From Aquimixticola soesokkakensis (lineage in GTDB: Bacteria; Pseudomonadota; Alphaproteobacteria; Rhodobacterales; Rhodobacteraceae), in assembly GCF_900172375.1 (NCBI RefSeq), contig NZ_FWFS01000004.1, positions 124,001 through 188,000 on the forward strand: 64,000 nt of DNA, read 5' to 3'. Positions 1-64,000 of this stretch are shown here, in pieces. The position numbers and the translations under genes were made by a program. The stretch's first letter is position 1, and each line of letters begins with the position of its first letter. The notes beneath the pieces were generated by a model. It searched no databases and was not told the origin of the DNA. It worked only from the letters and a program-made list of their open reading frames with translations.

Positions 1-450
1 CGCTTCAAGCCGCGCGCGATCCTCGGCAATGGCTTCGGATTCCGCGATCACCGCAATGTCGGGCAATTGCGCCAGAACGGCATCAACAATGCGGGCTGAA
101 TTGGCAGTATTGCTACCCAAAGCATTGAAAAACAAAACTTTCAGCGCCGGATCCTCTTTGGAAAACCCCTGACGCACCGCCAGATAGTCGCCCAAAATCC
201 ACCCCGCCCCTCCCAATGCGGCCACCACCGTCAGAACGCCCAGCACCCGTGCGCGCAGCAGCGCAAGGACCACCCCGACCAGCAGCGCCAGCGCCAAGCT
301 CCACGGCGCAAGGCTGTCGAGAATGCGCGCGGGCGCATCGAGGGCCGTCATGTCAGGCACAAGCCGCGCCCCGATCCCCCCCGCCAGCAACGCCAGTGCG
401 ATCATCCCAAAGGCGCCGATCAGGCGATTGCGCAGCAGGGTCAGGGTCAT
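1..450 (-). CDS. Endonuclease/exonuclease/phosphatase family membrane protein (3' end cut off)
   Basis: An open frame runs from ATG at 450 to the window edge with no stop, giving 150 N-terminal residues. It begins MTLTLLRNRLIG, has three hydrophobic helices in the first 90 or so residues, and then reads KVLFFNALGSNTANSARIV followed by DIAVIAES. This is the start of an endonuclease/exonuclease/phosphatase (EEP) fold, where the N of FFNALG and the E of the IAES segment are the usual metal-site residues. The family cleaves phosphodiester or phosphoester bonds, and the substrate of the membrane-anchored bacterial forms is not known. The catalytic C-terminal half lies outside the window. Confidence 0.7.
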   Translation of the reverse strand, partial: MTLTLLRNRLIGAFGMIALALLAGGIGARLVPDMTALDAPARILDSLAPWSLALALLVGVVLALLRARVLGVLTVVAALGGAGWILGDYLAVRQGFSKEDPALKVLFFNALGSNTANSARIVDAVLAQLPDIAVIAESEAIAEDRARLEA

Positions 451-555
451 GGTCAGCGGGGCCTTTCGGACGGGTTTGCGCAGTTTTCAAGGCGCGCGCG
501 CCCAAATGCAAGGGCTGACAGGCCCTGCCTCACGCGAAGGTGTCGCCCCCGCGCC

Positions 556-1533
556 CTAGACGGCGGCAAAAACCGCATCCATCATCGCCTGCGTGCCGCG
601 CGCATCCTCCAAGGACCACCCGAAGGCCGTGCCCTGATGGGCGGCGCGCACAAAGGCTTCCACCTGCAAGGCATATTGCCGCGCACCGACGAAACTCTCG
701 ACGCGGCTGCCCGTTTTATCCGTCAGAACCAATCGTGCAGGCCCCGCAAGGTCGGCGTTGAACGGGGTCTCCAGCGTCAGCATCCCGTCGCTGCCGTGAA
801 AGCAGAAAGACTGGCTGGGCGTCATCCGCATAGAGGTCAGCGAATGAAAGCTAAAGCCACCCTCTTGGGGCCCGAAACGCGCACAGACCTCGGCCATCGT
901 ATCGACCCCGCCCTCGAAGACGCAGTTGGTATAGGTGATGCCCGCCGGCTCAGTGCCCGTCACAAAGCGTGTCAAACCAAAGGTATAGACGCCGATGTCG
1001 CGGATCGAGCCGCCCCCGAACGCCGCATTGTTGCGAATATTGTCGTGATCCCCGCGCTTGTCGTAGGTAAAGCGCGCCGACACATGCGCAAGCCTGCCAA
1101 GCGCGCCCTGCGCCACCAGCTCGCGCGCACGTTGCCACTGCGGATGATGCACCACCATGAAGGCCTCGGCGCAAAGTTTCCCCTGCGCACGGCTTGTGGC
1201 AATCAACCCGTCGATCTCATTCGCCTGTAGGGCAATCGGCTTTTCCACCAGCACATGCTTGCCCGCCATAAGCGCCCTTTTGGCCCATTCCACATGCAGA
1301 TGGTTGGGCAGCGGAACATAGACCGCGTCGATTTCAGGGCTGTCGAGCAGCGCCTGATAGTCGCTGTAAACGTGCAGATCGGGGCAAAACGCCACGAAAG
1401 GCGTCGCTTTTTCCATCGCGGAGGTCGCAAGCGCGGCAAAGCGCGCGCCCTGGGCTTCGTGGATCGCCCGCGCCATCGTCGTGCGCGCGAAATTCGAGGC
1501 GCCCAAAACGCCCCACCGCATCGGATGTGTCAT
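556..1533 (-). CDS. Gfo/Idh/MocA family NAD(P)-dependent oxidoreductase
   Basis: A protein of 325 residues starting MTHPMRWGVLGASNFA, a Rossmann GxLGASxxA nucleotide-binding loop. The family signature VLVEKPIAL (EKP) lies near residue 95, followed by the alpha/beta substrate domain. Members oxidise or reduce sugars, inositols or dihydrodiols with NAD(P), but the sequence does not identify the substrate. The start at 1533 is chosen because the Rossmann motif begins within ten residues of it; the open frame continues upstream without family similarity. It runs toward the partial gene at the window edge, about 105 bp away, and lies downstream of rpoH on the same strand. Confidence 0.85.
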   Translation of the reverse strand: MTHPMRWGVLGASNFARTTMARAIHEAQGARFAALATSAMEKATPFVAFCPDLHVYSDYQALLDSPEIDAVYVPLPNHLHVEWAKRALMAGKHVLVEKPIALQANEIDGLIATSRAQGKLCAEAFMVVHHPQWQRARELVAQGALGRLAHVSARFTYDKRGDHDNIRNNAAFGGGSIRDIGVYTFGLTRFVTGTEPAGITYTNCVFEGGVDTMAEVCARFGPQEGGFSFHSLTSMRMTPSQSFCFHGSDGMLTLETPFNADLAGPARLVLTDKTGSRVESFVGARQYALQVEAFVRAAHQGTAFGWSLEDARGTQAMMDAVFAAV

Positions 1534-1666
1534 ATTCCGGCCTCCCCAGCCCGTGAAATCATGTCTGTTGGCGCTACCATGGCCCAAAGCCCCCTCGCCC
1601 GAAACCCCAAAGAAAAAGGGACGGTCCCCCGCCCCTTTTCGCATCGCATGATGGTCGCAAACAGGA

Positions 1667-2563
1667 TCAGTCCTCGGACAGCAGACCCTGCTGCGCGGCA
1701 AGCTCTTGCATGCGTTTTTGCAACTTCTCGAACGCGCGCACCTCGATCTGGCGGATACGTTCGCGCGACACCTCGTAGCGCCCCGATAGATCCTCAAGCG
1801 TAACAGGCTGGTCCTGCAAGCGGCGCTGAATCAGGATGTCGCGCTCGCGTTCGTTGAGCACTTCCATCGCCTCGGCCATCATTTCACGACGGCTTTCCAA
1901 TTCGTCGCGCTCGGCAAAATCGCCGGCCTGATCCGCAGTTTCATCCTCAAGCCAGTCCTGCCACTGCGCGGTGCCATCGTCCTCGGACCCCACGGAGGCA
2001 TTGAGCGACGCATCGCCCCCCGCCATCCGGCGGTTCATCGAAATCACCTCGTCTTCGGTGACGCCCAGATCGGTCGCAATCCGCTGCACATTGTCAGGGC
2101 GCAGATCGCCCTCTTCAAAGGCCCCGATGCGCGCCTTGGCCTTGCGCAGATTGAAAAACAGTTTCTTTTGCGCAGAGGTCGTGCCCAGCTTCACAAGGCT
2201 CCACGAGCGCAGGATATATTCCTGGATACTCGCGCGGATCCACCACATCGCATAGGTCGACAGGCGAAATCCCTTTTCGGGATCAAAGCGTTTGACCGCC
2301 TGCATCAACCCCACATTGGCTTCGGAAATCACTTCGGCTTGGGGCAGGCCGTAGCCGCGATAGCCCATCGCGATTTTTGCCGCCAGACGCAGGTGGGAGG
2401 TGACCAGCTTGTGCGCCGAGGAACTGTCCTGGTTTTCCACCCAGTTCTTGGCAAGCATGTATTCCTCTTCCGGCTCCAGCATCGGGAACTTGCGGATTTC
2501 TTGCAGGTAGCGGTTCAGCCCCTGTTCCGGTGACGGTGCCGGCAAATTTGCGTAGTTGGCCAT
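1667..2563 (-). CDS. rpoH: RNA polymerase sigma-32 factor RpoH (heat-shock sigma)
   Basis: A protein of 298 residues. It directs RNA polymerase to heat-shock promoters. Sigma-70 region 2 is clear (GYGLPQAEVISEANVGLM, then RLSTYAMWWIRASIQEYI). The RpoH box QKKLFFNLRKAK follows at about residue 135, which separates RpoH from RpoD. Region 4 ends with a helix-turn-helix, [19 protein letters not shown]. Two ATGs stand in tandem (2566 and 2563); AGGAG at 2569-2573 is correctly spaced only for the second. Many Rhodobacterales carry two RpoH paralogues, and the window does not show which one this is. Confidence 0.95.
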   Translation of the reverse strand: MANYANLPAPSPEQGLNRYLQEIRKFPMLEPEEEYMLAKNWVENQDSSSAHKLVTSHLRLAAKIAMGYRGYGLPQAEVISEANVGLMQAVKRFDPEKGFRLSTYAMWWIRASIQEYILRSWSLVKLGTTSAQKKLFFNLRKAKARIGAFEEGDLRPDNVQRIATDLGVTEDEVISMNRRMAGGDASLNASVGSEDDGTAQWQDWLEDETADQAGDFAERDELESRREMMAEAMEVLNERERDILIQRRLQDQPVTLEDLSGRYEVSRERIRQIEVRAFEKLQKRMQELAAQQGLLSED

Positions 2564-2807
2564 CATCTCTCCTCGCGCCCCGCGAATGTATCGAGGCTTA
2601 ACATATCTGGGATCGCGGTTCGGGCGTTCAAGGGAGTATTCCCCTTCGGCGCCGATAAAACGTTAACGCAAAGCAGTTTTTGACACTGATCGACGCGCCA
2701 ACCCTATACCTCAGGACGTATAATGCGCGCGATGCCGGTGCTGTTCCACAAAACCCGTCCCCGCTCACGCCAATGTGGTTCATGTTACACCCGCAAGCGC
2801 CGTGCGA

Positions 2808-3830
2808 TCAGCCCAGAATGTCCAACAGGCCCTGAAAATCCTGCGGCAGCGCCGCTTCGAAATGGACATCCTCGCCCGTCACCGGATGGACAAAGCCCAA
2901 CACGGCAGCGTGCAGCGCCTGACGGGGAAACTCCGCCAAAGCATCGCGCGCGGCCTGCGGCAGGGCCTCGCGCCCGATTTTGCGCTTATTCCCGTAGGTT
3001 TGATCCCCCACAAGGCTGTGGCCCGCATGGGTCATATGCACGCGAATCTGATGCGTGCGACCGGTTTCCAGCCAACATTCCATCAGCGCCACAGAGGGCG
3101 GCGCCCCGAAGGCCTCGACGACCCGCGCGCGGGTGATCGCGTGCCGCCCCCCCGAAAAACACACCGCCTGACGTTGGCGGTCATGTTTGTGGCGCGCCAG
3201 TTCGGTGGTGATTTTCATGATATTCGAGCCCTCGAACGACACCCCCCTTGTGCCGCGCAGACGGGGATCTGCAGCATCGGGCACCCCATAGACCAGCGCG
3301 GTATATTTGCGCTCGACGGTATGTTTTTCGAATTGTTTGGCCAACCCGTGATGGGCCTCGTCGGATTTCGCCACCACCAAAAGACCCGAGGTATCCTTGT
3401 CGATGCGATGCACGATACCGGGGCGTTTTTCCCCGCCGATGCCCGACAGGCTGTCGCCGCAGTGATGCATCAGCGCATTCACCAGCGTACCGCGCGGGGT
3501 GCCGGGGGCGGGGTGGACCACCATGCCGACGGGTTTGTTCACAACGATGAGATGCGCATCTTCAAAGACCACCTCAAGCGGAATGTCTTCGGGCACAAGC
3601 GCGGTATCCACCGCCTCCTCGACGGTGATCTCGACCACATCGCCCTGCGCAACTTTGGCCTTTTGATCCGTCGCCAATGTGCCGTTCACGGTCACCGCCT
3701 CTTCGACCAACAGCTTGGCCAGACGCGAGCGCGACAGGTTCGCCTCGGCTGGCACATCGCGCGCAATCGCTTTATCAAGACGGTTGGGCGGATCTTCCGC
3801 GATGGTGAAAGAGACAGTGATGAACGGCAT
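2808..3830 (-). CDS. rluD: RluA/RluD-family 23S rRNA pseudouridine synthase
   Basis: A protein of 340 residues. An N-terminal S4 RNA-binding domain (SRSRLAKLLVEEAVTVNG, residues about 32-50) precedes the RluA catalytic domain. The active-site motif HRIDKDTSGLLVVAK carries the catalytic Asp, and ETGRTHQIRVHM is the second conserved block. RluD modifies U1911, U1915 and U1917 in helix 69 of 23S rRNA in E. coli. Length and S4 domain fit RluD, although RluC has similar architecture. The start at 3830 overlaps the divergent DUF6476 gene by 11 bp, so the two promoters must lie inside each other's coding sequence or use slightly later starts. Confidence 0.85.
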   Translation of the reverse strand: MPFITVSFTIAEDPPNRLDKAIARDVPAEANLSRSRLAKLLVEEAVTVNGTLATDQKAKVAQGDVVEITVEEAVDTALVPEDIPLEVVFEDAHLIVVNKPVGMVVHPAPGTPRGTLVNALMHHCGDSLSGIGGEKRPGIVHRIDKDTSGLLVVAKSDEAHHGLAKQFEKHTVERKYTALVYGVPDAADPRLRGTRGVSFEGSNIMKITTELARHKHDRQRQAVCFSGGRHAITRARVVEAFGAPPSVALMECWLETGRTHQIRVHMTHAGHSLVGDQTYGNKRKIGREALPQAARDALAEFPRQALHAAVLGFVHPVTGEDVHFEAALPQDFQGLLDILG

Positions 3831-4164
3831 GCGGCAAGAGGCTCCGGCGGAATTTGAAGAAACACCGCAGCTGCGGATGTTGCGGCGTTTGGTCGTCACG
3901 CTGATGGTGACCATGATTTTGGGGCTTGTAGTCCTGATCGGGCTGATTGTCATCCGCTTCCGTGCGCCTCAGCAGGCCATCACCCTGCCCGAGGCAATCA
4001 CCTTGGCGGGGTCGGGTACAGCCGTGGCGGTGACGCAGGGCATGGGGTGGTACGCGGTGGTGGTGCTTGACGGCGATGCCGAGCGCATCGAGATCTACAC
4101 GCGGGACGGCGATCTGCGCCAGAGCGTTCCAATCACTCCCTCCGTCGCACCCGCCGCGCCCTGA
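3820..4164 (+). CDS. DUF6476 family single-pass membrane protein
   Basis: A protein of 114 residues starting MNGMRQEAPAEFEE, with an alternative ATG at 3829. One strong transmembrane helix (LVVTLMVTMILGLVVLIGLIVI, residues about 27-48) is followed by a compact periplasmic domain reading AVAVTQGMGWYAVVVLDGDAERIEIY. This matches the short DUF6476 family found next to rluD in Rhodobacterales. Its function is unknown. It runs convergently toward the tRNA-His remnant at 4267 and is the last host gene before the prophage. Confidence 0.7.
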   Translation: MNGMRQEAPAEFEETPQLRMLRRLVVTLMVTMILGLVVLIGLIVIRFRAPQQAITLPEAITLAGSGTAVAVTQGMGWYAVVVLDGDAERIEIYTRDGDLRQSVPITPSVAPAAP

Positions 4165-4266
4165 TCGCCAAAGCGCGCAGCCCCGTGCCGGCGCGCCGCA
4201 CAAACAGCTGCCCGAGGGCTTTGCATGAAGCCATTCCATCAGCGTATCGCGTAACATCGGGGGGAA

Positions 4267-4314
4267 ATGGTACCACCACCCCGGCTCGAACGGGGGACCT
4301 CCTGATCCACAATC
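4267..4314 (-). other. Prophage attachment site, left copy (3' part of tRNA-His)
   Basis: These 48 bp are identical to 40563-40610. They comprise the last 47 nt of a tRNA-His gene (anticodon loop, T arm, acceptor 3' strand and CCA) plus one flanking base. The sequence stops matching at 4315. Because the intact tRNA lies at the other end, this copy is the original host 3' end displaced by integration. Confidence 0.93.
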
Positions 4315-4340
4315 CTATTTGAAATCAGGCAACACCAAGT

Positions 4341-4414
4341 AAAATCAATCTCTTAACTCTCTCGGTTGGATCACAAGAGCGGCGATATTTGCCGTTCATG
4401 CGACGGTTGGATCA
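4341..4414. repeat. Integrase arm-type sites, left end
   Basis: The element CGGTTGGATCA occurs at 4363-4373 and again at 4404-4414. The 10-mer AAAATCAATC lies at 4341-4350. Both have inverted partners at the right end (GATCCAACCG at 40522-40531 and GATTGATTTT at 40553-40562). Short repeats flanking the core at both ends are what tyrosine integrases bind as arm sites. Confidence 0.65.
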
Positions 4415-4453
4415 ATCCCGATCCGCCGAAATTCCAACGAGAGGAACTGAGAA

Positions 4454-4786
4454 ATGAAGACGAGCGAGAGACTGGCCGGAGAGCTGCGCAAGGCCGCCGC
4501 AAAAGCCAACCAACAGAATGCCACGACTTACGAGAAACTGGCCGTGCGCGCCCTTACGGGGGAATTTGATGACTACGGCACAGTGCACCTGTGCGGTCCG
4601 ACCGCGCTGCATGAGGCTCTCATGGCCGCAGGGCTCACAAAATTTGCAGCCCGTGTCGCAAATGGTGAATTTGACGCGACCGAAGAGGAAAGCGACGAGT
4701 GGGCCAATTCTGCCGAGGGTCGAGAGGCCATGAAGGACTTTACCAGCGAGCAGCGCGCCGTTTTGTTCGGTGTCTACAATGGCTGA
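4454..4786 (+). CDS. Hypothetical prophage protein
   Basis: A protein of 110 residues starting MKTSERLAGELRKAAA, preceded by the purine-rich ribosome site GAGAGGAACTGAG. I do not recognise a family. It looks soluble and helical, with an acidic stretch ATEEESDEW near residue 78. Its 3' end overlaps the start of the DUF5131 gene by 8 bp, so the two are probably translated together. They form a short plus-strand group just inside the left attachment site, where temperate phages often carry cargo. Confidence 0.65.
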   Translation: MKTSERLAGELRKAAAKANQQNATTYEKLAVRALTGEFDDYGTVHLCGPTALHEALMAAGLTKFAARVANGEFDATEEESDEWANSAEGREAMKDFTSEQRAVLFGVYNG

Positions 4787-5705
4787 GAACAGCAACATCG
4801 AATGGACCACCCACACGTTCAATCCGTGGGAAGGCTGTCAGAAGGTCGGCCCCGGGTGCGACAACTGCTATGCGGAGGCGCGCAACGTCCGCTTTACAGG
4901 CGGCACTAATTGGGGCCCGAGCGCACCCCGCCGCCGCACAAGCGCGTCCAATTGGGCGAAACCGATCCGGTGGAACAAAGAGGCGGAAAAGTTCTGCACT
5001 CGCCCGCGCGTTTTCTGCGCCAGCCTAGCAGACGTGTTTGACAATGCCGTTGATCCGAAATGGCGGGCCGACCTGTTTGACCTGATCCGCGCGACACCGA
5101 ATCTGGATTGGCTCTTGCTGACAAAGCGCCCTGGAAACATCGCAAAGATGCTGCCCGCCGATTGGGGTGTAGGTTGGGAAAATGTCTGGTTGGGATGCAC
5201 CATCGTCAATCAGGCTGAGGCAGAGCGCGACATTCCGAAGCTGCTGGCCGTGCCCGCTGCGGTGCGATTCCTGAGCATGGAGCCGCTGCTAGGGCCTGTC
5301 GATCTGACGAGTCTTTGCGAGGACGGGTGGAGCGCGATAGACGCACTCAGGTCATACTCGGCAAATCAAGCCAGCGCCGATTGGGGCGATGAGGATGAAG
5401 GCCCATTTGTAGATCAGCCAGCACTCGACTGGATCATCGCTGGCGGAGAGAGCGGCCCGAATGCGCGCCCGATGAACCCACAGTGGGCACGGTCCCTGCG
5501 CGATCAGTGTAAGGCCGCTGGTGTCGCCTTTCACTTCAAGCAGTGGGGCGAATGGGTCTCAGTGTCGGAGGCAGAGGGACCGGGCGATCATTTCAAATTT
5601 CCAGACGGACGAACAGTGCGCCGCACGGGCAAGAAACTCGCAGGCCGCACGCTCGATGGCGTCGAGCATGATGGATACCCCCACCCCAACGAGAGGAGGC
5701 CGTGA
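4779..5705 (+). CDS. Phage Gp37/Gp68-like DUF5131 family protein (radical SAM-like cysteines)
   Basis: A protein of 308 residues from ATG 4779 (an in-frame GTG lies at 4770). It starts with IEWTTHTFNPWEGCQKVG and then GCDNCYAE, giving a C-x7-C-x2-C cysteine cluster typical of DUF5131 (phage Gp37/Gp68). The rest includes DWLLLTKRP and GGESGPNARPMNPQWARSLRDQC, also family hallmarks. The three-cysteine pattern recalls a radical-SAM 4Fe-4S site, and a nucleic acid modification or repair role is sometimes suggested, but no reaction is established. It overlaps both neighbours in a three-gene plus-strand set. Confidence 0.85.
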   Translation: MAENSNIEWTTHTFNPWEGCQKVGPGCDNCYAEARNVRFTGGTNWGPSAPRRRTSASNWAKPIRWNKEAEKFCTRPRVFCASLADVFDNAVDPKWRADLFDLIRATPNLDWLLLTKRPGNIAKMLPADWGVGWENVWLGCTIVNQAEAERDIPKLLAVPAAVRFLSMEPLLGPVDLTSLCEDGWSAIDALRSYSANQASADWGDEDEGPFVDQPALDWIIAGGESGPNARPMNPQWARSLRDQCKAAGVAFHFKQWGEWVSVSEAEGPGDHFKFPDGRTVRRTGKKLAGRTLDGVEHDGYPHPNERRP

Positions 5706-5890
5706 TTGCTGAAAACGAAACAGACGCAGCGTGGATAGATGATGCCTGCGAGATTTTCGACGACCACGCGCAAAACCTTGGCTGGGCACGACACGTATAT
5801 TCGGACAATCTGCGCGCCCTGTCCGCCCGCGTGGTGGAGCTGGAAGCCGCGCTTGGGTTGGGAGCGGCTAATCAAGGCATAGCTTCCTAA
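5702..5890 (+). CDS. Small hypothetical prophage protein
   Basis: A protein of 62 residues using a GTG start that overlaps the DUF5131 stop (GTGA), with AGGAGG just upstream. The sequence is acidic and helical (WIDDACEIFDDHAQNLGWARHVY) and ends in a possible short coiled coil (LSARVVELEAALGLG). The function is not recognisable. The tight overlap and strong ribosome site support it as real. Confidence 0.6.
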   Translation: MIAENETDAAWIDDACEIFDDHAQNLGWARHVYSDNLRALSARVVELEAALGLGAANQGIAS

Positions 5891-5970
5891 AAAGATCTGG
5901 AACTTTTTCAGTAAGGGCACAATAAAGAGCTCTGACTGTAAAATTTTAAATTTCAAGGGTATTTGGATAG

Positions 5971-6486
5971 ATGCAACTCGTTTCGAACTTTAACGGCCAC
6001 TGGCAAGCTCTCACCAAACAATGGGAGGAAGAGTGCCAAAATTATGGTGAAAATTTCGAGGACTATGCGGCTGCTTCCATGCCAATCCTAGAAGAACTAG
6101 CTTCCTCTGAGCCCACCAATCGTGCAGCTGGTGTCTACGCTGCAACGGATGGAAATGGTAAGTACATTGCAGCGTGTCATGCAAACTGCTCCCATCTTCC
6201 TGGTTATGACGGCAAAGTTTTGCGCATTCGGCACATCACTTTTTCTCCTGATTTTGACTTCGGAGACAGCCACGTACTTCGCTCATATGAAGATGCGCTC
6301 GTCAGTGTGTTCGTTGGAACAATCAGCTTATCTTTCAACGAGATGAAAGCTCGCCACATCAAGTTTCACCTACGTAGTTTTGCGGAGATTCAGTTCGCTC
6401 ATCGCTTCACAGAGGAAGCCGAAAAGGACGGCAATTTCAAAGAAGTTAAGATGAAGGGCGCTTGGATTTACCTTTCAAAAACCTAA
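5971..6486 (+). CDS. Hypothetical AT-rich prophage cargo protein
   Basis: A protein of 171 residues starting MQLVSNFNGHWQALTKQWEEEC. Base composition is clearly more AT-rich than the surrounding phage genes (runs such as AAATTTCAAGG upstream), which suggests a separate origin. The middle, GKVLRIRHITFSPDFDFGD, loosely resembles the strand before the acetyl-CoA loop of GNAT acetyltransferases, but no R/Q-x-x-G-x-G/A loop is visible, so I do not call it one. The position near the attachment site, the plus strand and the terminator at 6747-6779 fit a lysogenic-conversion (moron) gene. Confidence 0.6.
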   Translation: MQLVSNFNGHWQALTKQWEEECQNYGENFEDYAAASMPILEELASSEPTNRAAGVYAATDGNGKYIAACHANCSHLPGYDGKVLRIRHITFSPDFDFGDSHVLRSYEDALVSVFVGTISLSFNEMKARHIKFHLRSFAEIQFAHRFTEEAEKDGNFKEVKMKGAWIYLSKT

Positions 6487-6579
6487 ATCTTGTCTAAGAA
6501 GATGATGTAAGAATCAGAAAATGATCAAAACACAGTAAGAAGCAACCTAGAAACACATCAAAAAAGTTCGGGACCAGAC

Positions 6580-6723
6580 ATGACAGAGCAAGTAGCAATG
6601 GCAAATGCGGTAGAAGCCGCCGTGCGTAAAGCGCTTCAGTCGATGACACTTGAGACCATCAAGAAATCAGATTTTTTTGGGATGAAGCAGCCATCTCCAA
6701 TTACGCAGAAATTGGCAGCTTAA
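6580..6723 (+). CDS. Small hypothetical ORF, 47 residues
   Basis: An open frame from ATG 6580 to TAA 6721-6723 encoding MTEQVAMANAVEAAVRKAL and ending PITQKLAA. It is amphipathic and helical in its first half. It lies in AT-rich cargo sequence and is followed 23 bp later by a strong intrinsic terminator, which supports a transcript ending here. No family is recognised, and no clear ribosome site is visible. Confidence 0.4.
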   Translation: MTEQVAMANAVEAAVRKALQSMTLETIKKSDFFGMKQPSPITQKLAA

Positions 6724-6746
6724 AGCTCCAAGATGCATCCTCGTGA

Positions 6747-6779
6747 AGGCCCACCCATAGAATTGGCTGGGCCTTTTTT
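6747..6779 (+). terminator. Rho-independent terminator of the left cargo operon
   Basis: A perfect 8-bp stem, AAGGCCCA (6747-6754) pairing with TGGGCCTT (6768-6775), followed by a run of T to 6779. It would end plus-strand transcription of 4454-6723. From 6780 to 6895 I see no gene. Confidence 0.75.
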
Positions 6780-6895
6780 GTTGCTCGAAAGTAAGTGGAT
6801 TTATAAACGTTCAGCGCTTGATTATTTGTCTATAAAAACCACTGTCCTACTGAACCACCCCCGCAAGCCCGCCATGCCGCGAAGCCCAGCTTCGC

Positions 6896-7321
6896 TCACT
6901 CCCTGAACACCACGGCCAGCCCCTGCCCGACCAACCACTGGTTGATGTCCTCGCCATTCACATAAACCGTGGCCAGATAGCGGCCAAACGAGCCCGTAGC
7001 CTCAGCATCACTTCGCTTCATCTTGTGCGTGCAGATGTAGACGGGCTGGCCTTGGATGCGCGATGTCAGCACGTCGATGGCCTCTTGGTATCCGGGCTGA
7101 CCACGCTCGGGCGTATTGATGCCGTAGAGCCGCAGGTGCTCGTTGTGCAGCCATGTATCAAAGCCGAGATCGATGTTCGCCACGATGGTGTCACCGTCGA
7201 TCACGCGCTGGACCTCGACGCGGTAGGTGTAGAGGCCGCAGTCGGGGACGGTGTCAGCGTGGGCAGGCATCGAGGCGAAGAGGAAGAGGGTGAGAAGTTT
7301 GCGCATGGCTTTAGAAACCAT
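6896..7321 (-). CDS. Secreted thermonuclease (staphylococcal nuclease-like)
   Basis: A protein of 141 residues. A signal peptide (MRKLLTLFLFASMPAHA, counting from an internal Met) precedes an SNase domain with RVIDGDTIVANI, LRLYGINTPERGQPG and GRYLATVYVNGEDINQWLV. These supply the metal-binding Asp and the catalytic Arg and Glu positions of the fold. The family hydrolyses DNA and RNA with calcium, and this one should act outside the inner membrane. ATG 7321 directly follows the upstream stop (TAAATG), suggesting coupled translation; ATG 7306 is the alternative. It is the last gene of the leftward late operon, after lysis, an unusual place for a nuclease. Confidence 0.85.
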   Translation of the reverse strand: MVSKAMRKLLTLFLFASMPAHADTVPDCGLYTYRVEVQRVIDGDTIVANIDLGFDTWLHNEHLRLYGINTPERGQPGYQEAIDVLTSRIQGQPVYICTHKMKRSDAEATGSFGRYLATVYVNGEDINQWLVGQGLAVVFRE

Positions 7322-7684
7322 TTAGGGCAGCGCGAGGGCAGGAGCGAACGCGAGGACGGCCCAAACAAAAAAGATTACAGGGGTGAAGCCGAATAAAAGG
7401 GCCGAGCCTTGAAACCATTTCCACCCTATGCATGAACCTAAGCCACCATTCTGAGCGTGCACTGCGATGTAGCTGCACACGTAGCTCAATGGCGCGCATG
7501 CAGCTCCGATTGAGAACTTAACCAATGCGCAAGAAGCGGCCACCATCAGGCTGTGGCTCGCTGTCGCAGATGTCGATGCGAGAAAACCCAATAGAGCAAC
7601 TGCGGCCGCACCATTCAGCAGGAAAGCGCCCTTCACAGCTTCGATCCCGATTAAAACCGCCTCTTCCCTCGAACTAGACGCCAT
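7322..7684 (-). CDS. Small multi-pass membrane protein in the lysis region
   Basis: A protein of 120 residues from ATG 7684, placed about 8 nt after AGGGAT; ATG 7690 is possible. Three or four hydrophobic helices are visible (GAFLLNGAAAVALLGFLAS, SLMVAASCALVKFSIGAACA, WFQGSALLFGFTPVIFFVWAVLAF). No family is recognised. It sits between Rz1 and the nuclease, so it may be a second holin, an antiholin or a superinfection-exclusion protein, but nothing in the sequence decides this. Confidence 0.65.
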   Translation of the reverse strand: MASSSREEAVLIGIEAVKGAFLLNGAAAVALLGFLASTSATASHSLMVAASCALVKFSIGAACAPLSYVCSYIAVHAQNGGLGSCIGWKWFQGSALLFGFTPVIFFVWAVLAFAPALALP

Positions 7685-7759
7685 CCGCATATCCCTGATC
7701 TACGCAACCGTATTTTAGTATCGTGGGATTCTTCAACGAATGCGAGATTAAACAAAGCC

Positions 7760-8011
7760 TCAACACACCGCGACAATACAAACCACCCCAATCAACCCGT
7801 CGATCTGCGCGTCCGCCCCTTCCATCCACTCCCGACTATCCAATACATAGCCCGCCTGCACACGGTTTGACGCACCGGCAGGCGGGATTTCTGTGAGCGG
7901 CTCACGGCGCAGCAACTCGCTCGGCACCTCAACGATTGGCTTCGCGTGATCGCAGGACGTCAAAAGCCCGATCGACAACAGGGCTACGGCAAGTTTCGGG
8001 ATCGTCCACAT
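7760..8011 (-). CDS. Rz1-like outer-membrane spanin lipoprotein
   Basis: A protein of 83 residues from ATG 8011 (MWTIPKLAVALLSIGLLTSC). LLTSC is a lipobox, so the mature protein would be lipid-anchored in the outer membrane, and it is rich in Pro and polar residues (VEVPSELLRREPLTEIPPAG). The start lies inside the 3' end of the Rz gene in another frame (overlap 7929-8011), the classic nested Rz/Rz1 arrangement. With Rz it would fuse inner and outer membranes in the last lysis step. The C-terminus (GLIGVVCIVAVC) is unusually hydrophobic for an Rz1. Confidence 0.75.
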   Translation of the reverse strand: MWTIPKLAVALLSIGLLTSCDHAKPIVEVPSELLRREPLTEIPPAGASNRVQAGYVLDSREWMEGADAQIDGLIGVVCIVAVC

Positions 8012-8249
8012 CGGCAAGTTCCTCTCGCATTGCGGCAAAGTCAGTGGCGCGCGCACGAGCAGCGATCATCGCGCGGTTCAAAATGGCGGTGACGGACTTC
8101 TGCGCATCGAGGTCGGCAAGTGCCTGATCTTTGGCCGCGCGCTCCACCGCCAAATCAGCTCGCAGAACGCCGTTGCGGTGCCACAGCCAGCCTCCGGCCG
8201 CGAAGGTCCCCAGCAACACGGCCAGCAGCGAGAGCGCGAGACGGTTCAT
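7929..8249 (-). CDS. Rz-like inner-membrane spanin
   Basis: A protein of 106 residues from ATG 8249, overlapping the lysozyme stop (ATGA). An N-terminal anchor (LALSLLAVLLGTFAAGGWLW) is followed by an alpha-helical coiled-coil stretch (VLRADLAVERAAKDQALADLDAQKS), as expected for the periplasmic domain of an i-spanin. It is paired with the nested Rz1 gene. The family is diverse in sequence, so the call rests on architecture and position after the endolysin. Confidence 0.8.
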   Translation of the reverse strand: MNRLALSLLAVLLGTFAAGGWLWHRNGVLRADLAVERAAKDQALADLDAQKSVTAILNRAMIAARARATDFAAMREELADVDDPETCRSPVVDRAFDVLRSREANR

Positions 8250-8968
8250 GTCAGCCCCGACAGGCACAGGCCTCGTTCATCCGCGCGACGATTGACCAGA
8301 CCCGCCCAAATACGCCCGCCAGCACGGTTCCAGCGCGGTAGCTGATCACAGGCCGCCCGCCAGTCGCCAGCCCGCAGGTATCGCGCCAACGTGGACCCAC
8401 AGGCCGCACCAGTCCCGACATTGTACGACCAGCTTGTAACCGCCGCCTGCACCTCGATCGGGGCCCCGGCCATTTCGGGAACGCACTTGAGCATGGTCCC
8501 GTGAAACTCAGCCACGCGCGCGCCGAGCATCGCGCTGCATTCCTCCGCCGTGTAGCTGTCTTCTGCCCGCACACCGTCGGTCTCGCCCGCGCAGACAGTC
8601 CAGACGCCGACAACATCGCGATAGGCCTCCGTTCGCATCCCTTCCCACTTTGCGACCATCGGCACGGACAGCGCCATGACAGCCGCCACGGCCCCCCCGA
8701 TCACGCGCTTGCGCACCGCGCCCGAGGTGTCTTTGAGATAGCCCGCGATCTTTGCGGCCAGTGCCTCTTGCTGCGTCACGCGCGCGCCTGTCACGAGAGC
8801 GGACAGGGCCGACGAGATCAGGAGGTATTGCCACGAGGCAAGGCCAAGGTCCTCGGGCGCGAAGTATTCCCACGCCGAGCCGGCCGCCAAGACAACAGCC
8901 CCGATCATTGCAATGAGGGAGGACCATGCGCCGGTCAGGACCGCGCGCCATTCAGGGATCAGTTTCAT
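8246..8968 (-). CDS. Holin-like domain fused to GH24 (T4-type) lysozyme
   Basis: A protein of 240 residues. Residues 1-65 (KLIPEWRAVLTGAWSSLIAM onward) hold two membrane helices and resemble stand-alone phage holins of the DUF7940 type. A linker leads to a third hydrophobic segment (VIGGAVAAVMALSVPMV, about 89-105), like the signal-arrest-release helix of RrrD-type endolysins, and then the lysozyme domain. The T4 catalytic triad is present as E109, D118 and T124 with exact family spacing. It hydrolyses the MurNAc-GlcNAc bond of peptidoglycan. Holin and endolysin are normally separate genes; here one frame covers both with no stop between. Confidence 0.85.
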   Translation of the reverse strand: MKLIPEWRAVLTGAWSSLIAMIGAVVLAAGSAWEYFAPEDLGLASWQYLLISSALSALVTGARVTQQEALAAKIAGYLKDTSGAVRKRVIGGAVAAVMALSVPMVAKWEGMRTEAYRDVVGVWTVCAGETDGVRAEDSYTAEECSAMLGARVAEFHGTMLKCVPEMAGAPIEVQAAVTSWSYNVGTGAACGSTLARYLRAGDWRAACDQLPRWNRAGGRIWAGLVNRRADERGLCLSGLT

Positions 8969-8971
8969 GCT

Positions 8972-9583
8972 CTATCCTTTCGCGAGCAGTTGATAGGCGA
9001 CCACATCGGTGCGATCGAAAACACGCTTGCCGGCGCAGTCGTATTCGAGCGCCAGATACAGTTCGATGCGTCCGGGCAGCAGCGTCTGGGGCGGATCAAG
9101 AACCACGCGCAACCGCGTTGCTGTCAGGGCGATTTGTCTCTGGGGAAGGACCGGCGATCCGCTGACCACGATATTTGTCGCATCTGCAAAAAGGCTTTGG
9201 CCGCCGACGAAAACACACCGCTCTCCCAACGCGGTGCGCTCCAAAACGAGGTTGAGCGTCACGCTTTGGCCCACCGAGACAGGCTCGGAAACATAGGACA
9301 TGCCGATCGGTTGCCGGATTACCCGATCATCGCCGGATGCCGTGCGGACAGCCGCAGTCAGGTCGCCCACGCGCATCGAAAGTTGTTCGACGTTTTCCCG
9401 CGTTGCCAGCCCCTCAATGCCGAGTTCGGAGCGCACTGTCGAAACAATCGTGTCGCGGTTCCAAACGTAGAGGCCATAGAGCATTAGACCGAGCGCCGGG
9501 GTCACGACGACGATCAGATAGCTTGCGTCACGGATTAGGCCCGCAACGGTGCGGACGCGGGGGGCGAAGTCAGAGAACGTCAC
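8972..9583 (-). CDS. Single-pass membrane protein of unknown function in the tail-lysis junction
   Basis: A protein of 203 residues with a GTG start at 9583 preceded by GGGGGTCT. One membrane helix lies at about residues 21-41 (SYLIVVVTPALGLMLYGLYV), then a short coiled segment and a beta-rich C-terminal domain (VTLNLVLERTALGERCVFVG, RIELYLALEYDC). No family is recognised. It stands between the tail fibre and the lysis fusion, 3 bp from the latter, so it is expressed late. A role in release or in altering the lysogen envelope is possible but not shown. Confidence 0.6.
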   Translation of the reverse strand: MTFSDFAPRVRTVAGLIRDASYLIVVVTPALGLMLYGLYVWNRDTIVSTVRSELGIEGLATRENVEQLSMRVGDLTAAVRTASGDDRVIRQPIGMSYVSEPVSVGQSVTLNLVLERTALGERCVFVGGQSLFADATNIVVSGSPVLPQRQIALTATRLRVVLDPPQTLLPGRIELYLALEYDCAGKRVFDRTDVVAYQLLAKG

Positions 9584-9645
9584 AGTCAGACCCCCGCGAA
9601 CCCGTGCGAAGGACTGGAAACAGTCGCCCCGCCATTTGAGGTAAT

Positions 9646-11958
9646 TTAAACAACCATCAGCCCTCCCGCACGCTCAACATCCGTAGCAGCAAGGGCGGCC
9701 ACAACCAGAGGCGAGACCCTCGCGATCCCGGCGTCGTCCAGGTGTGTGTTGTCAGAGGTGTAATCTGTATCGAGGCCCATTTGGCCGTCACCGTCGATCA
9801 CGCCAGACCGGACAGCCGCATCGAAGTCCATGACAATTGCACCGCGAGACGCGACAGACCGCAGTCTGTCATTATAGGCGCGGCGCAAAGCATCCGACGC
9901 GCCGAGATCGCGGGAGGCCGGATTGTAGGGGACAGCGGTCCACAAGATCGGGCATATACCTCGATCCGTGATCTGCGCGAGGTTTCGCACCAGACGCTCA
10001 GACGCCGTGGCGATGATAGCATCAGTGACCTGATCATCGCCCCCTATGTCGTTCCCGCTGAACCCCTGCATGATGCACATGTCGGGCAAGATGCCTGCGG
10101 AAAGCGCCGCATCTAGTCGCAACTGGAAGCTCGCAGAGTTTGATCCCGACGAGCCAAGGTTGAGATAACCCACAGGTGCCCCACCGGCGGCGGTTTTAGC
10201 AACAGCCGCTTCAAAGCCCCACGATGCCCCCGAATAGGTTATCCCGCCGCCCTCGCCGTTTGTCTGGCTGTCACCAACCGCCATCAACGTCAGGACTTGC
10301 GAATGACAATGAAACTCCAGCCCAACCACAGGGCTGTGCGAGATATTTGTCGTGGATACAAACGACGCCTCACTGCTCACGCAATCGCCCGCATTGTACC
10401 GGCTGACCCATGGACGATCAGGATGCGTGGCCCAATTAAGGCGATCAGTGGTCCCGTCCGCCTTGCCCATCGCCTTGAAACCCTCGGTAGGCACATAGGC
10501 CCGAATGGCAAAGAGGGGCACCGTTCCGCCGTCTGTGCGAGGAATAGACGGCAGATAGACCAGATCAGACCGGCACATGGACACGCCCCTAGTGCCGCCT
10601 GTGGGAGGCAACGTTACCCCGCTATCGCCGCCAAATGTCAGCGGCGTGAACCCTGTCCCGCCCATCGCTGCAACACTACCAATCGCCTTAATAGATGCGG
10701 CAGCGATCCCGACAGACCTTGTGCTGTCACCATGATAAAAAATGGCGCGCACGGCGTAGCAGTCGGCGGGGGCGGACACGACAGTTTCCCACGTGCCGCC
10801 GCCAGTGTTGGCAACGGTGTAATCTGCCCGACCTGCGTAGCCGTCCACCCCGTAGTTGCGAGGCGTTGCAATGTCAGACGCAACCGCAGACGGAGAGTTT
10901 TCCAGCGCTGCGATACGGGAATCTGAGTTTTCAATTTTTGCGCTTAAACGTTGGACCGCAAAATCTTTTTTGACGGCACTCTCGACTGCGTAAACTGCAT
11001 AAAGCGGGCGCAACGATGCCGCCAATCCCCACGTAGTCTGGTCAGTGCGGTAGAAAAGAGAATAGATGCCGCCCGTCACAGCCTCGCCGGACGCAGTGCC
11101 GATGCCAGTCACGGTCTTGGTGCCAGCACCATCGTCGCCCCAAAACTCAAAGCCGATGATCGTGCCGGCGGGCTTTTCAATTTGACCGATGTCGAGAGAT
11201 AGATCGTAGGTAGCACCTGATGCCATGCCCAATTCGGCCAGCGTGTAGGTCAGGTCTGCGACCATCACATCGCTGGCATCCGCGCCAGGTGCGGTTTCGG
11301 CAACCCCGAAGATTCTTGACCAAAGCCGCACACGCAAATTCGTCGCCGTGACGGCAACGCGCGCTTCGATATCGAGGCGATTAAGGACCGCGTCGATTGC
11401 CGCATCGCTGTCCTGACCCAAGAGCCACCCACCATAGCTGAGGCGCGCGCTGTATGTTGATGATGTCTGTACAGTCTCGCCAAATAGGTCCTGCGTGCCC
11501 GCGCGCAGATAGAGCGCATCAAGTTCGGACTGATCCGCCTTCGACACCAGCACAGCCGTCGCTGGCACCGTTGTGGTGAGTATCGCAACGTCACCCGTGT
11601 CGTGCAGATACTCATAGTAAGCGACTGTCGCCGGATCATCTGTGCGAACCTTGAAAATTTCACTGACGGCGGTTGCAGCAAGCCCTGCCGCTGTGGTGGC
11701 GTAGATAGGGCTTTCGACAAACTCGCGCGCCTCTTGCTCTGCGACGCGACTGTCGAGGGTCGCGATGTCTGCGCCGAGGTTCGTCACATCGGCTTCGATG
11801 CCATCCGCACGCACACCTAACCCCGACACCCCCGCACTCACTTCACCGACCAATGCCAGTGTTTCATCGGCAAGGCGGGCAGCATCGACCAGGCTGGGCC
11901 GGTGCAGGTCGCTGGGCGGATTGCCGCGCCAGACTTCTGTCGGGGTTTTTGTGACCAT
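9646..11958 (-). CDS. Tail fibre/tip protein with C-terminal SGNH hydrolase domain
   Basis: A protein of 770 residues starting MVTKTPTEVWRGNPPSD. Residues about 30-80 form a coiled coil, the middle is beta-rich, and the last 210 residues carry all SGNH/GDSL blocks: GDSQTNG (Ser 564), GSSGSN, GNDIG (Asn 636) and the DNTH motif (Asp 736, His 739). Such domains de-O-acetylate or cleave esters in surface polysaccharides, so the fibre probably recognises and trims capsule or O-antigen. It is the last tail gene, where receptor-binding proteins usually sit. The open frame continues 110 codons upstream, but that part overlaps the gpJ gene in another frame. Confidence 0.82.
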   Translation of the reverse strand: MVTKTPTEVWRGNPPSDLHRPSLVDAARLADETLALVGEVSAGVSGLGVRADGIEADVTNLGADIATLDSRVAEQEAREFVESPIYATTAAGLAATAVSEIFKVRTDDPATVAYYEYLHDTGDVAILTTTVPATAVLVSKADQSELDALYLRAGTQDLFGETVQTSSTYSARLSYGGWLLGQDSDAAIDAVLNRLDIEARVAVTATNLRVRLWSRIFGVAETAPGADASDVMVADLTYTLAELGMASGATYDLSLDIGQIEKPAGTIIGFEFWGDDGAGTKTVTGIGTASGEAVTGGIYSLFYRTDQTTWGLAASLRPLYAVYAVESAVKKDFAVQRLSAKIENSDSRIAALENSPSAVASDIATPRNYGVDGYAGRADYTVANTGGGTWETVVSAPADCYAVRAIFYHGDSTRSVGIAAASIKAIGSVAAMGGTGFTPLTFGGDSGVTLPPTGGTRGVSMCRSDLVYLPSIPRTDGGTVPLFAIRAYVPTEGFKAMGKADGTTDRLNWATHPDRPWVSRYNAGDCVSSEASFVSTTNISHSPVVGLEFHCHSQVLTLMAVGDSQTNGEGGGITYSGASWGFEAAVAKTAAGGAPVGYLNLGSSGSNSASFQLRLDAALSAGILPDMCIMQGFSGNDIGGDDQVTDAIIATASERLVRNLAQITDRGICPILWTAVPYNPASRDLGASDALRRAYNDRLRSVASRGAIVMDFDAAVRSGVIDGDGQMGLDTDYTSDNTHLDDAGIARVSPLVVAALAATDVERAGGLMVV

Positions 11959-11977
11959 TTTCAGGACCTCGCTATGT

Positions 11978-14140
11978 TCAGATGATTTCAAGGGTGGCGG
12001 GACCCGATGCCGTTGCGGGCAAGGTCTCGGAGATTTCAGGCCGCCCGCTGGCATTGATGGGCACGCCCCAATAGGCGTAGACGCCGGAGGCCAGCGCCGG
12101 ATCGCGGTAGCTGTCACCGGTGGAGGGGATGCCGTATTCGGTCTGGATGAGGGCGGCGTCTGCAAAGGACACCGTGCCTGCGTAGCCGCTGGCATAATCG
12201 GCGCGCCAGATCCGCGTGGCGTAGTAGTTGGGATCGTTCGGGGCCGTAAACGTGACCAGCCCGTCGACGCCATCGGCGCTGGCGGCAAAGGCGGTCAGCG
12301 CCACAGGCGGCGTGCTGTTGGCCACGGCCGCGACGGTCACGGACGCGCTCCAGCTTCCCAAGCGCCCCGCGCTCGTGCGGTTGCGCACCTGAGCCTCATA
12401 GCTTGCCCCATCCAGCAAACCCGACAGCAGCAGCTGCGCCTGCCCTTCCAGTGCGCCATAGGTCACCCAATCCTCGATGCCGGCCTCGATCGAGCGCAGC
12501 TGGAGCTGCTGGGTCAGGCTCGCGCCCTGCGCGTCCCACTGCCACAGGATGGACGAGCCATCGAGCGCCGCACCGGCAAGGCCCGTGACATCGGGCACCG
12601 TGTCGTCGCTTTCCACCTGGTCATAAACCGGCCGCGCCGGCTCTTCGGTTGAGGCATCCGAGACAAAGTCGGTCGCACGGGTCGCTACTGCCTCGAGCGA
12701 GAATGTCAGCCCGTCCTCGTTGCGCACCAATTTGGAGATCTCGAAGTCCCCCACGATCCCGAGTTCTGCGTGATCGATGTGCACAAAACGCTCGCCGATC
12801 AGCTCGAAGCCGATCAGCTCCACGGTCGCGCGGATACTTCGGCCCGCATTGGCAAGCCGCGCCAGACGCTGGGCGACGCGCCACGCCTGATTGTGGCTGT
12901 CGATTTCATAGGCGGTGGTCTCTGACGTGATCCGCCGCGCGGTGTCGTCGTAGACATAGACGCCGGTCTGGCTTTCCTCGTAATCATTCGCGGGCTCTGC
13001 ATAGCGCACGACGAACTGCGAGGCAGTACCGAGGTCTTTGCCATCTGTGACCGAGAACGACACAAAGTCTGCGCCCGTCAGTGTCACAGTCGGTTCAATC
13101 CAGCGCCCGACGCGGAACCCCATTTTGCCGTCGGGTCGCTCGAACATATACCCGTCGCAGGCCGTGATCAGCCGGTCGCGCACGTCATCCCATTCCATGT
13201 CATCGGTAAACTCGGCATTGATCGTCCAGCGCCGCTGCTGCGCGCCGTCGCGGTTGGTGACCAGCGCATCGCAGACATCCGCCTCAATCGCGACCTCATC
13301 CCAATCGACCTCGGCGCCAAGCGTATGGACGAGCTCATGCGCGATCACGAGCGCTGCGTTATCGGTCCACTTTGTCAGCCCGTCGCGCGGATCATAGATC
13401 GTGTCGCACATGTCCCACACGGCCGAGACGTTCCAGATGTCTCCCCCGGGGTAGACATCGGCAAACTTGCTGTCCGCGACACGCTCGCCCGCAAAGGCAA
13501 AATACGACAGCCCCGCAAAATCATGCGCCGCCGTGATCTCGGGGAAGTTTTCAGCCAGAACGTTGTCAACGATTTGACCCGCAAACCCGATGTGGGGCCG
13601 AATGCTGCCGTGCCCCGCAAAGGGCTCGGTCAGGATGTCCCCCCCGTCGAGCGCAACCTCCGTTTTATCGAGGTAGTATGTCACGGGGCCCTTGGTCGTA
13701 TGGGCTGCCACAAGGATCACCACATGGCGGAAGTTGTTGGCAAAGCCGGTAAAGCCCACAATGCCGCCTGTCCGGATCCGGCCATAGCCGCGGCGCATGT
13801 AGGACACGGGCTGCGCGTAATTGACCAGCCGCTCGGAGGGAGAGCTCACGGCCACCTGGGGCGTGCGATTTGTGAGCGCTGCGCTGACGGCCGAGATCCC
13901 AATACCAACCAGAACCCGCCCCAAAACCGAGCCGCCCAAGAAGGCTGCCGCCGAGGCACCGGCGGCAAAGGCACCGGCATATGCCGTGCCGGCCGCAAGC
14001 CCCGCCGCGACGCCTGCACTGGCAAAGTAGCTAAAGCCGCCCACAACGAAGGCTGCGATAGGCCCCGCCTCTGCTGGGCGCGGCGTCAGCGCTGTGCTCG
14101 CCAGAAAGCTCGCAATCAACAGCGATTTACGGATCGACAT
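11978..14140 (-). CDS. Tail tip / host-specificity protein (gpJ-like)
   Basis: A protein of 720 residues from ATG 14140. The N-terminus is hydrophobic and alanine/glycine-rich (SLLIASFLASTALTPRPAEA, then AAGLAAGTAYAGAFAAGASA), as in many alphaproteobacterial phage tip proteins. The core contains DDMEWDDVRDRLITACDGYM and DGKMGFRVGRW, typical of the central tail-tip domain. Fibronectin-III-like repeats near residues 510-610 (YEAQVRNRTSAGRLGSWSAS) complete the gpJ pattern. It should form the tail tip and contact the receptor. An HELVH string near residue 280 is discussed among the rejected items. Confidence 0.85.
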   Translation of the reverse strand: MSIRKSLLIASFLASTALTPRPAEAGPIAAFVVGGFSYFASAGVAAGLAAGTAYAGAFAAGASAAAFLGGSVLGRVLVGIGISAVSAALTNRTPQVAVSSPSERLVNYAQPVSYMRRGYGRIRTGGIVGFTGFANNFRHVVILVAAHTTKGPVTYYLDKTEVALDGGDILTEPFAGHGSIRPHIGFAGQIVDNVLAENFPEITAAHDFAGLSYFAFAGERVADSKFADVYPGGDIWNVSAVWDMCDTIYDPRDGLTKWTDNAALVIAHELVHTLGAEVDWDEVAIEADVCDALVTNRDGAQQRRWTINAEFTDDMEWDDVRDRLITACDGYMFERPDGKMGFRVGRWIEPTVTLTGADFVSFSVTDGKDLGTASQFVVRYAEPANDYEESQTGVYVYDDTARRITSETTAYEIDSHNQAWRVAQRLARLANAGRSIRATVELIGFELIGERFVHIDHAELGIVGDFEISKLVRNEDGLTFSLEAVATRATDFVSDASTEEPARPVYDQVESDDTVPDVTGLAGAALDGSSILWQWDAQGASLTQQLQLRSIEAGIEDWVTYGALEGQAQLLLSGLLDGASYEAQVRNRTSAGRLGSWSASVTVAAVANSTPPVALTAFAASADGVDGLVTFTAPNDPNYYATRIWRADYASGYAGTVSFADAALIQTEYGIPSTGDSYRDPALASGVYAYWGVPINASGRPEISETLPATASGPATLEII

Positions 14141-14543
14141 AGCCAACCTCCCATGCACCCAGAACGCTGACAAACTTCGGCTTTACCGTGACCACGCCCC
14201 GATCCTCGGAGCGAAAGGCCCAATTCTCTCCCAGGCAAATCCCGCCCACGGCATGGCCGCCGCCGCGCACCTGGACGATGCCCACATCGCCACGCACCGG
14301 GGCGGCGGTCATCCCAAGGCCGCAGGGGACGAAGTAATGATCAACGGACTGCACGGGCCGCGACAGCCAGCCATAAAGCCGCTCCGCTTCACTGGCGGAC
14401 TGATAGGTCAGGCGCACGGTGGCCAGCGGGTCCACGCCGCGCACGCGCAAAATCCAATCGGCAAGCGCCGTCATGCAATCCGAGCGGCCCCACTCAAACG
14501 GCGCGCACATCAGCCGGTGCAGTTCAAAATAAAGCGGTGTCAT
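14127..14543 (-). CDS. NlpC/P60-like tail assembly peptidase (DUF6950 type)
   Basis: A protein of 138 residues. WGRSDCMTALADW carries the probable catalytic Cys (residue 23), and GDVGIVQVRGGGHAVGGIC carries the His near residue 97, an order consistent with NlpC/P60 or DUF6950 cysteine peptidases. In siphoviruses and gene transfer agents this protein sits before the tip protein and is thought to cut peptidoglycan cross-bridges during DNA entry. It overlaps the preceding and following genes by 4 and 14 bp, implying coupled translation. Confidence 0.75.
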   Translation of the reverse strand: MTPLYFELHRLMCAPFEWGRSDCMTALADWILRVRGVDPLATVRLTYQSASEAERLYGWLSRPVQSVDHYFVPCGLGMTAAPVRGDVGIVQVRGGGHAVGGICLGENWAFRSEDRGVVTVKPKFVSVLGAWEVGYVDP

Positions 14544-15127
14544 CTGAACATCTTTTCCGAGCGCCAGTTGTCGCGCGGGACGAACGACAAGCTCGGGTTT
14601 GTCGCGCCAACCATCTGGCTGTGATCGGTGGTGTTGTAGACCCGCCTGCGCGCGGTGCGTCGGTACTCGGACGCCGCCTCGAACTCGACCGAGATGGACC
14701 GTTCCTGCGCGCCCGTGGCATCAAACGTCAGGCGGCGCATGGTGCGGGTGAGCCAGGGGATCGGCGCCAAGGTCGGCGCATAGAACTCGGCCATGGCGCG
14801 CAGCGGTTGCTGGTAAAACGTCAAAGGGCGGCCCTCGATGGCGGCCACGCCCTGTTCGCGCATCTGCGCAATCAGATCCGGCGCGTCGGGGTCCTGGATG
14901 AACGAGAGCGTCAGCGCGCCCGAGGGGGCTGTGCCGTTGATCGAAAGCTCTAGATCGCCCACCGACAGCAGCTGCGAGCCGAACCAGGCATGACCCGCAC
15001 TGTCGATAAAGCGCCCGTCGGTGCCCACCATGAAGCGATGCGTGCCGTCTTCGGCCTCGATGGCGGCAAGCGCCAGCACCCCCACGACATCATCGCGGGG
15101 ATTGAACTCAGGCGGGAAGTAGCTCAT
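14540..15127 (-). CDS. Minor tail protein
   Basis: A protein of 195 residues starting MSYFPPEFNPRDDVVGVLAL. It looks beta-rich, with LSVGDLELSINGTAPSGALT and TFDATGAQERSISVEFEAASE. It occupies the place between tape measure and NlpC-like peptidase where siphoviruses encode distal-tail or baseplate hub proteins (lambda gpM/gpL positions). It overlaps both neighbours by 4 bp. I cannot assign a domain with certainty. Confidence 0.65.
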   Translation of the reverse strand: MSYFPPEFNPRDDVVGVLALAAIEAEDGTHRFMVGTDGRFIDSAGHAWFGSQLLSVGDLELSINGTAPSGALTLSFIQDPDAPDLIAQMREQGVAAIEGRPLTFYQQPLRAMAEFYAPTLAPIPWLTRTMRRLTFDATGAQERSISVEFEAASEYRRTARRRVYNTTDHSQMVGATNPSLSFVPRDNWRSEKMFR

Positions 15128-15795
15128 CGGTTCAGATATTCCGTGAAGTTGAGAGCCGGGGCATAGGCACGGGAACCCCCGTAAGGCATTCGCCCCATAT
15201 CATCAGAGTCAGCCGCAAAAAGACCGTGAGCACGCATCTCTATCTGATCACCTACTGCAAGAGTGACGCGCAAGAGGGTCACACCGAGGATGACGGTGCC
15301 ATCCCCATTTTCATCCCGCCACGTCACGATAAACGGCCAGTCATTGATCGAGAGATGCGAGCCAACCCGCACCGGGCCGGAGACTTCTTCCACGTGGATT
15401 TCTGCCGCCCCCGCAGCGCAGCCCGTGACCACGCGCACGAACGGCGCATACTCAAAGCCCAAGCCGTTTGAAAAATTCTCTTCTGTCGAAAATGGAACAC
15501 CCGATGGACGAAACTCAGTGGGGGTTGCAGGCCCGCCATTGAGCGGGTCGAACATGGGGACGCGATAGATATTGACGCGCCCCTGTGCGGACGCTTTAAT
15601 TGCACGCCATTGGCGCGCAGCATCCCCGTGCAACGTCAAGGTCGCAGCGCCAACCCACCTCGGAAACCTGTTATAGACAAGCTGCGAACTGCCATCATTT
15701 GCAGATCCAGCGCTCTGCCCTCGCCAGTCGATGTCCCATTCGATGGATGCGACGCGCATTAAAGAGCGCGGGATCGTTACAGTTGATCGGATCAA
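15124..15795 (-). CDS. Minor tail protein following the tape measure
   Basis: A protein of 223 residues if the TTG at 15795 is used. This TTG overlaps the tape-measure stop as TTGA and has GGGGGA upstream; ATG 15759 (MRVASIEWDIDWRG) is a shorter alternative. Beta-rich segments include AATLTLHGDAARQWRAIKAS and NIYRVPMFDPLNGG. By position it is the distal tail protein, which joins tube to tip, but no motif proves this. Confidence 0.65.
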   Translation of the reverse strand: MIRSTVTIPRSLMRVASIEWDIDWRGQSAGSANDGSSQLVYNRFPRWVGAATLTLHGDAARQWRAIKASAQGRVNIYRVPMFDPLNGGPATPTEFRPSGVPFSTEENFSNGLGFEYAPFVRVVTGCAAGAAEIHVEEVSGPVRVGSHLSINDWPFIVTWRDENGDGTVILGVTLLRVTLAVGDQIEMRAHGLFAADSDDMGRMPYGGSRAYAPALNFTEYLNR

Positions 15796-18110
15796 TACGA
15801 CGTCCCCCGCTGAGCCATAGATTGCTGGCGCGCCAATGAGCTATTTGATTGAGATTTTACGGCTTGCCGCGTGATGATCATCGACTGCGGCCCCGAGATT
15901 GATGCAACATCGCTGCGGAAGGTACTGCCAGCCGATCCGGATACGACCAAATGGATTTGCTGCGGCCCTGAAGATTGTGAGGCCAAAGCCCGTTGCGCCT
16001 GACCCACATTGAGGATTGCGCCAGATTGGCTAGGCACAAACAGCTCGCTGTTGGGGGTGTTTTCGTTGACGAGATAGGCCTGGCCCGCTTGCACGCCACC
16101 ACCATTGGCGCGCGCGCCGCCGAAGATGCTCGAAATAGCCGCCCCGAGAAAGCCACTGAAACCGCCGCCGGACGATCTACCCGAGCCAATGCCGGCAAGT
16201 GTGTTGGCAAGGCCCTCTGCAGCAGACCGGATCGCGGCATCGGTGAGCATATCCAAAAGAACCTGCCCGAGGTTGTCGCCATTGCGCGCAGCAGTCAGCA
16301 ATGAGGTTGCAACGTCCTCGATGCCATCGCGCATATTGCCCCATTTTTCCTCATCAATGCTATCGGTGACCTGGGCAACGGCGCGAGCATAGGTTTCGGG
16401 TGCTTCTGCGAAATAACCGGCCTCGTTGAGAGCCTCCAGTTGGACAAGCTCGGCCTCGTATTTTTCGAGCGCCGTGCGGGTTCGGTCAATCCAACGCTCG
16501 GCCTCGCGCAAATTGTCATCGACCGGAGTGCTACCGCTGGCGCCCGATTTTCCGCCGCCTGTGTTGCGTGATGCATTTGCCGCAATATTGCCCGAGGCGA
16601 TTTCAGTGATCTGCGCGTCCGAAAGCGACAGACCCTTTTCTGTGGCATCGGCGCGGACGCTCGCAACCTCGCGCTCGAGAGCAAGCTGATCTCTTGTGAG
16701 GCCCTGTAGCCGCTCTTGCTCGCTGACATAATCAGATGCAGCGTCCGCTTGAGCGCCCAAGGCATTGAGATCGGCAAGTAGGCCTGACTTCGCTTCGGCA
16801 GGTGACTGTGGGCGTCTTGCAATGGAGGCATTGAGCTGGTCCGATTGTGACGTGGCAGCGCTCAGTTGACCAGTGACGGCACCAATGGCGGCGATCAACG
16901 CCGACATATCTATGCCGCTGACCTGTTCCAATCCACCAGCGGCGGCGAGCGCTTCGGTTAATGTGTCTGACAAAAGCGCATTGTATTCATCGATATCGAT
17001 CATGCCCATTTGCAGCTGGGCATTTAGGCCTGCGATGTTATCCGCCGCGCGGGCCATTTGGTCCGCAATCACATCGTTTCCGCTCACCTCTGCAATTTGA
17101 GCCATGGCAGCAAGACTATTTGCCAGTTCATCGGTGTCTGCGGTAAGGGCGCTAGAGGCGGCGGCCAGTTCACTCAGGCTGTCGGCGTTTGCATCAGAAA
17201 TATCAGCCAGGTCGGCAAACTTTGCATAGGCCTCGTCACTCAAAAGAGCCTTGGCGAGCGCATCCGTGCCAAAAATATCTTCAAGATTGGTTGTCGCCAA
17301 CCCCGGGATCATGTCAGCCAGAGCCAGAGCAAATTGCTTTCCGTAGCTACCCATCCGCGTGGATAGATCGGCCCATTTGCGATCGATAACATCGGCCTTT
17401 GCGATCAGCTCCTCGTCAAGTACCGCCCCCATATCATGCGCACGATCAATTGTAGCGCGTAGGGCATTTTCGCCTTGTCCCAGAATTTCAACAAAGCGCT
17501 CGCCCGCAGCGCCGCCGAATAGCTCATCGGAAATGCGGATCTGTGCAGCCTTGTCCATGCCCTCCATACGCCCGAGCATTTCCAGCATGAGTTCCGAGGG
17601 GTCTTTGATTTTCCGCTTCAACTCATCGCTGCTGTAGCCGAGGCGTTTCAAAGCATCCGCAGCGGGCCCCACGCCCGTCACCGTGAATTCATCCACGCGC
17701 AAAGCGAGTTCCTTGAAACCGTCAACCAGAGCGTCGACACCAATACGGTTCTGATCCGCAACATAGGACCATTCTTGGAATGCCTGCGCTGACAGGCCTG
17801 AGCGCTTCGCTTCATTGCCAATAGTGGCGATGCCTTTGACAGTCTGACCTATGTTGTTGACCACCATATCCAGCGCCGTGGTAATCGCTCCCGCAGCCAA
17901 GCCAGCCACAAAGGTTTTCCCGAGCGCAGTCGCACTCTTTCCCATCCGCGCAAAATTGGCATCAACCGTCTTTGCCATACCAGTTGTGTTCTTGCCCGCA
18001 TCTTTTGTCATGCGCGCGATCAGCTTGTTATTGCGATCCATCGCGCGCTGGAAATCTTTATCCTTTGCTCGCAGGAGGATCGTGATTGCTTCAAGGTTGT
18101 CGTCAGCCAT
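15792..18110 (-). CDS. Tail tape measure protein
   Basis: A protein of 772 residues from ATG 18110. It starts MADDNLEAITILLRAKDKDF and contains long helical, alanine-rich stretches, a hydrophobic segment (VAGLAAGAITTALDMVVNNI, about residue 70) and a glycine-rich, partly hydrophobic C-terminal third (GIGSGRSSGGGFSGFLGAAI). This is the usual make-up of a tape measure, which sets tail length; about 770 residues would predict a tail of roughly 110-120 nm by the 1.5 angstrom per residue rule. Its start overlaps the end of the frameshifted chaperone gene by 8 bp. Confidence 0.9.
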   Translation of the reverse strand: MADDNLEAITILLRAKDKDFQRAMDRNNKLIARMTKDAGKNTTGMAKTVDANFARMGKSATALGKTFVAGLAAGAITTALDMVVNNIGQTVKGIATIGNEAKRSGLSAQAFQEWSYVADQNRIGVDALVDGFKELALRVDEFTVTGVGPAADALKRLGYSSDELKRKIKDPSELMLEMLGRMEGMDKAAQIRISDELFGGAAGERFVEILGQGENALRATIDRAHDMGAVLDEELIAKADVIDRKWADLSTRMGSYGKQFALALADMIPGLATTNLEDIFGTDALAKALLSDEAYAKFADLADISDANADSLSELAAASSALTADTDELANSLAAMAQIAEVSGNDVIADQMARAADNIAGLNAQLQMGMIDIDEYNALLSDTLTEALAAAGGLEQVSGIDMSALIAAIGAVTGQLSAATSQSDQLNASIARRPQSPAEAKSGLLADLNALGAQADAASDYVSEQERLQGLTRDQLALEREVASVRADATEKGLSLSDAQITEIASGNIAANASRNTGGGKSGASGSTPVDDNLREAERWIDRTRTALEKYEAELVQLEALNEAGYFAEAPETYARAVAQVTDSIDEEKWGNMRDGIEDVATSLLTAARNGDNLGQVLLDMLTDAAIRSAAEGLANTLAGIGSGRSSGGGFSGFLGAAISSIFGGARANGGGVQAGQAYLVNENTPNSELFVPSQSGAILNVGQAQRALASQSSGPQQIHLVVSGSAGSTFRSDVASISGPQSMIITRQAVKSQSNSSLARQQSMAQRGTSY

Positions 18111-18255
18111 ACCGCGCCTCAAGCTCCTCTAGGTCTTTAATTGTGGGGGGTGGCAGTTCGCCCGACGCTGCCGATTGGGCCGCGTTCCAAGCGTCGACAA
18201 GTTCGCTGGTCTCTTTGGGTGTCAGCGCCCGCACCTCGCCAGGCAGGCGCCCCAT
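18103..18255 (-). CDS. Tail assembly chaperone, second (T) segment
   Basis: A 50-residue frame from ATG 18255 to TGA 18103 (MGRLPGEVRALTPKETSEL and on to LEELEARYG). It overlaps the stop of the preceding chaperone gene as TGATG and reaches into the tape-measure start. It is in the -1 frame of that gene. The same frame is open 27 codons further upstream to a run of nine A, so it is probably made mainly as the C-terminal part of a frameshift fusion (see 18336-18344). It may also be translated alone by coupling at TGATG. Tail assembly chaperones bind the tape measure. Confidence 0.75.
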   Translation of the reverse strand: MGRLPGEVRALTPKETSELVDAWNAAQSAASGELPPPTIKDLEELEARYG

Positions 18256-18677
18256 CACACCGCAGATATTTCGGACACGCTCTGCGGTGCCGTATCGCTC
18301 TTGGCGCTCGACTTTTTCACGGGCGATCCAGCCGCTTTTTTTTTATCGCCAGCCGTCAAAGCCGCAGGGATGAAGGTCACGCCAAGAACCCGCTGTGCTG
18401 TCTGGCGCAGAGCCATGTTTTCAGAGGGAGGCAGCGAAGAAATTAGCGCATCGGCCTCGCGATCCGTCATTCCGCCGCCAACCAAAGCAAGCGCCACGAT
18501 GTCACGCACATGGCTCACCTTTGGCGCGTCCCCGCGACCGAAAAGCTGGTCGAAAAGTTGAAAGACGCCGAAATCATATTGCAGCTCGAAACGCTCGATC
18601 TCGCCATTGCGCAGGACGAGGCGGCGAGTTTCCCCGCCGACCTTCTCTTCATAGACGCCGGTCGATGCAATCGCCAA
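18255..18677 (-). CDS. Tail assembly chaperone, first (G) segment; gene transfer agent gp10-like
   Basis: A protein of 140 residues starting MAIASTGVYEEKVGGETRRL. RLVLRNGEIERFELQYDFGVFQLF followed by READALISSLPPSEN resembles tail chaperones of the gene transfer agent gp10 type. After residue 111 the frame turns into a low-complexity Ser/Lys/Ala tail (AAGSPVKKSSAKSD), starting exactly at an A9 run. A -1 slip at that run replaces the tail with a charged helical extension, giving about 191 residues. It lies between the tail tube and tape measure genes, the standard site of G/GT. Confidence 0.85.
   Translation of the reverse strand: MAIASTGVYEEKVGGETRRLVLRNGEIERFELQYDFGVFQLFDQLFGRGDAPKVSHVRDIVALALVGGGMTDREADALISSLPPSENMALRQTAQRVLGVTFIPAALTAGDKKKAAGSPVKKSSAKSDTAPQSVSEISAV
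18336..18344 (-). promoter_or_regulatory. Programmed -1 ribosomal frameshift site (A9)
   Basis: The coding strand reads GAT AAA AAA AAA GCG. A slip back by one base puts ribosomes in a frame that continues AGC GGC TGG ATC and stays open for 27 codons to the ATG at 18255, then through the whole 50-codon T frame to TGA at 18103. The +1 frame hits a stop within a few codons. Lambda-type tail chaperones (gpG/gpGT) are made this way. Confidence 0.8.
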
Positions 18678-18679
18678 GG

Positions 18680-19108
18680 TCAGACCTCTGCAGTGAAGGT
18701 TACAGCCCCGCTTGATGCGGCAGAAAGGTTGAGCGTCACACCACCGGAAGCCTCGCCACCCAGCTCAAAGGACGAGAAAAAGAACGCGCCCGAGAAGGTG
18801 CCGAAATTAGGCACAATCACTTCCAAATTTGCGATTGGGGTGTCCGAGAGCACGGCGTTCAGCGTGGTGATCTCTTCTGCACGGCCCTTTGAAATCCCGT
18901 TCCCACTGAAGCTGACCCGTTTTGTGCCGTCGAGCACCTCAGTCCACATCGGGCCGCCCGGGTCGTCACAATCCGGCGTGGTAACGTCGATCTCTTCGTT
19001 GTTGATTGTGATCGTTTTGGTGGTCAACGCGCAAAGCGTCGTGAACGCTTCCGTCTCAGCGCCATCGCCAATCTTGATGAGGAGCGTGCGCCCCTTTTGC
19101 TTTGCCAT
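18680..19108 (-). CDS. Major tail tube protein (TP901-1 type)
   Basis: A protein of 142 residues from ATG 19108, preceded by GGAGG at 5 nt; ATG 19120 upstream contains that ribosome site and is unlikely. Features are GRTLLIKIGDG near the N-terminus, NEEIDVTTPDC, WTEVLDGTKRVSFSGNGI and a beta-rich end. These match the TP901-1/gene transfer agent major tail family, which stacks in rings to form the tail tube. It lies between tail terminator and chaperone genes, as expected. Confidence 0.88.
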   Translation of the reverse strand: MAKQKGRTLLIKIGDGAETEAFTTLCALTTKTITINNEEIDVTTPDCDDPGGPMWTEVLDGTKRVSFSGNGISKGRAEEITTLNAVLSDTPIANLEVIVPNFGTFSGAFFFSSFELGGEASGGVTLNLSAASSGAVTFTAEV

Positions 19109-19164
19109 ATCGGCCTCCATGTTTGAAAATGGGCACGCGCCCGAACTGCCTTGCCGAAGGGCGG

Positions 19165-19578
19165 TTAATCGGCCAAAGCGACAGATGCCTCGAAAGCAAC
19201 CGTGGCGATGTAGCTTTGCCCATCCGCAGCGCGGATGACGGCTTGTGTAAGGTAGTCACACCAATCCAGCGAAAATCCGGTGAGCTCCAAGTCTGCGTCA
19301 TCGAGGGACGCGCGGACAGCCGCGGCGATCCGCGTGGCCTCGACGCGGCCAGATGTGGGGCGTGAATAGCATTCAATGGAAAACGTGATGTCATCATCGA
19401 CGCCGCAGCTGAAACGCAGCGCTCGAAGATCGATGTTGCCAATGCGGACATAGGGGAATGTCACTGACTGAGGCGGCTCATCGTAGACACGCCCTGAAAC
19501 AAGCGCAGAGAGCGCGGCGTCAGATTTGAGCCGTGAGACAAGCGCCTTCTGAAGCGCAAGCGCAGAATCGTCAGCCAT
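19165..19578 (-). CDS. Tail terminator / completion protein (DUF3168)
   Basis: A protein of 137 residues. ALQKALVSRLKSDAALSALV, then GRVYDEPPQSVTFPYVRIG and a central beta region, fit the DUF3168 family, homologues of lambda gpU and SPP1 gp17 that cap the tail tube and join it to the head. It overlaps the preceding HK97 gp10-like gene by 8 bp and is followed by the tail tube gene. Confidence 0.85.
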   Translation of the reverse strand: MADDSALALQKALVSRLKSDAALSALVSGRVYDEPPQSVTFPYVRIGNIDLRALRFSCGVDDDITFSIECYSRPTSGRVEATRIAAAVRASLDDADLELTGFSLDWCDYLTQAVIRAADGQSYIATVAFEASVALAD

Positions 19579-19915
19579 TGAACAATTCCTTGACTGCTTT
19601 GGACGCCGCCCGTTTAGCGCGGCCCCTATGCCGCTTGCGCGACACCTTCAACGCGGGGTTTACAAACGGACGCGGGCCGTTCTTTCCCTCGATAACTTTG
19701 GACTTCGGCCCAAAGTCGGCGAGGTAAGCGCCACTTTCGAGCGCAGTCCCTTTGATCTGCGCGCGGTTTTCGCCGCTCTTGTTGGGAATCAGAACTTTCG
19801 CAATACTGATCAGCTCGTCGCCCGATTTTTTATTGGCCTGATCGACGTATTTCTTGACCCGATCCGGCAAATCTTTGAGCTTCTTAGCCACACGGTCACC
19901 ACCGATTACAGTCAT
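19571..19915 (-). CDS. HK97 gp10-like head-tail protein
   Basis: A protein of 114 residues from ATG 19915. It starts MTVIGGDRVAKKLKDLPDRV, is basic and contains LIPNKSGENRAQIKG and RPFVNPALKVSRKRH, both typical of the HK97 gp10 neck/tail-completion family. The open frame extends upstream, but that part is the reverse strand of the AT-rich cargo gene at 20016-20600. It is therefore separated from its usual operon partner, the head-closure gene at 20633, by that insertion. Confidence 0.85.
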   Translation of the reverse strand: MTVIGGDRVAKKLKDLPDRVKKYVDQANKKSGDELISIAKVLIPNKSGENRAQIKGTALESGAYLADFGPKSKVIEGKNGPRPFVNPALKVSRKRHRGRAKRAASKAVKELFNG

Positions 19916-20015
19916 GCTCGCCTCCAAAAGGTAAAGGCCCCGCTTGATGTTGGGACCGAATGTTTCAGTTTTTTGGTGTGGCCGGATAGGTCCGCGAATA
20001 ATTCGGAGAAAAGAA

Positions 20016-20600
20016 GTGAATATTTTTAAGTGGCTTTTTGGCTCAAAGACACCCGATGTACCGTCATGGACACGGAACGCAAATGGCAACTTTATGAAGT
20101 TGGCGAGCACCTACCGTATTACAGTTTTCAAGAGCGATCAGAGCGGCAAGGAATACTGGAAGTTTTGTTACTCTATTATTGAGGAGAGCGGATTTGATGA
20201 GGACGACCCCTTCTATTCCGATCACTATTTCTCAGAACTCGACGCTAGAGACGAAGCCGACGCATTCGAGGCGGGACAGCCCCTCACCAAACCAACCCTT
20301 CAAGCAGAAAAGTCAAAAAAAATTCGAGATCAACTTGATCAAAGACTTGATCAGCAGGAGGTAAAATTTCAGGAACTTGTAGCTAAAATAGAACGCGCCA
20401 GATCAGCCAAGACATTGACCATAAAACGCATCGAAAACTTGAAAAAGGAGGCCAACTCGAGAATTCTACAAGCAAACAACCTTGCCATTCAGGCGATAGA
20501 ACATGGGACGCCGTCACAAGACCGCAGAGCGGGCGCGCTCGATAAGAAGCACAAAACACTCTGGCCAATGATAGACAGCCTCCCTACTCCTGCCCCGTAA
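20016..20600 (+). CDS. Opposite-strand AT-rich cargo (moron) protein with coiled coil
   Basis: A protein of 194 residues from GTG 20016, with GGAGA at 20005-20009. It reads MNIFKWLFGSKTPDVPSW, then a beta/alpha domain with FMKLASTYRITVFKSDQSG and KEYWKFCYSIIEE, and a long charged coiled coil at about residues 95-160 (QRLDQQEVKFQELVAKIERA, NLKKEANSRILQANNLAIQA). No family is recognised. It is read against the whole leftward structural operon, in AT-richer sequence, between head closure and HK97 gp10-like genes. This is the hallmark of a horizontally added gene that could be expressed in the lysogen. Confidence 0.7.
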   Translation: MNIFKWLFGSKTPDVPSWTRNANGNFMKLASTYRITVFKSDQSGKEYWKFCYSIIEESGFDEDDPFYSDHYFSELDARDEADAFEAGQPLTKPTLQAEKSKKIRDQLDQRLDQQEVKFQELVAKIERARSAKTLTIKRIENLKKEANSRILQANNLAIQAIEHGTPSQDRRAGALDKKHKTLWPMIDSLPTPAP

Positions 20601-20632
20601 CCGATTCGCGGGTAATTTCCAGCACATCCCCA

Positions 20633-20968
20633 TTAATTTGCAACGCCTCTTTCACAGAGCAACTCCAGCAAAGACCGGTCGCGGCCTAGCTCAATGGGCG
20701 GGCTGATGATGTTCCACGCTGCACCCCGGAAAATCGCGCGATCTGCTGCTGCAATAGTCCGTGCCTGCGTAGAGGTTCGGATGCGCACGGTTGCCGTGTT
20801 GCTGGCCTCGATCACACCGGCTGCAACCTTTTCTCGTCCGCGCGTTTCAAGCACGTCAGCCCAGACGGTGAACATCGGCGCCCAGTCCTGTGCTGGATTG
20901 CCGTATTCGTCCTCACCTTTGCTCTGGCGCTCAAACGCCACGCGATCGCGCATTCTTCCGGCGGTCAT
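20633..20968 (-). CDS. Head-closure / head-tail adaptor protein (SPP1 gp16-like)
   Basis: A protein of 111 residues starting MTAGRMRDRVAFERQSKGED. The N-terminal RMRDRVAFERQ and central VWADVLETRGREKVAAGVIEA are characteristic of the phage head-tail joining family that plugs the portal-adaptor complex. It lies 3 bp after the connector gene on the same strand. The next structural gene is displaced about 1 kb by the plus-strand cargo gene. Confidence 0.85.
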   Translation of the reverse strand: MTAGRMRDRVAFERQSKGEDEYGNPAQDWAPMFTVWADVLETRGREKVAAGVIEASNTATVRIRTSTQARTIAAADRAIFRGAAWNIISPPIELGRDRSLLELLCERGVAN

Positions 20969-20971
20969 CGG

Positions 20972-21541
20972 CTACACTCCTACGCGGCGGTGCGGCGCGA
21001 TCAGCGCCTCAAATGCCATCGTGGGTTTGAAATCGCTGGCCGAGGTTTCCCTGTTTACATAGAGGCTTCCCACGAACAACAAGATAGCCGCCTTGAGCGA
21101 CCACGGGACATCAGCAGCGGCACCGAAACCAGCATTGAATGAGATCCTGATACCAGCCCGATCTGGCCCGACATTTGGAGATGAGAACCTATCAGAAAAG
21201 CGGATATAGTGGCCGCGTTGGTCCTGCAAAACTGTGTAGAGATCGGTTGAAACCGTGATCTCTTCGTCGTCTTCGTCGGTATATCCCACCTCGACAGACG
21301 AAACATCGGGAAATGGCAGGCGCAGCACCCTGCGCCATCTGTCATATTTCTGTTCCCAAGTTTGGGAAACCATGCACCGCCCCAGAAGCCCCGCATACCC
21401 GTCAAGATGAACCGTAGCGGCTGAGATGTAGCCTGAGATCAAGCTATCATCATCGTCGAAATCAACCCGCAAGTGTCCCTTGGCTTCTGCCAAAGTCACG
21501 GGTGTTTCTGTCGGGGAGGTGATCAAGACAGGGCGATGCAT
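20972..21541 (-). CDS. Head-tail connector protein (gp6-like)
   Basis: A protein of 189 residues. TLAEAKGHLRVDFDDDDSLISGYISAA is the signature of gp6/PhiE125 gp8-like connector proteins, followed by RVLRLPFPDVSSVEVGYTD and ILLFVGSLYVNRE. It forms the ring beneath the portal. It is in the usual place after the capsid region and 4 bp upstream of the head-closure gene's own region. Confidence 0.88.
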   Translation of the reverse strand: MHRPVLITSPTETPVTLAEAKGHLRVDFDDDDSLISGYISAATVHLDGYAGLLGRCMVSQTWEQKYDRWRRVLRLPFPDVSSVEVGYTDEDDEEITVSTDLYTVLQDQRGHYIRFSDRFSSPNVGPDRAGIRISFNAGFGAAADVPWSLKAAILLFVGSLYVNRETSASDFKPTMAFEALIAPHRRVGV

Positions 21542-21545
21542 AGTC

Positions 21546-21929
21546 TTAGGCGACCGGAGCGTCGTTCGGGTGGCCCTTTACGACCACGATTGCGGCCGCA
21601 ATGGATGTGCCGCCGTTCTTCGTCGTAACGGTGCGAATGTAACGCTTGTTGCCGACATAGCCGACCTTGACGATGCTGGCGGCTTCCAGAGTGGCGGGGA
21701 AGCTGCCCAGCAAGTAGGCCGCATCCACATCCGTATAATCCGCAGCCAGCGCATCGCTTTCTTGCAGCTTGGTGGTGTAATCGCCATCGCCGACGATTGC
21801 GCCGGTCGTGACGATCACGAGAGCCGAGTTGAAACCTTGCAGGTCAATACCGGTGTCAGTGGTAGTGGCAGCGAGAACAGCCGGAACCGTCGATTGCACC
21901 ATACCGATGTTAGAATAGATGTCCTTCAT
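21546..21929 (-). CDS. Probable capsid decoration/head fibre-like protein
   Basis: A protein of 127 residues starting MKDIYSNIGMVQSTVPAVLA. It is beta-rich, low in charge, with TTTDTGIDLQGFNSALVIVT and KVGYVGNKRYIRTVTTKNGG, and has no membrane segment. Similar short proteins between the major capsid and connector genes of alphaproteobacterial siphoviruses are annotated only as phage proteins. Decoration of the head is an inference from position and composition. Confidence 0.6.
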   Translation of the reverse strand: MKDIYSNIGMVQSTVPAVLAATTTDTGIDLQGFNSALVIVTTGAIVGDGDYTTKLQESDALAADYTDVDAAYLLGSFPATLEAASIVKVGYVGNKRYIRTVTTKNGGTSIAAAIVVVKGHPNDAPVA

Positions 21930-21990
21930 TGGATCACCCTTTCACATTTTGGGTTAAGTTAGCGCGGGCAGTGATCGCCCGCGCAATGTC

Positions 21991-23280
21991 TTAGGACGCT
22001 GCGACTTTCAGCAGCTTGATGGCCTCAAAGTTCTGCACACCGCCGCCGACGCGCTTCGTGGTGTAGAAGTGCACGTAGGGCTTATTGGTGTAGGGGTCGC
22101 GCAGAACGCGGATTCCGAAGCGGTCCACGATAAGATAGCCACGTTTGAAGTTGCCGAATGCAGTCGGGAATTTGCCTGCCCCGACAGCCTGCATGTTGTC
22201 GTCAGTGCGAACCGGCTTACCGAGGAAGGTCGGTGTTTCACCAGCTGCGGTCGGGTTGCCCCACAGGTAGGTGCCGTCGCCGTCCTTGAACTTGCGCATG
22301 GTACCTGCAACCACATCCGAAGTCAGCCAGGTCGCACCGTTGCGATACTGCTCTTTCAGGCTGTAATAGAGTTCGATCATGGCGTCAGCACCATTGTGCG
22401 TTGCATCTGTCAGGGCAGAGGCTACGCCGGTCGGGGTGTAGCCTAGTTTTCCCCATGCATACGAGGCGTTTGCCACGTTGGTATAAGACAGCAGACCACG
22501 GGGCTTGAGCACGCCGTCACCGGCGACGAAAGCAGCGCCCTCTTGCTCTGCGAAAGTGATCGCCACTTCGCTACCGAGCCACTCTGCAATATCGACGCGG
22601 GCATCGTCCAGCATCATCTGGGTCGCCGCTGGGTTGGCGTAGAGTTCCATGACGTTGAAAATCAACTCGCGCAGCGTTGGGGTATCGGTCTCAGTCCGCG
22701 CCTGCTTCTCGCCAACCCAGCCAGCGCCAGCGCCGCCCATGTTGACCAGCTTCTTGTATGTGCCGGACGAGATCGACATAACAGAGGCCAGTTCGCGCAT
22801 GACCGAAACAGTACCAGCGACGCGGTCGATGGTCGTCGCCATTTCTTCCGGCACCAGATAGCCGCCGTCAGGGTTGGATTCAGTCGTCAGCGAAGCCTTA
22901 ACCTCAAGTTCGCCCAGATCCGCGTCGGCAATCGCACGGTCGCCCTTGCGGAACCATTTGGAAAAAACCTCCGCATGTTCACGCGCGGCCGGGTCGGCAA
23001 CGTCGCTACCGATGCCACCAGCCTTGAGTGCGGCCAACATCGCGTTCGCTTCGTCCATCGCCTTGTTCAGCGATGTGATTTCAGCGTTGATGCGATCGAC
23101 CTTCTCGGTTTGGACCACATCTTGCTGGCCCTTTTTGAGGGCTTTGATTTCGGCATCATTCTCAGCCTTGAAGGCTTCAAAAGTCTTTTGAAGCTCAGCC
23201 AGAATAGCCTTCGGGTCGCTCATGTCCGCACGGACTGAGACGATTCCGCGCGCACGCGGTGCGGGGAAATGCAGGGTCAT
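21991..23280 (-). CDS. Major capsid protein (HK97 fold)
   Basis: A protein of 429 residues. The start at 23280 has a strong AAGGAG site and overlaps the protease stop as ATGA. An N-terminal coiled-coil delta domain of about 120 residues (LAELQKTFEAFKAENDAEIK onward) would act as a scaffold and be removed by the protease. The shell domain follows with TTESNPDGGYLVPEEMATTI, LASVMSISSGTYKKLVNMGG and ETPTFLGKPVRTDDNM, classic HK97-family landmarks. Confidence 0.95.
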   Translation of the reverse strand: MTLHFPAPRARGIVSVRADMSDPKAILAELQKTFEAFKAENDAEIKALKKGQQDVVQTEKVDRINAEITSLNKAMDEANAMLAALKAGGIGSDVADPAAREHAEVFSKWFRKGDRAIADADLGELEVKASLTTESNPDGGYLVPEEMATTIDRVAGTVSVMRELASVMSISSGTYKKLVNMGGAGAGWVGEKQARTETDTPTLRELIFNVMELYANPAATQMMLDDARVDIAEWLGSEVAITFAEQEGAAFVAGDGVLKPRGLLSYTNVANASYAWGKLGYTPTGVASALTDATHNGADAMIELYYSLKEQYRNGATWLTSDVVAGTMRKFKDGDGTYLWGNPTAAGETPTFLGKPVRTDDNMQAVGAGKFPTAFGNFKRGYLIVDRFGIRVLRDPYTNKPYVHFYTTKRVGGGVQNFEAIKLLKVAAS

Positions 23281-24143
23281 TGGTTATCTCCTTTTGACCT
23301 AATTGCAGCGATTAGGCTCATTGCTGAACCCGTCCAGTCGTCAGCGCCCGGCGTGACGGTTGAGGCAGCGCTCGGCTTGCCCCCTGTTGCGTCGGAAAGA
23401 AGCGCGCGGCGTTCTGTCCTCGGCAAGCCTGTCTTCGCCAAAGCAGCGTCAAGCCGCCTCAACGCAGAAATATCTGTTTTAATGGTCGCTTTGGCGCTCA
23501 CGGGAGCGTCAAATTCACCGTCGGCAAAACCCTTTTCGATGGCGTCCTGCGCCGTCATAAACGTGCCATCTGACGACCGTGTGGGGCCATCCAGCATCGC
23601 CATGATGCCTGCTTCATCGATGCCAGTTCTTGCGGAATAGATCGCTGCCATAGAGGTATCGAAAGTTTTGAACACATTGGCCGCGTCGGCAAAGTCATGC
23701 CGGTTACCCATCACTGCGCCCCAGGCGTTGTGAATCATCATAATGGACCCTTTGCCCATCAGGATATTGTCGCCGGCCATCGCAATGAATGAGGCCGCAG
23801 AAGCTGCGACACCCATAACCTTGACCGTAACCTGTGCCGGGTGTTCTTGCAGGAGGTTGTAGATCGCCAACCCCTCGAACATGTCGCCACCGGGGCTGTT
23901 GATGTTTACCGTTACCGCATTTGGCCCAATGGAACGCAGCGCAGCGCCCATGCGGCCTGCAGTGAACCCATCGCCCCACATGTCTTGACCGATCTGATCG
24001 TAAATAGAAATCGTGTTGGGGTTGTCTGACTCGGCAGCCAGTGGCGTTTCCGCCCACTGGTCAAGAGCGTCAGAAGGCGCATCCCAAACATAGGCGGCGG
24101 GTCGGTCAAAAGCCTTAGCCTTTGGGAGTTGTTTAAGGCTCAT
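23277..24143 (-). CDS. ClpP-like prohead maturation protease
   Basis: A protein of 288 residues from ATG 24143, preceded by AAGGAGG. VTVNINSPGGDMFEGLAIYN and GVAASAASFIAMAGDNILMG are ClpP/S49 motifs, with the nucleophile at Ser 115 and MIHNAWG giving His 138. It cleaves the scaffold domain from the capsid protein during head maturation. Order portal-protease-capsid is standard for HK97-type heads. It overlaps the portal stop by 11 bp and the capsid start by 4 bp. Confidence 0.93.
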   Translation of the reverse strand: MSLKQLPKAKAFDRPAAYVWDAPSDALDQWAETPLAAESDNPNTISIYDQIGQDMWGDGFTAGRMGAALRSIGPNAVTVNINSPGGDMFEGLAIYNLLQEHPAQVTVKVMGVAASAASFIAMAGDNILMGKGSIMMIHNAWGAVMGNRHDFADAANVFKTFDTSMAAIYSARTGIDEAGIMAMLDGPTRSSDGTFMTAQDAIEKGFADGEFDAPVSAKATIKTDISALRRLDAALAKTGLPRTERRALLSDATGGKPSAASTVTPGADDWTGSAMSLIAAIRSKGDNQ

Positions 24144-25395
24144 TTTGCCCTCCTTGGTCACCGCCTGCCGTGTTTGGCGGGTCATAAAATTGCATCCCTT
24201 CGCCATCCGAGCGAGGGTTCAGGTCTTCGAGTGCACGAACTTCGTCGGGGCTAATGACGCCCCATTGCAGGCCCTTCACGTAGGCTTCCCAGCGTGTCTT
24301 GATGTCACCACGAACCAATGCAGCCCGATTAAATCGGGCATACATATCGGCCTCAGATTCTGGGATCAGGTCACGGTTGATCGTTTCCTCCCAAGTCGTC
24401 AGGTGGTCTTCTAGCGTGTAGGTGACAAACCCGATGGACTGCTGTTCAATCCCGGTCCCCCATGATGTGCTTTTCTCAGTGTCGCCAATCATGTGCGGAG
24501 GAACACCAAAGAACATCGCAATATCAGAACGTGAGAACTTGCGGCTTTCGATCCACTGCGCATCCTCTGCCGTCATTGAAAGCGGCGCGGTGTTCATGCC
24601 CTCTTCAAGGATTAGTGCCTTGCCCTCGCTCTCTCCGCCGGAGCGGTAAGCGTCTAAGCTGGAACGCAGGAACTCTAACCCCTCCTTTCCAAGCTTTCCG
24701 GGATGTTGCAAAACCATGCTTGGCCGCGCGCTATTCTTAAAAGTGGTGGAGCCGTGGCGCTCCTGCGCCATGCTGAGGCCTATGGTCTCCCGCGCAAATG
24801 TAATCGGCGAAACACCGTGCACCCCGTCTAGCGTCATGCCGACAAGGTGGAAAACTTCCCGAGACGGAAGATTGATCCGGCTACCGCTCTTTCGTGTGTA
24901 TTCGTACTTGACCTCTCCATCATCGGCCTGCGCGACGACCATTCGATCAGGGTCAAGCGGCACCAACGAGACAACACGGTCACGCGACCATGCGATCAAC
25001 GCATAGGCATTCCCACGCAATAGGATCTGCGCCTGCATCTGACGGCGGAACTGCGATGGTGTTTGCCATCCGTTTGGCTTGCGTCGAAGGACCCGCCAGA
25101 GTGAGGCATCAGCCGCGTCTTCGCGCGTATTGTCGCTAACGCGGCGCTTGATATGCAGCGGAAGGTTGGCAACCGCCCCAGATATCACACGGACGCAGGC
25201 ATAGACCGCAGAAACCTGCATGGCAGAATGCGGCGTCACTGCTACCCCAGAGGTACTTCCGGTCATGCCAATGCGGATCGCATCTTCAATATCTTGTGAT
25301 GTCTCAATCAGAACACCACCATCAGCATCCTGATAGGACGCATTTGGCTGTTCTGCCGGAGCCGACTGACGCCGAAACATTCCAAATAGGTCCAT
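24133..25395 (-). CDS. Portal protein (HK97 family)
   Basis: A protein of 420 residues. AVYACVRVISGAVANLPLHI near residue 65, FHLVGMTLDGVHGVSPITFA near residue 190 and EDAQWIESRKFSRSDIAMFFGVPPHMIGD near residue 290 are all diagnostic of HK97-type phage portals. The dodecameric ring is the DNA gate through which the terminase packages the genome. It lies between terminase large subunit and protease. Confidence 0.95.
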   Translation of the reverse strand: MDLFGMFRRQSAPAEQPNASYQDADGGVLIETSQDIEDAIRIGMTGSTSGVAVTPHSAMQVSAVYACVRVISGAVANLPLHIKRRVSDNTREDAADASLWRVLRRKPNGWQTPSQFRRQMQAQILLRGNAYALIAWSRDRVVSLVPLDPDRMVVAQADDGEVKYEYTRKSGSRINLPSREVFHLVGMTLDGVHGVSPITFARETIGLSMAQERHGSTTFKNSARPSMVLQHPGKLGKEGLEFLRSSLDAYRSGGESEGKALILEEGMNTAPLSMTAEDAQWIESRKFSRSDIAMFFGVPPHMIGDTEKSTSWGTGIEQQSIGFVTYTLEDHLTTWEETINRDLIPESEADMYARFNRAALVRGDIKTRWEAYVKGLQWGVISPDEVRALEDLNPRSDGEGMQFYDPPNTAGGDQGGQNEP

Positions 25396-25403
25396 TCAGT
25401 TCC

Positions 25404-27116
25404 TCATATGGTCAAAATGCCGCGAGCCGCATAAACAGACTCTTCAATGCCCGCGCCCACTGGATCGCGCAGCATCAACATGAACGCGTTGAGTGTTGCC
25501 ATGAGCGGGTCGATCTTTGACTTGCCCGCGACTTCCTTGGTGATCCGCACTGCAGATCCTTTGATTTCCGGTTTTGCATTGCCGACCGTCCAGGCCATCA
25601 GATCCTGCCCACCATGCAGAAAAGTTTTCTGCTTGAGCATACGCTCGAGGCCCCAGATAGCCGGAGAAAGCCGCCAGTCTTGCCCGACGATCACCAGCTG
25701 CTCATAGGTGATCCCCTTGCCGAACATCTGGAACTGGATCGCGGCACTGTTTGTCGTGTCGACCCCGATGGCGCCCTGCTCAGGAAGCAAACCTGCGGCC
25801 AACAAGCGAGCCGCCGTTTCAGCTACTCGGCTCACGTCGCCAGAGGTGTCATCGTCGGCCAGCTCAACAAGATCGCCGTCCTCGGCGAACTTCTTGAGGC
25901 GAGGCACGATTTCCTCGCGCAGCTCAAAGACTTCTGGATGCGCGAACGCGCGCGCCCAATGCAACCAGCGTCCGGTCTCACGGCAGCGACCAATAACGGC
26001 CTCAGCAAACAGATCGTCCAACCCGCCACCGTCGATCCCTTGGACCGCGACCTCGCTACGCTCGATCAGCTCATCAAGCGTCAGCCCGACCTCAATGCAG
26101 TCTTCCCAATACTGTGCACCAAGCCAACCTGCAGACAGGCCAACGCCAATCTCGATATTCAGGTGCTGGCTTGCCCAAATTTGTTCAGCATGTTTCGACA
26201 CCCGACCATTGTTCGAATAGTCATCCCTGAGCGCCTGCGGATCGATAGACAGCCCCAGGTTTGGTAGAACCAAGCCCCAATTGGCTGGATCGCGCCAGAA
26301 CTCCTGCTTGCGCTGAAGTTCCAAGGGGAACTCATAGAGCACGGGCAACATGATCGGCGATGGACCCGCCCGCCCGTCTCTGATTTTTCGCGCCTTGTCC
26401 AACTCGGTCCGCCACACACCGGCCGGACTTTCGTCGGATTGGGTCGTGATCATCAGCAGCTTGCCGCGCTGCTTCGTAATCCCACCGCCCCTGATTTGCT
26501 GCATCACTGCCGCAGCACGGGGAAGTTTTCCGAGCTCGTGGACCTCATCGATGATGGTCAGAACCGGAATTTCCCCGGTCACGATATTGGTCCCGAAAGT
26601 TTTCACTGCGAGGCTGGTGTTTGTCTTGCGCCTCGTAATTTCACTGTCAGAGTCACTGACGTGAAAAATCTTCTTCAGTGTATCGTCAATGTCGATCATG
26701 CCGCGCGCCTGATCAAAACAGCGCCCTGAGATCGCCTGTGACGGGCCCACCAGCATCATCTTCCGGTTAGGCGTCTCTTCCATGTAAAGGGCCGTTAGCC
26801 CCAAACCGGCAGCATAGGTCGTCTTCGAGTTCTTCTTGGGAACCTCGCAGAGCAATTCCCACACAATTGGCTGGAAGGTTTCAGGGTCTTCGCTCGCTAG
26901 AAACGCGACAAGGATATCCCGAAACCAATCCCCGCATGCGTCCGCAAGGTAAGGTGCGCCCGCAACATCTGGCAAACGGAGCCGGTTGAAAAAGGTAACC
27001 ACCCGTTGCGCTCGCTCTTCGTTGACGGGAACCTCTGCCATCGGGGGCAAACCCGCTTGCAGACGTTCCCACCAGTCAGGACATGCGAAGCGCGGAAGCG
27101 CCTCACTGTTTGACAT
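25404..27116 (-). CDS. Terminase large subunit
   Basis: A protein of 570 residues from ATG 27116; an upstream in-frame TTG at 27137 would add 7 residues. The ATPase domain shows WELLCEVPKKNSKTTYAAGLG, a variant Walker A with KKNSKT, and a Walker B at VLTIIDEVHELGK. The C-terminal half (LFAEAVIGRC, GAIGVDTTNSAAIQFQM) supplies acidic residues for the RNase-H-like nuclease. It cuts concatemers and pumps DNA into the head. It overlaps the small-subunit gene by 14 bp. Confidence 0.93.
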   Translation of the reverse strand: MSNSEALPRFACPDWWERLQAGLPPMAEVPVNEERAQRVVTFFNRLRLPDVAGAPYLADACGDWFRDILVAFLASEDPETFQPIVWELLCEVPKKNSKTTYAAGLGLTALYMEETPNRKMMLVGPSQAISGRCFDQARGMIDIDDTLKKIFHVSDSDSEITRRKTNTSLAVKTFGTNIVTGEIPVLTIIDEVHELGKLPRAAAVMQQIRGGGITKQRGKLLMITTQSDESPAGVWRTELDKARKIRDGRAGPSPIMLPVLYEFPLELQRKQEFWRDPANWGLVLPNLGLSIDPQALRDDYSNNGRVSKHAEQIWASQHLNIEIGVGLSAGWLGAQYWEDCIEVGLTLDELIERSEVAVQGIDGGGLDDLFAEAVIGRCRETGRWLHWARAFAHPEVFELREEIVPRLKKFAEDGDLVELADDDTSGDVSRVAETAARLLAAGLLPEQGAIGVDTTNSAAIQFQMFGKGITYEQLVIVGQDWRLSPAIWGLERMLKQKTFLHGGQDLMAWTVGNAKPEIKGSAVRITKEVAGKSKIDPLMATLNAFMLMLRDPVGAGIEESVYAARGILTI

Positions 27117-27585
27117 GTCCGGATGCCTCGCGCTCAAGCTCCAACATCAGCTCGGCCTCAGCATCCTGCGCCTGAGCGCGAACCATCGCCTTTTTGCCAA
27201 GCCCATCTGCGGCCTGTGCTTTCTCGGGCTTCTTTGCCAGGAAGCGTTCAGCTTGCATCTGATCGTTACGGTCGAGTTGCTGTTGGAAAACGCGTGCCGC
27301 ACCAATCACACCATCCATCGCAGCTTCGGCCATAACCATAATCCGTTCAGCGTCGAGCCTGTCGCGCATCATCTGACGTTGAGACAGCTCGGCTCTAAAA
27401 TACCGCTTCAAAGTGGCCAAAGAGCAATCAATGGCATTCGCCACACGATCGTTACTCCAGCCCAATGCAAGCAACAGTTTGACTTTGTTACGATTTCTTT
27501 CTGTGACCTCAAAAGTCGGGCGTCCGCGCGCGCCCTTGCCGGGCCGAACAGGGTTGCCGAACAGGTCAGAAACTTCTTCGCCCAT
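27103..27585 (-). CDS. Terminase small subunit
   Basis: A protein of 160 residues from ATG 27585, behind GGAGG. GRPTFEVTERNRNKVKLLLA followed by GWSNDRVANAIDCSLATLKRYF is a helix-turn-helix that should bind the packaging site; coiled segments follow (MQAERFLAKKPEKAQAADGL). Small subunits recognise cos or pac DNA and regulate the large subunit. Place and size fit. Confidence 0.85.
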   Translation of the reverse strand: MGEEVSDLFGNPVRPGKGARGRPTFEVTERNRNKVKLLLALGWSNDRVANAIDCSLATLKRYFRAELSQRQMMRDRLDAERIMVMAEAAMDGVIGAARVFQQQLDRNDQMQAERFLAKKPEKAQAADGLGKKAMVRAQAQDAEAELMLELEREASGHVKQ

Positions 27586-27701
27586 TAAAAAAAACCTCCA
27601 GATGAGGGAGTTGACCGGTCTAGCCCGGCGGGCACCCCAGACTTTAGACCTCCCCCCCTCCCGCACCACCAAGGCGCAAGACGCCGAGCCAGCCCCTCCG
27701 G

Positions 27702-28055
27702 TCATCGCCCGCCGCGCTTTTCCTCGCGTTGCTTCACCGTGTCGTGGCACCGCTTGCACAGGCACTGCAGGTTCTGCTCATCCCAGAACAGTTCCTCACT
27801 GCCCCGATGCGGCGTAATGTGGTCAGCAACCAACAGCGAAGTGTCCGCCTCCAAGCGCCCACACGTGCGGCAGGTGAACATGTCACGCTGCAACACACCC
27901 CAGCGCAGCTTCTGCCACTTGGCCGTGCCATAGAGCCTACGAAGCGGGTTAGCCTTCATCCGCACCCGATCATGCTCGCGATCACCTTGCGGCAGATAGC
28001 GGACGATGGACGGCATGCGGTGCACACCATCTCGCAGGAGCTTCAAGCGCGCCAT
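27702..28055 (-). CDS. HNH endonuclease next to terminase
   Basis: A protein of 117 residues from ATG 28055. MFTCRTCGRLE (C-x2-C), VADHITPHRGSEELFWD and NLQCLCKRCHD form a complete zinc-bound HNH nuclease. HNH proteins coded beside the terminase of HK97-type phages are needed for cleavage at cohesive ends, so this suggests cos packaging with the site probably close by. Genes 28160 and 27702 are separated by about 100 bp, in which I see no frame. Confidence 0.9.
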   Translation of the reverse strand: MARLKLLRDGVHRMPSIVRYLPQGDREHDRVRMKANPLRRLYGTAKWQKLRWGVLQRDMFTCRTCGRLEADTSLLVADHITPHRGSEELFWDEQNLQCLCKRCHDTVKQREEKRGGR

Positions 28056-28159
28056 CAGGACACCATTCTGTTGGGGGATAAACGCAAAAGCGCCCGCCGG
28101 TTTCCCGTGGGCGCAACTGTAGATGATGACAATAGACGTAGAGTGGGCAGAGTTAAGCG

Positions 28160-28942
28160 TCAAGCCCCTTTCTTCAGGTCATAGCCCTGCATGCGGTCCA
28201 GCGCCCCGCACAGCGCCTCTCGTAACGCCTTGCGGGTCCTGGTATCCGCTACCCACCCAGCAACCCTCAGCACCTGATCTAGCGACTGCCCACCGATGCA
28301 CACCGCGTTGACAACATCGATCGTGCGGATCAACCGCCGCTTACCTTCCCCGCCTCGCTCCGAGGGGCGAACCCGACGCACCGACAACGCATATCCAGTG
28401 CCCACGCGCGCGCGCAAACGATCGAGGCGCAGACTGTCCGCCAGCTGCGCATCCATGACATCGCGACCACCTTCCCCCGACGCCATGCGCCCCTCAAGCG
28501 ACGAACACTTGACGCCGTTCGCGGCAACCCGTTCAGCCAAGGCCGCATAATCCCGACCTGCAGACACCTGTCCGGGCGTGAAGGGCGCCACATAGACCGC
28601 CGCGTCATCATTGGCTTTCGCCCGCGTGAAGGCGCGCGCGGCATCCGCCTCCATCAATCCGAACGCATCGAGCCTGCGCATTGCATGCCGCCCCTTGTAG
28701 CCCGCTGGCTTGGCGCGCTCGGTCGAGCCTTTGACCTGTTCCATCGGCATAAATGCCTGCACCGGCCCGCGTGCAGGCGCTTCGGGAATGTCGGGCCCGC
28801 AGACTTCCGGCACCGCACCACGCGCCCTGATCGCAGCAATGCGCGCAACCTCCAGAGATTGCACCATGGCGACACCGCTCTTGCCCACGACGATGACCCG
28901 GTGCCCACTGACTTCTGGCACCTCGACCCGCTTGACCATCAT
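28160..28942 (-). CDS. DUF6456-like protein, candidate late-gene regulator
   Basis: A protein of 260 residues from ATG 28942 (ATGATG overlapping the upstream TGA). The C-terminal half reads FTPGQVSAGRDYAALAERVA, a central basic stretch, then TIDVVNAVCIGGQSLDQVLR and KALREALCGALDRMQGY. This spacing resembles the DUF6456 module of alphaproteobacterial regulators, with an AGxxYxxLxE helix followed by an L-x2-V-x2-GW-type helix-turn-helix. It lies just before HNH-terminase, the usual position of a lambda Q-type late activator. The link is an inference; no activity is known. Confidence 0.5.
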   Translation of the reverse strand: MMVKRVEVPEVSGHRVIVVGKSGVAMVQSLEVARIAAIRARGAVPEVCGPDIPEAPARGPVQAFMPMEQVKGSTERAKPAGYKGRHAMRRLDAFGLMEADAARAFTRAKANDDAAVYVAPFTPGQVSAGRDYAALAERVAANGVKCSSLEGRMASGEGGRDVMDAQLADSLRLDRLRARVGTGYALSVRRVRPSERGGEGKRRLIRTIDVVNAVCIGGQSLDQVLRVAGWVADTRTRKALREALCGALDRMQGYDLKKGA

Positions 28943-29538
28943 GCCGCCGCCCCTTCGGTTGACCCATCCGCCCGTTTTTGGCGACCAATCGCCACCACAC
29001 GGCGCGCGCGATCCTGATCGGCCAGATAGCGGCTCAGCCAGTCCCGATCCTCCGGCCCCGCCCCGTCGCGCGCGATCCGCTCGTTGATGATCGTCCGGTG
29101 ACGATTGTTCTGTTCGGCGGCCAGCTTGAGCTGGCGCATATCCATCGCAAGCGGCGGGCGACGATGCTGCACAAGCCAGCGATACAGCTCGACCAGATAG
29201 CCACCGACCTCTGCCTGCGGCCCCTCGATCGAGGCAAGCCAACTCGAAACGATCCGCGCCTCCTCCGCCGGCATCTCCTGCAAGGCCCGCGCATTCGTGC
29301 GAAACGTGACCTCCGCCGGCCAGATCGCATCGCCACATTGCTCGATCATCACTTCGGCGAGCGTCTTGATGTTCTCGACATCGAGGTAGCCCAGCACCTC
29401 AGCCAACCGCGCCTTGAACTTCTCGTGCATCTCCGCCGACACGCCTTTGCGCCGCACGAACCCCGCCTCGTCAAGCCTGTCGATCAGATGCTCTCGCACT
29501 GCCGCCTTGCCTGTTTTCTCTGCGCTCTCGTTTTCCAT
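28939..29538 (-). CDS. Hypothetical phage protein after the replication region
   Basis: A protein of 199 residues from ATG 29538 (MENESAEKTGKAAVREHLID). Mostly helical with KFKARLAEVLGYLDVENIKT and ALQEMPAEEARIVSSWLASI, and a long basic C-terminal helix. I do not recognise it. It is translated with the DUF6456-like gene (4-bp overlap). The candidate replication origin lies immediately upstream, so its expression may depend on that region. Confidence 0.6.
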   Translation of the reverse strand: MENESAEKTGKAAVREHLIDRLDEAGFVRRKGVSAEMHEKFKARLAEVLGYLDVENIKTLAEVMIEQCGDAIWPAEVTFRTNARALQEMPAEEARIVSSWLASIEGPQAEVGGYLVELYRWLVQHRRPPLAMDMRQLKLAAEQNNRHRTIINERIARDGAGPEDRDWLSRYLADQDRARRVVAIGRQKRADGSTEGAAA

Positions 29539-29582
29539 CTTTTGCCCTTTCTCAGCCCTGCCTCGCCCACCACAAGCGCGAC

Positions 29583-29730
29583 TTATCCACAGTTTCGACC
29601 CGCAAACGTCAGACACTGTCCGACTGTCTTTTCAATTTCTTGTCTATGTCCCTGTCGTAGCGGACAGTCTGAGACTGTCCGAAACTGTCTCAGACTGTCT
29701 CAGACTGTCTTTCGGACAGTTCAGGACAGT
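29583..29730. other. Candidate phage replication origin: DnaA box plus ACTGTC iteron array
   Basis: A perfect DnaA box TTATCCACA lies at 29583-29591. Nine copies of ACTGTC follow: direct at 29615, 29623, 29674, 29684, 29694 and 29704, inverted at 29663, 29715 and 29725. Four consecutive copies are spaced exactly 10 bp, one helical turn. The array lies directly after the stop of a replication-type gene. Iterons with a DnaA box typify theta origins; a regulator-binding array is the alternative. Confidence 0.6.
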
Positions 29731-29741
29731 GTTTCCAAAGT

Positions 29742-30368
29742 TCAGGATGCACCCCGCCGCGCCAAATTCAGCCGCAGGGAATGATCCGACCATGCACCAA
29801 TCGCCCGCTCTATCCAGGTGCCGCCGCGATAGCCGCATCCTTGTTCATTCAGCCACTCATCGATCCAGCGCACCGCCGCATCATTGGCCCCGAGGTCTTT
29901 GTGATAGCCAGCAATCGTGATCCGCAGCCGCTGCAACCGCTTGGCCGTATTCGCCGCCTCGTTTTTCGCGCGGTTGTCCTCCTTGCGCGCAATCGCTTCC
30001 GACAGGGTTTTCACCACAAACGGGTGCATGAGCCTGACCTCGCCACGGCAGTTGCACGGCTCCCAATTGTGCAGCGGACCGAACGGCAGAGCGCACAAAG
30101 CCTCGAAATGCTCAAAATCGGTGAAAACGAGCTTGGCCAGGGTCTTCATATCCACCGGCAGGGTGCCGACCGGCGAATGATCGAACGCAATGTTGGTAAG
30201 ATCGAAATAAAGCGCGCGACACTCCGGCAGCCCCTTGAGCCGCATATCCGAGTTGAGCCAGCGCCGCCGTTCCCACGGCATGAAATAATGGCTGTCGATC
30301 CGGTCCTCGATCGAGAACGGATAGGACGGCAGCGTTTCGATATCGACAGGCCTCACTAAAGCAACCAT
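29742..30368 (-). CDS. Replication-initiation-like protein (DUF1376-type N-terminus)
   Basis: A protein of 208 residues. The segment SHYFMPWERRRWLNSDMRLK leading to CRALYFDLTNIAFDHSPVGTLP resembles the DUF1376/replisome-organiser winged helix, where a short polypeptide motif precedes a helix ending in a GxLP turn. The basic C-terminal helix (KNEAANTAKRLQRLRITIAG) could contact DNA or helicase. It would bind the phage origin and recruit the host replisome, which fits the iteron array immediately after its stop codon. It overlaps the methyltransferase gene by 13 bp. Confidence 0.6.
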   Translation of the reverse strand: MVALVRPVDIETLPSYPFSIEDRIDSHYFMPWERRRWLNSDMRLKGLPECRALYFDLTNIAFDHSPVGTLPVDMKTLAKLVFTDFEHFEALCALPFGPLHNWEPCNCRGEVRLMHPFVVKTLSEAIARKEDNRAKNEAANTAKRLQRLRITIAGYHKDLGANDAAVRWIDEWLNEQGCGYRGGTWIERAIGAWSDHSLRLNLARRGAS

Positions 30369-31021
30369 CCGGCATCCCCTTTAACAGCAGGCACAATCTC
30401 AGATGGATAATCCCCGTCCCGCTCCAATTCCTTGCGGCATGGCGGCACCCACGCCATGCGCGGCGCGCCCTCGAAGCCAGACAGCCAGATCAGCCAGGCA
30501 TATGCCGTGGCCGTTGATCCCTCAGGCGCGAGCCGCCCCTTGTGCATCACCACCCGCTCACTGAACTGCAAAACCACCGCAGGCGGATTGACCGAGAACA
30601 GCCGCTGATAGCGCCCCACGCCCTCCAGAAAGGCCGCGCGCACCAGGAATGCGCAGCCCTCACGGCTGGTCGCACAGGCGCGCGCAATGAACTGTTCGGC
30701 AAGGCGAAACGGCGGGTTTGTGATCGTCCAATCGACCGGATCAGGCTCGGCCCCGAACAGGTAGTCGCCCTGCGCGAACCCCGCGCCATAGTCGTGGATA
30801 TCGCTCGCCTCGACATGGGCGAAATACTCACCGAGCGGGCGCACCATATGGCCCCGATTGGCCGCAGGTTCGCGACAAAGACCCGACAGATCGAACCCCT
30901 CGGCGATCAGAAAAGCACACAGCGCGCGGGTAGCCCACGGCGGTGTAGGGAAATCATCGAGGCTGTCATGCGCCTCGACGCGGCGCTGCATCACAGCGGT
31001 GGAACGGTTGGGACCGCTCAT
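30356..31021 (-). CDS. SAM-dependent DNA methyltransferase (NPPF type)
   Basis: A protein of 221 residues. The catalytic motif NPPF (TITNPPFRLAEQF, residue about 120) marks an N6-adenine or N4-cytosine amino-methyltransferase, and LCREPAANRGHMVRPL takes the place of the SAM-binding EPxxGxG loop, here altered to EPAANRG. The N-terminal DDFPTPPWATRALCAFLI is typical of phage orphan methylases. It probably protects phage DNA against host restriction or modifies regulation. No cognate restriction gene is adjacent. Confidence 0.82.
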   Translation of the reverse strand: MSGPNRSTAVMQRRVEAHDSLDDFPTPPWATRALCAFLIAEGFDLSGLCREPAANRGHMVRPLGEYFAHVEASDIHDYGAGFAQGDYLFGAEPDPVDWTITNPPFRLAEQFIARACATSREGCAFLVRAAFLEGVGRYQRLFSVNPPAVVLQFSERVVMHKGRLAPEGSTATAYAWLIWLSGFEGAPRMAWVPPCRKELERDGDYPSEIVPAVKGDAGWLL

Positions 31022-31407
31022 GCTGCATCTCCCTCAATCCGTGTGGCCCAAGCCCACTTGATTTGCGTGAAATCCAGCACAGGCAGACCGTAGCGGCGGT
31101 CGAACCACGCCTGCATGTTGCCGAAGTTGGCAAATCCTTCCATCGCGGCCAGCGTCTCGAAGTAAGCCGGATTGTCCCGCCGCTCGCCGTTCACATAGGC
31201 CGCATCGCGGTGGATCTCGATCGGCATCGCCGCGGCACAGGGCACACGCAACAACAACGCGCAGCGCGGGCTACGCATGCCGGTGTAGAGCTGCAATTCC
31301 TGCCCTGCCCGCGCATGCGCCCGCTTGCCATTGGGCCGGATCGTAGACCACTTTTCGCCTGCCTGAATGGCCGCACTGAACTCGGGCAGGAAATTGTAGG
31401 CCACCAT
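31018..31407 (-). CDS. ASCH/PUA-like domain protein
   Basis: A protein of 129 residues. The N-terminal FLPEFSAAIQAGEKWSTIRP followed by GQELQLYTGMRSPRCALL matches the ASCH pattern, a PUA-related fold that binds RNA or modified nucleotides. Such phage proteins are common beside DNA-modification genes, but the substrate is unknown. It overlaps the methyltransferase start by 4 bp, so the two probably act in one process. Confidence 0.7.
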   Translation of the reverse strand: MVAYNFLPEFSAAIQAGEKWSTIRPNGKRAHARAGQELQLYTGMRSPRCALLLRVPCAAAMPIEIHRDAAYVNGERRDNPAYFETLAAMEGFANFGNMQAWFDRRYGLPVLDFTQIKWAWATRIEGDAA

Positions 31408-31907
31408 TATCCAACCTCCTCAAACCAGGCATCTACAGCGCAGGCCAGAAGAACATCGAGGACCGCAATGCCACCGCTCGCCTGCTCCGCCAACCAAGCC
31501 CGGAACGCCGGATCATACTGCGACAACGCCTCTGCTACCTGATCCGCTGGCGCGTTGCGGCGCGTCAAGCGACCGGCATCAACTGCGCGCTTGATGATCT
31601 TCCCGACAACAGCAATTGAAATCCCGTGATCCCGGGCAATTTTCCGGATCAGATCACCCCGCAGATAGGCGCGCTCAACGCTTGAATTCCGTGCGGTTTT
31701 GGCAGGGCGCCCCCCGCTGTGCCCGCGCACATAGGGCAAATCGACACCCGCCGCGCGCAACCTCTGGCGGATGCTCTGAACACGCCGAACGGTGATTCCC
31801 AGCGCGTCCGCAATCTCCGGGCACAACGCACCCGCCCGCGTCATTTCGGCCACCGCCTCATCGTGCAGGGCATGACTCGGCACCTGATCCGCAGCATCCA
31901 ACATCAC
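31407..31907 (-). CDS. Double helix-turn-helix regulatory protein
   Basis: A protein of 166 residues with tandem Met starts at 31907 and 31904. Two helix-turn-helix units are visible: CPEIADALGITVRRVQSIRQRL (about 30-51) and IRKIARDHGISIAVVGKIIKRA (about 88-110). It is probably a DNA-binding regulator of the leftward early operon, placed just after the CII-like gene and overlapping it by 4 bp. No close family is recognised. Confidence 0.65.
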   Translation of the reverse strand: MMLDAADQVPSHALHDEAVAEMTRAGALCPEIADALGITVRRVQSIRQRLRAAGVDLPYVRGHSGGRPAKTARNSSVERAYLRGDLIRKIARDHGISIAVVGKIIKRAVDAGRLTRRNAPADQVAEALSQYDPAFRAWLAEQASGGIAVLDVLLACAVDAWFEEVG

Positions 31908-32377
31908 CGCTCCCCTTCCGAAATCCCGACCAACTGCGCGCGAAAGCCCGCAACGGCAGCCATCAGCTCGTCGACCTCGCGCAGCAGATCGCGCGCCTCG
32001 GATTTGGTCACGATCCCGCCGCCGTCCGACCCCTCGCCATGCGCCGCGGCATGCGCGCCAAGCAGGTCGGCGAACTCTTTGGCGATCTGGTGAACACTCA
32101 CTCCCTGCGGCCCGCTTGAGGCAATCGGCTGGAAAAACCCGTGAGCGAGCGCTGCAAAATGCTGCGCCACCGGCACCGCCGTTTCGGGCACGATCCGCCC
32201 CATCCGGTCGAGGTAGTTCACCCCCAGCCCGCCGGGGCGCTGCTCGGACAGCTCTGTGCCGTGTGACAGCGTCGACACCCCGACGCCGAGGTCATTGGCA
32301 ACCGCCTCAAGCCCGCCGCCTGCGCGGATTGCGGTCTGAACGGCCGATTGGATCGAAGCAGGGCGCAAGTTACGCAT
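31904..32377 (-). CDS. CII-like phage transcription regulator
   Basis: A protein of 157 residues from ATG 32377. SAVQTAIRAGGGLEAVANDL followed by GVGVSTLSHGTELSEQRPGG is a helix-turn-helix similar to those in phage regulator CII-type proteins, with the remainder helical (KEFADLLGAHAAAHGEGSDG). Its place as the second leftward gene after the Cro-like repressor is where lambdoid phages encode CII, the lysogeny activator. The 11-bp repeat ATGGGGAAACT lies at its start and 45 bp upstream. Confidence 0.6.
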   Translation of the reverse strand: MRNLRPASIQSAVQTAIRAGGGLEAVANDLGVGVSTLSHGTELSEQRPGGLGVNYLDRMGRIVPETAVPVAQHFAALAHGFFQPIASSGPQGVSVHQIAKEFADLLGAHAAAHGEGSDGGGIVTKSEARDLLREVDELMAAVAGFRAQLVGISEGER

Positions 32378-32531
32378 GGGGAAACTCTCCGCTGGATTTC
32401 GCGAGACACCGCCCGCGCAAATGGGGAAACTGAAAGCGCGCCGGAGCAATGCCCTCTCCGGCGCGCCCAATGCCAACCACACCGCGGGAGGAGGAGCACA
32501 GCGCGGTCGACCATTCGGGATGGGGAAGTTT
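32376..32531. repeat. Repeated 11-mer ATGGGGAAACT upstream of the CII-like gene
   Basis: ATGGGGAAACT occurs exactly at 32376-32386 and 32421-32431 (45 bp apart, close to four helical turns), with a near copy ATGGGGAAGTTT at 32520-32531. The region between the Cro-like and CII-like genes holds no other frame. It may be a binding site for one of the switch proteins or a transcript element; the sequence does not decide. Confidence 0.4.
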
Positions 32532-32539
32532 GAGAAAAG

Positions 32540-32827
32540 TCATGCGGCTTCGCCACCTGATCTGGGCTGACCGCCGTCTACCCAACTCTCGCGGACCACA
32601 TCGGAGCCAGAATGCGCTAGCAAGATTTCCAAGGCTTCGAGATTAAACCCCCTCGCCCGAGCGCCAAAGATCAAAGCGGCCCAATAGCGGGCTGGCACAC
32701 TGCCCCGTTGAAACCAACGATGAACAGCAACCATTTCAATTTGAGGATCTTCAAGGCGAACATCTTCGAGCACCGACCGGCGGTCGGGCCATTTCGACAG
32801 AATTGAGATAACTGGACGTTGATGCAT
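32540..32827 (-). CDS. Cro-like (carph-isopro type) repressor
   Basis: A protein of 95 residues starting MHQRPVISILSKWPDRRSVL. The central segment VAVHRWFQRGSVPARYWAAL matches the carph-isopro helix-turn-helix of small Cro-like phage regulators (V-x2-W-x2-R-G-x-IP-x-YW). It is divergent from the XRE repressor; two GACC-N5-GGTC-type sites lie between them. It should repress the lysogeny promoter and favour lytic growth. Confidence 0.8.
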   Translation of the reverse strand: MHQRPVISILSKWPDRRSVLEDVRLEDPQIEMVAVHRWFQRGSVPARYWAALIFGARARGFNLEALEILLAHSGSDVVRESWVDGGQPRSGGEAA

Positions 32828-32840
32828 ACGCCCGAATTAA

Positions 32841-32896
32841 TGACCATTATGGTAACTTGTCAATCATCCAAACTGGAAATTGCGACCAAAGCGGTC
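32841..32896. promoter_or_regulatory. Operator pair in the repressor/Cro control region
   Basis: Two sites with the plan GACC-N5-GGTC: GACCATTATGGTA (32842-32854, one mismatch in the outer arm) and GACCAAAGCGGTC (32884-32896, perfect). They lie between the divergent Cro-like and XRE repressor genes. A third perfect copy overlaps the rightward early promoter at 33421-33433. The shared arms and equal spacing mark them as binding sites of one dimeric repressor. Confidence 0.75.
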
Positions 32897-32914
32897 ATTC
32901 CGCATTGTTTGCAC

Positions 32915-33232
32915 ATGCCAGCAAAGATCGAACCCAAGCTCTCAGAAGCGCTCCGCAATGAAATGACGCCCGAAAACATCGGGCGGCGCCTGATGCTGCT
33001 TCGCGAGGCTCAAAACCTAAAATCCTCTGAAATGGCTGACCTTCTCGACATTCCTAGGACCTATTGGTCGCGGTTTGAGGGAGGAAAAAGAGCGATTACA
33101 GAACCGGTTGCAGCCATGCTGGTTGAACGATTTGATGTCACGCTCGATTTTCTCATCCTCGGAAGGTGGGACAGATTGCCATACGAACTTGCCGAGCGCA
33201 TGCGAGCAATTGATCTGGCGAAGAAGAGTTGA
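32915..33232 (+). CDS. XRE-family phage repressor (short CI-like)
   Basis: A protein of 105 residues if started at ATG 32915; the frame is open further upstream (ATGs at 32822, 32840, 32849) and no ribosome site decides the start. The XRE helix-turn-helix is IGRRLMLLREAQNLKSSEMA, DLLDIPRTYWSRFEGGKRAI, followed by VAAMLVERFDVTLDFLILGR. There is no self-cleavage domain, so induction would not follow the RecA/LexA-type route. It stands divergent to the Cro-like gene and upstream of an operator-controlled rightward operon. Confidence 0.8.
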   Translation: MPAKIEPKLSEALRNEMTPENIGRRLMLLREAQNLKSSEMADLLDIPRTYWSRFEGGKRAITEPVAAMLVERFDVTLDFLILGRWDRLPYELAERMRAIDLAKKS

Positions 33233-33412
33233 TCCAGGCTTTCACCCGAAGTTTTTGCAACCAGAGCCATTGCGTACAATCGACTGCTCCCGCTCCAGTA
33301 GTCCATCGGATTCCTCACACACCTTAAGAACATTAGATGAACACTAATTGAACTAACGCCTTGCGACTTGGCAAGCGCAAAATATCAATGTCCATTTTGG
33401 TCACAAAATGTC

Positions 33413-33441
33413 TTGACAGTGACCGCTATGGTCACAATAAG
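33413..33441 (+). promoter_or_regulatory. Rightward early promoter with overlapping operator
   Basis: A consensus -35 TTGACA lies at 33413-33418, and a less clear -10 follows in ACAATAAGAT (33434-33443). The perfect palindrome GACCGCTATGGTC (33421-33433) fills the spacer, so a bound repressor would block polymerase. A further half site GGTCAC lies at 33399-33404. Transcription would run into the small-gene ladder from 33474. Confidence 0.65.
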
Positions 33442-33473
33442 ATGCCCCCATCACCACCCTGATGGAGGCATCA

Positions 33474-33707
33474 ATGATCATTGACTTCACAAGCTGCGAA
33501 GCGGTCAAACACGCCCGCCGGATTGTCGCCTACCCTGACATCACAGACAGCCCGAGCCAGCGCGCGCTTGCGTGGAAAATCGAAATGTCGCAGCGCGGCA
33601 ATCGCATGGCCGTGCACCGCATCGCCGATCAAACCGCCACTCACATCCGCGCCGAACGTCTGGCCGATGCGGTAGACCGCGCGCAGCATACGGGCGGTGC
33701 CGCATGA
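33474..33707 (+). CDS. Small early phage protein
   Basis: A protein of 77 residues from ATG 33474, with GGAGG 6 nt upstream. It starts MIIDFTSCEAVKHARRIVAY and ends with a basic helix (RMAVHRIADQTATHIRAERL). No family is recognised. It is the first gene of the rightward early operon directly behind the repressor-controlled promoter, so it will be among the first phage proteins made on induction. Its stop overlaps the next start (ATGA). Confidence 0.65.
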   Translation: MIIDFTSCEAVKHARRIVAYPDITDSPSQRALAWKIEMSQRGNRMAVHRIADQTATHIRAERLADAVDRAQHTGGAA

Positions 33708-33979
33708 TGCCCCGCAGCCCGATCGCCGAATTCATCGCCCGCCTCGAATGCGCACAAACAGCCGAGGAAAAGCACGACGCTTTCATGGCCGAGGCCATCG
33801 AGACAGGTGGATTTTACGCCATTCCGCGCGAGCAAGCAGCACCTGCCAGCTACATGGTCGAAATCCATTTGCATGGCATTTTCGGATACGGCCGCAGCGA
33901 GGCCGAGGCGCAGCGCTCCTGGGCGCGCACAGCACAGCGCCACCTTGAAACCCTCGAAACACAGGACCGCGCCGCGTGA
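33704..33979 (+). CDS. Small early phage protein
   Basis: A protein of 91 residues from ATG 33704 (MMPRSPIAEFIARLECAQTA). The middle, GGFYAIPREQAAPASYMVEIHLHGIFGYGRS, suggests a small alpha/beta fold, ending in a helix (AEAQRSWARTAQRHLETLE). No function is recognised. It is coupled to both neighbours by 4-bp overlaps (ATGA and GTGA). Confidence 0.6.
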   Translation: MMPRSPIAEFIARLECAQTAEEKHDAFMAEAIETGGFYAIPREQAAPASYMVEIHLHGIFGYGRSEAEAQRSWARTAQRHLETLETQDRAA

Positions 33980-34056
33980 GCCTGCAAATCTACATCATCG
34001 GCACAGGTCTGGCCGCCTGTATCGGCCTCGCGCTCGCCTTTGCCGCGCGCCTCTGA
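33976..34056 (+). CDS. 26-residue single-helix membrane peptide
   Basis: A frame from GTG 33976 to TGA 34054-34056 encoding MSLQIYIIGTGLAACIGLAL plus FAARL. It is almost entirely one transmembrane helix with a positive end. The GTG overlaps the upstream TGA (GTGA), as do other genes in this operon, which supports translation. Small phage membrane peptides can be holin regulators, exclusion factors or inhibitors of host membrane proteases; nothing here selects among these. Confidence 0.5.
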   Translation: MSLQIYIIGTGLAACIGLALAFAARL

Positions 34057-34074
34057 CCCAACGCCGATGACCTC

Positions 34075-34099
34075 CCGACCCGTCACTGCTCCGGGTCGG
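34075..34099 (+). other. Stem-loop in the early transcript
   Basis: CCGACCCG (34075-34082) pairs perfectly with CGGGTCGG (34092-34099) around a 9-nt loop. There is no T run, so it is not an intrinsic terminator. It lies in the 165-bp gap 34057-34221, in which I see no gene, and could be a processing or stability element. Confidence 0.35.
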
Positions 34100-34221
34100 C
34101 ACTTGCCGGAGCGCCCGCTCCTCCCCGTTCGCGCTGCGCGCTCCGGCCCTTTCTCCCCCCCTGCCACTCACGGCACCACCCGCCCGCGCAATCCAGCGCG
34201 GGCCGAGCGAAAGGCTGAACC

Positions 34222-34479
34222 ATGACCGACACTGTCGACAGTACAAGCGACGCGCGCACCGCAAACAACGCCGTGCGCCACACCTACCGCGTCCTTTCGG
34301 ACACCGAGAAAGCCCAGATGCAGCGCGTCAAAGACATCGGCGCGGCCTTCATTGCCGAGCTGCATGCGATTGGCGGCACAGGTCTGGAAACCGACCGCTT
34401 CGCCTCGCGCGACCTGTCGCTGGCCAACACCCACGCCGAGGACGCCGTCATGCGCGCCGTGCGCCACATCACCAAATAA
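34222..34479 (+). CDS. Acb2/Tad1 hairpin-family protein, candidate anti-CBASS/anti-Thoeris sponge
   Basis: A protein of 85 residues. The pattern HTYRVLSDTEKAQMQRVKDI followed by LSLANTHAEDAVMRAVRHIT matches the helical hairpin family of phage Acb2 and Tad1: Y-R-L-S-x2-E near the first helix, D/E-A-x-M-x-A-V-R at the end of the second. Acb2 and Tad1 bind cyclic nucleotide signals and so block CBASS and Thoeris defence. It lies in the early operon, as expected for anti-defence genes. Family membership is likely; ligand and activity are inferred. Confidence 0.7.
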   Translation: MTDTVDSTSDARTANNAVRHTYRVLSDTEKAQMQRVKDIGAAFIAELHAIGGTGLETDRFASRDLSLANTHAEDAVMRAVRHITK

Positions 34480-34493
34480 GGACCATTCCCGTG

Positions 34494-34916
34494 ATGACCC
34501 AACGCAAAACCCCGACGCAGGTCGCCAAGGTCGAACCGCACGATCCCTACAAGATGCGGACCATCGAGCAGATCCTCGCACTTTTCGACAGCGGCGACTT
34601 TCTGGCGCAGGTGCTGGAAGGCCACAAACAGCTGCAGCTCGATCTGCTTGAGCACAAGGCCGAGCACGGCACCAAGGGGTGCCAGGGCAGCATGACGCTG
34701 CAGGTGAGCTACGCGCTCGGCAAATCCGGCGATGTCGCCATGGGCGCCACCGTCAGCTTCAAAGCACCAAAGAAGCCCCCCTCGAGTGCGGCAGCTTTCA
34801 TCAACGATAACGGCGAGTTGACGCTCTACAGCCCGTTCATGGCGCGCATGCACCAACCCATCCGCGATGTGGAAGATTTCGACCCCGAGACCGGCGAAAT
34901 CCGCGACATCGACTGA
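34494..34916 (+). CDS. Hypothetical phage protein upstream of DUF2303
   Basis: A protein of 140 residues from ATG 34494 behind AAGGA; a GTG at 34491 directly precedes it. Reads MTQRKTPTQVAKVEPHDPYK, a helical middle and a beta part (GSMTLQVSYALGKSGDVAMG), ending RDVEDFDPETGEIRDID. Proteins of this type are common next to DUF2303 genes in temperate phages, suggesting joint action on DNA recombination or replication, but the role is not established. Confidence 0.65.
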   Translation: MTQRKTPTQVAKVEPHDPYKMRTIEQILALFDSGDFLAQVLEGHKQLQLDLLEHKAEHGTKGCQGSMTLQVSYALGKSGDVAMGATVSFKAPKKPPSSAAAFINDNGELTLYSPFMARMHQPIRDVEDFDPETGEIRDID

Positions 34917-34948
34917 CTATTCGACCTTTCAACAATGAGGAAAACACC

Positions 34949-35932
34949 ATGACGGACCACGTCACACTTGAAAACGAGGCGCAGACGATGCGCGATGTGA
35001 TGGAGGCCCTTGGCCACCACGAAAAGATCGAGACGCCCGAGGGCCACGATCTGACCAAGGCACATCTGATTACCCTTCCCGAAAAGCGCACAGTCAAAGA
35101 CCTGACCAGTGACCATCGTGCAGCGCTGGAATACCTCAAACCCGCGCGCCGCAAGGGCACTGCGCGCCTTGAGGATCTCGACAGCCTGATCATCTGGGCG
35201 AACCGCTTCAAAGGCGACACATCGGCCCTGTTTGCAAAACCTGACATGAGCGCCCCGACCTTGACCTGCATTGCCGACTATCATGCTGCGGGTGCCGTCG
35301 ATCCGGTCAATCTCGGCGGCGACCCCACGGCCCGCCATTGCCATCACCGTGCCGTCTATGGCTTTCCGCTGTCGGATGAATGGAAAGCCTGGATGAAGGT
35401 CTCGGGCGCGCCGCTCGAAAAGGACGATCTGGGCGAATTCATTGAAGCGCAGGCCAAGGACATCATGGACCCGACGCCGGCTGTGCTGTCGGGCAGCGTC
35501 AGCGACAAGAACGAGCCATGGGAAAACCGCCTGATCCACACGGCGCGCCAGATCGAGGGCAGGTATGGTCAACTCAACCAGTTGCTCGCCATGTCAAAGC
35601 AGTTTCAGGTGTTCGAGACCAGCGACCTCAAAGTGTCAACCAACCGCGACACCGGCGAGGCCGAAATCCAGTTCCTCAACGAACACAGGACTGCCGACGG
35701 CAAACCGCTCAATATCCCGAACCTCATCATCATCGCCATTCCCGTGTTTTTGGGTGGCGCACCTTATCGGATGCCCGTGCGCTTTCGCTACCGCAAGCAG
35801 GGCGGCTCGGTGAAGTTCATTCTGTCGATCTACAATCCCGAAAAAGCCTTCGAGGCTGCGTTCAAGGAAGCTGTTTCCCGCGCCACCGAGGAGACCAATC
35901 TCCCTCTATTCATGGGCAGCCCCGAGGCCTGA
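34949..35932 (+). CDS. DUF2303 (YfdQ-like) phage protein
   Basis: A protein of 327 residues. AALEYLKPARRKGTARLEDL and SLIIWANRFKGDTSALFAKP, then YHAAGAVDPVNLGGDPTARHCHHRAVYGFPLSDEWKAW (read in two parts), are the DUF2303 hallmarks; the C-terminal half is beta-rich (FLGGAPYRMPVRFRYR). E. coli YfdQ is the named member. The family is found in temperate phage early regions, often with recombination genes; its function is unknown. Confidence 0.88.
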   Translation: MTDHVTLENEAQTMRDVMEALGHHEKIETPEGHDLTKAHLITLPEKRTVKDLTSDHRAALEYLKPARRKGTARLEDLDSLIIWANRFKGDTSALFAKPDMSAPTLTCIADYHAAGAVDPVNLGGDPTARHCHHRAVYGFPLSDEWKAWMKVSGAPLEKDDLGEFIEAQAKDIMDPTPAVLSGSVSDKNEPWENRLIHTARQIEGRYGQLNQLLAMSKQFQVFETSDLKVSTNRDTGEAEIQFLNEHRTADGKPLNIPNLIIIAIPVFLGGAPYRMPVRFRYRKQGGSVKFILSIYNPEKAFEAAFKEAVSRATEETNLPLFMGSPEA

Positions 35933-35999
35933 TGCACTCTTTCTGGCCCCTCTTCCCAGAGGGACCAGCGATGGCACATCACCTTTTCGGAGACCCCCA

Positions 36000-36281
36000 A
36001 TGGACCGCAAAACCTATTGCCATATCCGCGCCATGGCCTGCCTGATCAGCTTTGACGCCGATGGCCCGCGCGAGGCGCAGACGCTCTTGCACCAGCTCAC
36101 CCGTGCGAACATCGCCACGCTCGACAGCAACCCGCACGGCGCAAGCGTCACCATGCTCGGCATCCGGGGCGAATTCGCAGTTGGCGAGCGCGCTATGCTG
36201 CGCGCGTGGCGCGATGCGGCGAACGTCGAGATATACCACTGCGAGCTCGTGGGATTTGATGATGCGGAGGAAGCGGCATGA
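36000..36281 (+). CDS. Small early phage protein
   Basis: A protein of 93 residues from ATG 36000, with CGGAGA upstream. MDRKTYCHIRAMACLISFDA is followed by helix and strand segments (AQTLLHQLTRANIATLDSNP, FAVGERAMLRAWRDAANVEI). No family is recognised. It overlaps the next gene by 4 bp. Confidence 0.6.
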   Translation: MDRKTYCHIRAMACLISFDADGPREAQTLLHQLTRANIATLDSNPHGASVTMLGIRGEFAVGERAMLRAWRDAANVEIYHCELVGFDDAEEAA

Positions 36282-36607
36282 ACGCCCTTGTCCCGCGCAA
36301 AAGCAGCACCCCCGCCCGCGATCGCAGACGTCAAGTCCTGCGCATGACCCTCGCCTTCCAGATCTGGCAGTTCGCAACTCCGCGCGGCTGGGATGTCGAT
36401 CTGGAGGAGCTTTGCACCCACACCCGCAGATCACCGCAGGCCGTTGCCCGCATCCTGCACCTCAAAGGATGGCGCGCGCGCATCCGACCCTCGAAAAGCG
36501 AAGCTCACGGGCATGCTTTTCACGACGCTCCGACAAAGCGCAAGGCCGATGTCAGCGAAAGGCTGCTGAGCGGCCTGCCCGAGGATCTGACCACGCTCAT
36601 CGTCTGA
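36278..36607 (+). CDS. Small phage DNA-binding-like protein
   Basis: A protein of 109 residues. The basic N-terminus (RKSSTPARDRRRQVLRMTLA) leads to WDVDLEELCTHTRRSPQAVARIL and HLKGWRARIRPSKSEAHGHA, which has the layout of a winged helix-turn-helix (a helix ending in RSPQAVARIL as recognition helix). It could be a regulator of the early operon. No specific family is known. Start overlaps the previous stop (ATGA). Confidence 0.6.
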   Translation: MNALVPRKSSTPARDRRRQVLRMTLAFQIWQFATPRGWDVDLEELCTHTRRSPQAVARILHLKGWRARIRPSKSEAHGHAFHDAPTKRKADVSERLLSGLPEDLTTLIV

Positions 36608-36633
36608 GCGCCCACCCATCAAGGATCACCCCC

Positions 36634-36903
36634 ATGACCAATTCCCTTGCAGACCTGAACACCCACCTCTTTGCACAGCTCGACCGCTTGGCGTGCGACG
36701 GCCTGACCCCCGAACAGATCGAGCAGGAAGCCAAACGCGCACAATCCATCGTGGCTATCGCCGACCAGGTAAGCGCGACCGCACGGCTGCAACTGACCGC
36801 CGCTACGCTGTTTGCCCAGCATGGCAAGGCGGTGTTGCCGATGCTCCCGCAAATCGGCAATGCGCGCACCATCGAGGGCAAAGCAGAGGACGCCGCAGGA
36901 TGA
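36634..36903 (+). CDS. Small helical phage protein preceding an HNH gene
   Basis: A protein of 89 residues from ATG 36634. The sequence MTNSLADLNTHLFAQLDRLA and IEQEAKRAQSIVAIADQVSA, TARLQLTAATLFAQHGKAVL, is seen widely in proteobacterial phages just before an HNH endonuclease gene, as here. It is all helical, with no known biochemical role. It overlaps the HNH gene by 4 bp. Confidence 0.65.
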   Translation: MTNSLADLNTHLFAQLDRLACDGLTPEQIEQEAKRAQSIVAIADQVSATARLQLTAATLFAQHGKAVLPMLPQIGNARTIEGKAEDAAG

Positions 36904-37532
36904 AGGGCCCAAAAATCCACTACAGCACCCGAGAACTCGCGTGGATCGAGGCGCGAGCAGATCAGCCGCGCCGCGCTCTGCATGCCGCCTTTGTTGAAGA
37001 GTTCTCGCGAAGCGATGTCAGCTTCGACAACCTCAAAAGGCTCTGCACCCGCAAAGGATGGAAGACGGGACGAACCGGTTGCTTCAACAAAGGCCAGGTC
37101 CCGCCAAACAAGGGCAAGCGCATGCCCTTCAACGCCAACAGCGCAGCGACGCAATTCAAGCCTGGCCACCCGGCGCCCAATCTCCTGCCCCTCTGGTCCG
37201 AGCGCATTGGCACGGATGGCTACATCGAAATGAAAGTGCCACGCCGCAATCCGCACACAGGCCACGCAACCCGCTACATGCACAAGCACCGCTACTTATG
37301 GGAAGAGACCAATGGGCCGGTGCCCGAGGGCTACTGCCTCAAGGCGCTCGATGGCGACAAAACGAATTGCGACCCTAAAAACTGGGAAGCAGTCCCCCGC
37401 GGCCTCTTGCCGCGCCTGAACGGCCGCTTTGGCCGCGGCTATGATGACGCCCCCGCCGACCTTAAACCCACGCTTCTGGCCATCGCCAAGCTCGAACACG
37501 CCGCCCGTGAGGCGGGAAAGGACACAGCGTGA
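36900..37532 (+). CDS. HNH endonuclease with N-terminal DNA-binding region
   Basis: A protein of 210 residues from ATG 36900. The N-terminal part (YSTRELAWIEARADQPRRAL, VSFDNLKRLCTRKGWKTGRT) resembles a helix-turn-helix, followed by NKGKRMPFNANS, a NUMOD-like motif. The nuclease core reads RYMHKHRYLWEETNGPVPEG and ALDGDKTNCDPKNWEAVPRG. This layout matches phage HNH homing or nicking enzymes. It lies in the early operon, separate from the terminase-linked HNH at 27702, so it may be a free-standing homing endonuclease or aid early host takeover. Confidence 0.85.
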   Translation: MKGPKIHYSTRELAWIEARADQPRRALHAAFVEEFSRSDVSFDNLKRLCTRKGWKTGRTGCFNKGQVPPNKGKRMPFNANSAATQFKPGHPAPNLLPLWSERIGTDGYIEMKVPRRNPHTGHATRYMHKHRYLWEETNGPVPEGYCLKALDGDKTNCDPKNWEAVPRGLLPRLNGRFGRGYDDAPADLKPTLLAIAKLEHAAREAGKDTA

Positions 37533-37816
37533 GCCTCCCCCACAACCACACCGGCGCTCTGCTTTGCATGCGTGGTGATACTGCGACCGGCTTCAAAATC
37601 GGCACGCTATACGCAGCACAGGACGGACGCATCCGCAACGACAGAGGCGTCCAGTACAGCATCGGCACCACGGGCAACGCAACATTCCAGCCATTGCGCG
37701 AAACGCACAGCGAGATGACCTCGCGACCGCCGCGCGAGCTTGGCTGGGCGATCTTGGCTCTGGCGGCTGTTGTGGTCGTGACTTTGGCGTGGCTCTTGGC
37801 CGGTCGATTTTTTTGA
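37529..37816 (+). CDS. Small tail-anchored membrane protein
   Basis: A protein of 95 residues with a GTG start at 37529 overlapping the HNH stop (GTGA). A soluble N-terminal part (TGALLCMRGDTATGFKIGTL) is followed by one C-terminal helix (GWAILALAAVVVVTLAWLLA, residues about 72-92), so it should be anchored by its C-terminus. No family is known; exclusion or envelope roles are possible. Confidence 0.6.
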   Translation: MSLPHNHTGALLCMRGDTATGFKIGTLYAAQDGRIRNDRGVQYSIGTTGNATFQPLRETHSEMTSRPPRELGWAILALAAVVVVTLAWLLAGRFF

Positions 37817-37839
37817 ACTGAAAGGGAAAGGAGACCCCA

Positions 37840-38205
37840 ATGACTGAAAAACTCACCAGAGAGGCCGCGCGCAAAGCCTATGCGGAATCCGGCCTCGACT
37901 ATTTCCCACTGACCTATGAACGCATGTCGGCGCTTCGCGATGCGATCAATTCGGAGATGCTCGTCGCAGGACTGATGCAGGGCACCTACCACATGGCCCA
38001 CCCTTCGATGATCCGCATCCACGGCAAAAACTGTGCCGAGTTGCGGTGCGTGTCCTATTACTTCGAAGACAGGGAAGCGGTCACGTTCAACGCCGATGGC
38101 TTTGTGGGCTTTGCAGGTTGGGCCGACGAAACGAACGTGCAGCCGATCCTGCGGGGATTCCTGCAATGGGTCGAACATGAGGCCGAAGTGGCCGAACTCA
38201 ACTGA
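37840..38205 (+). CDS. Hypothetical early phage protein
   Basis: A protein of 121 residues from ATG 37840, behind AAAGGAGA. It starts MTEKLTREAARKAYAESGLD, has ERMSALRDAINSEMLVAGLM, and ends with an acidic helix (LQWVEHEAEVAEL). There is no membrane segment and no known family. It forms part of the rightward ladder. Confidence 0.6.
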   Translation: MTEKLTREAARKAYAESGLDYFPLTYERMSALRDAINSEMLVAGLMQGTYHMAHPSMIRIHGKNCAELRCVSYYFEDREAVTFNADGFVGFAGWADETNVQPILRGFLQWVEHEAEVAELN

Positions 38206-38229
38206 ATCCAAAAATCCCCGGAGTCCCAA

Positions 38230-38409
38230 ATGCCGAGAAAGAAGAACCGCCGGAAAGAGATGCAAGCAAAACGCCGTGCGGAGGAAGCCGCGCGGACTCC
38301 GAAGCCGAAGCCCGCGCGGCGGGTAGGCATCATCGCGCACCATCACCCGAGCGGCGCCAACTTGGCTCTGCTTACCGCGGCGGTCGCCCGCCTCGACCGA
38401 TCCAGCTAA
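38230..38409 (+). CDS. Small very basic early phage protein
   Basis: A frame of 59 residues from ATG 38230 to TAA 38407-38409, with CGGAG upstream. It is strongly basic at its start (MPRKKNRRKEMQAKRRAEEA, then RTPKPKPARR), which suggests nucleic-acid binding. Codon use matches its neighbours, and it fills the space between flanking genes. The function is unknown. Confidence 0.55.
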   Translation: MPRKKNRRKEMQAKRRAEEAARTPKPKPARRVGIIAHHHPSGANLALLTAAVARLDRSS

Positions 38410-38423
38410 CCCCGGAGGCCCAA

Positions 38424-38618
38424 TTGACTTGGAAGATGCTGAAACCTGCTGAGAAGCTATGTGACCGCCTCTGGCCGACCTCAGAGCAAAAGCTGCCGCA
38501 TGAGATCATCAAGCTAAACGATGAGAGCGCAGCAGTCGTGATCGACATAGATGGCGTCGATTACATCCTGACCATGCAGGAAGTGCCGAGGCAACGCCCG
38601 CGCCCTGCGTCCAACTAA
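38424..38618 (+). CDS. Small early phage protein, TTG start
   Basis: A protein of 64 residues if TTG 38424 is used; CGGAGG lies 6 nt upstream, which supports it over ATG 38436. It reads MTWKMLKPAEKLCDRLWPTS, then IIKLNDESAAVVIDIDGVDY, a small alpha/beta pattern. No family is recognised. Confidence 0.55.
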   Translation: MTWKMLKPAEKLCDRLWPTSEQKLPHEIIKLNDESAAVVIDIDGVDYILTMQEVPRQRPRPASN

Positions 38619-38632
38619 CCCCCGGAGGCACC

Positions 38633-38920
38633 ATGCCGAAGCGCATACAGATGCACCGCAAAAAAGGCGGATGGCGCAAAGACCACCCCCACGCCGTGAT
38701 CGTCGCTCGCCCGTCCAAATTCTCGAACCCCTTCAAGGTGGGAGATGATGGCGTTCCAGACCGCGCCACGGCGGTCGAATGCTTCGAGGGAATGCATGGC
38801 TTGATTGACGGTATAGAGGAATTGCGCGGCAAAGACCTCGCCTGCTGGTGCCCCTTAGACCAACCATGCCACGCGGACGTTTTGATCCGCTGGGCGAACC
38901 AAACCGGAAAGGACCACTGA
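38633..38920 (+). CDS. DUF4326 family protein
   Basis: A protein of 95 residues. It begins MPKRIQMHRKKGGWRKDHPH, with IVARPSKFSNPFKVG and, near the end, LRGKDLACWCPLDQPCHADV. These are the DUF4326 motifs: the NPF segment and the CWC...PCH cysteine/histidine cluster. The family is found in phages and is of unknown function; the Cys/His cluster suggests metal binding. Confidence 0.88.
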   Translation: MPKRIQMHRKKGGWRKDHPHAVIVARPSKFSNPFKVGDDGVPDRATAVECFEGMHGLIDGIEELRGKDLACWCPLDQPCHADVLIRWANQTGKDH

Positions 38921-38922
38921 AC

Positions 38923-39216
38923 ATGAGCCTCGACCGCTCTTTTAATGAAAAAGCCGAGATGTGGTCGCAGGATCGTGCGGCGCTCGCCCTCGGGATGAAT
39001 TGCTCTCATTTCCGTAAGAAAAAGAAACAGTTGCAGGAAGAAGGCTTCCCCGAGGTGGACCACATCACCAAGCGCTACGTCGCCGCAGATGTGCGCGCTT
39101 GGATCGCGCGGCGTAGAAAAGTGCGTGATCCTGAGGCCCCGCCAAGGCAGACTATTTCCGGCACAATCGAAACCGTGCCGAATATCTCAGGAGCAATCAA
39201 CTATGACAGCCTATAA
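38923..39216 (+). CDS. Excisionase-like small DNA-binding protein
   Basis: A protein of 97 residues from ATG 38923. WSQDRAALALGMNCSHFRKKKKQLQEEGFP (read from residue about 13) and YVAADVRAWIARRRKV form a MerR/AlpA-type winged helix with the basic recognition region typical of excisionases. It lies directly before and overlaps the integrase gene by 14 bp, as xis genes usually do. It should bind the arm region and turn integrase toward excision. The assignment is by motif and position. Confidence 0.65.
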   Translation: MSLDRSFNEKAEMWSQDRAALALGMNCSHFRKKKKQLQEEGFPEVDHITKRYVAADVRAWIARRRKVRDPEAPPRQTISGTIETVPNISGAINYDSL

Positions 39217-40489
39217 GCCTGCGCTTTGGGACGGGTCCGATCCGTCCTACGCGCCGGGTCTTTCCTGGAGCAAACGCAATGCGACGTGGAAAGCCCCCAA
39301 GAAATATTCGGAGGCAGGGTTTGAGCCTGCCCGCGTCAACCTCAACCTTTCCGGCACGAGGGACGACGAGCATCAGCTTGCCCGCGCCGAATTGTGCCGC
39401 GCCCACACGCGCGCCATGCTGGAATGGTGGGACAAACTGGACAAAGCAGAATGGGACACCGGCAGCTTTGGCTACCTGATCCACCGCTATTTGACCGATC
39501 CAGAAAGCCCCTATGCCGAGGTGAAGGCCAACACCCAGAAAGGTTACGCCTATTGCTGCGACTATTGGAACGGCGCCATCGGCAACGTGAAGATCACAGC
39601 ACTGGATTACCGCGAGCTCAAGCGCATCCAGAAGGCCATGCAGGACAAGGGCCGATCGGTCGCGTTCATCCATCGCATGATCACCAATATGCGCATCCTC
39701 GCGTCCTATGGCAAAATCCTGAAACTGGCAGGGGCCGCAGACCTCAAAGAGACTTTGAGCGAAATGCGCTTTCAATCCCCGTCCGGCTCGACAACACGCC
39801 CGACCCGCGCCCAGATCGAGGCCGTTATCGCCGTATCAGATCGCGACGGGAACGCGGCATTCTCGGCTGGCCTCATGCTGCAATTTGAGTTGTCCTTACG
39901 CGCCGTGGACGTGCGCGGTCAGTGGTTTCCCATTGATGAAGCAGCCTTTGGCAACGGCGGGATCGTGCGGCGCTCTGTCAGGACCGTTCATAGCGGCCTA
40001 AAGAAAGGCGACCGCACAGTCATTTTCACACGCTGGCAAGACGGGTTGCGCATCGAACACTTCGACGCGGACATGACCAGCTTTGTGAAGGTGATTTCAA
40101 AAACGGAAAAGTCGATGCCTGAGCCGATCCGGTTCAGCCTCGAACATCTTCCCGATTTGCGTACACGCTTGATTGCCCTTCGCGGGGATCGTGTGATGGG
40201 GCCGCTTATTGTTACCGAAGCACATGGCCTTCCTTTCGAGCGCAGCGCATATGCCGCGTGCTGGAGGCGCTACGCCGCCCTTGCGAACGTCCCTTCACAA
40301 ATCAAACTCAAGGACGCGCGCGCCGGTGGTCTGACAGAGGCCGAGAGCTATGGTGCAGATCCACGCCTTCTTCAAGCAGCCGGTCAGCACGCCAACTTCA
40401 CTACCACAGAACGCTACCTGCGAAACAAAGACGAACAGGTGAATAAGGTTGTAGAGCTGCGTCAGGCTGGAAGGAATCGGAACGTCTGA
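39203..40489 (+). CDS. int: Tyrosine-type phage integrase
   Basis: A protein of 428 residues from ATG 39203, behind CAGGAG. A core-binding helical domain (KANTQKGYAYCCDYWNGAIG) precedes the catalytic domain. Catalytic residues appear as Arg 233 (SLRAVDVRG), Arg 373 (KDARAGG), His 396 (GQHANFT) and Tyr 405 (TERYLR). The usual first His of the H-x2-R box is replaced (KDAR). It should recombine the 48-bp tRNA-His core. It ends 73 bp before the attachment core, with arm sites in between. Confidence 0.93.
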   Translation: MTAYKPALWDGSDPSYAPGLSWSKRNATWKAPKKYSEAGFEPARVNLNLSGTRDDEHQLARAELCRAHTRAMLEWWDKLDKAEWDTGSFGYLIHRYLTDPESPYAEVKANTQKGYAYCCDYWNGAIGNVKITALDYRELKRIQKAMQDKGRSVAFIHRMITNMRILASYGKILKLAGAADLKETLSEMRFQSPSGSTTRPTRAQIEAVIAVSDRDGNAAFSAGLMLQFELSLRAVDVRGQWFPIDEAAFGNGGIVRRSVRTVHSGLKKGDRTVIFTRWQDGLRIEHFDADMTSFVKVISKTEKSMPEPIRFSLEHLPDLRTRLIALRGDRVMGPLIVTEAHGLPFERSAYAACWRRYAALANVPSQIKLKDARAGGLTEAESYGADPRLLQAAGQHANFTTTERYLRNKDEQVNKVVELRQAGRNRNV

Positions 40490-40493
40490 CGAA

Positions 40494-40562
40494 CGGTGGA
40501 TTGAGAAGATAATCCACTCACGATCCAACCGAGAACAAGATATAAACTAAGTGATTGATTTT
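40494..40562. repeat. Integrase arm-type sites, right end
   Basis: GATCCAACCG (40522-40531) and GATTGATTTT (40553-40562) are exact inverted copies of elements at 4363-4414 and 4341-4350 near the left core. A degenerate copy, CGGTGGATTGA, lies at 40494-40504. The 10-mer next to the core is adjacent to it here, whereas at the left it stands 26 bp away. Confidence 0.65.
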
Positions 40563-40610
40563 ATGGTACCACCACCCCGGCTCGAACGGGGGACCTCCTG
40601 ATCCACAATC
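40563..40610 (-). other. Prophage attachment site, right copy inside the intact tRNA-His
   Basis: The 48-bp core identical to 4267-4314. Here it is continuous with the 5' half of the tRNA (40611-40640), so the phage carries a copy of the 3' part of the gene and restores a functional tRNA on integration. Confidence 0.93.
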
Positions 40611-40640
40611 AGGCGCTCTAACCAACTGAGCTATGGCGGC
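40564..40640 (-). tRNA. tRNA-His (anticodon GTG)
   Basis: A 77-nt cloverleaf read on the minus strand: acceptor GCCGCCA pairs with TGGTGGT, discriminator A and encoded CCA. The anticodon stem is CCTGA/TCAGG with loop TTGTGGA, so the anticodon is GTG. The T arm carries GTTCGAGC. The last 47 nt come from the prophage. Confidence 0.97.
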
Positions 40641-40833
40641 ACTGCGCGGGGATTTACACAGAGCACGGGGCGATGGCAAGGGGCTGGGGATGGAAATTTG
40701 TGAAAATGCCACCCCGGCCTCTCCCACCCTGCCCCGCTCTGTGCCCTGTTGGCCCCCGTTGCGCCGCGCGCCGCACTCTTGCGAGGGCATCTGCGATCCG
40801 CTAGGTCAAGGAAACCCTATTGGAGACCCGACA

Positions 40834-41022
40834 ATGAGCATCAACAAGGAAAGCGACCTGTCCGCGAATATGCAGATCGGCCCGACCTCGCTTGGGATGG
40901 TTCGCATCTACATCGAGGCCGATGGCGTCGAAATCCCGATGGATTTCGAACCCGAGGAAGCCGAAGAAATTGCGGAAGAAATCCGCGCCGCCGCAGCGCA
41001 AGCGCGCCACCTGTCAAAATAA
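40834..41022 (+). CDS. DUF6324 family protein
   Basis: A protein of 62 residues from ATG 40834, with TTGGAG upstream. MSINKESDLSANMQIGPTSL, then GMVRIYIEADGVEIPMDFEP and a terminal helix, matches DUF6324, a conserved short protein of Rhodobacterales. Its function is unknown. It stands alone next to the tRNA and converges on mmcB. Confidence 0.75.
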   Translation: MSINKESDLSANMQIGPTSLGMVRIYIEADGVEIPMDFEPEEAEEIAEEIRAAAAQARHLSK

Positions 41023-41047
41023 GGCGCGCCCGTCACGGCAGCGCGCG

Positions 41048-41548
41048 CTAATCGCTTGCCCCCGCGCGCCCCGTCAAGACATCGCTGACGCGGGGGTCAC
41101 GAAAGGCCGAAAGCCTGCGCGCGGCTGTGCGCGCAAACAGCCGCGTCGTCGCGCTGCGCCGCGCTCCGGCCAGCTTTGCCGATGGCCCCATCCGCAAAAT
41201 TTCTGCGTGAAACGCATCGGCGATAATCAACCCCGTGTCCTCGGGCAAGAGCTCGGTCGGGAAATCGGCGTCCACCGCCCAGAAAAACCGATCGCACCAC
41301 GGCAAATAATTCTGCCATTTGGAATCGCTCATAAAATCGGCGCGGCTGGATTTACACTCGATGATCCAGATTTCCCCCTTGGGCCCAAGCGCCATCACAT
41401 CCACCCGCAGCCCGCGCGCGGGCACCAGTTCCTCGACACAGGCGAAATCATAGCCCCGAAGCGCACGGCACACCCCGCGCGCAAGCCGCTGGCCCGGCTG
41501 CGTGGTGGCAAAGAAGCTGTCGTCGGAAAAGTCTCGGGAGTCGGCCAT
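41048..41548 (-). CDS. mmcB: MmcB family DNA repair protein
   Basis: A protein of 166 residues from ATG 41548. RVDVMALGPKGEIWIIECKSSRADFMSDSK holds a PD-(D/E)XK-like core (D-V...E-C-K) and WQNYLPWCDRFFWAVDADFP is characteristic of MmcB, earlier DUF2434 or UPF1037. MmcB proteins are conserved in alphaproteobacteria and linked to DNA-damage response. An ORF extension upstream (MLAVCSL...) is unlikely to be translated. Confidence 0.85.
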   Translation of the reverse strand: MADSRDFSDDSFFATTQPGQRLARGVCRALRGYDFACVEELVPARGLRVDVMALGPKGEIWIIECKSSRADFMSDSKWQNYLPWCDRFFWAVDADFPTELLPEDTGLIIADAFHAEILRMGPSAKLAGARRSATTRLFARTAARRLSAFRDPRVSDVLTGRAGASD

Positions 41549-41643
41549 GCAGGAATTGTGAACACAAAGGGAACAAACCGCAAGCAAAATGCCTGCCCCA
41601 TGGGGGCTTGAAGCGGCGCCCCTGCAGGCCTAGATGTGGGGTC

Positions 41644-41810
41644 GGCGGGATCTGCTCGGTGCGTGCGCGAAGGGTGCAAGTCTCCAGTGGCCTTAAGCAA
41701 CTCCGAGGGAGCTGGCTCTGTCTGGACCCTGGTCCATTTATCTGGCGCCCACCTGATATATCAGGTCCTCGGGAGCATGGCGCCTGTACGGCTGCTGCGG
41801 TCCCCCGCCA
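41644..41810 (+). ncRNA. ssrS: Structured noncoding RNA, probably 6S RNA
   Basis: A 280-bp gap between mmcB and nusB without a frame holds a long fold. GGCGGG (41644-41649) pairs with CCCGCC (41804-41809) to close it; inside are GGACCCTGGTCC and a perfect 16-bp palindrome ACCTGATATATCAGGT (41751-41766) framed by GGCGCC elements. A terminator follows at 41820-41855. A 160-170-nt rod with an open centre fits 6S RNA, which sequesters RNA polymerase; SRP, RNase P and tmRNA signatures are absent. Ends are approximate. Confidence 0.5.
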
Positions 41811-41819
41811 CTTTTCACC

Positions 41820-41855
41820 AAAACGCCGCCATCCCTGTTCGGGTGGCGGCGTTTT
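41820..41855. terminator. Bidirectional intrinsic terminator
   Basis: AAAACGCCGCCA (41820-41831) pairs perfectly with TGGCGGCGTTTT (41844-41855) around a 12-nt loop. The symmetric A and T runs let it act in both directions, ending the plus-strand RNA and the minus-strand nusB transcript. Confidence 0.88.
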
Positions 41856-41883
41856 GTGTTTGGGGAGGGCACATCCTGCGGCC

Positions 41884-42384
41884 TTAAAAGGCCTCCGGTT
41901 TTGCTTCGCGGGCCATGTGATCCAGCACCGCATTCACAAATTTGGATTCGCGCCCCTCGGGGAAAAAGGCCTTGGCCACATCGACGAACTCGGTGATGAC
42001 CACTTTGGGCGGCGCAACGCCTGCCACCAGTTCCGCCCCGGCGGCACGAAACAGCGCCCGCAGGGTCGGGTCGATGCGCGCGATCGGCCATTTGGCCACC
42101 AACGCACGGTCGGTCATCTGGTCGATTTTGGCCTGACGTTCGACGGCAGATTCGGTGATCTGGTGAAACAGATCCGCATCGCCATCGATGTATTCGTCGC
42201 CCTCATCGGTCACCATGCCAAAGCGGTGATCGTAAAATTCCCGCCGCACGCGGTCCACGGACATGCCGGCTGCTTCCATCTGGAACAGGGCTTGCACCGA
42301 ATAAAGCCGCGCCGCCGAACGCATTTCGCGTTTGCTGGGCGGTTTGGGGGCGTCTTGCGGCGGGGTATCGGGCGTATCGGTCAT
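41884..42384 (-). CDS. nusB: Transcription antitermination factor NusB
   Basis: A protein of 166 residues with an N-terminal extension rich in Pro and Asp. KREMRSAARLYSVQALFQME is the arginine-rich RNA-binding start of NusB, followed by LVAKWPIARIDPTLRALFRA and PPKVVITEFVDVAKAFFPEGRESKFVNAVLD. It works with NusE on boxA to allow rRNA antitermination. Overlaps ribH by 4 bp, a common ribH-nusB pairing. Confidence 0.95.
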   Translation of the reverse strand: MTDTPDTPPQDAPKPPSKREMRSAARLYSVQALFQMEAAGMSVDRVRREFYDHRFGMVTDEGDEYIDGDADLFHQITESAVERQAKIDQMTDRALVAKWPIARIDPTLRALFRAAGAELVAGVAPPKVVITEFVDVAKAFFPEGRESKFVNAVLDHMAREAKPEAF

Positions 42385-42926
42385 GCGGTCGCGGGTCCTT
42401 TTGCATCACCGGCAAGGCGGATCGCGTCGGAGGTGAAGCCAACGCCTTTGCCGGAGCGCCCCCATTTGCGCGAAAGCGCGACCAGATGCAAGGCCGCAGC
42501 CGCCGCCCCACCGCCTTTGTTCTGGCCCTGCGCCTCGGCGCGCACCTCCGCTTGGGTGCGGTTTTCGACCGTCAGGATGCCATTGCCGATGCACAGCCCC
42601 TCAAGCCCCATCAATTGCAGCGCGCGCGACGAATCGTTGCAGACGGTGTCATAGTGGGTCGTCTCGCCGCGGATCACACAGCCCAGCGCCACATAGGCGT
42701 CGAAATTGGCCAGCCGGTCGGCAAGACGGATCGCTGTCGGCACTTCCAAAGCGCCGGGCACCTCGACCACCTCCCAGGTGCCGCCGCAGTCCTCGATCAT
42801 CGCTTTGGCCCCGGCGACCATCTGGTCCGCAATGTCTTTGTAATAGGGGGCGACCACGATCAGGACTTTGACCGGAGTATCAAACTCGGGCAGCGGCAGG
42901 GTGTAATGCTGTTCGTTGGCGGCCAT
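42381..42926 (-). CDS. ribH: 6,7-dimethyl-8-ribityllumazine synthase
   Basis: A protein of 181 residues. VPGALEVPTAIRLADRLANF, YVALGCVIRGETTHYDTVCN and GLCIGNGILTVENRTQAEVR are the lumazine synthase motifs. It condenses 5-amino-6-ribitylamino-uracil with 3,4-dihydroxy-2-butanone 4-phosphate in riboflavin synthesis. It lies between ribB and nusB. Confidence 0.96.
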   Translation of the reverse strand: MAANEQHYTLPLPEFDTPVKVLIVVAPYYKDIADQMVAGAKAMIEDCGGTWEVVEVPGALEVPTAIRLADRLANFDAYVALGCVIRGETTHYDTVCNDSSRALQLMGLEGLCIGNGILTVENRTQAEVRAEAQGQNKGGGAAAAALHLVALSRKWGRSGKGVGFTSDAIRLAGDAKGPATA

Positions 42927-42976
42927 GGGATCGTCCTTTGGAATTCATCTAGCAGGCAAATGTTAACGCGGGCTTG

Positions 42977-44080
42977 TCAGCCCTTGGTGGGGATCGCGCG
43001 GGTGCCCGCGATGGCCAGACCGTAGCCTTCCAGCCCCACGACTTTGGGGACGGGCGAATTGGTCAGCAGTTCGATCTCGCTCAGGCCCAGCGAGGACAGG
43101 ATCTGCGCGCCCAGACCGTATTGGCGCAGGGTTTGAGGCGACACATCGGCGTCATTGGCGATTTTCATATGGGTGTCGCGCAGCAACACCAACACGCCGC
43201 GCCCCTCGCGCGCAATTTCTTCCATGGCAGAGCCAAATTCGGTCGTGCGCCCCAAACCGCCCAAGCCCACCACATCCAGCAGGGGATCAAGCGTATGCAT
43301 CCGCGTCAGCACAGGGGTATCCCCGGAAATATCTCCTTTGATCAGGGCAATATGTTCAGCCCCCTGGGTGCTGTCGGCGTAGATTTTCATCTCCCATTTA
43401 CCGCCGAATGCGCCCTCGACGCTTTCTTCGCGCACCACATTCACAAGGTTGTCGTAGCGGCGGCGGTAGGCGATGAGGTCCGCGATGGTGCCGATCTTGA
43501 GGTTCTGTTTTTGCGCGAAGGCCACCAGATCGGGAAGGCGCGCCATCGACCCGTCTTCATTCATGATTTCACAGATCACACCGGCGGGCATCAGCCCGGC
43601 AAGGCGGGAGATATCAGTCGCGGCCTCCGTATGGCCTGCGCGCACCAGAACACCGCCGTTTTTCGCGCGAAGCGGAAACACATGGCCCGGCGTGGCGATA
43701 TCGGCCCCCGTTTTGGACGGGTCGATCGCCACCGCAATCGTGCGCGCGCGGTCATGGGCGGAAATGCCCGTCGACACGCCTTCGCGCGCCTCGATCGACA
43801 CGGTAAAAGCCGTTTCGTGGCGCGAGGAATTGTTGGAGGCCATCAGCGGCAAATCAAGCGCGTCGATCCGCTCGCCGGGCAAGGTCAGACAGATCAGACC
43901 GCGCCCGTGCAATGCCATGTAATTCACCGCTTCGGGGGTCGCCATCTGCGCCGGGATCACCAGATCGCCCTCGTTTTCGCGATCCTCATGGTCCACAAGA
44001 ATGAACATACGCCCGTTGCGCGCGTCTTCGATGATTTCCTCGATCGGGGAAATGGCGGCGGTGTAATCGGTGTCACTCAT
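42977..44080 (-). CDS. ribB: 3,4-dihydroxy-2-butanone 4-phosphate synthase with degenerate cyclohydrolase II half
   Basis: A protein of 367 residues. The N-terminal DHBP synthase is intact: VDHEDRENEGDLVIPAQMAT, EREAFTV-type HETAFTVSI and GHTEAATDI. The C-terminal half aligns with GTP cyclohydrolase II but has no cysteine at all where the family needs three zinc ligands (THTLDPLLDVVGLGGL stands in place of the C-x10-C-x-C region). So it probably makes DHBP only, and a separate RibA must supply the GTP cyclohydrolase step. This degeneration is known in several alphaproteobacteria. Confidence 0.9.
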   Translation of the reverse strand: MSDTDYTAAISPIEEIIEDARNGRMFILVDHEDRENEGDLVIPAQMATPEAVNYMALHGRGLICLTLPGERIDALDLPLMASNNSSRHETAFTVSIEAREGVSTGISAHDRARTIAVAIDPSKTGADIATPGHVFPLRAKNGGVLVRAGHTEAATDISRLAGLMPAGVICEIMNEDGSMARLPDLVAFAQKQNLKIGTIADLIAYRRRYDNLVNVVREESVEGAFGGKWEMKIYADSTQGAEHIALIKGDISGDTPVLTRMHTLDPLLDVVGLGGLGRTTEFGSAMEEIAREGRGVLVLLRDTHMKIANDADVSPQTLRQYGLGAQILSSLGLSEIELLTNSPVPKVVGLEGYGLAIAGTRAIPTKG

Positions 44081-44120
44081 GGTCGGGGCCTTTTATTCGG
44101 GGATCACAGGGGTGATCTGC

Positions 44121-44145
44121 GGGTGTCTTGGGTGTCTTGGGTGTC
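44121..44145. repeat. Tandem 9-bp repeat GGGTGTCTT
   Basis: GGGTGTCTT is repeated twice exactly and then GGGTGTC, without gaps, in the 115-bp ribE-ribB intergenic region. Unit loss or gain by slippage would move the spacing between the two genes. I see no FMN riboswitch in this gap. Confidence 0.6.
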
Positions 44146-44195
44146 AAATATCGCAGCGGGGCGTTTTTGGAAAGCGCCGCCGCAGCGCGACCGCG

Positions 44196-44798
44196 TCAGG
44201 CCTGCCATTCCTGAAGGCGCGCCACATAGCGGGCAAGCGTGTCGATTTCGAGGTTGACCGCATCGCCCAGCGCAATATCGCCCCAAATCGTCACCTCTTT
44301 GGTATGCGGGATCAGGTTCACCCCGAAGGTCACCCCCGCCACCTCGTTCACCGTCAGCGAGGTGCCGTTCAGCGCCACCGAGCCCTTGGGCGCGATGAAA
44401 CGGGCCAAGGCCTCGGGCGCCTGGAACGTCAGGCGCGTGCTGTCGCCCTCGTCGCGCAGATCAATCACACGCGCCACCCCGTCAACATGGCCCGACACGA
44501 TGTGCCCGCCCAGCTCGTCGCCCAGCCTCAGCGCCCTTTCAAGGTTCAGGCGCGTGCCCACACCCCAGCCGTTCACGTTGGTTTTCGACACGGTTTCTGC
44601 CGAAATCTCCATGTCGAACCAATGCTGCCCCCCGGTGGTGCCCATATCGACCACGGTCAGGCAGACGCCGTTGCAGGCAATCGACGCGCCAAGGTCGATG
44701 CCCGCCGGATCATAGGCGGTTTCGATCCGCGCTGTCAGATCGCCCTTTTGCGTAAGCTGCGCCACGCGCCCGATGTCGCTGATGATGCCGGTGAACAT
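44196..44798 (-). CDS. ribE: Riboflavin synthase alpha chain
   Basis: A protein of 200 residues from ATG 44798 (MFTGIISDIGRVAQL). Two lumazine-binding barrels: CNGVCLTVVDMG and HWFDMEISAETVSKTN in the first, GHIVSGHVDGVARVIDL and LNGTSLTVNEVAG in the second. It dismutates two ribityllumazines into riboflavin and 5-amino-6-ribitylamino-uracil. It is the promoter-proximal gene of the ribE-ribB-ribH-nusB run. Confidence 0.95.
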   Translation of the reverse strand: MFTGIISDIGRVAQLTQKGDLTARIETAYDPAGIDLGASIACNGVCLTVVDMGTTGGQHWFDMEISAETVSKTNVNGWGVGTRLNLERALRLGDELGGHIVSGHVDGVARVIDLRDEGDSTRLTFQAPEALARFIAPKGSVALNGTSLTVNEVAGVTFGVNLIPHTKEVTIWGDIALGDAVNLEIDTLARYVARLQEWQA

Positions 44799-45104
44799 GT
44801 CCAAACCCTTTTCGTGATGCCCAGAGAGGCCCGTTGCTCCAGAGGTAACGGCGCACCCCGCGCTCCACAAGAGCAGCAACACCCCCGTCAGGGCGCCAAA
44901 CCGCTGAAAAATCCGCAGGGCTGCTGTGCGTTTCTTTGGACACACCGCCCCGCGACATGTCATTTTGCGGTGGCCTTCGGCGCAACTTGGTCACAAATTG
45001 ACCGCAATCGCGGGGCATTGTTTCCGAAAACCCCCGCAGCGGCAGTCTCCGCCGCAGTCAAGGTGCCCCGCAATCTCGGGCGAAACAGGAAAGAGTTCAC
45101 GCGC
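44799..45104. other. Divergent intergenic region ribE / capsule operon
   Basis: 306 bp between the starts of ribE (minus) and the KpsS-like gene (plus). It must hold both promoters. I see no FMN riboswitch signature, no clear -35/-10 pair and no convincing small gene; a hydrophobic in-frame extension upstream of ribE is discussed among the rejected items. Confidence 0.5.
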
Positions 45105-46433
45105 ATGGTCGCAAGTCGCGCAGGCGAGACCCCGCAGGTCGCGCCCCCCACTGCCAAAACGCCGAAGGTTTTTGCGATGCTGCAAGGGCCGCATGGGCCG
45201 TTTTTCTGGCGCTTGGGGCGGATGCTGCGCTTTGCCGGGGCGCAGGTCTGGCGCATCGGGTTTAACGCAGGGGACCGCGCCTTCTGGTTTGACAGCAAAA
45301 CCTTTGTGCCCTTCACGGGCGCGCCGGATGACTGGGCCGCAGGCTTTGGCGCGCTGGTGGCCGAAAAAGGGATCACCGACATCGTGCTTTACGGCGACAC
45401 CCGCCCGGCCCATGCCATCGCCATCGCGCAGGCGCGCAAATTGGGGCTGACGGTCCATGTCTTCGAAGAGGGCTACCTGCGCCCGTGGTGGATTACCTAC
45501 GAGCGTGATGGCTCGAACGGCAATTCGGCACTTATGTCGCTGAGTGTGGCGGATATGCAGGCGGCCCTTGCCTTGCAGGACCACGATAACACCGAAGCCC
45601 CCGCCCATTGGGGCGACATGCGTCACCACGTGTTTTACGGCGCGCTCTACCATTTCTTTGTGCTGTTTCGAAACGGACAGTTTCGCAAGTTCCGCCGTCA
45701 TCGCGAATTAAGCGTCACACAGGAATTCAAACTCTATTTCAAACGCCTTGCGCTGATGCCGCTGCATTGGGCCACGCGCGTTTGGTCGACGCGGCGGGTC
45801 AAACAGGGGGGCTACCCCTACCACATCGCGCTGATGCAGCTGGAACATGACAGCAGCTTCCTGTTCCACTCCCCCTTTGAAACCATGCCCGAATTCATCG
45901 AAGCCGTGGTCGCAGGATTTGCCAGGGGCGCCCCCCAGCACCACCATCTGGTGTTCAAGGCGCATCCGCTGGAAACCGGTCGGCGCAATCTTGCGCGCGA
46001 AGTGAATGCCCGGGCGCGCGTGCACGGCGTCGTTGGGCGGGTGCATTACGTGCGCGGCGGCAAACTGGCGCAACTGCTCGATCATGCGCGTTCGGCCGTG
46101 ACCGTCAACTCCACCGCCGCCCAACAGGTGCTCTGGCGGGGCCTGCCCGTCAAAGTGTTCGGCGCGGCCGTCTTTGACAAACCCGAATTCGTCTCCACAC
46201 AGGATTTACCGGATTTCTTTGCCCACCCCGCGCGCCCCGACACACGTGCTTACCGCGACTATCGCCAGTTTTTGCTCGAGACCAGCCAAGTGCCCGGCGG
46301 GTTCTATTCCGCCTCCGGTCGCCGGCAACTTTTGCGCCTTGTGGTGGACATGATGCTTGCCCGCGAAGACCCCTACCAAGCGCTTGCCACGGGCACCGCG
46401 GCACCGCGCCAACCGGTCCGGCCTGTGAAATAG
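45105..46433 (+). CDS. kpsS: Capsule polysaccharide biosynthesis protein (KpsS-like Kdo transferase)
   Basis: A protein of 442 residues from ATG 45105. VFAMLQGPHGPFFWRLGRML near the start, VFEEGYLRPWWITYERDG near residue 125 and HHHLVFKAHPLETGRRNLAR near residue 300 match the capsule synthesis family of KpsS. KpsS adds the first Kdo to phosphatidylglycerol as the capsule lipid anchor. No signal peptide; it acts at the cytoplasmic face. It starts the plus-strand capsule block, upstream of the export lipoprotein and KpsC. Confidence 0.88.
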   Translation: MVASRAGETPQVAPPTAKTPKVFAMLQGPHGPFFWRLGRMLRFAGAQVWRIGFNAGDRAFWFDSKTFVPFTGAPDDWAAGFGALVAEKGITDIVLYGDTRPAHAIAIAQARKLGLTVHVFEEGYLRPWWITYERDGSNGNSALMSLSVADMQAALALQDHDNTEAPAHWGDMRHHVFYGALYHFFVLFRNGQFRKFRRHRELSVTQEFKLYFKRLALMPLHWATRVWSTRRVKQGGYPYHIALMQLEHDSSFLFHSPFETMPEFIEAVVAGFARGAPQHHHLVFKAHPLETGRRNLAREVNARARVHGVVGRVHYVRGGKLAQLLDHARSAVTVNSTAAQQVLWRGLPVKVFGAAVFDKPEFVSTQDLPDFFAHPARPDTRAYRDYRQFLLETSQVPGGFYSASGRRQLLRLVVDMMLAREDPYQALATGTAAPRQPVRPVK

Positions 46434-46628
46434 GCAAAAAACCGCCCCTGCCCCCCACTAGATAAAGTGTGTGCCCCCCAATGGCCCACACTCCCTACCT
46501 CGGCGCGGCAGTCGCGCAACACCTGCCCCATGCAGGTCGCTCCCCCTTGCGCAGGACTGGCAATAGCAGCGGGATTCCGGTAGGTTGAAAGAAAAACTTG
46601 AGGCAGACATAGGTCGAGGAGACCAGCA

Positions 46629-47762
46629 GTGACACACCTGACAAAGCGCGCGGCAAAGGCCGCGCTCCTGCTTGCGCTCACCGTTTCCCTCGCGGGTTGC
46701 GGATTGCCGCGTTCAGGTCCCAACAAGAAAGAAATCTTCGCCGGTTCGGTCCTGCGCGAGGGCGATGCCTTCATCGTCAGCGTCAACGACCAGGTGACCC
46801 GCGCCACCGCCGTGCAACCGGCTTTGGGCTTTTCGTCCAGCTTTACCACCGCAGGCACGCTTGGCTCGGATACGATCAATGCCGGTGACGTGCTGGGGCT
46901 GACGATTTACGAAAACGTCGAAAGCGGGCTGTTGTCAGCGACCGGCATGAACATGTCGCAACTCGCCGAAGTGCAAGTGGACGGCGACGGCTTTATTTTC
47001 GTGCCCTATGCAGGGCGTGTAAAAGCCGCCGGAAACAGCCCCGAAGCGATCCGGCGCATCATCACCGAAAAGCTCGACAGCCAGACCCCCGATCCCCAGG
47101 TCATGGTCACCCGCGTGGCTGGTGACGGTGCCTCCGTGTCGCTCACCGGTGCGATCAGCGGTCAGGGCGTTTACCCCATCGAGCGCCCCACCCGCACGCT
47201 GTCCTCGATGATCGCGCGCGCAGGCGGCGTGGCGATTGCCCCCGACATTGCCCGCATCAAGGTGGTGCGCGGCAATCAGGTTGGTGAGATCTGGTTCAAC
47301 GATCTGTTTTCCAACCCGCAAAACGACATCGCCCTGCGCAACGGCGACCGCATTTTCGTCGAGGAAGACACGCGCTCCTACACCGCGCTTGGCGCGACCG
47401 GCACACAAAGCCGCGTGGCCTTCGACAGCCAGGAATTGTCCGCCCTGGAAGCCATCGCGCAGGTCGGCGGCCTCAATCCGGCGCTTGCCGATCCCACCGG
47501 CGTGTTCATCATGCGCAACGAACCCGCAGAGATCGCCGCCTCCGTCCTCGGGCGCAGCGATCTGGTGGGCGCACAGCGCATGGTCTATGTCCTTGATCTG
47601 ACCGAACCCAACGGCATGTTCATGGCCCGCGACTTTATCATCCGCGACAGCGATACGGTCTATGTCACCGAAGCGCCGTTCAGCCAGTGGAGCAAAACCG
47701 TCTCCGCCCTCACCGGCGTTGCGACCTCGGCGGACTCGCTGAACACGCTCGCAGGCAACTAA
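46629..47762 (+). CDS. Polysaccharide export lipoprotein (Wza/KpsD family)
   Basis: A protein of 377 residues. The signal sequence ends in a lipobox, VSLAGC, so Cys 22 should be lipidated. INAGDVLGLTIYENVESGLL and FIFVPYAGRVKAAGNSPEAI form the Poly_export domain, followed by two SLBB units (VSLTGAISGQGVYPIERPTR and YTALGATGTQSRVAF). It forms the outer-membrane export channel for capsule. Upstream 195 bp (46434-46628) hold no gene. Confidence 0.9.
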   Translation: MTHLTKRAAKAALLLALTVSLAGCGLPRSGPNKKEIFAGSVLREGDAFIVSVNDQVTRATAVQPALGFSSSFTTAGTLGSDTINAGDVLGLTIYENVESGLLSATGMNMSQLAEVQVDGDGFIFVPYAGRVKAAGNSPEAIRRIITEKLDSQTPDPQVMVTRVAGDGASVSLTGAISGQGVYPIERPTRTLSSMIARAGGVAIAPDIARIKVVRGNQVGEIWFNDLFSNPQNDIALRNGDRIFVEEDTRSYTALGATGTQSRVAFDSQELSALEAIAQVGGLNPALADPTGVFIMRNEPAEIAASVLGRSDLVGAQRMVYVLDLTEPNGMFMARDFIIRDSDTVYVTEAPFSQWSKTVSALTGVATSADSLNTLAGN

Positions 47763-47766
47763 CAAC

Positions 47767-49794
47767 GTGTCGCGATACGATCCGGATCGACCCGCCGCCG
47801 AGCAGCCCTCGCGGCGGGTCTTTTTCTACAATCTGGGCTTTGCGCGCGATAAGCGCCTGCGCCGGATTATGGCCTTGGCGGGTACCCCGCTGCATCTGGG
47901 GCGTCCGCGCGCCGATGATGGCGTGGCCGTTTGGGGCCATTCCCCCTACGCCGCGCGTGGCGAGGCGGTCGCGGCCAGATACGGGGCCGCGGTTTTGCGT
48001 GTCGAGGATGCCTTCCTGCGCTCCGTCCTTCCCGCCCGCGCTCCGCGTGAAAGAGGCGTGGACCCCGGGCCGATGGGCCTGCTGATCGACAGGCGCGGGG
48101 TGCATTTCGACAGCCGCCAGCCCAGCGATCTCGAACACCTTCTGGCAAGCGACCCGCTGGATGACGCGGCGCTGCTTAACCGCGCGCGCGCGGCCATGGA
48201 TTGGATGCGGATGTCGCATTTGTCCAAGTATAATGCCTATTCCTTGGAAAAACCGCTTCCGAATGCGCCATATGTGCTGGTCATTGATCAGACACGGGGT
48301 GACGCTTCGATCAAATACGGCGGTGCGAATGACGAGATGTTCGCCGAAATGCTTGTCTTTGCGCAGGAAGAAAACCCCGGTGCCAAGATCATCATCAAAA
48401 GTCATCCCGAAACCAGCGCCGGCGCGCGCAGCGGGCATTTCGGCCCCCAACATCTGCGCCCGAATGTGGAAATCCTGACCGATCCCGTCAGCCCCTGGGC
48501 GCTGATGGAGGGCGCCATTGCGGTCTACACCGTCTCGAGCCAGATGGGGTTCGAGGCGATCCTAGCCGGCCACCGCCCGCGGGTGTTCGGCCAACCGTGG
48601 TACAGCGGTTGGGGGCTGACGCAGGATGAAAACCCTGTGGCGCGCCGTGAACGCCGCCTGACGCGGGCACAACTTTTTGCGGGGGGGATGATGCTCTACC
48701 CCCATTGGTATGACCCCTACCGCGACCGCCTCTGCGAGATCGAGGATGTGCTGGCCGCGCTTGAAGCGCAAACCCGCGCGTGGCGCGAAGATCGCCACGG
48801 CTATGTCGCCTCCGGCATGCGCCTGTGGAAACGCCGCAGTTTGAGCCGGTTTTACGGGGGCAACATCGTCTTTACCAACCGGCCAAAGCGGATCGCCAAA
48901 CTCAAGGCTGACGGGCGGCGGGCCATGATCTGGGCCGCGAAGGGCAACGCCGATCTACGGGTCGAAGACGGTTTTCTGCGCTCCAAGGGCTTGGGCGCGG
49001 ACCTTGTTCCGCCTGCCTCGCTGGTCGCGGATGACTGCGGGATCTACTACGACCCGCAAAGCCCCTCGCGACTGGAAAGGATGATCGCTGACAACACCGA
49101 CCTGCCCCTGCACAAATCGAACAGAGCAGAGGCGGTTTTGACGCGGATCACCCGAGCATCTTTGACCAAATACAACATTGGCGGGGATGCCCCCGCATTA
49201 CCCGAGGGGCAGCGCATCCTCGTCGTCGGGCAGGTCGAAGATGACGCCTCGATCAGAACCGGTGCGCAGGAAGTCCGCACGAATGCCGCCCTGTTGCAGG
49301 CCGCCCGTGCCGCTCGCCCGGATGCCATCCTGATCTATAAACCCCACCCTGATGTTGAAAAAGGCCTGCGCGCGGGCGCCGTGGACAGCGCCGCGACCTT
49401 GGCCGATGTGGTGGTCCCCAAAGCCGATCCTGTGGCGCTGATCGCGGCGGTGGATGAGGTCTGGACCATCACCTCTCTCCTGGGCTTTGAGGCGCTGTTG
49501 CGCGACCGCAAGGTTGTCACGCTTGGCGCGCCTTTTTATGCGGGATACGGGCTGACCGAGGATCGCGGCAGCGTGCCTGCGCGCCGTGGGGGGCGGGCCG
49601 GCCTTCTTGCTCTCATCCACGCCGCCTACATCGACTACCCGCGCTATTATGATGCCAAAACCGGCCTGCCCTGCCCTGTCGAAGTGATCATCGACCGGCT
49701 GGAAAGCGGCACGGTGCCGCGCAGCGGATTGGCGTTGCGACTGCTTGCCAAGGCTCAGGGCGCTGCGGCCAGCTACGCCCATCTGTGGCGCTAG
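47767..49794 (+). CDS. kpsC: KpsC-like capsule beta-Kdo transferase (two-domain)
   Basis: A protein of 675 residues with a GTG start 4 bp after the export gene. It is visibly duplicated: VEDAFLRSVLPARAPRERGV ... GVHFDSRQPSDLEHLL in the first half and VEDGFLRSKGLGADLVPPAS ... GIYYDPQSPSRLERMI in the second. This two-domain layout defines KpsC, where the halves are GT99 and GT107 transferases that make the alternating beta-Kdo linker. Its stop overlaps the convergent ribD stop by 4 bp. Confidence 0.92.
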   Translation: MSRYDPDRPAAEQPSRRVFFYNLGFARDKRLRRIMALAGTPLHLGRPRADDGVAVWGHSPYAARGEAVAARYGAAVLRVEDAFLRSVLPARAPRERGVDPGPMGLLIDRRGVHFDSRQPSDLEHLLASDPLDDAALLNRARAAMDWMRMSHLSKYNAYSLEKPLPNAPYVLVIDQTRGDASIKYGGANDEMFAEMLVFAQEENPGAKIIIKSHPETSAGARSGHFGPQHLRPNVEILTDPVSPWALMEGAIAVYTVSSQMGFEAILAGHRPRVFGQPWYSGWGLTQDENPVARRERRLTRAQLFAGGMMLYPHWYDPYRDRLCEIEDVLAALEAQTRAWREDRHGYVASGMRLWKRRSLSRFYGGNIVFTNRPKRIAKLKADGRRAMIWAAKGNADLRVEDGFLRSKGLGADLVPPASLVADDCGIYYDPQSPSRLERMIADNTDLPLHKSNRAEAVLTRITRASLTKYNIGGDAPALPEGQRILVVGQVEDDASIRTGAQEVRTNAALLQAARAARPDAILIYKPHPDVEKGLRAGAVDSAATLADVVVPKADPVALIAAVDEVWTITSLLGFEALLRDRKVVTLGAPFYAGYGLTEDRGSVPARRGGRAGLLALIHAAYIDYPRYYDAKTGLPCPVEVIIDRLESGTVPRSGLALRLLAKAQGAAASYAHLWR

Positions 49795-50894
49795 AGCGGC
49801 GTCGTGCTGCGCCAGATCGACAAAACATCCGACCCCAGCCGGTCGATGCGCTGCAACGCAAAGCGCGGTGCGCGGGCCAGATGTTGCAGCCCCAGCGCGC
49901 CCACGACCGAAACACCTTCGGCGCCGATCATCGCCCCAGCCGCATAGGCGTGGACCTCATCGACTAAATCCCCCGCAAGCAATGAGGCCGCGAGGCCGCC
50001 GCCGCCCTCGCAATACACCCGCGTCAGCCCGCGTTCCCCCAAGGCCGTCAAAGCGGCGCTGGCGCTGACAGCCCCGCGGGACAGCGGCACTTCGATCAGC
50101 TGCGCACCCAGATCGCCCCACACACGGCGCAGCTCCGGGCTTGCCTGCGGGCCGTGGATCAGCCAGAGCGGCACATCGCGCGCCGTGCGCGCCAAAGCGC
50201 CCGAAAGCGGCAGATCGAGCATCCGGCTCAATACCACGCGCACCGGCTGGCGATCATGGCCGATCTCGCGCACGGTGAGCGAGGGATCATCGTGACGCGC
50301 AGTCCCGCCCCCGACCATCACCCCGTCATGGGCCGCGCGGTCCGCATGGACACGCCGCCGCGCCAATGGCCCCGTGATCCACTGGCTTTCGCCACTCGCC
50401 GTGGCAATTTTCCCGTCCAGAGTACTGGCAAATTTCAAGGTCACCATCGGGCGGCCGCGCAAGATGCGGCTCAGAAAGCCGATCTGGTCCGATGTCGCCT
50501 CTTTTTCGCAAAGCCCAACCCCAACCTCGACGCCCGCTGCGCGCAATTTTGCAAAACCCTTACCATTCACGCGCGGATCGGGATCGCCCAGCGCGCAGAC
50601 CACCCGGGAGATGCCCGCCGCGATCAGCGCCTCGCTACACGGTCCGGTTTTGCCGGTATGCGAACAGGGTTCCAGCGTGACATAGGCCGTGGCGCCGCGC
50701 GCCTGCGCGCCCGCTTGTGCCAGAGCCATCGCTTCGGCGTGGGGGCGCCCCCCGTCCTGCGTCCAGCCCCGCCCGATGACGCGCGCGCCCTTCACCAAGA
50801 CGCAGCCCACAGCCGGATTGGGCCAAACGCGGCCCAAGCCGCGCCGCCCCAAGGCCAGAGCATGGCGCATGTGGTCGATGTCGCAGGCGCTCAC
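49791..50894 (-). CDS. ribD: Bifunctional diaminohydroxyphosphoribosylaminopyrimidine deaminase/reductase
   Basis: A protein of 367 residues. The deaminase domain has RPHAEAMALAQAG and TLEPCSHTGKTGPCSEALI, the zinc site (H-A-E...PC-x9-C). The reductase half starts PMVTLKFASTLDGKIATASG. RibD carries out the second and third steps of riboflavin synthesis. It lies 3 bp after nrdR, a usual pairing, but is cut off from the other rib genes by the capsule block. Confidence 0.95.
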   Translation of the reverse strand: MSACDIDHMRHALALGRRGLGRVWPNPAVGCVLVKGARVIGRGWTQDGGRPHAEAMALAQAGAQARGATAYVTLEPCSHTGKTGPCSEALIAAGISRVVCALGDPDPRVNGKGFAKLRAAGVEVGVGLCEKEATSDQIGFLSRILRGRPMVTLKFASTLDGKIATASGESQWITGPLARRRVHADRAAHDGVMVGGGTARHDDPSLTVREIGHDRQPVRVVLSRMLDLPLSGALARTARDVPLWLIHGPQASPELRRVWGDLGAQLIEVPLSRGAVSASAALTALGERGLTRVYCEGGGGLAASLLAGDLVDEVHAYAAGAMIGAEGVSVVGALGLQHLARAPRFALQRIDRLGSDVLSIWRSTTPL

Positions 50895-50897
50895 GCT

Positions 50898-51362
50898 TTA
50901 CTCGGGGTCGAGTTGCGGACGCAGCTCGGAGACAAATTTGTCAAAATCATCCGCGGCTTGGAAGTTTTTATACACGGACGCGAAACGCACATAGGCGACC
51001 GTGTCGATCCGCGCGAGGCTTTCCATCACGATCTCGCCGATGGCTTTGGAGGGGATGTCGGTTTCGCCCAGACTCTCGAGACGCCGCACAATCCCCGAAA
51101 TCATCTGGTCCAGACGCTCGGGATCAATGGGGCGTTTTTGCGCGGCGATGCGGATCGACCGCTCCAGTTTCGTGCGGTCGAAATCCTCACGCCGTCCGTT
51201 GGTTTTGATCACCACAAGGTCGCGCAACTGGACGCGTTCATAGGTTGTGAACCGCCCGCCACAGGCCGAACAGAACCGCCGCCGCCGGATGGCAACATGG
51301 TCTTCTGCCGGACGTGAATCTTTAACTTGAGTGTCTACATTTCCGCAAAATGGGCAACGCAT
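50898..51362 (-). CDS. nrdR: Transcriptional repressor NrdR
   Basis: A protein of 154 residues. The zinc ribbon [20 protein letters not shown] with later [20 protein letters not shown], then the ATP-cone domain ([20 protein letters not shown]). NrdR senses ATP/dATP and represses ribonucleotide reductase genes at NrdR boxes. It heads the nrdR-ribD unit. Confidence 0.96.
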
Positions 51363-51481
51363 GTCGCAACTTTCCCTCTACCGCCTCGTGATGCTGGGGT
51401 CTGATGCCCCAGTTATCCACAGGAACTATAGGCGAGCCGCCACATCTTGGGTAGAGGGTAAATGATTCGCTAATTGTAGGA

Positions 51482-51898
51482 TCAGCGCAGCAGCGCCACG
51501 ACCTCGCGGGTCTGCGCGCGGGCACGATGTTCGAAAAGGTATAGTCCTTGCCATGTTCCAAGCGTCATACGCCCGTTTATGACCGGAATAGACAAGGTGA
51601 TCGGCAACATCGCGGCCTTGATATGGGCGGGCATATCGTCCGGCCCCTCATAGGTATGCGTGAGATAGGCCATCGACGGGTCGCTGGTCGGCGGCACAAG
51701 GCGGTGAAAAAACGCCGCCAGATCGCTTTGCACTTCGGGATCGGCATTTTCCTGAATGAGCAACGAGGCAGAGGTGTGGCGCACCTGCAGCGTCAACAGG
51801 GCTTCACGCGCATCGGCTTGCCTTACCCAGGCAACCACATCGCGGGTAAATTCATAAAGCCCCGCCCCCGCCGTCTGGATCGTGAAATTCATGTGCAT
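51482..51898 (-). CDS. YjbQ/UPF0047 family protein
   Basis: A protein of 138 residues from ATG 51898, behind AGGAG. LTLQVRHTSASLLIQENADP, then HTYEGPDDMPAHIKAAMLPI and LGTWQGLYLFEHRA, are the complete YjbQ motifs with conserved His residues. Members have weak thiamine-phosphate synthase activity in vitro; the true role is uncertain. It is divergent from the dienelactone hydrolase gene. Confidence 0.9.
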   Translation of the reverse strand: MHMNFTIQTAGAGLYEFTRDVVAWVRQADAREALLTLQVRHTSASLLIQENADPEVQSDLAAFFHRLVPPTSDPSMAYLTHTYEGPDDMPAHIKAAMLPITLSIPVINGRMTLGTWQGLYLFEHRARAQTREVVALLR

Positions 51899-51995
51899 AG
51901 GCGCTCCTCGGGCCGTGATCACGGCACTGTCATCTTGAAACGGTTCGACCTGGTCTAGCCTTTGGGGGCACCTGCAAACCGGATGGAGACAGTCT

Positions 51996-52922
51996 ATGAC
52001 CCAGAACCCCACGCCCACAACGCCCCCGCGCCTCAGCGCCAAAGATTTCCCGCCAGAACTGCTGCAACTTTACGATTTCTACGCCCACGGCAAGATCACC
52101 AAACGTGATTTTCTGGAAAAAGCGGGCCGCTACGCGCTTGGCGGGCTGACCGCCATCGCCGTTCTGAACCTGATGAAACCGAACTACGCGCTGGCGCAAC
52201 AGATCGATTTTACCGATCCAGATATCATCGCCGAATATATCACCTATCCGTCGCCAAACGGACATGGTGAGGTGCGTGGCTACCTCGTGCGCCCCGCTGT
52301 CGAGGGTGTCGCCGTGGTCGAGCCGAAAGGGGGCGTTGTGGTGGTTCACGAAAACCGTGGCCTCAATCCCTATATCGAAGATGTCGCGCGCCGCACCGCC
52401 AAAGCGGGATTTGTCGCGCTGGCCCCTGACGGGTTGTCGAGCCTTGGCGGCTATCCCGGAAACGACGACAAGGGCCGCGAATTACAATCGCAGGTCGATC
52501 CTGAAAAGCTGATGAACGACTTTTTTGCCGCTGTCGAATTCCTGATGGCCAGCCCGATGGTGAATAGCAAAGTCGGGATCACGGGCTTTTGCTACGGCGG
52601 CGGTGTCGCCAATGCCGCCGCGGTTGCCTACCCCGAATTGCGCGCGGCGGTGCCGTTTTACGGACGCCAACCCGACCCGCAGAGCGCCAAGGACGTCAAA
52701 GCGGCGCTGATGCTGCACTATGCCAGCCTGGATACGCGCATCACCGATGGCTGGCCCGCCTACCAAGAGGCATTGGACGCCGCGGGCATCCCCTATGAGG
52801 CTTTCATTTATGAAGGCGTCAACCACGGGTTCCACAACGATTCAACCCCCCGCTATGACCCGCAAGCGGCAGAACTGGCCTGGTCACGCACCATTGACCT
52901 GTTCAACGCGCAGCTGGCCTGA
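51996..52922 (+). CDS. Dienelactone hydrolase family protein (YghX-like)
   Basis: A protein of 308 residues. Near residues 40-65 it has TKRDFLEKAGRYALGGLTAI, a membrane or export-like stretch ending LAQQ, found in DLH proteins of this long type. The hydrolase domain follows: VVVVHENRGLNPYIEDVARR, GFCYGGGVANAAA (nucleophile Cys), and NHGFHNDSTPRYD (His). It would cleave a cyclic ester or similar substrate, perhaps in the periplasm. Its actual substrate is unknown. Confidence 0.88.
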   Translation: MTQNPTPTTPPRLSAKDFPPELLQLYDFYAHGKITKRDFLEKAGRYALGGLTAIAVLNLMKPNYALAQQIDFTDPDIIAEYITYPSPNGHGEVRGYLVRPAVEGVAVVEPKGGVVVVHENRGLNPYIEDVARRTAKAGFVALAPDGLSSLGGYPGNDDKGRELQSQVDPEKLMNDFFAAVEFLMASPMVNSKVGITGFCYGGGVANAAAVAYPELRAAVPFYGRQPDPQSAKDVKAALMLHYASLDTRITDGWPAYQEALDAAGIPYEAFIYEGVNHGFHNDSTPRYDPQAAELAWSRTIDLFNAQLA

Positions 52923-52954
52923 GCGACAGGGCGGGGCTGACGCGCGCGGCCCCG

Positions 52955-53362
52955 CTACCCTAATGCCTCAAACTGCACGCGCGCGGCGCGAATGTCCTCG
53001 GCGTGCAGATTGGCCCAGTCGATGAGCGCCCCGATGGGCTGCAAGACGGACTGCCCCAGCGGGGTCAGACTATATTCCACCGAGGGTGGTTTGGTGTCGA
53101 AAACGCGCCGCGCCACCATTCCGTCGCGTTCCAGATCGCGCAGCGTCTGCGTCAGCATCCGCTTTGAAATATCCGGTAATGCCCGCCCTAACGCATTGAA
53201 CCGTTGTGGTGCCTGCGACAACTCCATCAGCACCAGAGTTGTCCATTTGGACGCGACATGGTCCAGCAGGTTGCGCACGGGGCAATTTTCCAGCCCCGCC
53301 ACATGCAACTCGCGCTGCATTTTGAGCCTGTCCAAGCGGCTCATGGTGCCCGTGTCACGCAT
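52955..53362 (-). CDS. HxlR-family transcriptional regulator (YtfH-like)
   Basis: A protein of 135 residues. CPVRNLLDHVASKWTTLVLM and RFNALGRALPDISKRMLTQTLRDLERDG form the HxlR winged helix, with Cys near the start as a possible redox sensor. It is divergent from the qorB-like gene (110-bp gap), the same arrangement as E. coli ytfH-ytfG, and probably represses it in response to quinone or electrophile stress. Confidence 0.9.
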   Translation of the reverse strand: MRDTGTMSRLDRLKMQRELHVAGLENCPVRNLLDHVASKWTTLVLMELSQAPQRFNALGRALPDISKRMLTQTLRDLERDGMVARRVFDTKPPSVEYSLTPLGQSVLQPIGALIDWANLHAEDIRAARVQFEALG

Positions 53363-53471
53363 GGTGGTTCCCTTCGTGTTCCCTTGTTCCCAAATCCTGC
53401 CTCCTTTTCAGCGGCAGATAGAGTCTCATATTGAGACCTATAACTGATTCGAGACCAAAAAGGAAAACATC

Positions 53472-54314
53472 ATGTCCACCACCTACCTCATCACCGGCGC
53501 CACGGGCCAATTGGGCCAAAAAGTGACCGCTACCCTGGCCAAAACCGTGCCAGCCGCGCAGATCCGCGTTCTGGCGCGCAAAGAGGCCGATGTCGCCGCG
53601 TTGCGCGCTCTGGGCTATGACGCGCGGCTTGCCAGCTACACCGACACAGCGGCGCTATCTGCCGCGCTCAAAGGGGTGGATCGGCTGCTGCTGATTTCCT
53701 CCAGCGAAGTGGGCCAGCGCGCGGTCCAGCATCGCAACGTCATCGACGCCGCAAAGGCCGAAGGGGTTAGCTTTATCGCCTATACCTCGATCCTGCGCGC
53801 CGATAGCTCGCCCATGGCGCTGGCGGGCGAGCATCTGGAAACCGAAGCCATGCTCGCCGCCTCGGGCCTTTCCTTTACGCTGCTGCGCAACGGCTGGTAT
53901 TCGGAAAACATCACCATGACAGCGGCGCAAGACCTTGAGCTGGGGCAACATTTCGGCGCGGCCGGTGCGGGAAAGTTTTCGACCGCCAGCCGTCAGGACT
54001 ATGCCGAAGCCGCAGTGGCGGTGCTTTTGGGCGGGCACGATGGCACGGTGCTGGAACTGGCGGGCGATAGCGCCGTCACCCTGTCGGACTATGCCGCTAT
54101 TCTGTCGAAAGCCTCTGGCAAACCGGTGACCTACACCGATCTGCCCCAAGCCGATTTCGCCGCTGCCCTGAAAGGCGCGGGCCTGCCCGAGGGGCTTGCA
54201 GAGATCTTGGCCGATTCAGACGCGAAAGCGGCCGAGGGCTGGCTGTTTGACGACAGCAAAACGCTCTCGAACCTGATCGGCCGCCCGACCACGCCGATCG
54301 GCGACCTGCTGTAA
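53472..54314 (+). CDS. qorB: NAD(P)H:quinone oxidoreductase QorB-like
   Basis: A protein of 280 residues. MSTTYLITGATGQLGQKVTA is the Rossmann GxxGxxG loop of atypical SDRs, with RLLLISSSEVGQRAVQHRNV and LLRNGWYSENITMTAAQDLE typical of QorB/NmrA-like quinone reductases. It reduces quinones with NADPH. It is divergent from its probable regulator and ends at a strong terminator. Confidence 0.88.
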   Translation: MSTTYLITGATGQLGQKVTATLAKTVPAAQIRVLARKEADVAALRALGYDARLASYTDTAALSAALKGVDRLLLISSSEVGQRAVQHRNVIDAAKAEGVSFIAYTSILRADSSPMALAGEHLETEAMLAASGLSFTLLRNGWYSENITMTAAQDLELGQHFGAAGAGKFSTASRQDYAEAAVAVLLGGHDGTVLELAGDSAVTLSDYAAILSKASGKPVTYTDLPQADFAAALKGAGLPEGLAEILADSDAKAAEGWLFDDSKTLSNLIGRPTTPIGDLL

Positions 54315-54323
54315 CCCGACAAC

Positions 54324-54353
54324 AAAAAGGGCGCCTTTGCGGGCGCCCTTTTT
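54324..54353. terminator. Bidirectional intrinsic terminator between qorB and rpoD
   Basis: AAAAAGGGCGCC (54324-54335) pairs with GGCGCCCTTTTT (54342-54353). With A and T runs on both sides it can end qorB (plus) and rpoD (minus), which converge here. Confidence 0.9.
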
Positions 54354-54375
54354 CGATTGTCCGACCTGTGGCCGT

Positions 54376-56385
54376 TTACTGATCGAGGAAGCTGCGCAGC
54401 TTGCGCGAGCGGCTGGGGTGTTTCAGTTTGCGCAGCGCTTTTGCTTCGATCTGGCGGATGCGTTCGCGGGTGACCGAGAACTGCTGACCCACTTCTTCCA
54501 GCGTGTGGTCGGTGTTCATGCCGATGCCAAAGCGCATCCGCAAAACCCGTTCCTCGCGCGGGGTAAGGGACGCCAGCACGCGGGTCGTGGTTTCCTTCAG
54601 GTTCTCCTGAATGGCGGAATCCAGCGGCAGGATCGCGTTCTTGTCCTCGATGAAATCGCCAAGCTGGCTGTCTTCCTCATCGCCAATCGGCGTTTCGAGA
54701 GAAATCGGCTCTTTGGCGATTTTCATCACCTTGCGCACTTTTTCCAGCGGCATTTGCAGCTTTTCGGCCAGCTCTTCGGGGGTCGGCTCGCGGCCGATCT
54801 CGTGCAGCATCTGGCGCCCGGTGCGCACCAGCTTGTTGATCGTTTCGATCATATGCACCGGAATACGGATGGTGCGGGCCTGATCGGCGATCGAGCGGGT
54901 GATGGCCTGACGAATCCACCAGGTCGCATAGGTCGAGAATTTATAGCCGCGACGATATTCGAACTTATCGACGGCCTTCATCAGACCGATGTTGCCCTCC
55001 TGGATCAAATCGAGGAATTGCAAACCACGGTTGGTGTATTTTTTCGCAATCGAAATCACGAGGCGCAGGTTGGCCTCGACCATTTCCTTCTTGGCCTGAC
55101 GCGCTTCCTTTTCGCCCTTTTGCACCTGTTGGACGATGCGGCGGAATTCGGTGATGTCGACGCCGACATAGGTGCCGACCTGCGCCATCTCGCCGCGCAG
55201 TTCCTCGATCTTGGGTGTGAAGCGCTCCATCAGCGTTTCCCAGCCGCGACCGCTTTTCTGGTTCATCCGCTCCAGCCAGGTGGGGTCCAGTTCGTAGCCG
55301 CGATATTCCTCGATGAATTCGCGGCGGTTGATCCGCGCCTGATCGGCAAGTTTGACCATGCCGCTGTCGATCATCATCAGGCGTTTGTTGATGCCGTAAA
55401 GCTGGTCGATCAGCGCTTCGATCCGGTTGTTGTGCAGGTGCATCGAGTTGACCAACTCAACGATTTCGCTACGCAATTTCTGATAGGCCGCTTCTTCGCG
55501 CTCGGAAAAACTGTCATCCTCGTTGAGGGTCGCGGACATCCGCAGATCCTGCATTTCCGAGAGCAGCGCATAGTCGTCCGCAATGCGATCGAGGGTTTCA
55601 AGCACGCGCGGTTTAAGCGCCGCTTCCATCGCCGCAAGCGACATGTTTTCTTTTTCGTCTTCGTCGTCATCGTCATCGGAGGCAATCGGGTTGCCATCGG
55701 CGTCGAGTTCGCTTTGTCCGCCCGACTGCTGCTCGCCCGCGTTGGCCGCGGCAGGGGCGGCGCCCAGACCTTCGACCACGCCCGCGTTTTCGGCCTCTTC
55801 CTCAAGCGAGCCGCCAAAGGTCGCATCAAGGTCGATCACATCGCGCAGCAAAATGTCTTCCGACAAAAGTTCGTCGCGCCAGATCGTGATCGCCTGAAAG
55901 GTCAGCGGGCTTTCGCACAGACCCGCGATCATCGTGTTGCGACCGGCTTCGATCCGTTTGGCGATGGCGATCTCGCCCTCGCGCGACAGCAGTTCGACCG
56001 AGCCCATTTCGCGCAGATACATGCGCACGGGGTCGTCGGTGCGATCCAGCTTTTCGGTTTCGGAATTGGCCAGCGTGACATCGCGCCCGCCCGAAGCCAC
56101 CTGCACCAGATCACCGCCCGCAGCGGTGTTGGAGGCGTCCTCGTCCTCGACATCCTCGTCCTCGATCACGTTGATGCCCATTTCCGACAGCATCGACATG
56201 ACGTCCTCGATCTGCTCGGAGGACACCTGTTCGGGAGGAAGCACTTTGTTGAGCTGATCGTAGGTGATGTAGCCCTTCTCGCGAGCGTCTGCGATCATCT
56301 TTTTGACCGCAGTCTGGCTCATGTCGAGCATGGCTTCCTGATCCTGATCGTCAGTCTTCTGGTCGTCGGTATCTTTAGCGGCCAT
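54376..56385 (-). CDS. rpoD: Primary sigma factor RpoD (sigma-70)
   Basis: A protein of 669 residues from ATG 56385. Region 1.1 ([20 protein letters not shown]), an acidic insert with runs of Asp and Glu, region 2 ([45 protein letters not shown]) and region 4 ([26 protein letters not shown]) are all present. Directs housekeeping transcription. The frame upstream of 56385 is not conserved. It lies after dnaG, the usual macromolecular-synthesis order. Confidence 0.96.
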
Positions 56386-56682
56386 CAGGCACTCCTCATC
56401 CAGAACGCGCCCCGTCATCCGAAGCGTTGGTGTCGGGCCGTTTGCGGAGCATCCCCCGCGCAACCCGCCGCAAATTCCAGCGTTGCCAGCGTGCACAACA
56501 CACATCTGGCGGTTCCTCATTTCGACCAGCGGGGACAGGCGCAGCCTATCCCTGATGGCTTAGCGAATCATTAACCTCGAATCAGTGATTCGCACTCCCA
56601 TATATCCTTAAGTGTTTCAGGGCTGATCCACCAGAGAGGGGCGGGCGTTGCGCTTGGGGTGTGTTAAGACCCTGATCGAGGT

Positions 56683-58695
56683 TCACTTTCGTTTCGACAA
56701 GCTAATGTTGGACAGCAGCGTGTCGAGGGCATTTCGTTCATTTCGACGCATGGGCGCGCCATTTTTACCGAAATCATATTCGGCGGTGTCTTCGGCTTCC
56801 GAGCGGGTTGCCCGGCCCAGCGCCTCGGCAGATTGCCCCAAGCGCCAGGTCAGCCCCTCGTCGTCGCCCTGATCCTCGCGGATCGAATCCAGAGCCACGG
56901 CAAGTTCGGAGCGGTGGCCCCGTTCGGCGCGCAGCTTTGCCAGTTCTTCGCTGACGCATTGCTGGGCCATTTCCGCATTCCCCGGCTTTCGCACGGGGGG
57001 CGCAATGGTTACGTGGCTTAGCGACATCAGCTTTTCAAGGGCCACAGCGCCGACATCTTGCAAGACCTGCGCGCGCAGGGCCTCGGCGTCCTCTTCTTCG
57101 GCGTGGCGCAACAGGCTTGAGAGGATCGCGCGGTGGTCGTCTGTGGTCAGGTCCAACCCCTCCAGCGGCGCGAGAAACGACAAGATGACCTGCGGCGTCA
57201 CCAAAAGCGTCGCCAGGATCACCGCCTCGCGCAGGTAGTCGGCATAGGCCGCATCGCCCCCCACGAGGGCCGAAGCCATCGCTTCGGGGGTCGGCACGGC
57301 GGGGGGCACGAATTTGCCAAACCGCCCCTTGCCCCCTGCGCCAAAGGTCGACTGTGGCGTGAAAGGGCGTTTGCCGCCCTGCCCGTTTGCGCCTGCGCCC
57401 TGCGCTTGCGGTTTCTGGCGGAAAAACTGCCACAGCTTTTGCTTGATTTCGGCCTCGTAATGTTCGCGCAAAAGCCGGTCCTCGATGCGCGCCGTCGCCT
57501 CGCGCAGCGCCTTTTCAAGGCCCGCCTTGCGTTCGGGGCTGTCAAAAACCTTGCCCTCGACCTCACGGTTCCACAGCAGGTCAATCAGCGGCCTTGCACC
57601 CTCGATCACCTCCTGCATGGCCTGCGCACCCTTGGCTTTGATCAGATCGTCGGGATCAAGCCCCTCGGGCAGAACCGCAAAGCGCAGCGACTGCCCGGGC
57701 GCGAGCATGGGCAGGGCAAGGTCGATGACCCGAAGGGCCGCGCGGATGCCCGCCTTGTCGCCATCCAGCGCGATGATCGGCTCGGGCGAGATGCGCCACA
57801 AAAGCTGCAGCTGCGTTTCGGTCACAGCGGTGCCAAGGGGCGCCACCGTCGCCTCGAACCCCGCGAGCGAGAGGGCAATCACATCCATGTAGCCCTCGGC
57901 CACGATCAGGGGCTGCCCCTTGCCGCAGGCCACGCGTGCGGGACCGTGATTGTACAGCGAGCGCCCCTTGTCAAAGAGGATCGTTTCATTGCCGTTTAGA
58001 TATTTCGCCCGCGCCTCGGGGTCCATCGAGCGGCCCCCAAAGGAGATGCAGCGCCCTTGGGCATTGCGGATCGGGAACATGATCCGCCCGCGAAACCGGT
58101 CATAGGGGCTGCGCCCGTCGTCGGGTTTGGCGGCAAGACCCGAGGCCAGCAGCTTGTCCATCGACACGCCCTGCCCCGTCAGATGGCCGATCAGCGCGTT
58201 GCCCTCGGGCGCGAAACCGATGTCGAATCGGTCCTGATCCGCCTCCGACAATCCACGCTTGGCCAGATAGGCGCGCGCCTGCGTGGCCGCATTGGTTTTG
58301 AGCGACAGGCGATAAAAGCGCACCGCCGCCTCCATCACATCGGCCAGTTCGCTGCGCTCATCCGCCTTTTCCTGAGCACGCGGATCGCGGGCGGGCATCT
58401 GCATCCCCGCCTCCGTCGCAAGGATTTCAATCGCCTCCATGAAGCCGACATTTTCGGTTTCGCGCACAAAGGAAATCGCATCGCCCTTGGCGTGGCAGCC
58501 AAAGCAGTAATAGTAGCCTTCGCGGTCTTTCACGTGGAAAGAGGCGGATTTTTCCTGATGGAAAGGACATGGTGCCCACCAATCGCCCTGTCCCTGATTG
58601 GACTTGCGATTGTCCCACAGGACTTTGCGCCCGACCACCTGCGCAAGCGAGGTGCGGGTCCGAAGCTCATCAAGGAAACCGGGTGGTAGACTCAT
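56683..58695 (-). CDS. dnaG: DNA primase DnaG
   Basis: A protein of 670 residues from ATG 58695. The CHC2 zinc finger (CPFHQEKSASFHVKDREGYYYCFGCHAKGD, in two parts) precedes the TOPRIM domain (VAEGYMDVIALSLAGFEATV, ALDGDKAGIRAALRVID) and the DnaB-binding C-terminus (SEELAKLRAERGHRSELAVA). It makes RNA primers for replication. A 297-bp gap (56386-56682) to rpoD holds no clear gene. A G-rich tract lies just upstream. Confidence 0.96.
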   Translation of the reverse strand: MSLPPGFLDELRTRTSLAQVVGRKVLWDNRKSNQGQGDWWAPCPFHQEKSASFHVKDREGYYYCFGCHAKGDAISFVRETENVGFMEAIEILATEAGMQMPARDPRAQEKADERSELADVMEAAVRFYRLSLKTNAATQARAYLAKRGLSEADQDRFDIGFAPEGNALIGHLTGQGVSMDKLLASGLAAKPDDGRSPYDRFRGRIMFPIRNAQGRCISFGGRSMDPEARAKYLNGNETILFDKGRSLYNHGPARVACGKGQPLIVAEGYMDVIALSLAGFEATVAPLGTAVTETQLQLLWRISPEPIIALDGDKAGIRAALRVIDLALPMLAPGQSLRFAVLPEGLDPDDLIKAKGAQAMQEVIEGARPLIDLLWNREVEGKVFDSPERKAGLEKALREATARIEDRLLREHYEAEIKQKLWQFFRQKPQAQGAGANGQGGKRPFTPQSTFGAGGKGRFGKFVPPAVPTPEAMASALVGGDAAYADYLREAVILATLLVTPQVILSFLAPLEGLDLTTDDHRAILSSLLRHAEEEDAEALRAQVLQDVGAVALEKLMSLSHVTIAPPVRKPGNAEMAQQCVSEELAKLRAERGHRSELAVALDSIREDQGDDEGLTWRLGQSAEALGRATRSEAEDTAEYDFGKNGAPMRRNERNALDTLLSNISLSKRK

Positions 58696-59225
58696 GCGCG
58701 TAGTATCCCCCCGCACGCCGCGCGCCGCAAGGGTGCGCAACCGCCAAAGCGCCCCGCCCGCGCAGCCGCCCAAGGACGGCTTCCGGGGAGGGTCTGGGGG
58801 AGGGGTCTGGGGGCAGGCCCGGGGAAGGCTCGGGGGCGGGCCTTGGTAACCTTTTGGGCAAGACCCGCACATTTGCGCCCCAACGCTGCCCTTTGAGGCG
58901 GCCAGACCTGCGTTACCCCCCGCGCAACCACCCCGTTTTCAACGTCAAAGCCGAATCACATTGCCTTTTAATCAAATGCTTTCGACCCGTGCGGCGCAGG
59001 CTTTGCGGCCCCGCCCTGTCGGCAATGTGGCAGCATCAGGGCAGCCCTTTCGCAATGAGCAACAATTGACCCAACCCCCGCCACTTTGTCGCCCCAGTTC
59101 TCGCCAATACCTCAATAGAGTTGGAAGAGGAGTGGCAGAATGCCTTATACACAACGCAAGAGATCGGAACTGGGCCGTCTCGAAACGTGGTTGGGGGCGC
59201 CACTCCTGAATTGGAGCATGGTGCT
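58696..59225. other. Intergenic region with long G-rich tract
   Basis: 530 bp between divergent dnaG and tadG starts. It holds many G tracts on the plus strand at about 58786-58844, including GGGGAGGG, GGGGGAGGGG, GGGGGC and GGGGCGGG, with short loops. This has G-quadruplex potential and is C-rich on the dnaG sense strand, upstream of its start. No gene is seen. Confidence 0.6.
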
Positions 59226-60923
59226 ATGATGGGTCGTCTTTTTTCAAGGCGTGGAACGGCTGAGACACAGGATGTGATCCGCGAAGCGGTGCGTCCGGTT
59301 GTGGCAGCGCGTAGTGTGTCGTCCACTTTGCGGATGAGCACGGCAAAATTCGTACGGGCCGACGATGGCTCTATCGCCATTCTGACCGTCTTTATGATCG
59401 CCATGATCGGCGGCCTTGCGGGGATGGGCGTTGACCTGATGCGCCACGAAGCGATGCGGACCCGTGTTCAGAACACGCTGGACCGCGCGATTCTCGCAGC
59501 GGCCAGCCTGAAAAACACCCAAGACCCCCAAACGGTCGTGAACGACTATTTCCGCGGCGCCGGCATGGAAGGCGCGTTGACCACCATTACGGTCGACGAG
59601 GATCTGGGCTACCGCACCGTCACCGCCGAAGCGATTTTCGAAATGGACACGCTGTTTTTCAGCTGGGTCGGCATCGACACGCTCAACATCAACGTCGCTG
59701 GCACCGCCGAGCAGCGGATTTCGGATCTGGAAATCTCGCTCGTGCTCGACGTGTCGACCTCGATGGAAGGCACCAAACTGGGCCAGCTCAAAACGGCCGC
59801 CAAAGAATTCGCCGATACGGTGTTCGACGCTTCCGAAGAAGGCGCCGTTTCCGTGTCCGTCATTCCCTATTCCACGCAGGTCAGCCTTGGCTCGACGCTG
59901 GCGCCGGAATATGCGCTGACCACCGAACACGCCTATTCTGCCTGTGCCGAATTCGCCGAGGCCGATTTTTCCTCGACCAGCATCGATCCGACCGCCTCGT
60001 TGCAGCGCGCCACGCATTTCGACCCCTTCACAGGGTCCAATACCAATCCCGAGATCAAATCGCCGATCTGTGCCACCACGGAGTCGCAGGCGATCATGCC
60101 GTTGTCGGGTTCCCTTGATGCCGTCAAAAGCAAGATCACGAACCTCAATGCGAAAGGGAACACCTCTATCGACCTCGGGATCAAATGGGGCACGGCCCTG
60201 CTCGACCCCGAAACCGCCCCCGTGGTGCAGAGCCTCGTCAGCAAGGGCAAGCTCGATCAATCCTTCATCAACCGCCCCGCGTCCTATGACGACAGCGCGA
60301 CGATGAAGGTGATGGTGGTGATGACCGACGGTCTCAACACCCAGCAATACCGGATCAACGACAGCTACACCTCCGGCATGTCGGATGTGTATGTCGATAG
60401 CGCCAACCGCAGCAACATCGCCTTCCAAATCGTGAAAGAGGAATGCACCAAGACCTACGTCAGCACCGGCCGGCGCAGCGGGTACTACCGAACGACCTGT
60501 GAAGACGTGACATCCTACTATTACCCCGCCTCGCGCAACTATTCCTCGAATGCGCCGGGGGGAAGTCGCGCCACACAGCTGAGCTGGGTTGATGTCTTTG
60601 GCTCCATGTCGCTCTATTTCCACGCCTATGGCCGCTACACCATGTCGGGCAACGCGAACGACTATTACCACTGGTACACCTACGCGATGGGCGGCCCTGA
60701 CACCTCGGAAAAAGACACCCGCATGAGCGCGATCTGTTCTGCTGCAAAAGACGCAGGGATCATGATCTTTACCATCGGCTTCGAAATCGAGGACGACTAC
60801 GAACCCGGCCTCAAGGCCTGCGCCTCTTCGGCCAGCCACTACTACCGCGTCGAGGGGATGGAAATTGCCGAAGCCTTTAACGCAGTTGCCGCGAAACTTA
60901 CTCAATTGAGGTTGGTGCAATGA
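59226..60923 (+). CDS. TadG-like protein with von Willebrand factor A domain
   Basis: A protein of 565 residues from ATG 59226 (ATG 59229 also possible). The N-terminal DDGSIAILTVFMIAMIGGLAG is a Tad pseudopilin-type helix with a Glu-free DGSIA start. The vWA domain carries the MIDAS motif LDVSTSMEGTKL (D-x-S-x-S) and VVMTDGLNTQ. TadG-like proteins stabilise or anchor Flp pili at the cell envelope. A long inserted region after residue 380 is rich in Tyr and Ser. Overlaps the next gene by 4 bp. Confidence 0.85.
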   Translation: MMGRLFSRRGTAETQDVIREAVRPVVAARSVSSTLRMSTAKFVRADDGSIAILTVFMIAMIGGLAGMGVDLMRHEAMRTRVQNTLDRAILAAASLKNTQDPQTVVNDYFRGAGMEGALTTITVDEDLGYRTVTAEAIFEMDTLFFSWVGIDTLNINVAGTAEQRISDLEISLVLDVSTSMEGTKLGQLKTAAKEFADTVFDASEEGAVSVSVIPYSTQVSLGSTLAPEYALTTEHAYSACAEFAEADFSSTSIDPTASLQRATHFDPFTGSNTNPEIKSPICATTESQAIMPLSGSLDAVKSKITNLNAKGNTSIDLGIKWGTALLDPETAPVVQSLVSKGKLDQSFINRPASYDDSATMKVMVVMTDGLNTQQYRINDSYTSGMSDVYVDSANRSNIAFQIVKEECTKTYVSTGRRSGYYRTTCEDVTSYYYPASRNYSSNAPGGSRATQLSWVDVFGSMSLYFHAYGRYTMSGNANDYYHWYTYAMGGPDTSEKDTRMSAICSAAKDAGIMIFTIGFEIEDDYEPGLKACASSASHYYRVEGMEIAEAFNAVAAKLTQLRLVQ

Positions 60924-61483
60924 CGCAGTCGATGTTCAAACTCCCCGCACGCCTCGCCCGCCCCTTCAAGCGCTTCAAACGCGATGAAAGCGGCGCTGCG
61001 GCGACGGTCGAGCTGGTCTTGATCTACCCCGCCATCCTCTTGTTGATGATGGTCGGCTATGAAATCAGCTACCTCTCGGTCAGCCAGGCCATGCTCGAAC
61101 GGGGCCTTGATATGGCCGTGCGCGATCTGCGCCTTGGTCGCACGGGCCAGGTGACCCCGGCCAAACTGGCCTCTGCGACCTGCGAATATGCCCGCTATGT
61201 GCGCAATTGCGAAAGCCGCATCATCGTCGAACTGGACCCGGTGTCGACCGATGACTGGTCCATGCCCAACCCCTGGGCGATGTGTGACGCCCAAAGCGCC
61301 ACTTCGGCCAATCCCGATAGCAAGTTCGACAAGGGCAATGAGAACGAACTGATGCTGGTGCGCGCCTGCATCATGGCCAATCCCGTCTTCCCCGTTGCGG
61401 CGCTGTTCAGCTCCAGCAGCACCGATGATGGCGCTTATCCGCTGTCGGCCAACTCGGCCTTTGTCAACGAACCCAACATTTAA
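60920..61483 (+). CDS. TadE-like pseudopilin
   Basis: A protein of 187 residues. RDESGAAATVELVLIYPAILLLMMVGYEIS has the TadE signature, a prepilin-like G/A-x-x-x-V-E start of a hydrophobic helix, near residue 25. After processing by prepilin peptidase it would be a minor component of the Flp/Tad pilus or related secretion system. It sits between TadG-like and TadF-like genes. Confidence 0.85.
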   Translation: MTQSMFKLPARLARPFKRFKRDESGAAATVELVLIYPAILLLMMVGYEISYLSVSQAMLERGLDMAVRDLRLGRTGQVTPAKLASATCEYARYVRNCESRIIVELDPVSTDDWSMPNPWAMCDAQSATSANPDSKFDKGNENELMLVRACIMANPVFPVAALFSSSSTDDGAYPLSANSAFVNEPNI

Positions 61484-61494
61484 GGAGGCCCGAG

Positions 61495-62055
61495 ATGATC
61501 CGCTTTAGCAAACGCCTTGCGACCCGCATCCGGACCTTTGGCAAGGACACCGACGGTTCCTACACAGTAGAAGCCATGTTCATGCTGCCGCTCCTGATCT
61601 TTTTCATGATGGCGCTCTATGTCTATTTTGCAGGCTACCGCGCCAAGCTCACGTCGGAAAAGGCCGCCTATGTGGTTGCCGATCTTCTGTCGCGTCAAAC
61701 CGATGAAGTCGACGCAAAGTTCGTGGATGGCATGGGCGATGTCTTTGCCTATCTGACCCGCTCGGACAACAGCGGGCTGACGGCCTCCTCGGTGCGCTGG
61801 AGCGAAAGCGTGAACAACGGCGCCTATGTGATCGAATGGTCGCAAAGCACCGGCACACGGGGCGCGCTGACCTCTGCGCAACTCAGCGACTATGAAGACC
61901 GCCTGCCAACGATGGTGGATGGCGAAACCGTCGTGATCATCCAGACCAGCGAAACCTGGAGCCCGCCCTTCGATGCGGGGGTCGCACAGACCGAATTCGA
62001 CAATTTCGTCGTGACCTCTCCGCGCTTTGCCGCTCAGGTCGCCTGGGCGAACTAA
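61495..62055 (+). CDS. TadF/TadE-like pseudopilin
   Basis: A protein of 186 residues starting MIRFSKRLATRIRTFGKDTD. DGSYTVEAMFMLPLLIFFMMALYVYFAGY shows the same G-x-x-x-V-E pseudopilin start. It is similar in layout to the preceding gene, 11 bp away, behind AGGAGG. The three-gene cluster lacks the ATPase and major pilin genes, which must be elsewhere. Confidence 0.82.
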   Translation: MIRFSKRLATRIRTFGKDTDGSYTVEAMFMLPLLIFFMMALYVYFAGYRAKLTSEKAAYVVADLLSRQTDEVDAKFVDGMGDVFAYLTRSDNSGLTASSVRWSESVNNGAYVIEWSQSTGTRGALTSAQLSDYEDRLPTMVDGETVVIIQTSETWSPPFDAGVAQTEFDNFVVTSPRFAAQVAWAN

Positions 62056-62087
62056 GCGCCGCCTGTCGCGACACCGCCCAAAACAGC

Positions 62088-62118
62088 AAGGGCCGGCCTT
62101 TCGGGGCTGGCCCTTTTT
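62088..62118 (+). terminator. Intrinsic terminator after the Tad cluster
   Basis: GGGCCGGCC (62090-62098) pairs with GGCTGGCCC (62105-62113) with one G-U pair, followed by TTTTT (62114-62118). It ends the three-gene transcript. Confidence 0.85.
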
Positions 62119-62202
62119 GCGCCTTCACCGGCGCGTGCCACACCACATTGCGCAGGACCAAAGGCACGGCTAGGGTGCGCCAAACCCCAACAGGAACCGC
62201 AG

Positions 62203-62490
62203 ATGATCCACCCGCGCGCCAAAGCCCTCCGCCTGACCGAATTGGCCTGCTGTCGCGCAGGATTGGCGGGCCTGTGCCTGTGGCTTGCGGGCTGCACGCC
62301 GCCGCCCCAACTCGATGCCGCCCTTTCCCGGCAGGCCTTGGGCGCGGACTATCCCGTTTTGCTGCCGACGGCTGATTTCGCGGCAACGCCCGAGGCCACA
62401 ACCAGCCTCACGGCGCAAGGCGCTGCGCTGGAGGCGCGCGCGGCAGCCCTACGCGCGCGCGCCGACACCCTGCGGGCGCAACCGCTGTAG
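62203..62490 (+). CDS. Small hypothetical lipoprotein
   Basis: A protein of 95 residues. A signal sequence (TELACCRAGLAGLCLWLAGC) with lipobox WLAGC gives a lipidated Cys near residue 31. The mature part is short and ends in an Ala/Arg-rich helix (LEARAAALRARADTLRAQPL), like a short coiled coil. No family is recognised. It stands upstream of hom with 133 bp between. Confidence 0.65.
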   Translation: MIHPRAKALRLTELACCRAGLAGLCLWLAGCTPPPQLDAALSRQALGADYPVLLPTADFAATPEATTSLTAQGAALEARAAALRARADTLRAQPL

Positions 62491-62623
62491 ACACCGCCTT
62501 TTGCGGCCTGTCGCGGCCCGTTGCAGCCTGTCGCGCGGTCCGACATTGCACCAAAGGGATTTCCCCGCTAACAGAACGCGATCCATTTCGACCATCCAAC
62601 AGACCAAAGCCGGAGCCAATCCC

Positions 62624-63937
62624 ATGACCCCCACCGACAAGAGCCAATCCCCCCTGCGTCTCGGCATTGCGGGTCTGGGCACCGTCGGCATCGGCGTGGT
62701 AAAAATCATCGACAAAAAAGCCGCCCTGCTCGAAGCGCGCACTGGCCGTAAAGTGGTCATCACCGCCGTTTCTGCCCGTTCCAAAGACAAGGACCGCGGC
62801 GTGGATCTGTCGGCTTACGCGTGGGAAAGCGATCCGGTCGCCTTGGCCAAACGCGACGACATCGACGTGTTCGTCGAACTGATGGGCGGTGCAGATGGCC
62901 CTGCCAAAGATGCCACCCAAGCCGCGATTGCCAGCGGCAAGGATGTCGTCACGGCAAACAAAGCCATGCTGGCGCTACACGGGCAGGAACTGGCAGAAGC
63001 CGCCGAAGCGCGCGATCTGGTGATCCGCTTCGAGGCGGCGGTCGCTGGCGGCATTCCAGTCGTCAAATCCCTGACCGAAGGCCTTGCGGGCAATGAAATC
63101 AAGCGCGTCATGGGCGTGATGAACGGCACCTGCAACTACATCCTCACCCGCATGGAAGAAACGCGCCAACCCTATGGCGTTCTGTTCGACGAATGCGCCA
63201 AACTCGGCTATCTCGAAGCCGATCCGACGCTCGATGTGGGCGGCATCGACGCAGGGCACAAACTGGCGCTGCTTGCGGCCATCGCCTATGGCACGCAGGT
63301 CGATTTCGACGCGATCACCATTGAGGGCATTCAGGACATCACGCTCGATGACATCGAACAGGCCAGCGAACTTGGCTATAAAATCAAACTCTTGGGTGTG
63401 GCGCAAATGTCTGCGCGCGGCCTTGAGCAACGCATGACCCCCTGCCTTGTGCCCGCAACTTCGCCGCTGGGGCAACTGGCGGGCGGCACCAATATGGTGG
63501 TGCTCGAAGGCGACGATGTCGGGCAGATCGTGCTGCGCGGCGCAGGCGCGGGCGAAGGCCCGACCGCCTCTGCCGTCCTGTCGGATATTTGCGACATCGC
63601 GCGCGGGATTCGCATGGCGACCTTTGGTCAGAACGCCAGCGCGCTGGTCGCCGCCAAACCCGCGATCGCCGCCATCCCTGCGCCCTATTACCTGCGCCTC
63701 GAACTTGAGGACAAACCGGGTGCCTTGGCCAAGGTCGCCTTTGCACTCGGCGATGCGGGCGTCTCCATCGATCAGATGCGCCAATACGGCAATGACGACC
63801 AATATCCCGACACCTCGCCCGTGGTGATTGTCACCGATGCCTGTATGCGTTCCTCGCTCGACCTTGCCATCGAAGCCGCCCGCAAGACCGGCGTTCTGGC
63901 CTCCGATCCGGTCGCGATTCGCATCGAAGAAGTCTAA
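62624..63937 (+). CDS. hom: Homoserine dehydrogenase
   Basis: A protein of 437 residues from ATG 62624. LRLGIAGLGTVGIGVVKIID is the NAD(P) loop; AAVAGGIPVVKSLTEGLAGN, VMGVMNGTCNYILTRMEETR and LGYLEADPTLDVGGIDAGHK are the catalytic-domain motifs. A C-terminal ACT domain (YYLRLELEDKPGALAKVAFA) allows feedback control by threonine. It reduces aspartate semialdehyde to homoserine for Thr and Met synthesis. The last 63 bp of the window hold nothing recognisable. Confidence 0.96.
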   Translation: MTPTDKSQSPLRLGIAGLGTVGIGVVKIIDKKAALLEARTGRKVVITAVSARSKDKDRGVDLSAYAWESDPVALAKRDDIDVFVELMGGADGPAKDATQAAIASGKDVVTANKAMLALHGQELAEAAEARDLVIRFEAAVAGGIPVVKSLTEGLAGNEIKRVMGVMNGTCNYILTRMEETRQPYGVLFDECAKLGYLEADPTLDVGGIDAGHKLALLAAIAYGTQVDFDAITIEGIQDITLDDIEQASELGYKIKLLGVAQMSARGLEQRMTPCLVPATSPLGQLAGGTNMVVLEGDDVGQIVLRGAGAGEGPTASAVLSDICDIARGIRMATFGQNASALVAAKPAIAAIPAPYYLRLELEDKPGALAKVAFALGDAGVSIDQMRQYGNDDQYPDTSPVVIVTDACMRSSLDLAIEAARKTGVLASDPVAIRIEEV

Positions 63938-64000
63938 GCCTGTGCGCCGAGCGAGGTGCAAAGCCGATTGCGCCCGCCCCCGTTCCAGCGCCATAAGGGC

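Follow-up and report, generated by a model that had tools for sequence, protein, structure and literature searches.

A candidate G/GT tail assembly chaperone pair with a conserved A9 slippery run in a siphovirus-like prophage of Aquimixticola soesokkakensis

A stretch of 64,000 nucleotides of Aquimixticola soesokkakensis DNA (the window) very probably encodes a tail assembly chaperone pair of the gpG/gpGT type, belonging to a siphovirus-like prophage and with the longer protein, GT, made by a −1 frameshift at a run of nine A residues (A9). The features on which this reading is built are as follows.

18677-18255, minus strand: G, the short tail assembly chaperone of the GTA-gp10 type, 140 aa, frame 0, TTG start (PF11836 and PHROG matches)
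18336-18344, minus strand: A9 slippery run, with A_AAA_AAA as in-register heptamer (from the sequence and from relatives)
18103-18336, minus strand: T, the −1-frame extension, 77 codons and a stop (TGA, 18105-18103), kept in relatives
18257-18253, minus strand: TGATG, in which the stop codon ending G in frame 0 and the codon for Met28 of T overlap (no support for re-start here)
15792-18110, minus strand: tape-measure protein, whose ATG (18110-18108) overlaps the end of T (PF10145 and sequence)
18680-19120: major tail protein (PF06199)

Results

The locus

G is matched by PF11836 (Phage_TAC_11, "Phage tail tube protein, GTA-gp10") with E=5.9e-9 and 36.3 bits, above the cut-off of 27.8, and by PHROG 8985 ("tail tube protein") at E=2.8e-11. 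It lies between the genes for the major tail protein and the tape-measure protein, in the order tail tube, G, T, tape measure; the PF10145 match of the tape-measure protein, at 32.6 bits, falls slightly below the 33.2-bit cut-off. Other neighbours encode a tail completion protein, a head completion protein and an HK97-type capsid, and there are weak terminase matches; these tail, head and capsid neighbours identify the locus as the structural module of a siphovirus-like prophage. The window T has no match in Pfam at E<=10 or in PHROGs, and the profile of gene transfer agent (GTA) T proteins (PF09550, Phage_TAC_6) does not recognize it.

A 48-bp perfect direct repeat occurs at window positions 4267-4314 and 40563-40610, its right copy at the 3' end of a tRNA-His gene (40564-40640, minus strand) with an integrase-like ORF (39089-40489) next to it, and the two copies are probably attL and attR of a prophage of ~36.3 kb. 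An essentially identical chaperone is carried by a 37,146-bp IMG/VR contig; no near DNA relatives of the prophage were found in the phage collection searched.

The A9 run and the three reading frames

The geometry proposed in the initial annotation is borne out by the minus-strand sequence, which reads GGC GAT AAA AAA AAA GCG near the end of G, the three AAA codons encoding G residues 112-114 (KKK). Past the run, frame 0 continues for 26 residues (AAGSPVKK...SAV; residues 115-140, a tail unique to this frame) and then stops, and the +1 frame is closed, reading RLDRP before its stop. The −1 frame begins SGWIAREKVERQERYGTAERVRNICGVMGRLPGEVRALTPKE and stays open for 77 codons to the TGA at 18105-18103, finishing within the opening codons of the tape-measure gene, which gives a predicted fusion of 114+77 = 191 residues; the frame-0 stop and a −1-frame ATG together form the TGATG at 18257-18253.

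The run at 18336-18344 is the only A9 or T9 in the 64-kb window, where shuffling expects 0.55, so one such run is not rare in itself. Related phage DNA totalling 545 kb (less in distinct sequence, as some loci overlap) has 104 runs of at least nine A or T at the slip site and 0 elsewhere. It is the conservation of A9 at the slip site, not its presence, that clearly exceeds chance.

T is kept in the −1 frame among relatives

Relatives were collected with a G profile in two scans that yielded 80 viral loci and then another 80, and genomes and phage RcapNL supplied additional loci. A T-domain profile, seeded from a few relatives and then iterated, was searched downstream of G and detected T in 74 non-identical loci among those first collected and in 124 once the set was enlarged. 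Of these 124, 119 have T in the −1 frame, 4 in +1 and 1 in frame. The refuting case named in the initial annotation, homologues with stops in the −1 frame after the run, is thus not what the relatives show: they hold that frame open, with the T domain in it. Taken together, the relatives render it very likely that a G/GT fusion arises by −1 frameshift.

Four of the five exceptions have a run that is one or two A's short: L086, L100 and L119 (A8, T in +1) and RcapNL (A7, in frame). Restoring nine A's would place T in −1 in all four, which are either natural indels or homopolymer miscalls. L119 (A8) and L111 (A9) are 99.8% identical over the 2 kb upstream and 99.3% over the 2 kb downstream. For RcapNL (JQ066768; L010, about 4331-4350), the nearest relative, L066, carries an A9 run with T in −1, and no second RcapNL copy in which to check the A7 run was found in viral contigs. 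L230, where T was detected in +1 despite an in-register A9, is unexplained.

The G tail and T overlap, and we asked which of the two frames the substitutions follow. Over 20 disjoint pairs, differences at T-frame positions 1/2/3 number 122/118/183 (p=8e-5 against equality). Position 3 of T is position 2 of frame 0, where differences should be fewest were frame 0 the one that counts. The closest pair, the window and L003 (83% identical), are 72% identical in the −1 reading and 52% in frame 0. Substitutions in the overlap track the −1 frame, not frame 0. Comparison of the relatives shows selection for the −1 frame, for a slippery site and for T staying at −1 relative to G.

Slip sites vary while the outcome is fixed

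Among the 119 relatives with T in −1, the run is A9 in 99, A10 in 4, A6 in 8 and A7 in 5, with an in-register G_GGA_AAG, the heptamer of lambda, in 2 and an imperfect G_GAA_AAG in 1. At L008 (about 1450), T is in −1 without a perfect heptamer and G_GAA_AAG stands directly before the frame-0 stop. The codon phase that gives A_AAA_AAG is found in 8/8 of the A6 runs and 4/5 of the A7 runs; across the 99 A9 loci, all three phases are occupied (51/5/43). Slip-site types switch at least 24 times on a G tree that has few columns and many open forks, and the −1 relation of T stays; the clade of the window itself mixes A9, A6 and G_GGA_AAG.

Neighbouring sequence that might stimulate slippage was also considered. 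A downstream stimulatory hairpin was rejected as its stability is no greater than in other windows: 50-nt windows downstream have a mean z of about −0.4, the same as elsewhere in genes, and no conserved hairpin was seen. Shine-Dalgarno (SD)-like motifs lie within 20 nt upstream in 25/74 loci vs 0/74 at a control position, an excess that may reflect composition, the segment often being rich in Glu/Asp codons (GAG, GAC); none lies upstream of the A9 of the window. We found 42 tRNA genes in the host, a count that may miss a few, and the sole Lys tRNA among them is UUU.

Gene transfer agents have a separate T gene

GTA gp10 and T (PF11836 and PF09550), from gene transfer agents in the bacterial family of the window, are homologous to the window G and T and have the same gene order, the relation of the window T to GTA T proteins being seen at the profile-profile level alone (hhalign probability 96.6%). 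In contrast to the window, the 53 GTA g10/T pairs have no slippery site, no stretch of A in the final 60 nt of G being longer than four, and T stands as a gene by itself, whose own start codon overlaps or adjoins the G stop in nearly all pairs. Relative to G, this T is in −1 in 34, in +1 in 18 and in frame 0 in 1. The window pair does not share this arrangement. The host's own GTA pair, on contig C15 (L153, 194000-198000), has an ATGA overlap and no slippery run; other GTA clusters without a slippery run between g10 and T are L012-L041 and L128-L151.

This contrast, less expected than the frameshift itself, suggests that the G-T fusion has been lost from GTAs, and it raises the question of whether a GTA tail is built without one. 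We found no discussion of this contrast (no slip site, separate T) in the literature searched, which is not proof of its absence.

Discussion

Our preferred reading is that most ribosomes would stay in frame 0 and produce the short G of 140 aa, while a fraction would shift to −1 at A9 (A_AAA_AAA) and produce a GT fusion of ~191 aa. By analogy with lambda, the tape-measure protein would be coated by many copies of G and few of GT, the latter recruiting the major tail protein through its T part. We infer that it is the ribosome, not RNA polymerase, that would slip at A9, and likewise the efficiency of the slip and the roles of G and GT.

The relatives with short runs or G_GGA_AAG fit ribosomal slippage, and at A9 itself either the ribosome or RNA polymerase may slip. 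If RNA polymerase slips at A9, mRNAs with an extra A would read G and T in one frame and normal mRNAs would give G. Such slippage is established at the nine A's of Thermus dnaX and is also used by several IS elements (PMC5009743, PMC3711429), and an A9 that is blind to phase is what a polymerase would see: the run is exactly nine long in 99 loci whatever its phase (51/5/43), and a ribosome needs only six or seven A's. We nevertheless consider it unlikely that polymerase slippage accounts for GT. Relatives with A6 or G_GGA_AAG cannot slip by polymerase, and their sites sit in ribosomal register; moreover, T remains in −1, whereas a polymerase losing one A would also permit +1. Frameshifting also rises with A-run length in reporters that cannot tell ribosomal from polymerase slippage, cassettes based on another gene cluster giving 10% with A7, 40% with A9 and 63% with A11; two phage tail-chaperone cassettes gave 6-7% (PMC3711429). 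A composite is conceivable and a shade less likely again: the A9 class would use RNA polymerase and its A6 and G_GGA_AAG sisters the ribosome, making one fusion by two interchangeable mechanisms, and domesticated GTAs would have given up the fusion for separate G and T genes.

The initial annotation also raised a third product, a T re-started at TGATG. This proposal found no support, and that T is mainly a separate protein made by termination and re-start there is very unlikely. In its favour, the window shares its TGATG with 11 members of its clade, 1 further relative has TAATG at the same site, and T in GTA clusters does begin at a stop/start overlap. However, the ATG (18255-18253) is residue 28 of T, in the motif NICGVMGRLP, and is internal to the T domain, which begins ~16 residues upstream. 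The AlphaFold2 model of T (mean pLDDT 81) has helices at 17-28, 32-36, 40-57 and 66-76, and GTA T aligns with the window T from residue 12 of the latter, so a product re-started at the end of the first predicted helix would lose that helix. The stop, in turn, is a by-product of coding in T, since TGA is the frame-0 reading of the Val-Met codons GTG-ATG and requires GTG for the Val (GTA gives TAA instead). Among relatives whose frame 0 terminates at this motif, Val is encoded by GTG in 12 and GTA in 1; where frame 0 has already stopped earlier, the codon is GTG in 3, and GTC, GCC, ATC and ACN also occur. This distribution suggests, on small numbers, that the codon may be kept to end frame 0. 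Many relatives have no ATG, some lacking the Met altogether, and in RcapNL the Met of the motif lies within the single ORF.

That A9 is a sequencing or assembly indel in what is truly a single ORF is extremely improbable: RcapNL (A7) is annotated as one 190-aa ORF and homopolymers are error-prone, but A9 is seen again in 99 non-identical loci from isolates and metagenomes, and the outliers are the single-ORF and +1 loci, 4/5 of which would be −1 at nine A's.

Recognizing the frameshift would put right how GT is annotated in >100 related phages and prophages, where standard ORF calling overlooks it; in the window, neither Pfam nor PHROGs recognizes its T extension. Between them the relatives also span a natural range of slip sites (A9 in each codon phase, A6, A7 and G_GGA_AAG) with a fixed outcome, which makes ribosome versus polymerase slippage directly testable.

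Comparison with known systems

The poly-A slip site of the window resembles those of dnaX, A_AAA_AAG in E. coli and A9 in Thermus, and is read in a host whose detected Lys tRNA is UUU; unlike dnaX-type sites, it has no SD-like or hairpin stimulator that we could find. Gene 16 of Rhodobacter phage RcapNL encodes a G that is 63% identical to the window G, together with the same T domain, but the gene contains A7, and as deposited G and T form one open frame of 190 codons.

PDB searches with the G model, built without an RcapNL row (pLDDT 85), and the T model (pLDDT 81) gave no match at E<=0.001, lactococcal p2 ORF12 appearing only at E=3.9, and solved-structure and fold searches with G and T gave nothing significant. 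As in the window, lambda gpG/gpGT lies between the tail tube and tape-measure genes, shifts to −1 near the end of G and has a T extension that ends at the tape-measure gene (PMC5009743). Lambda uses G_GGA_AAG where the window has A9, and no Pfam or PHROG match links the window G or T to those of lambda, but two relatives of the window pair share the identical heptamer. The window pair has a T that overlaps G in −1, an in-register slip sequence near the end of G and a −1 relation kept in 119/124 relatives. The combination of a homopolymer slip and a TGATG overlap had been described as unusual, a label that we do not retain for the feature: long-tailed phages generally frameshift their tail chaperones (PMC5009743), and this has been reported in most R. 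capsulatus phages (PMC8601537). The window pair is an addition to the already known lambda gpG/gpGT kind.
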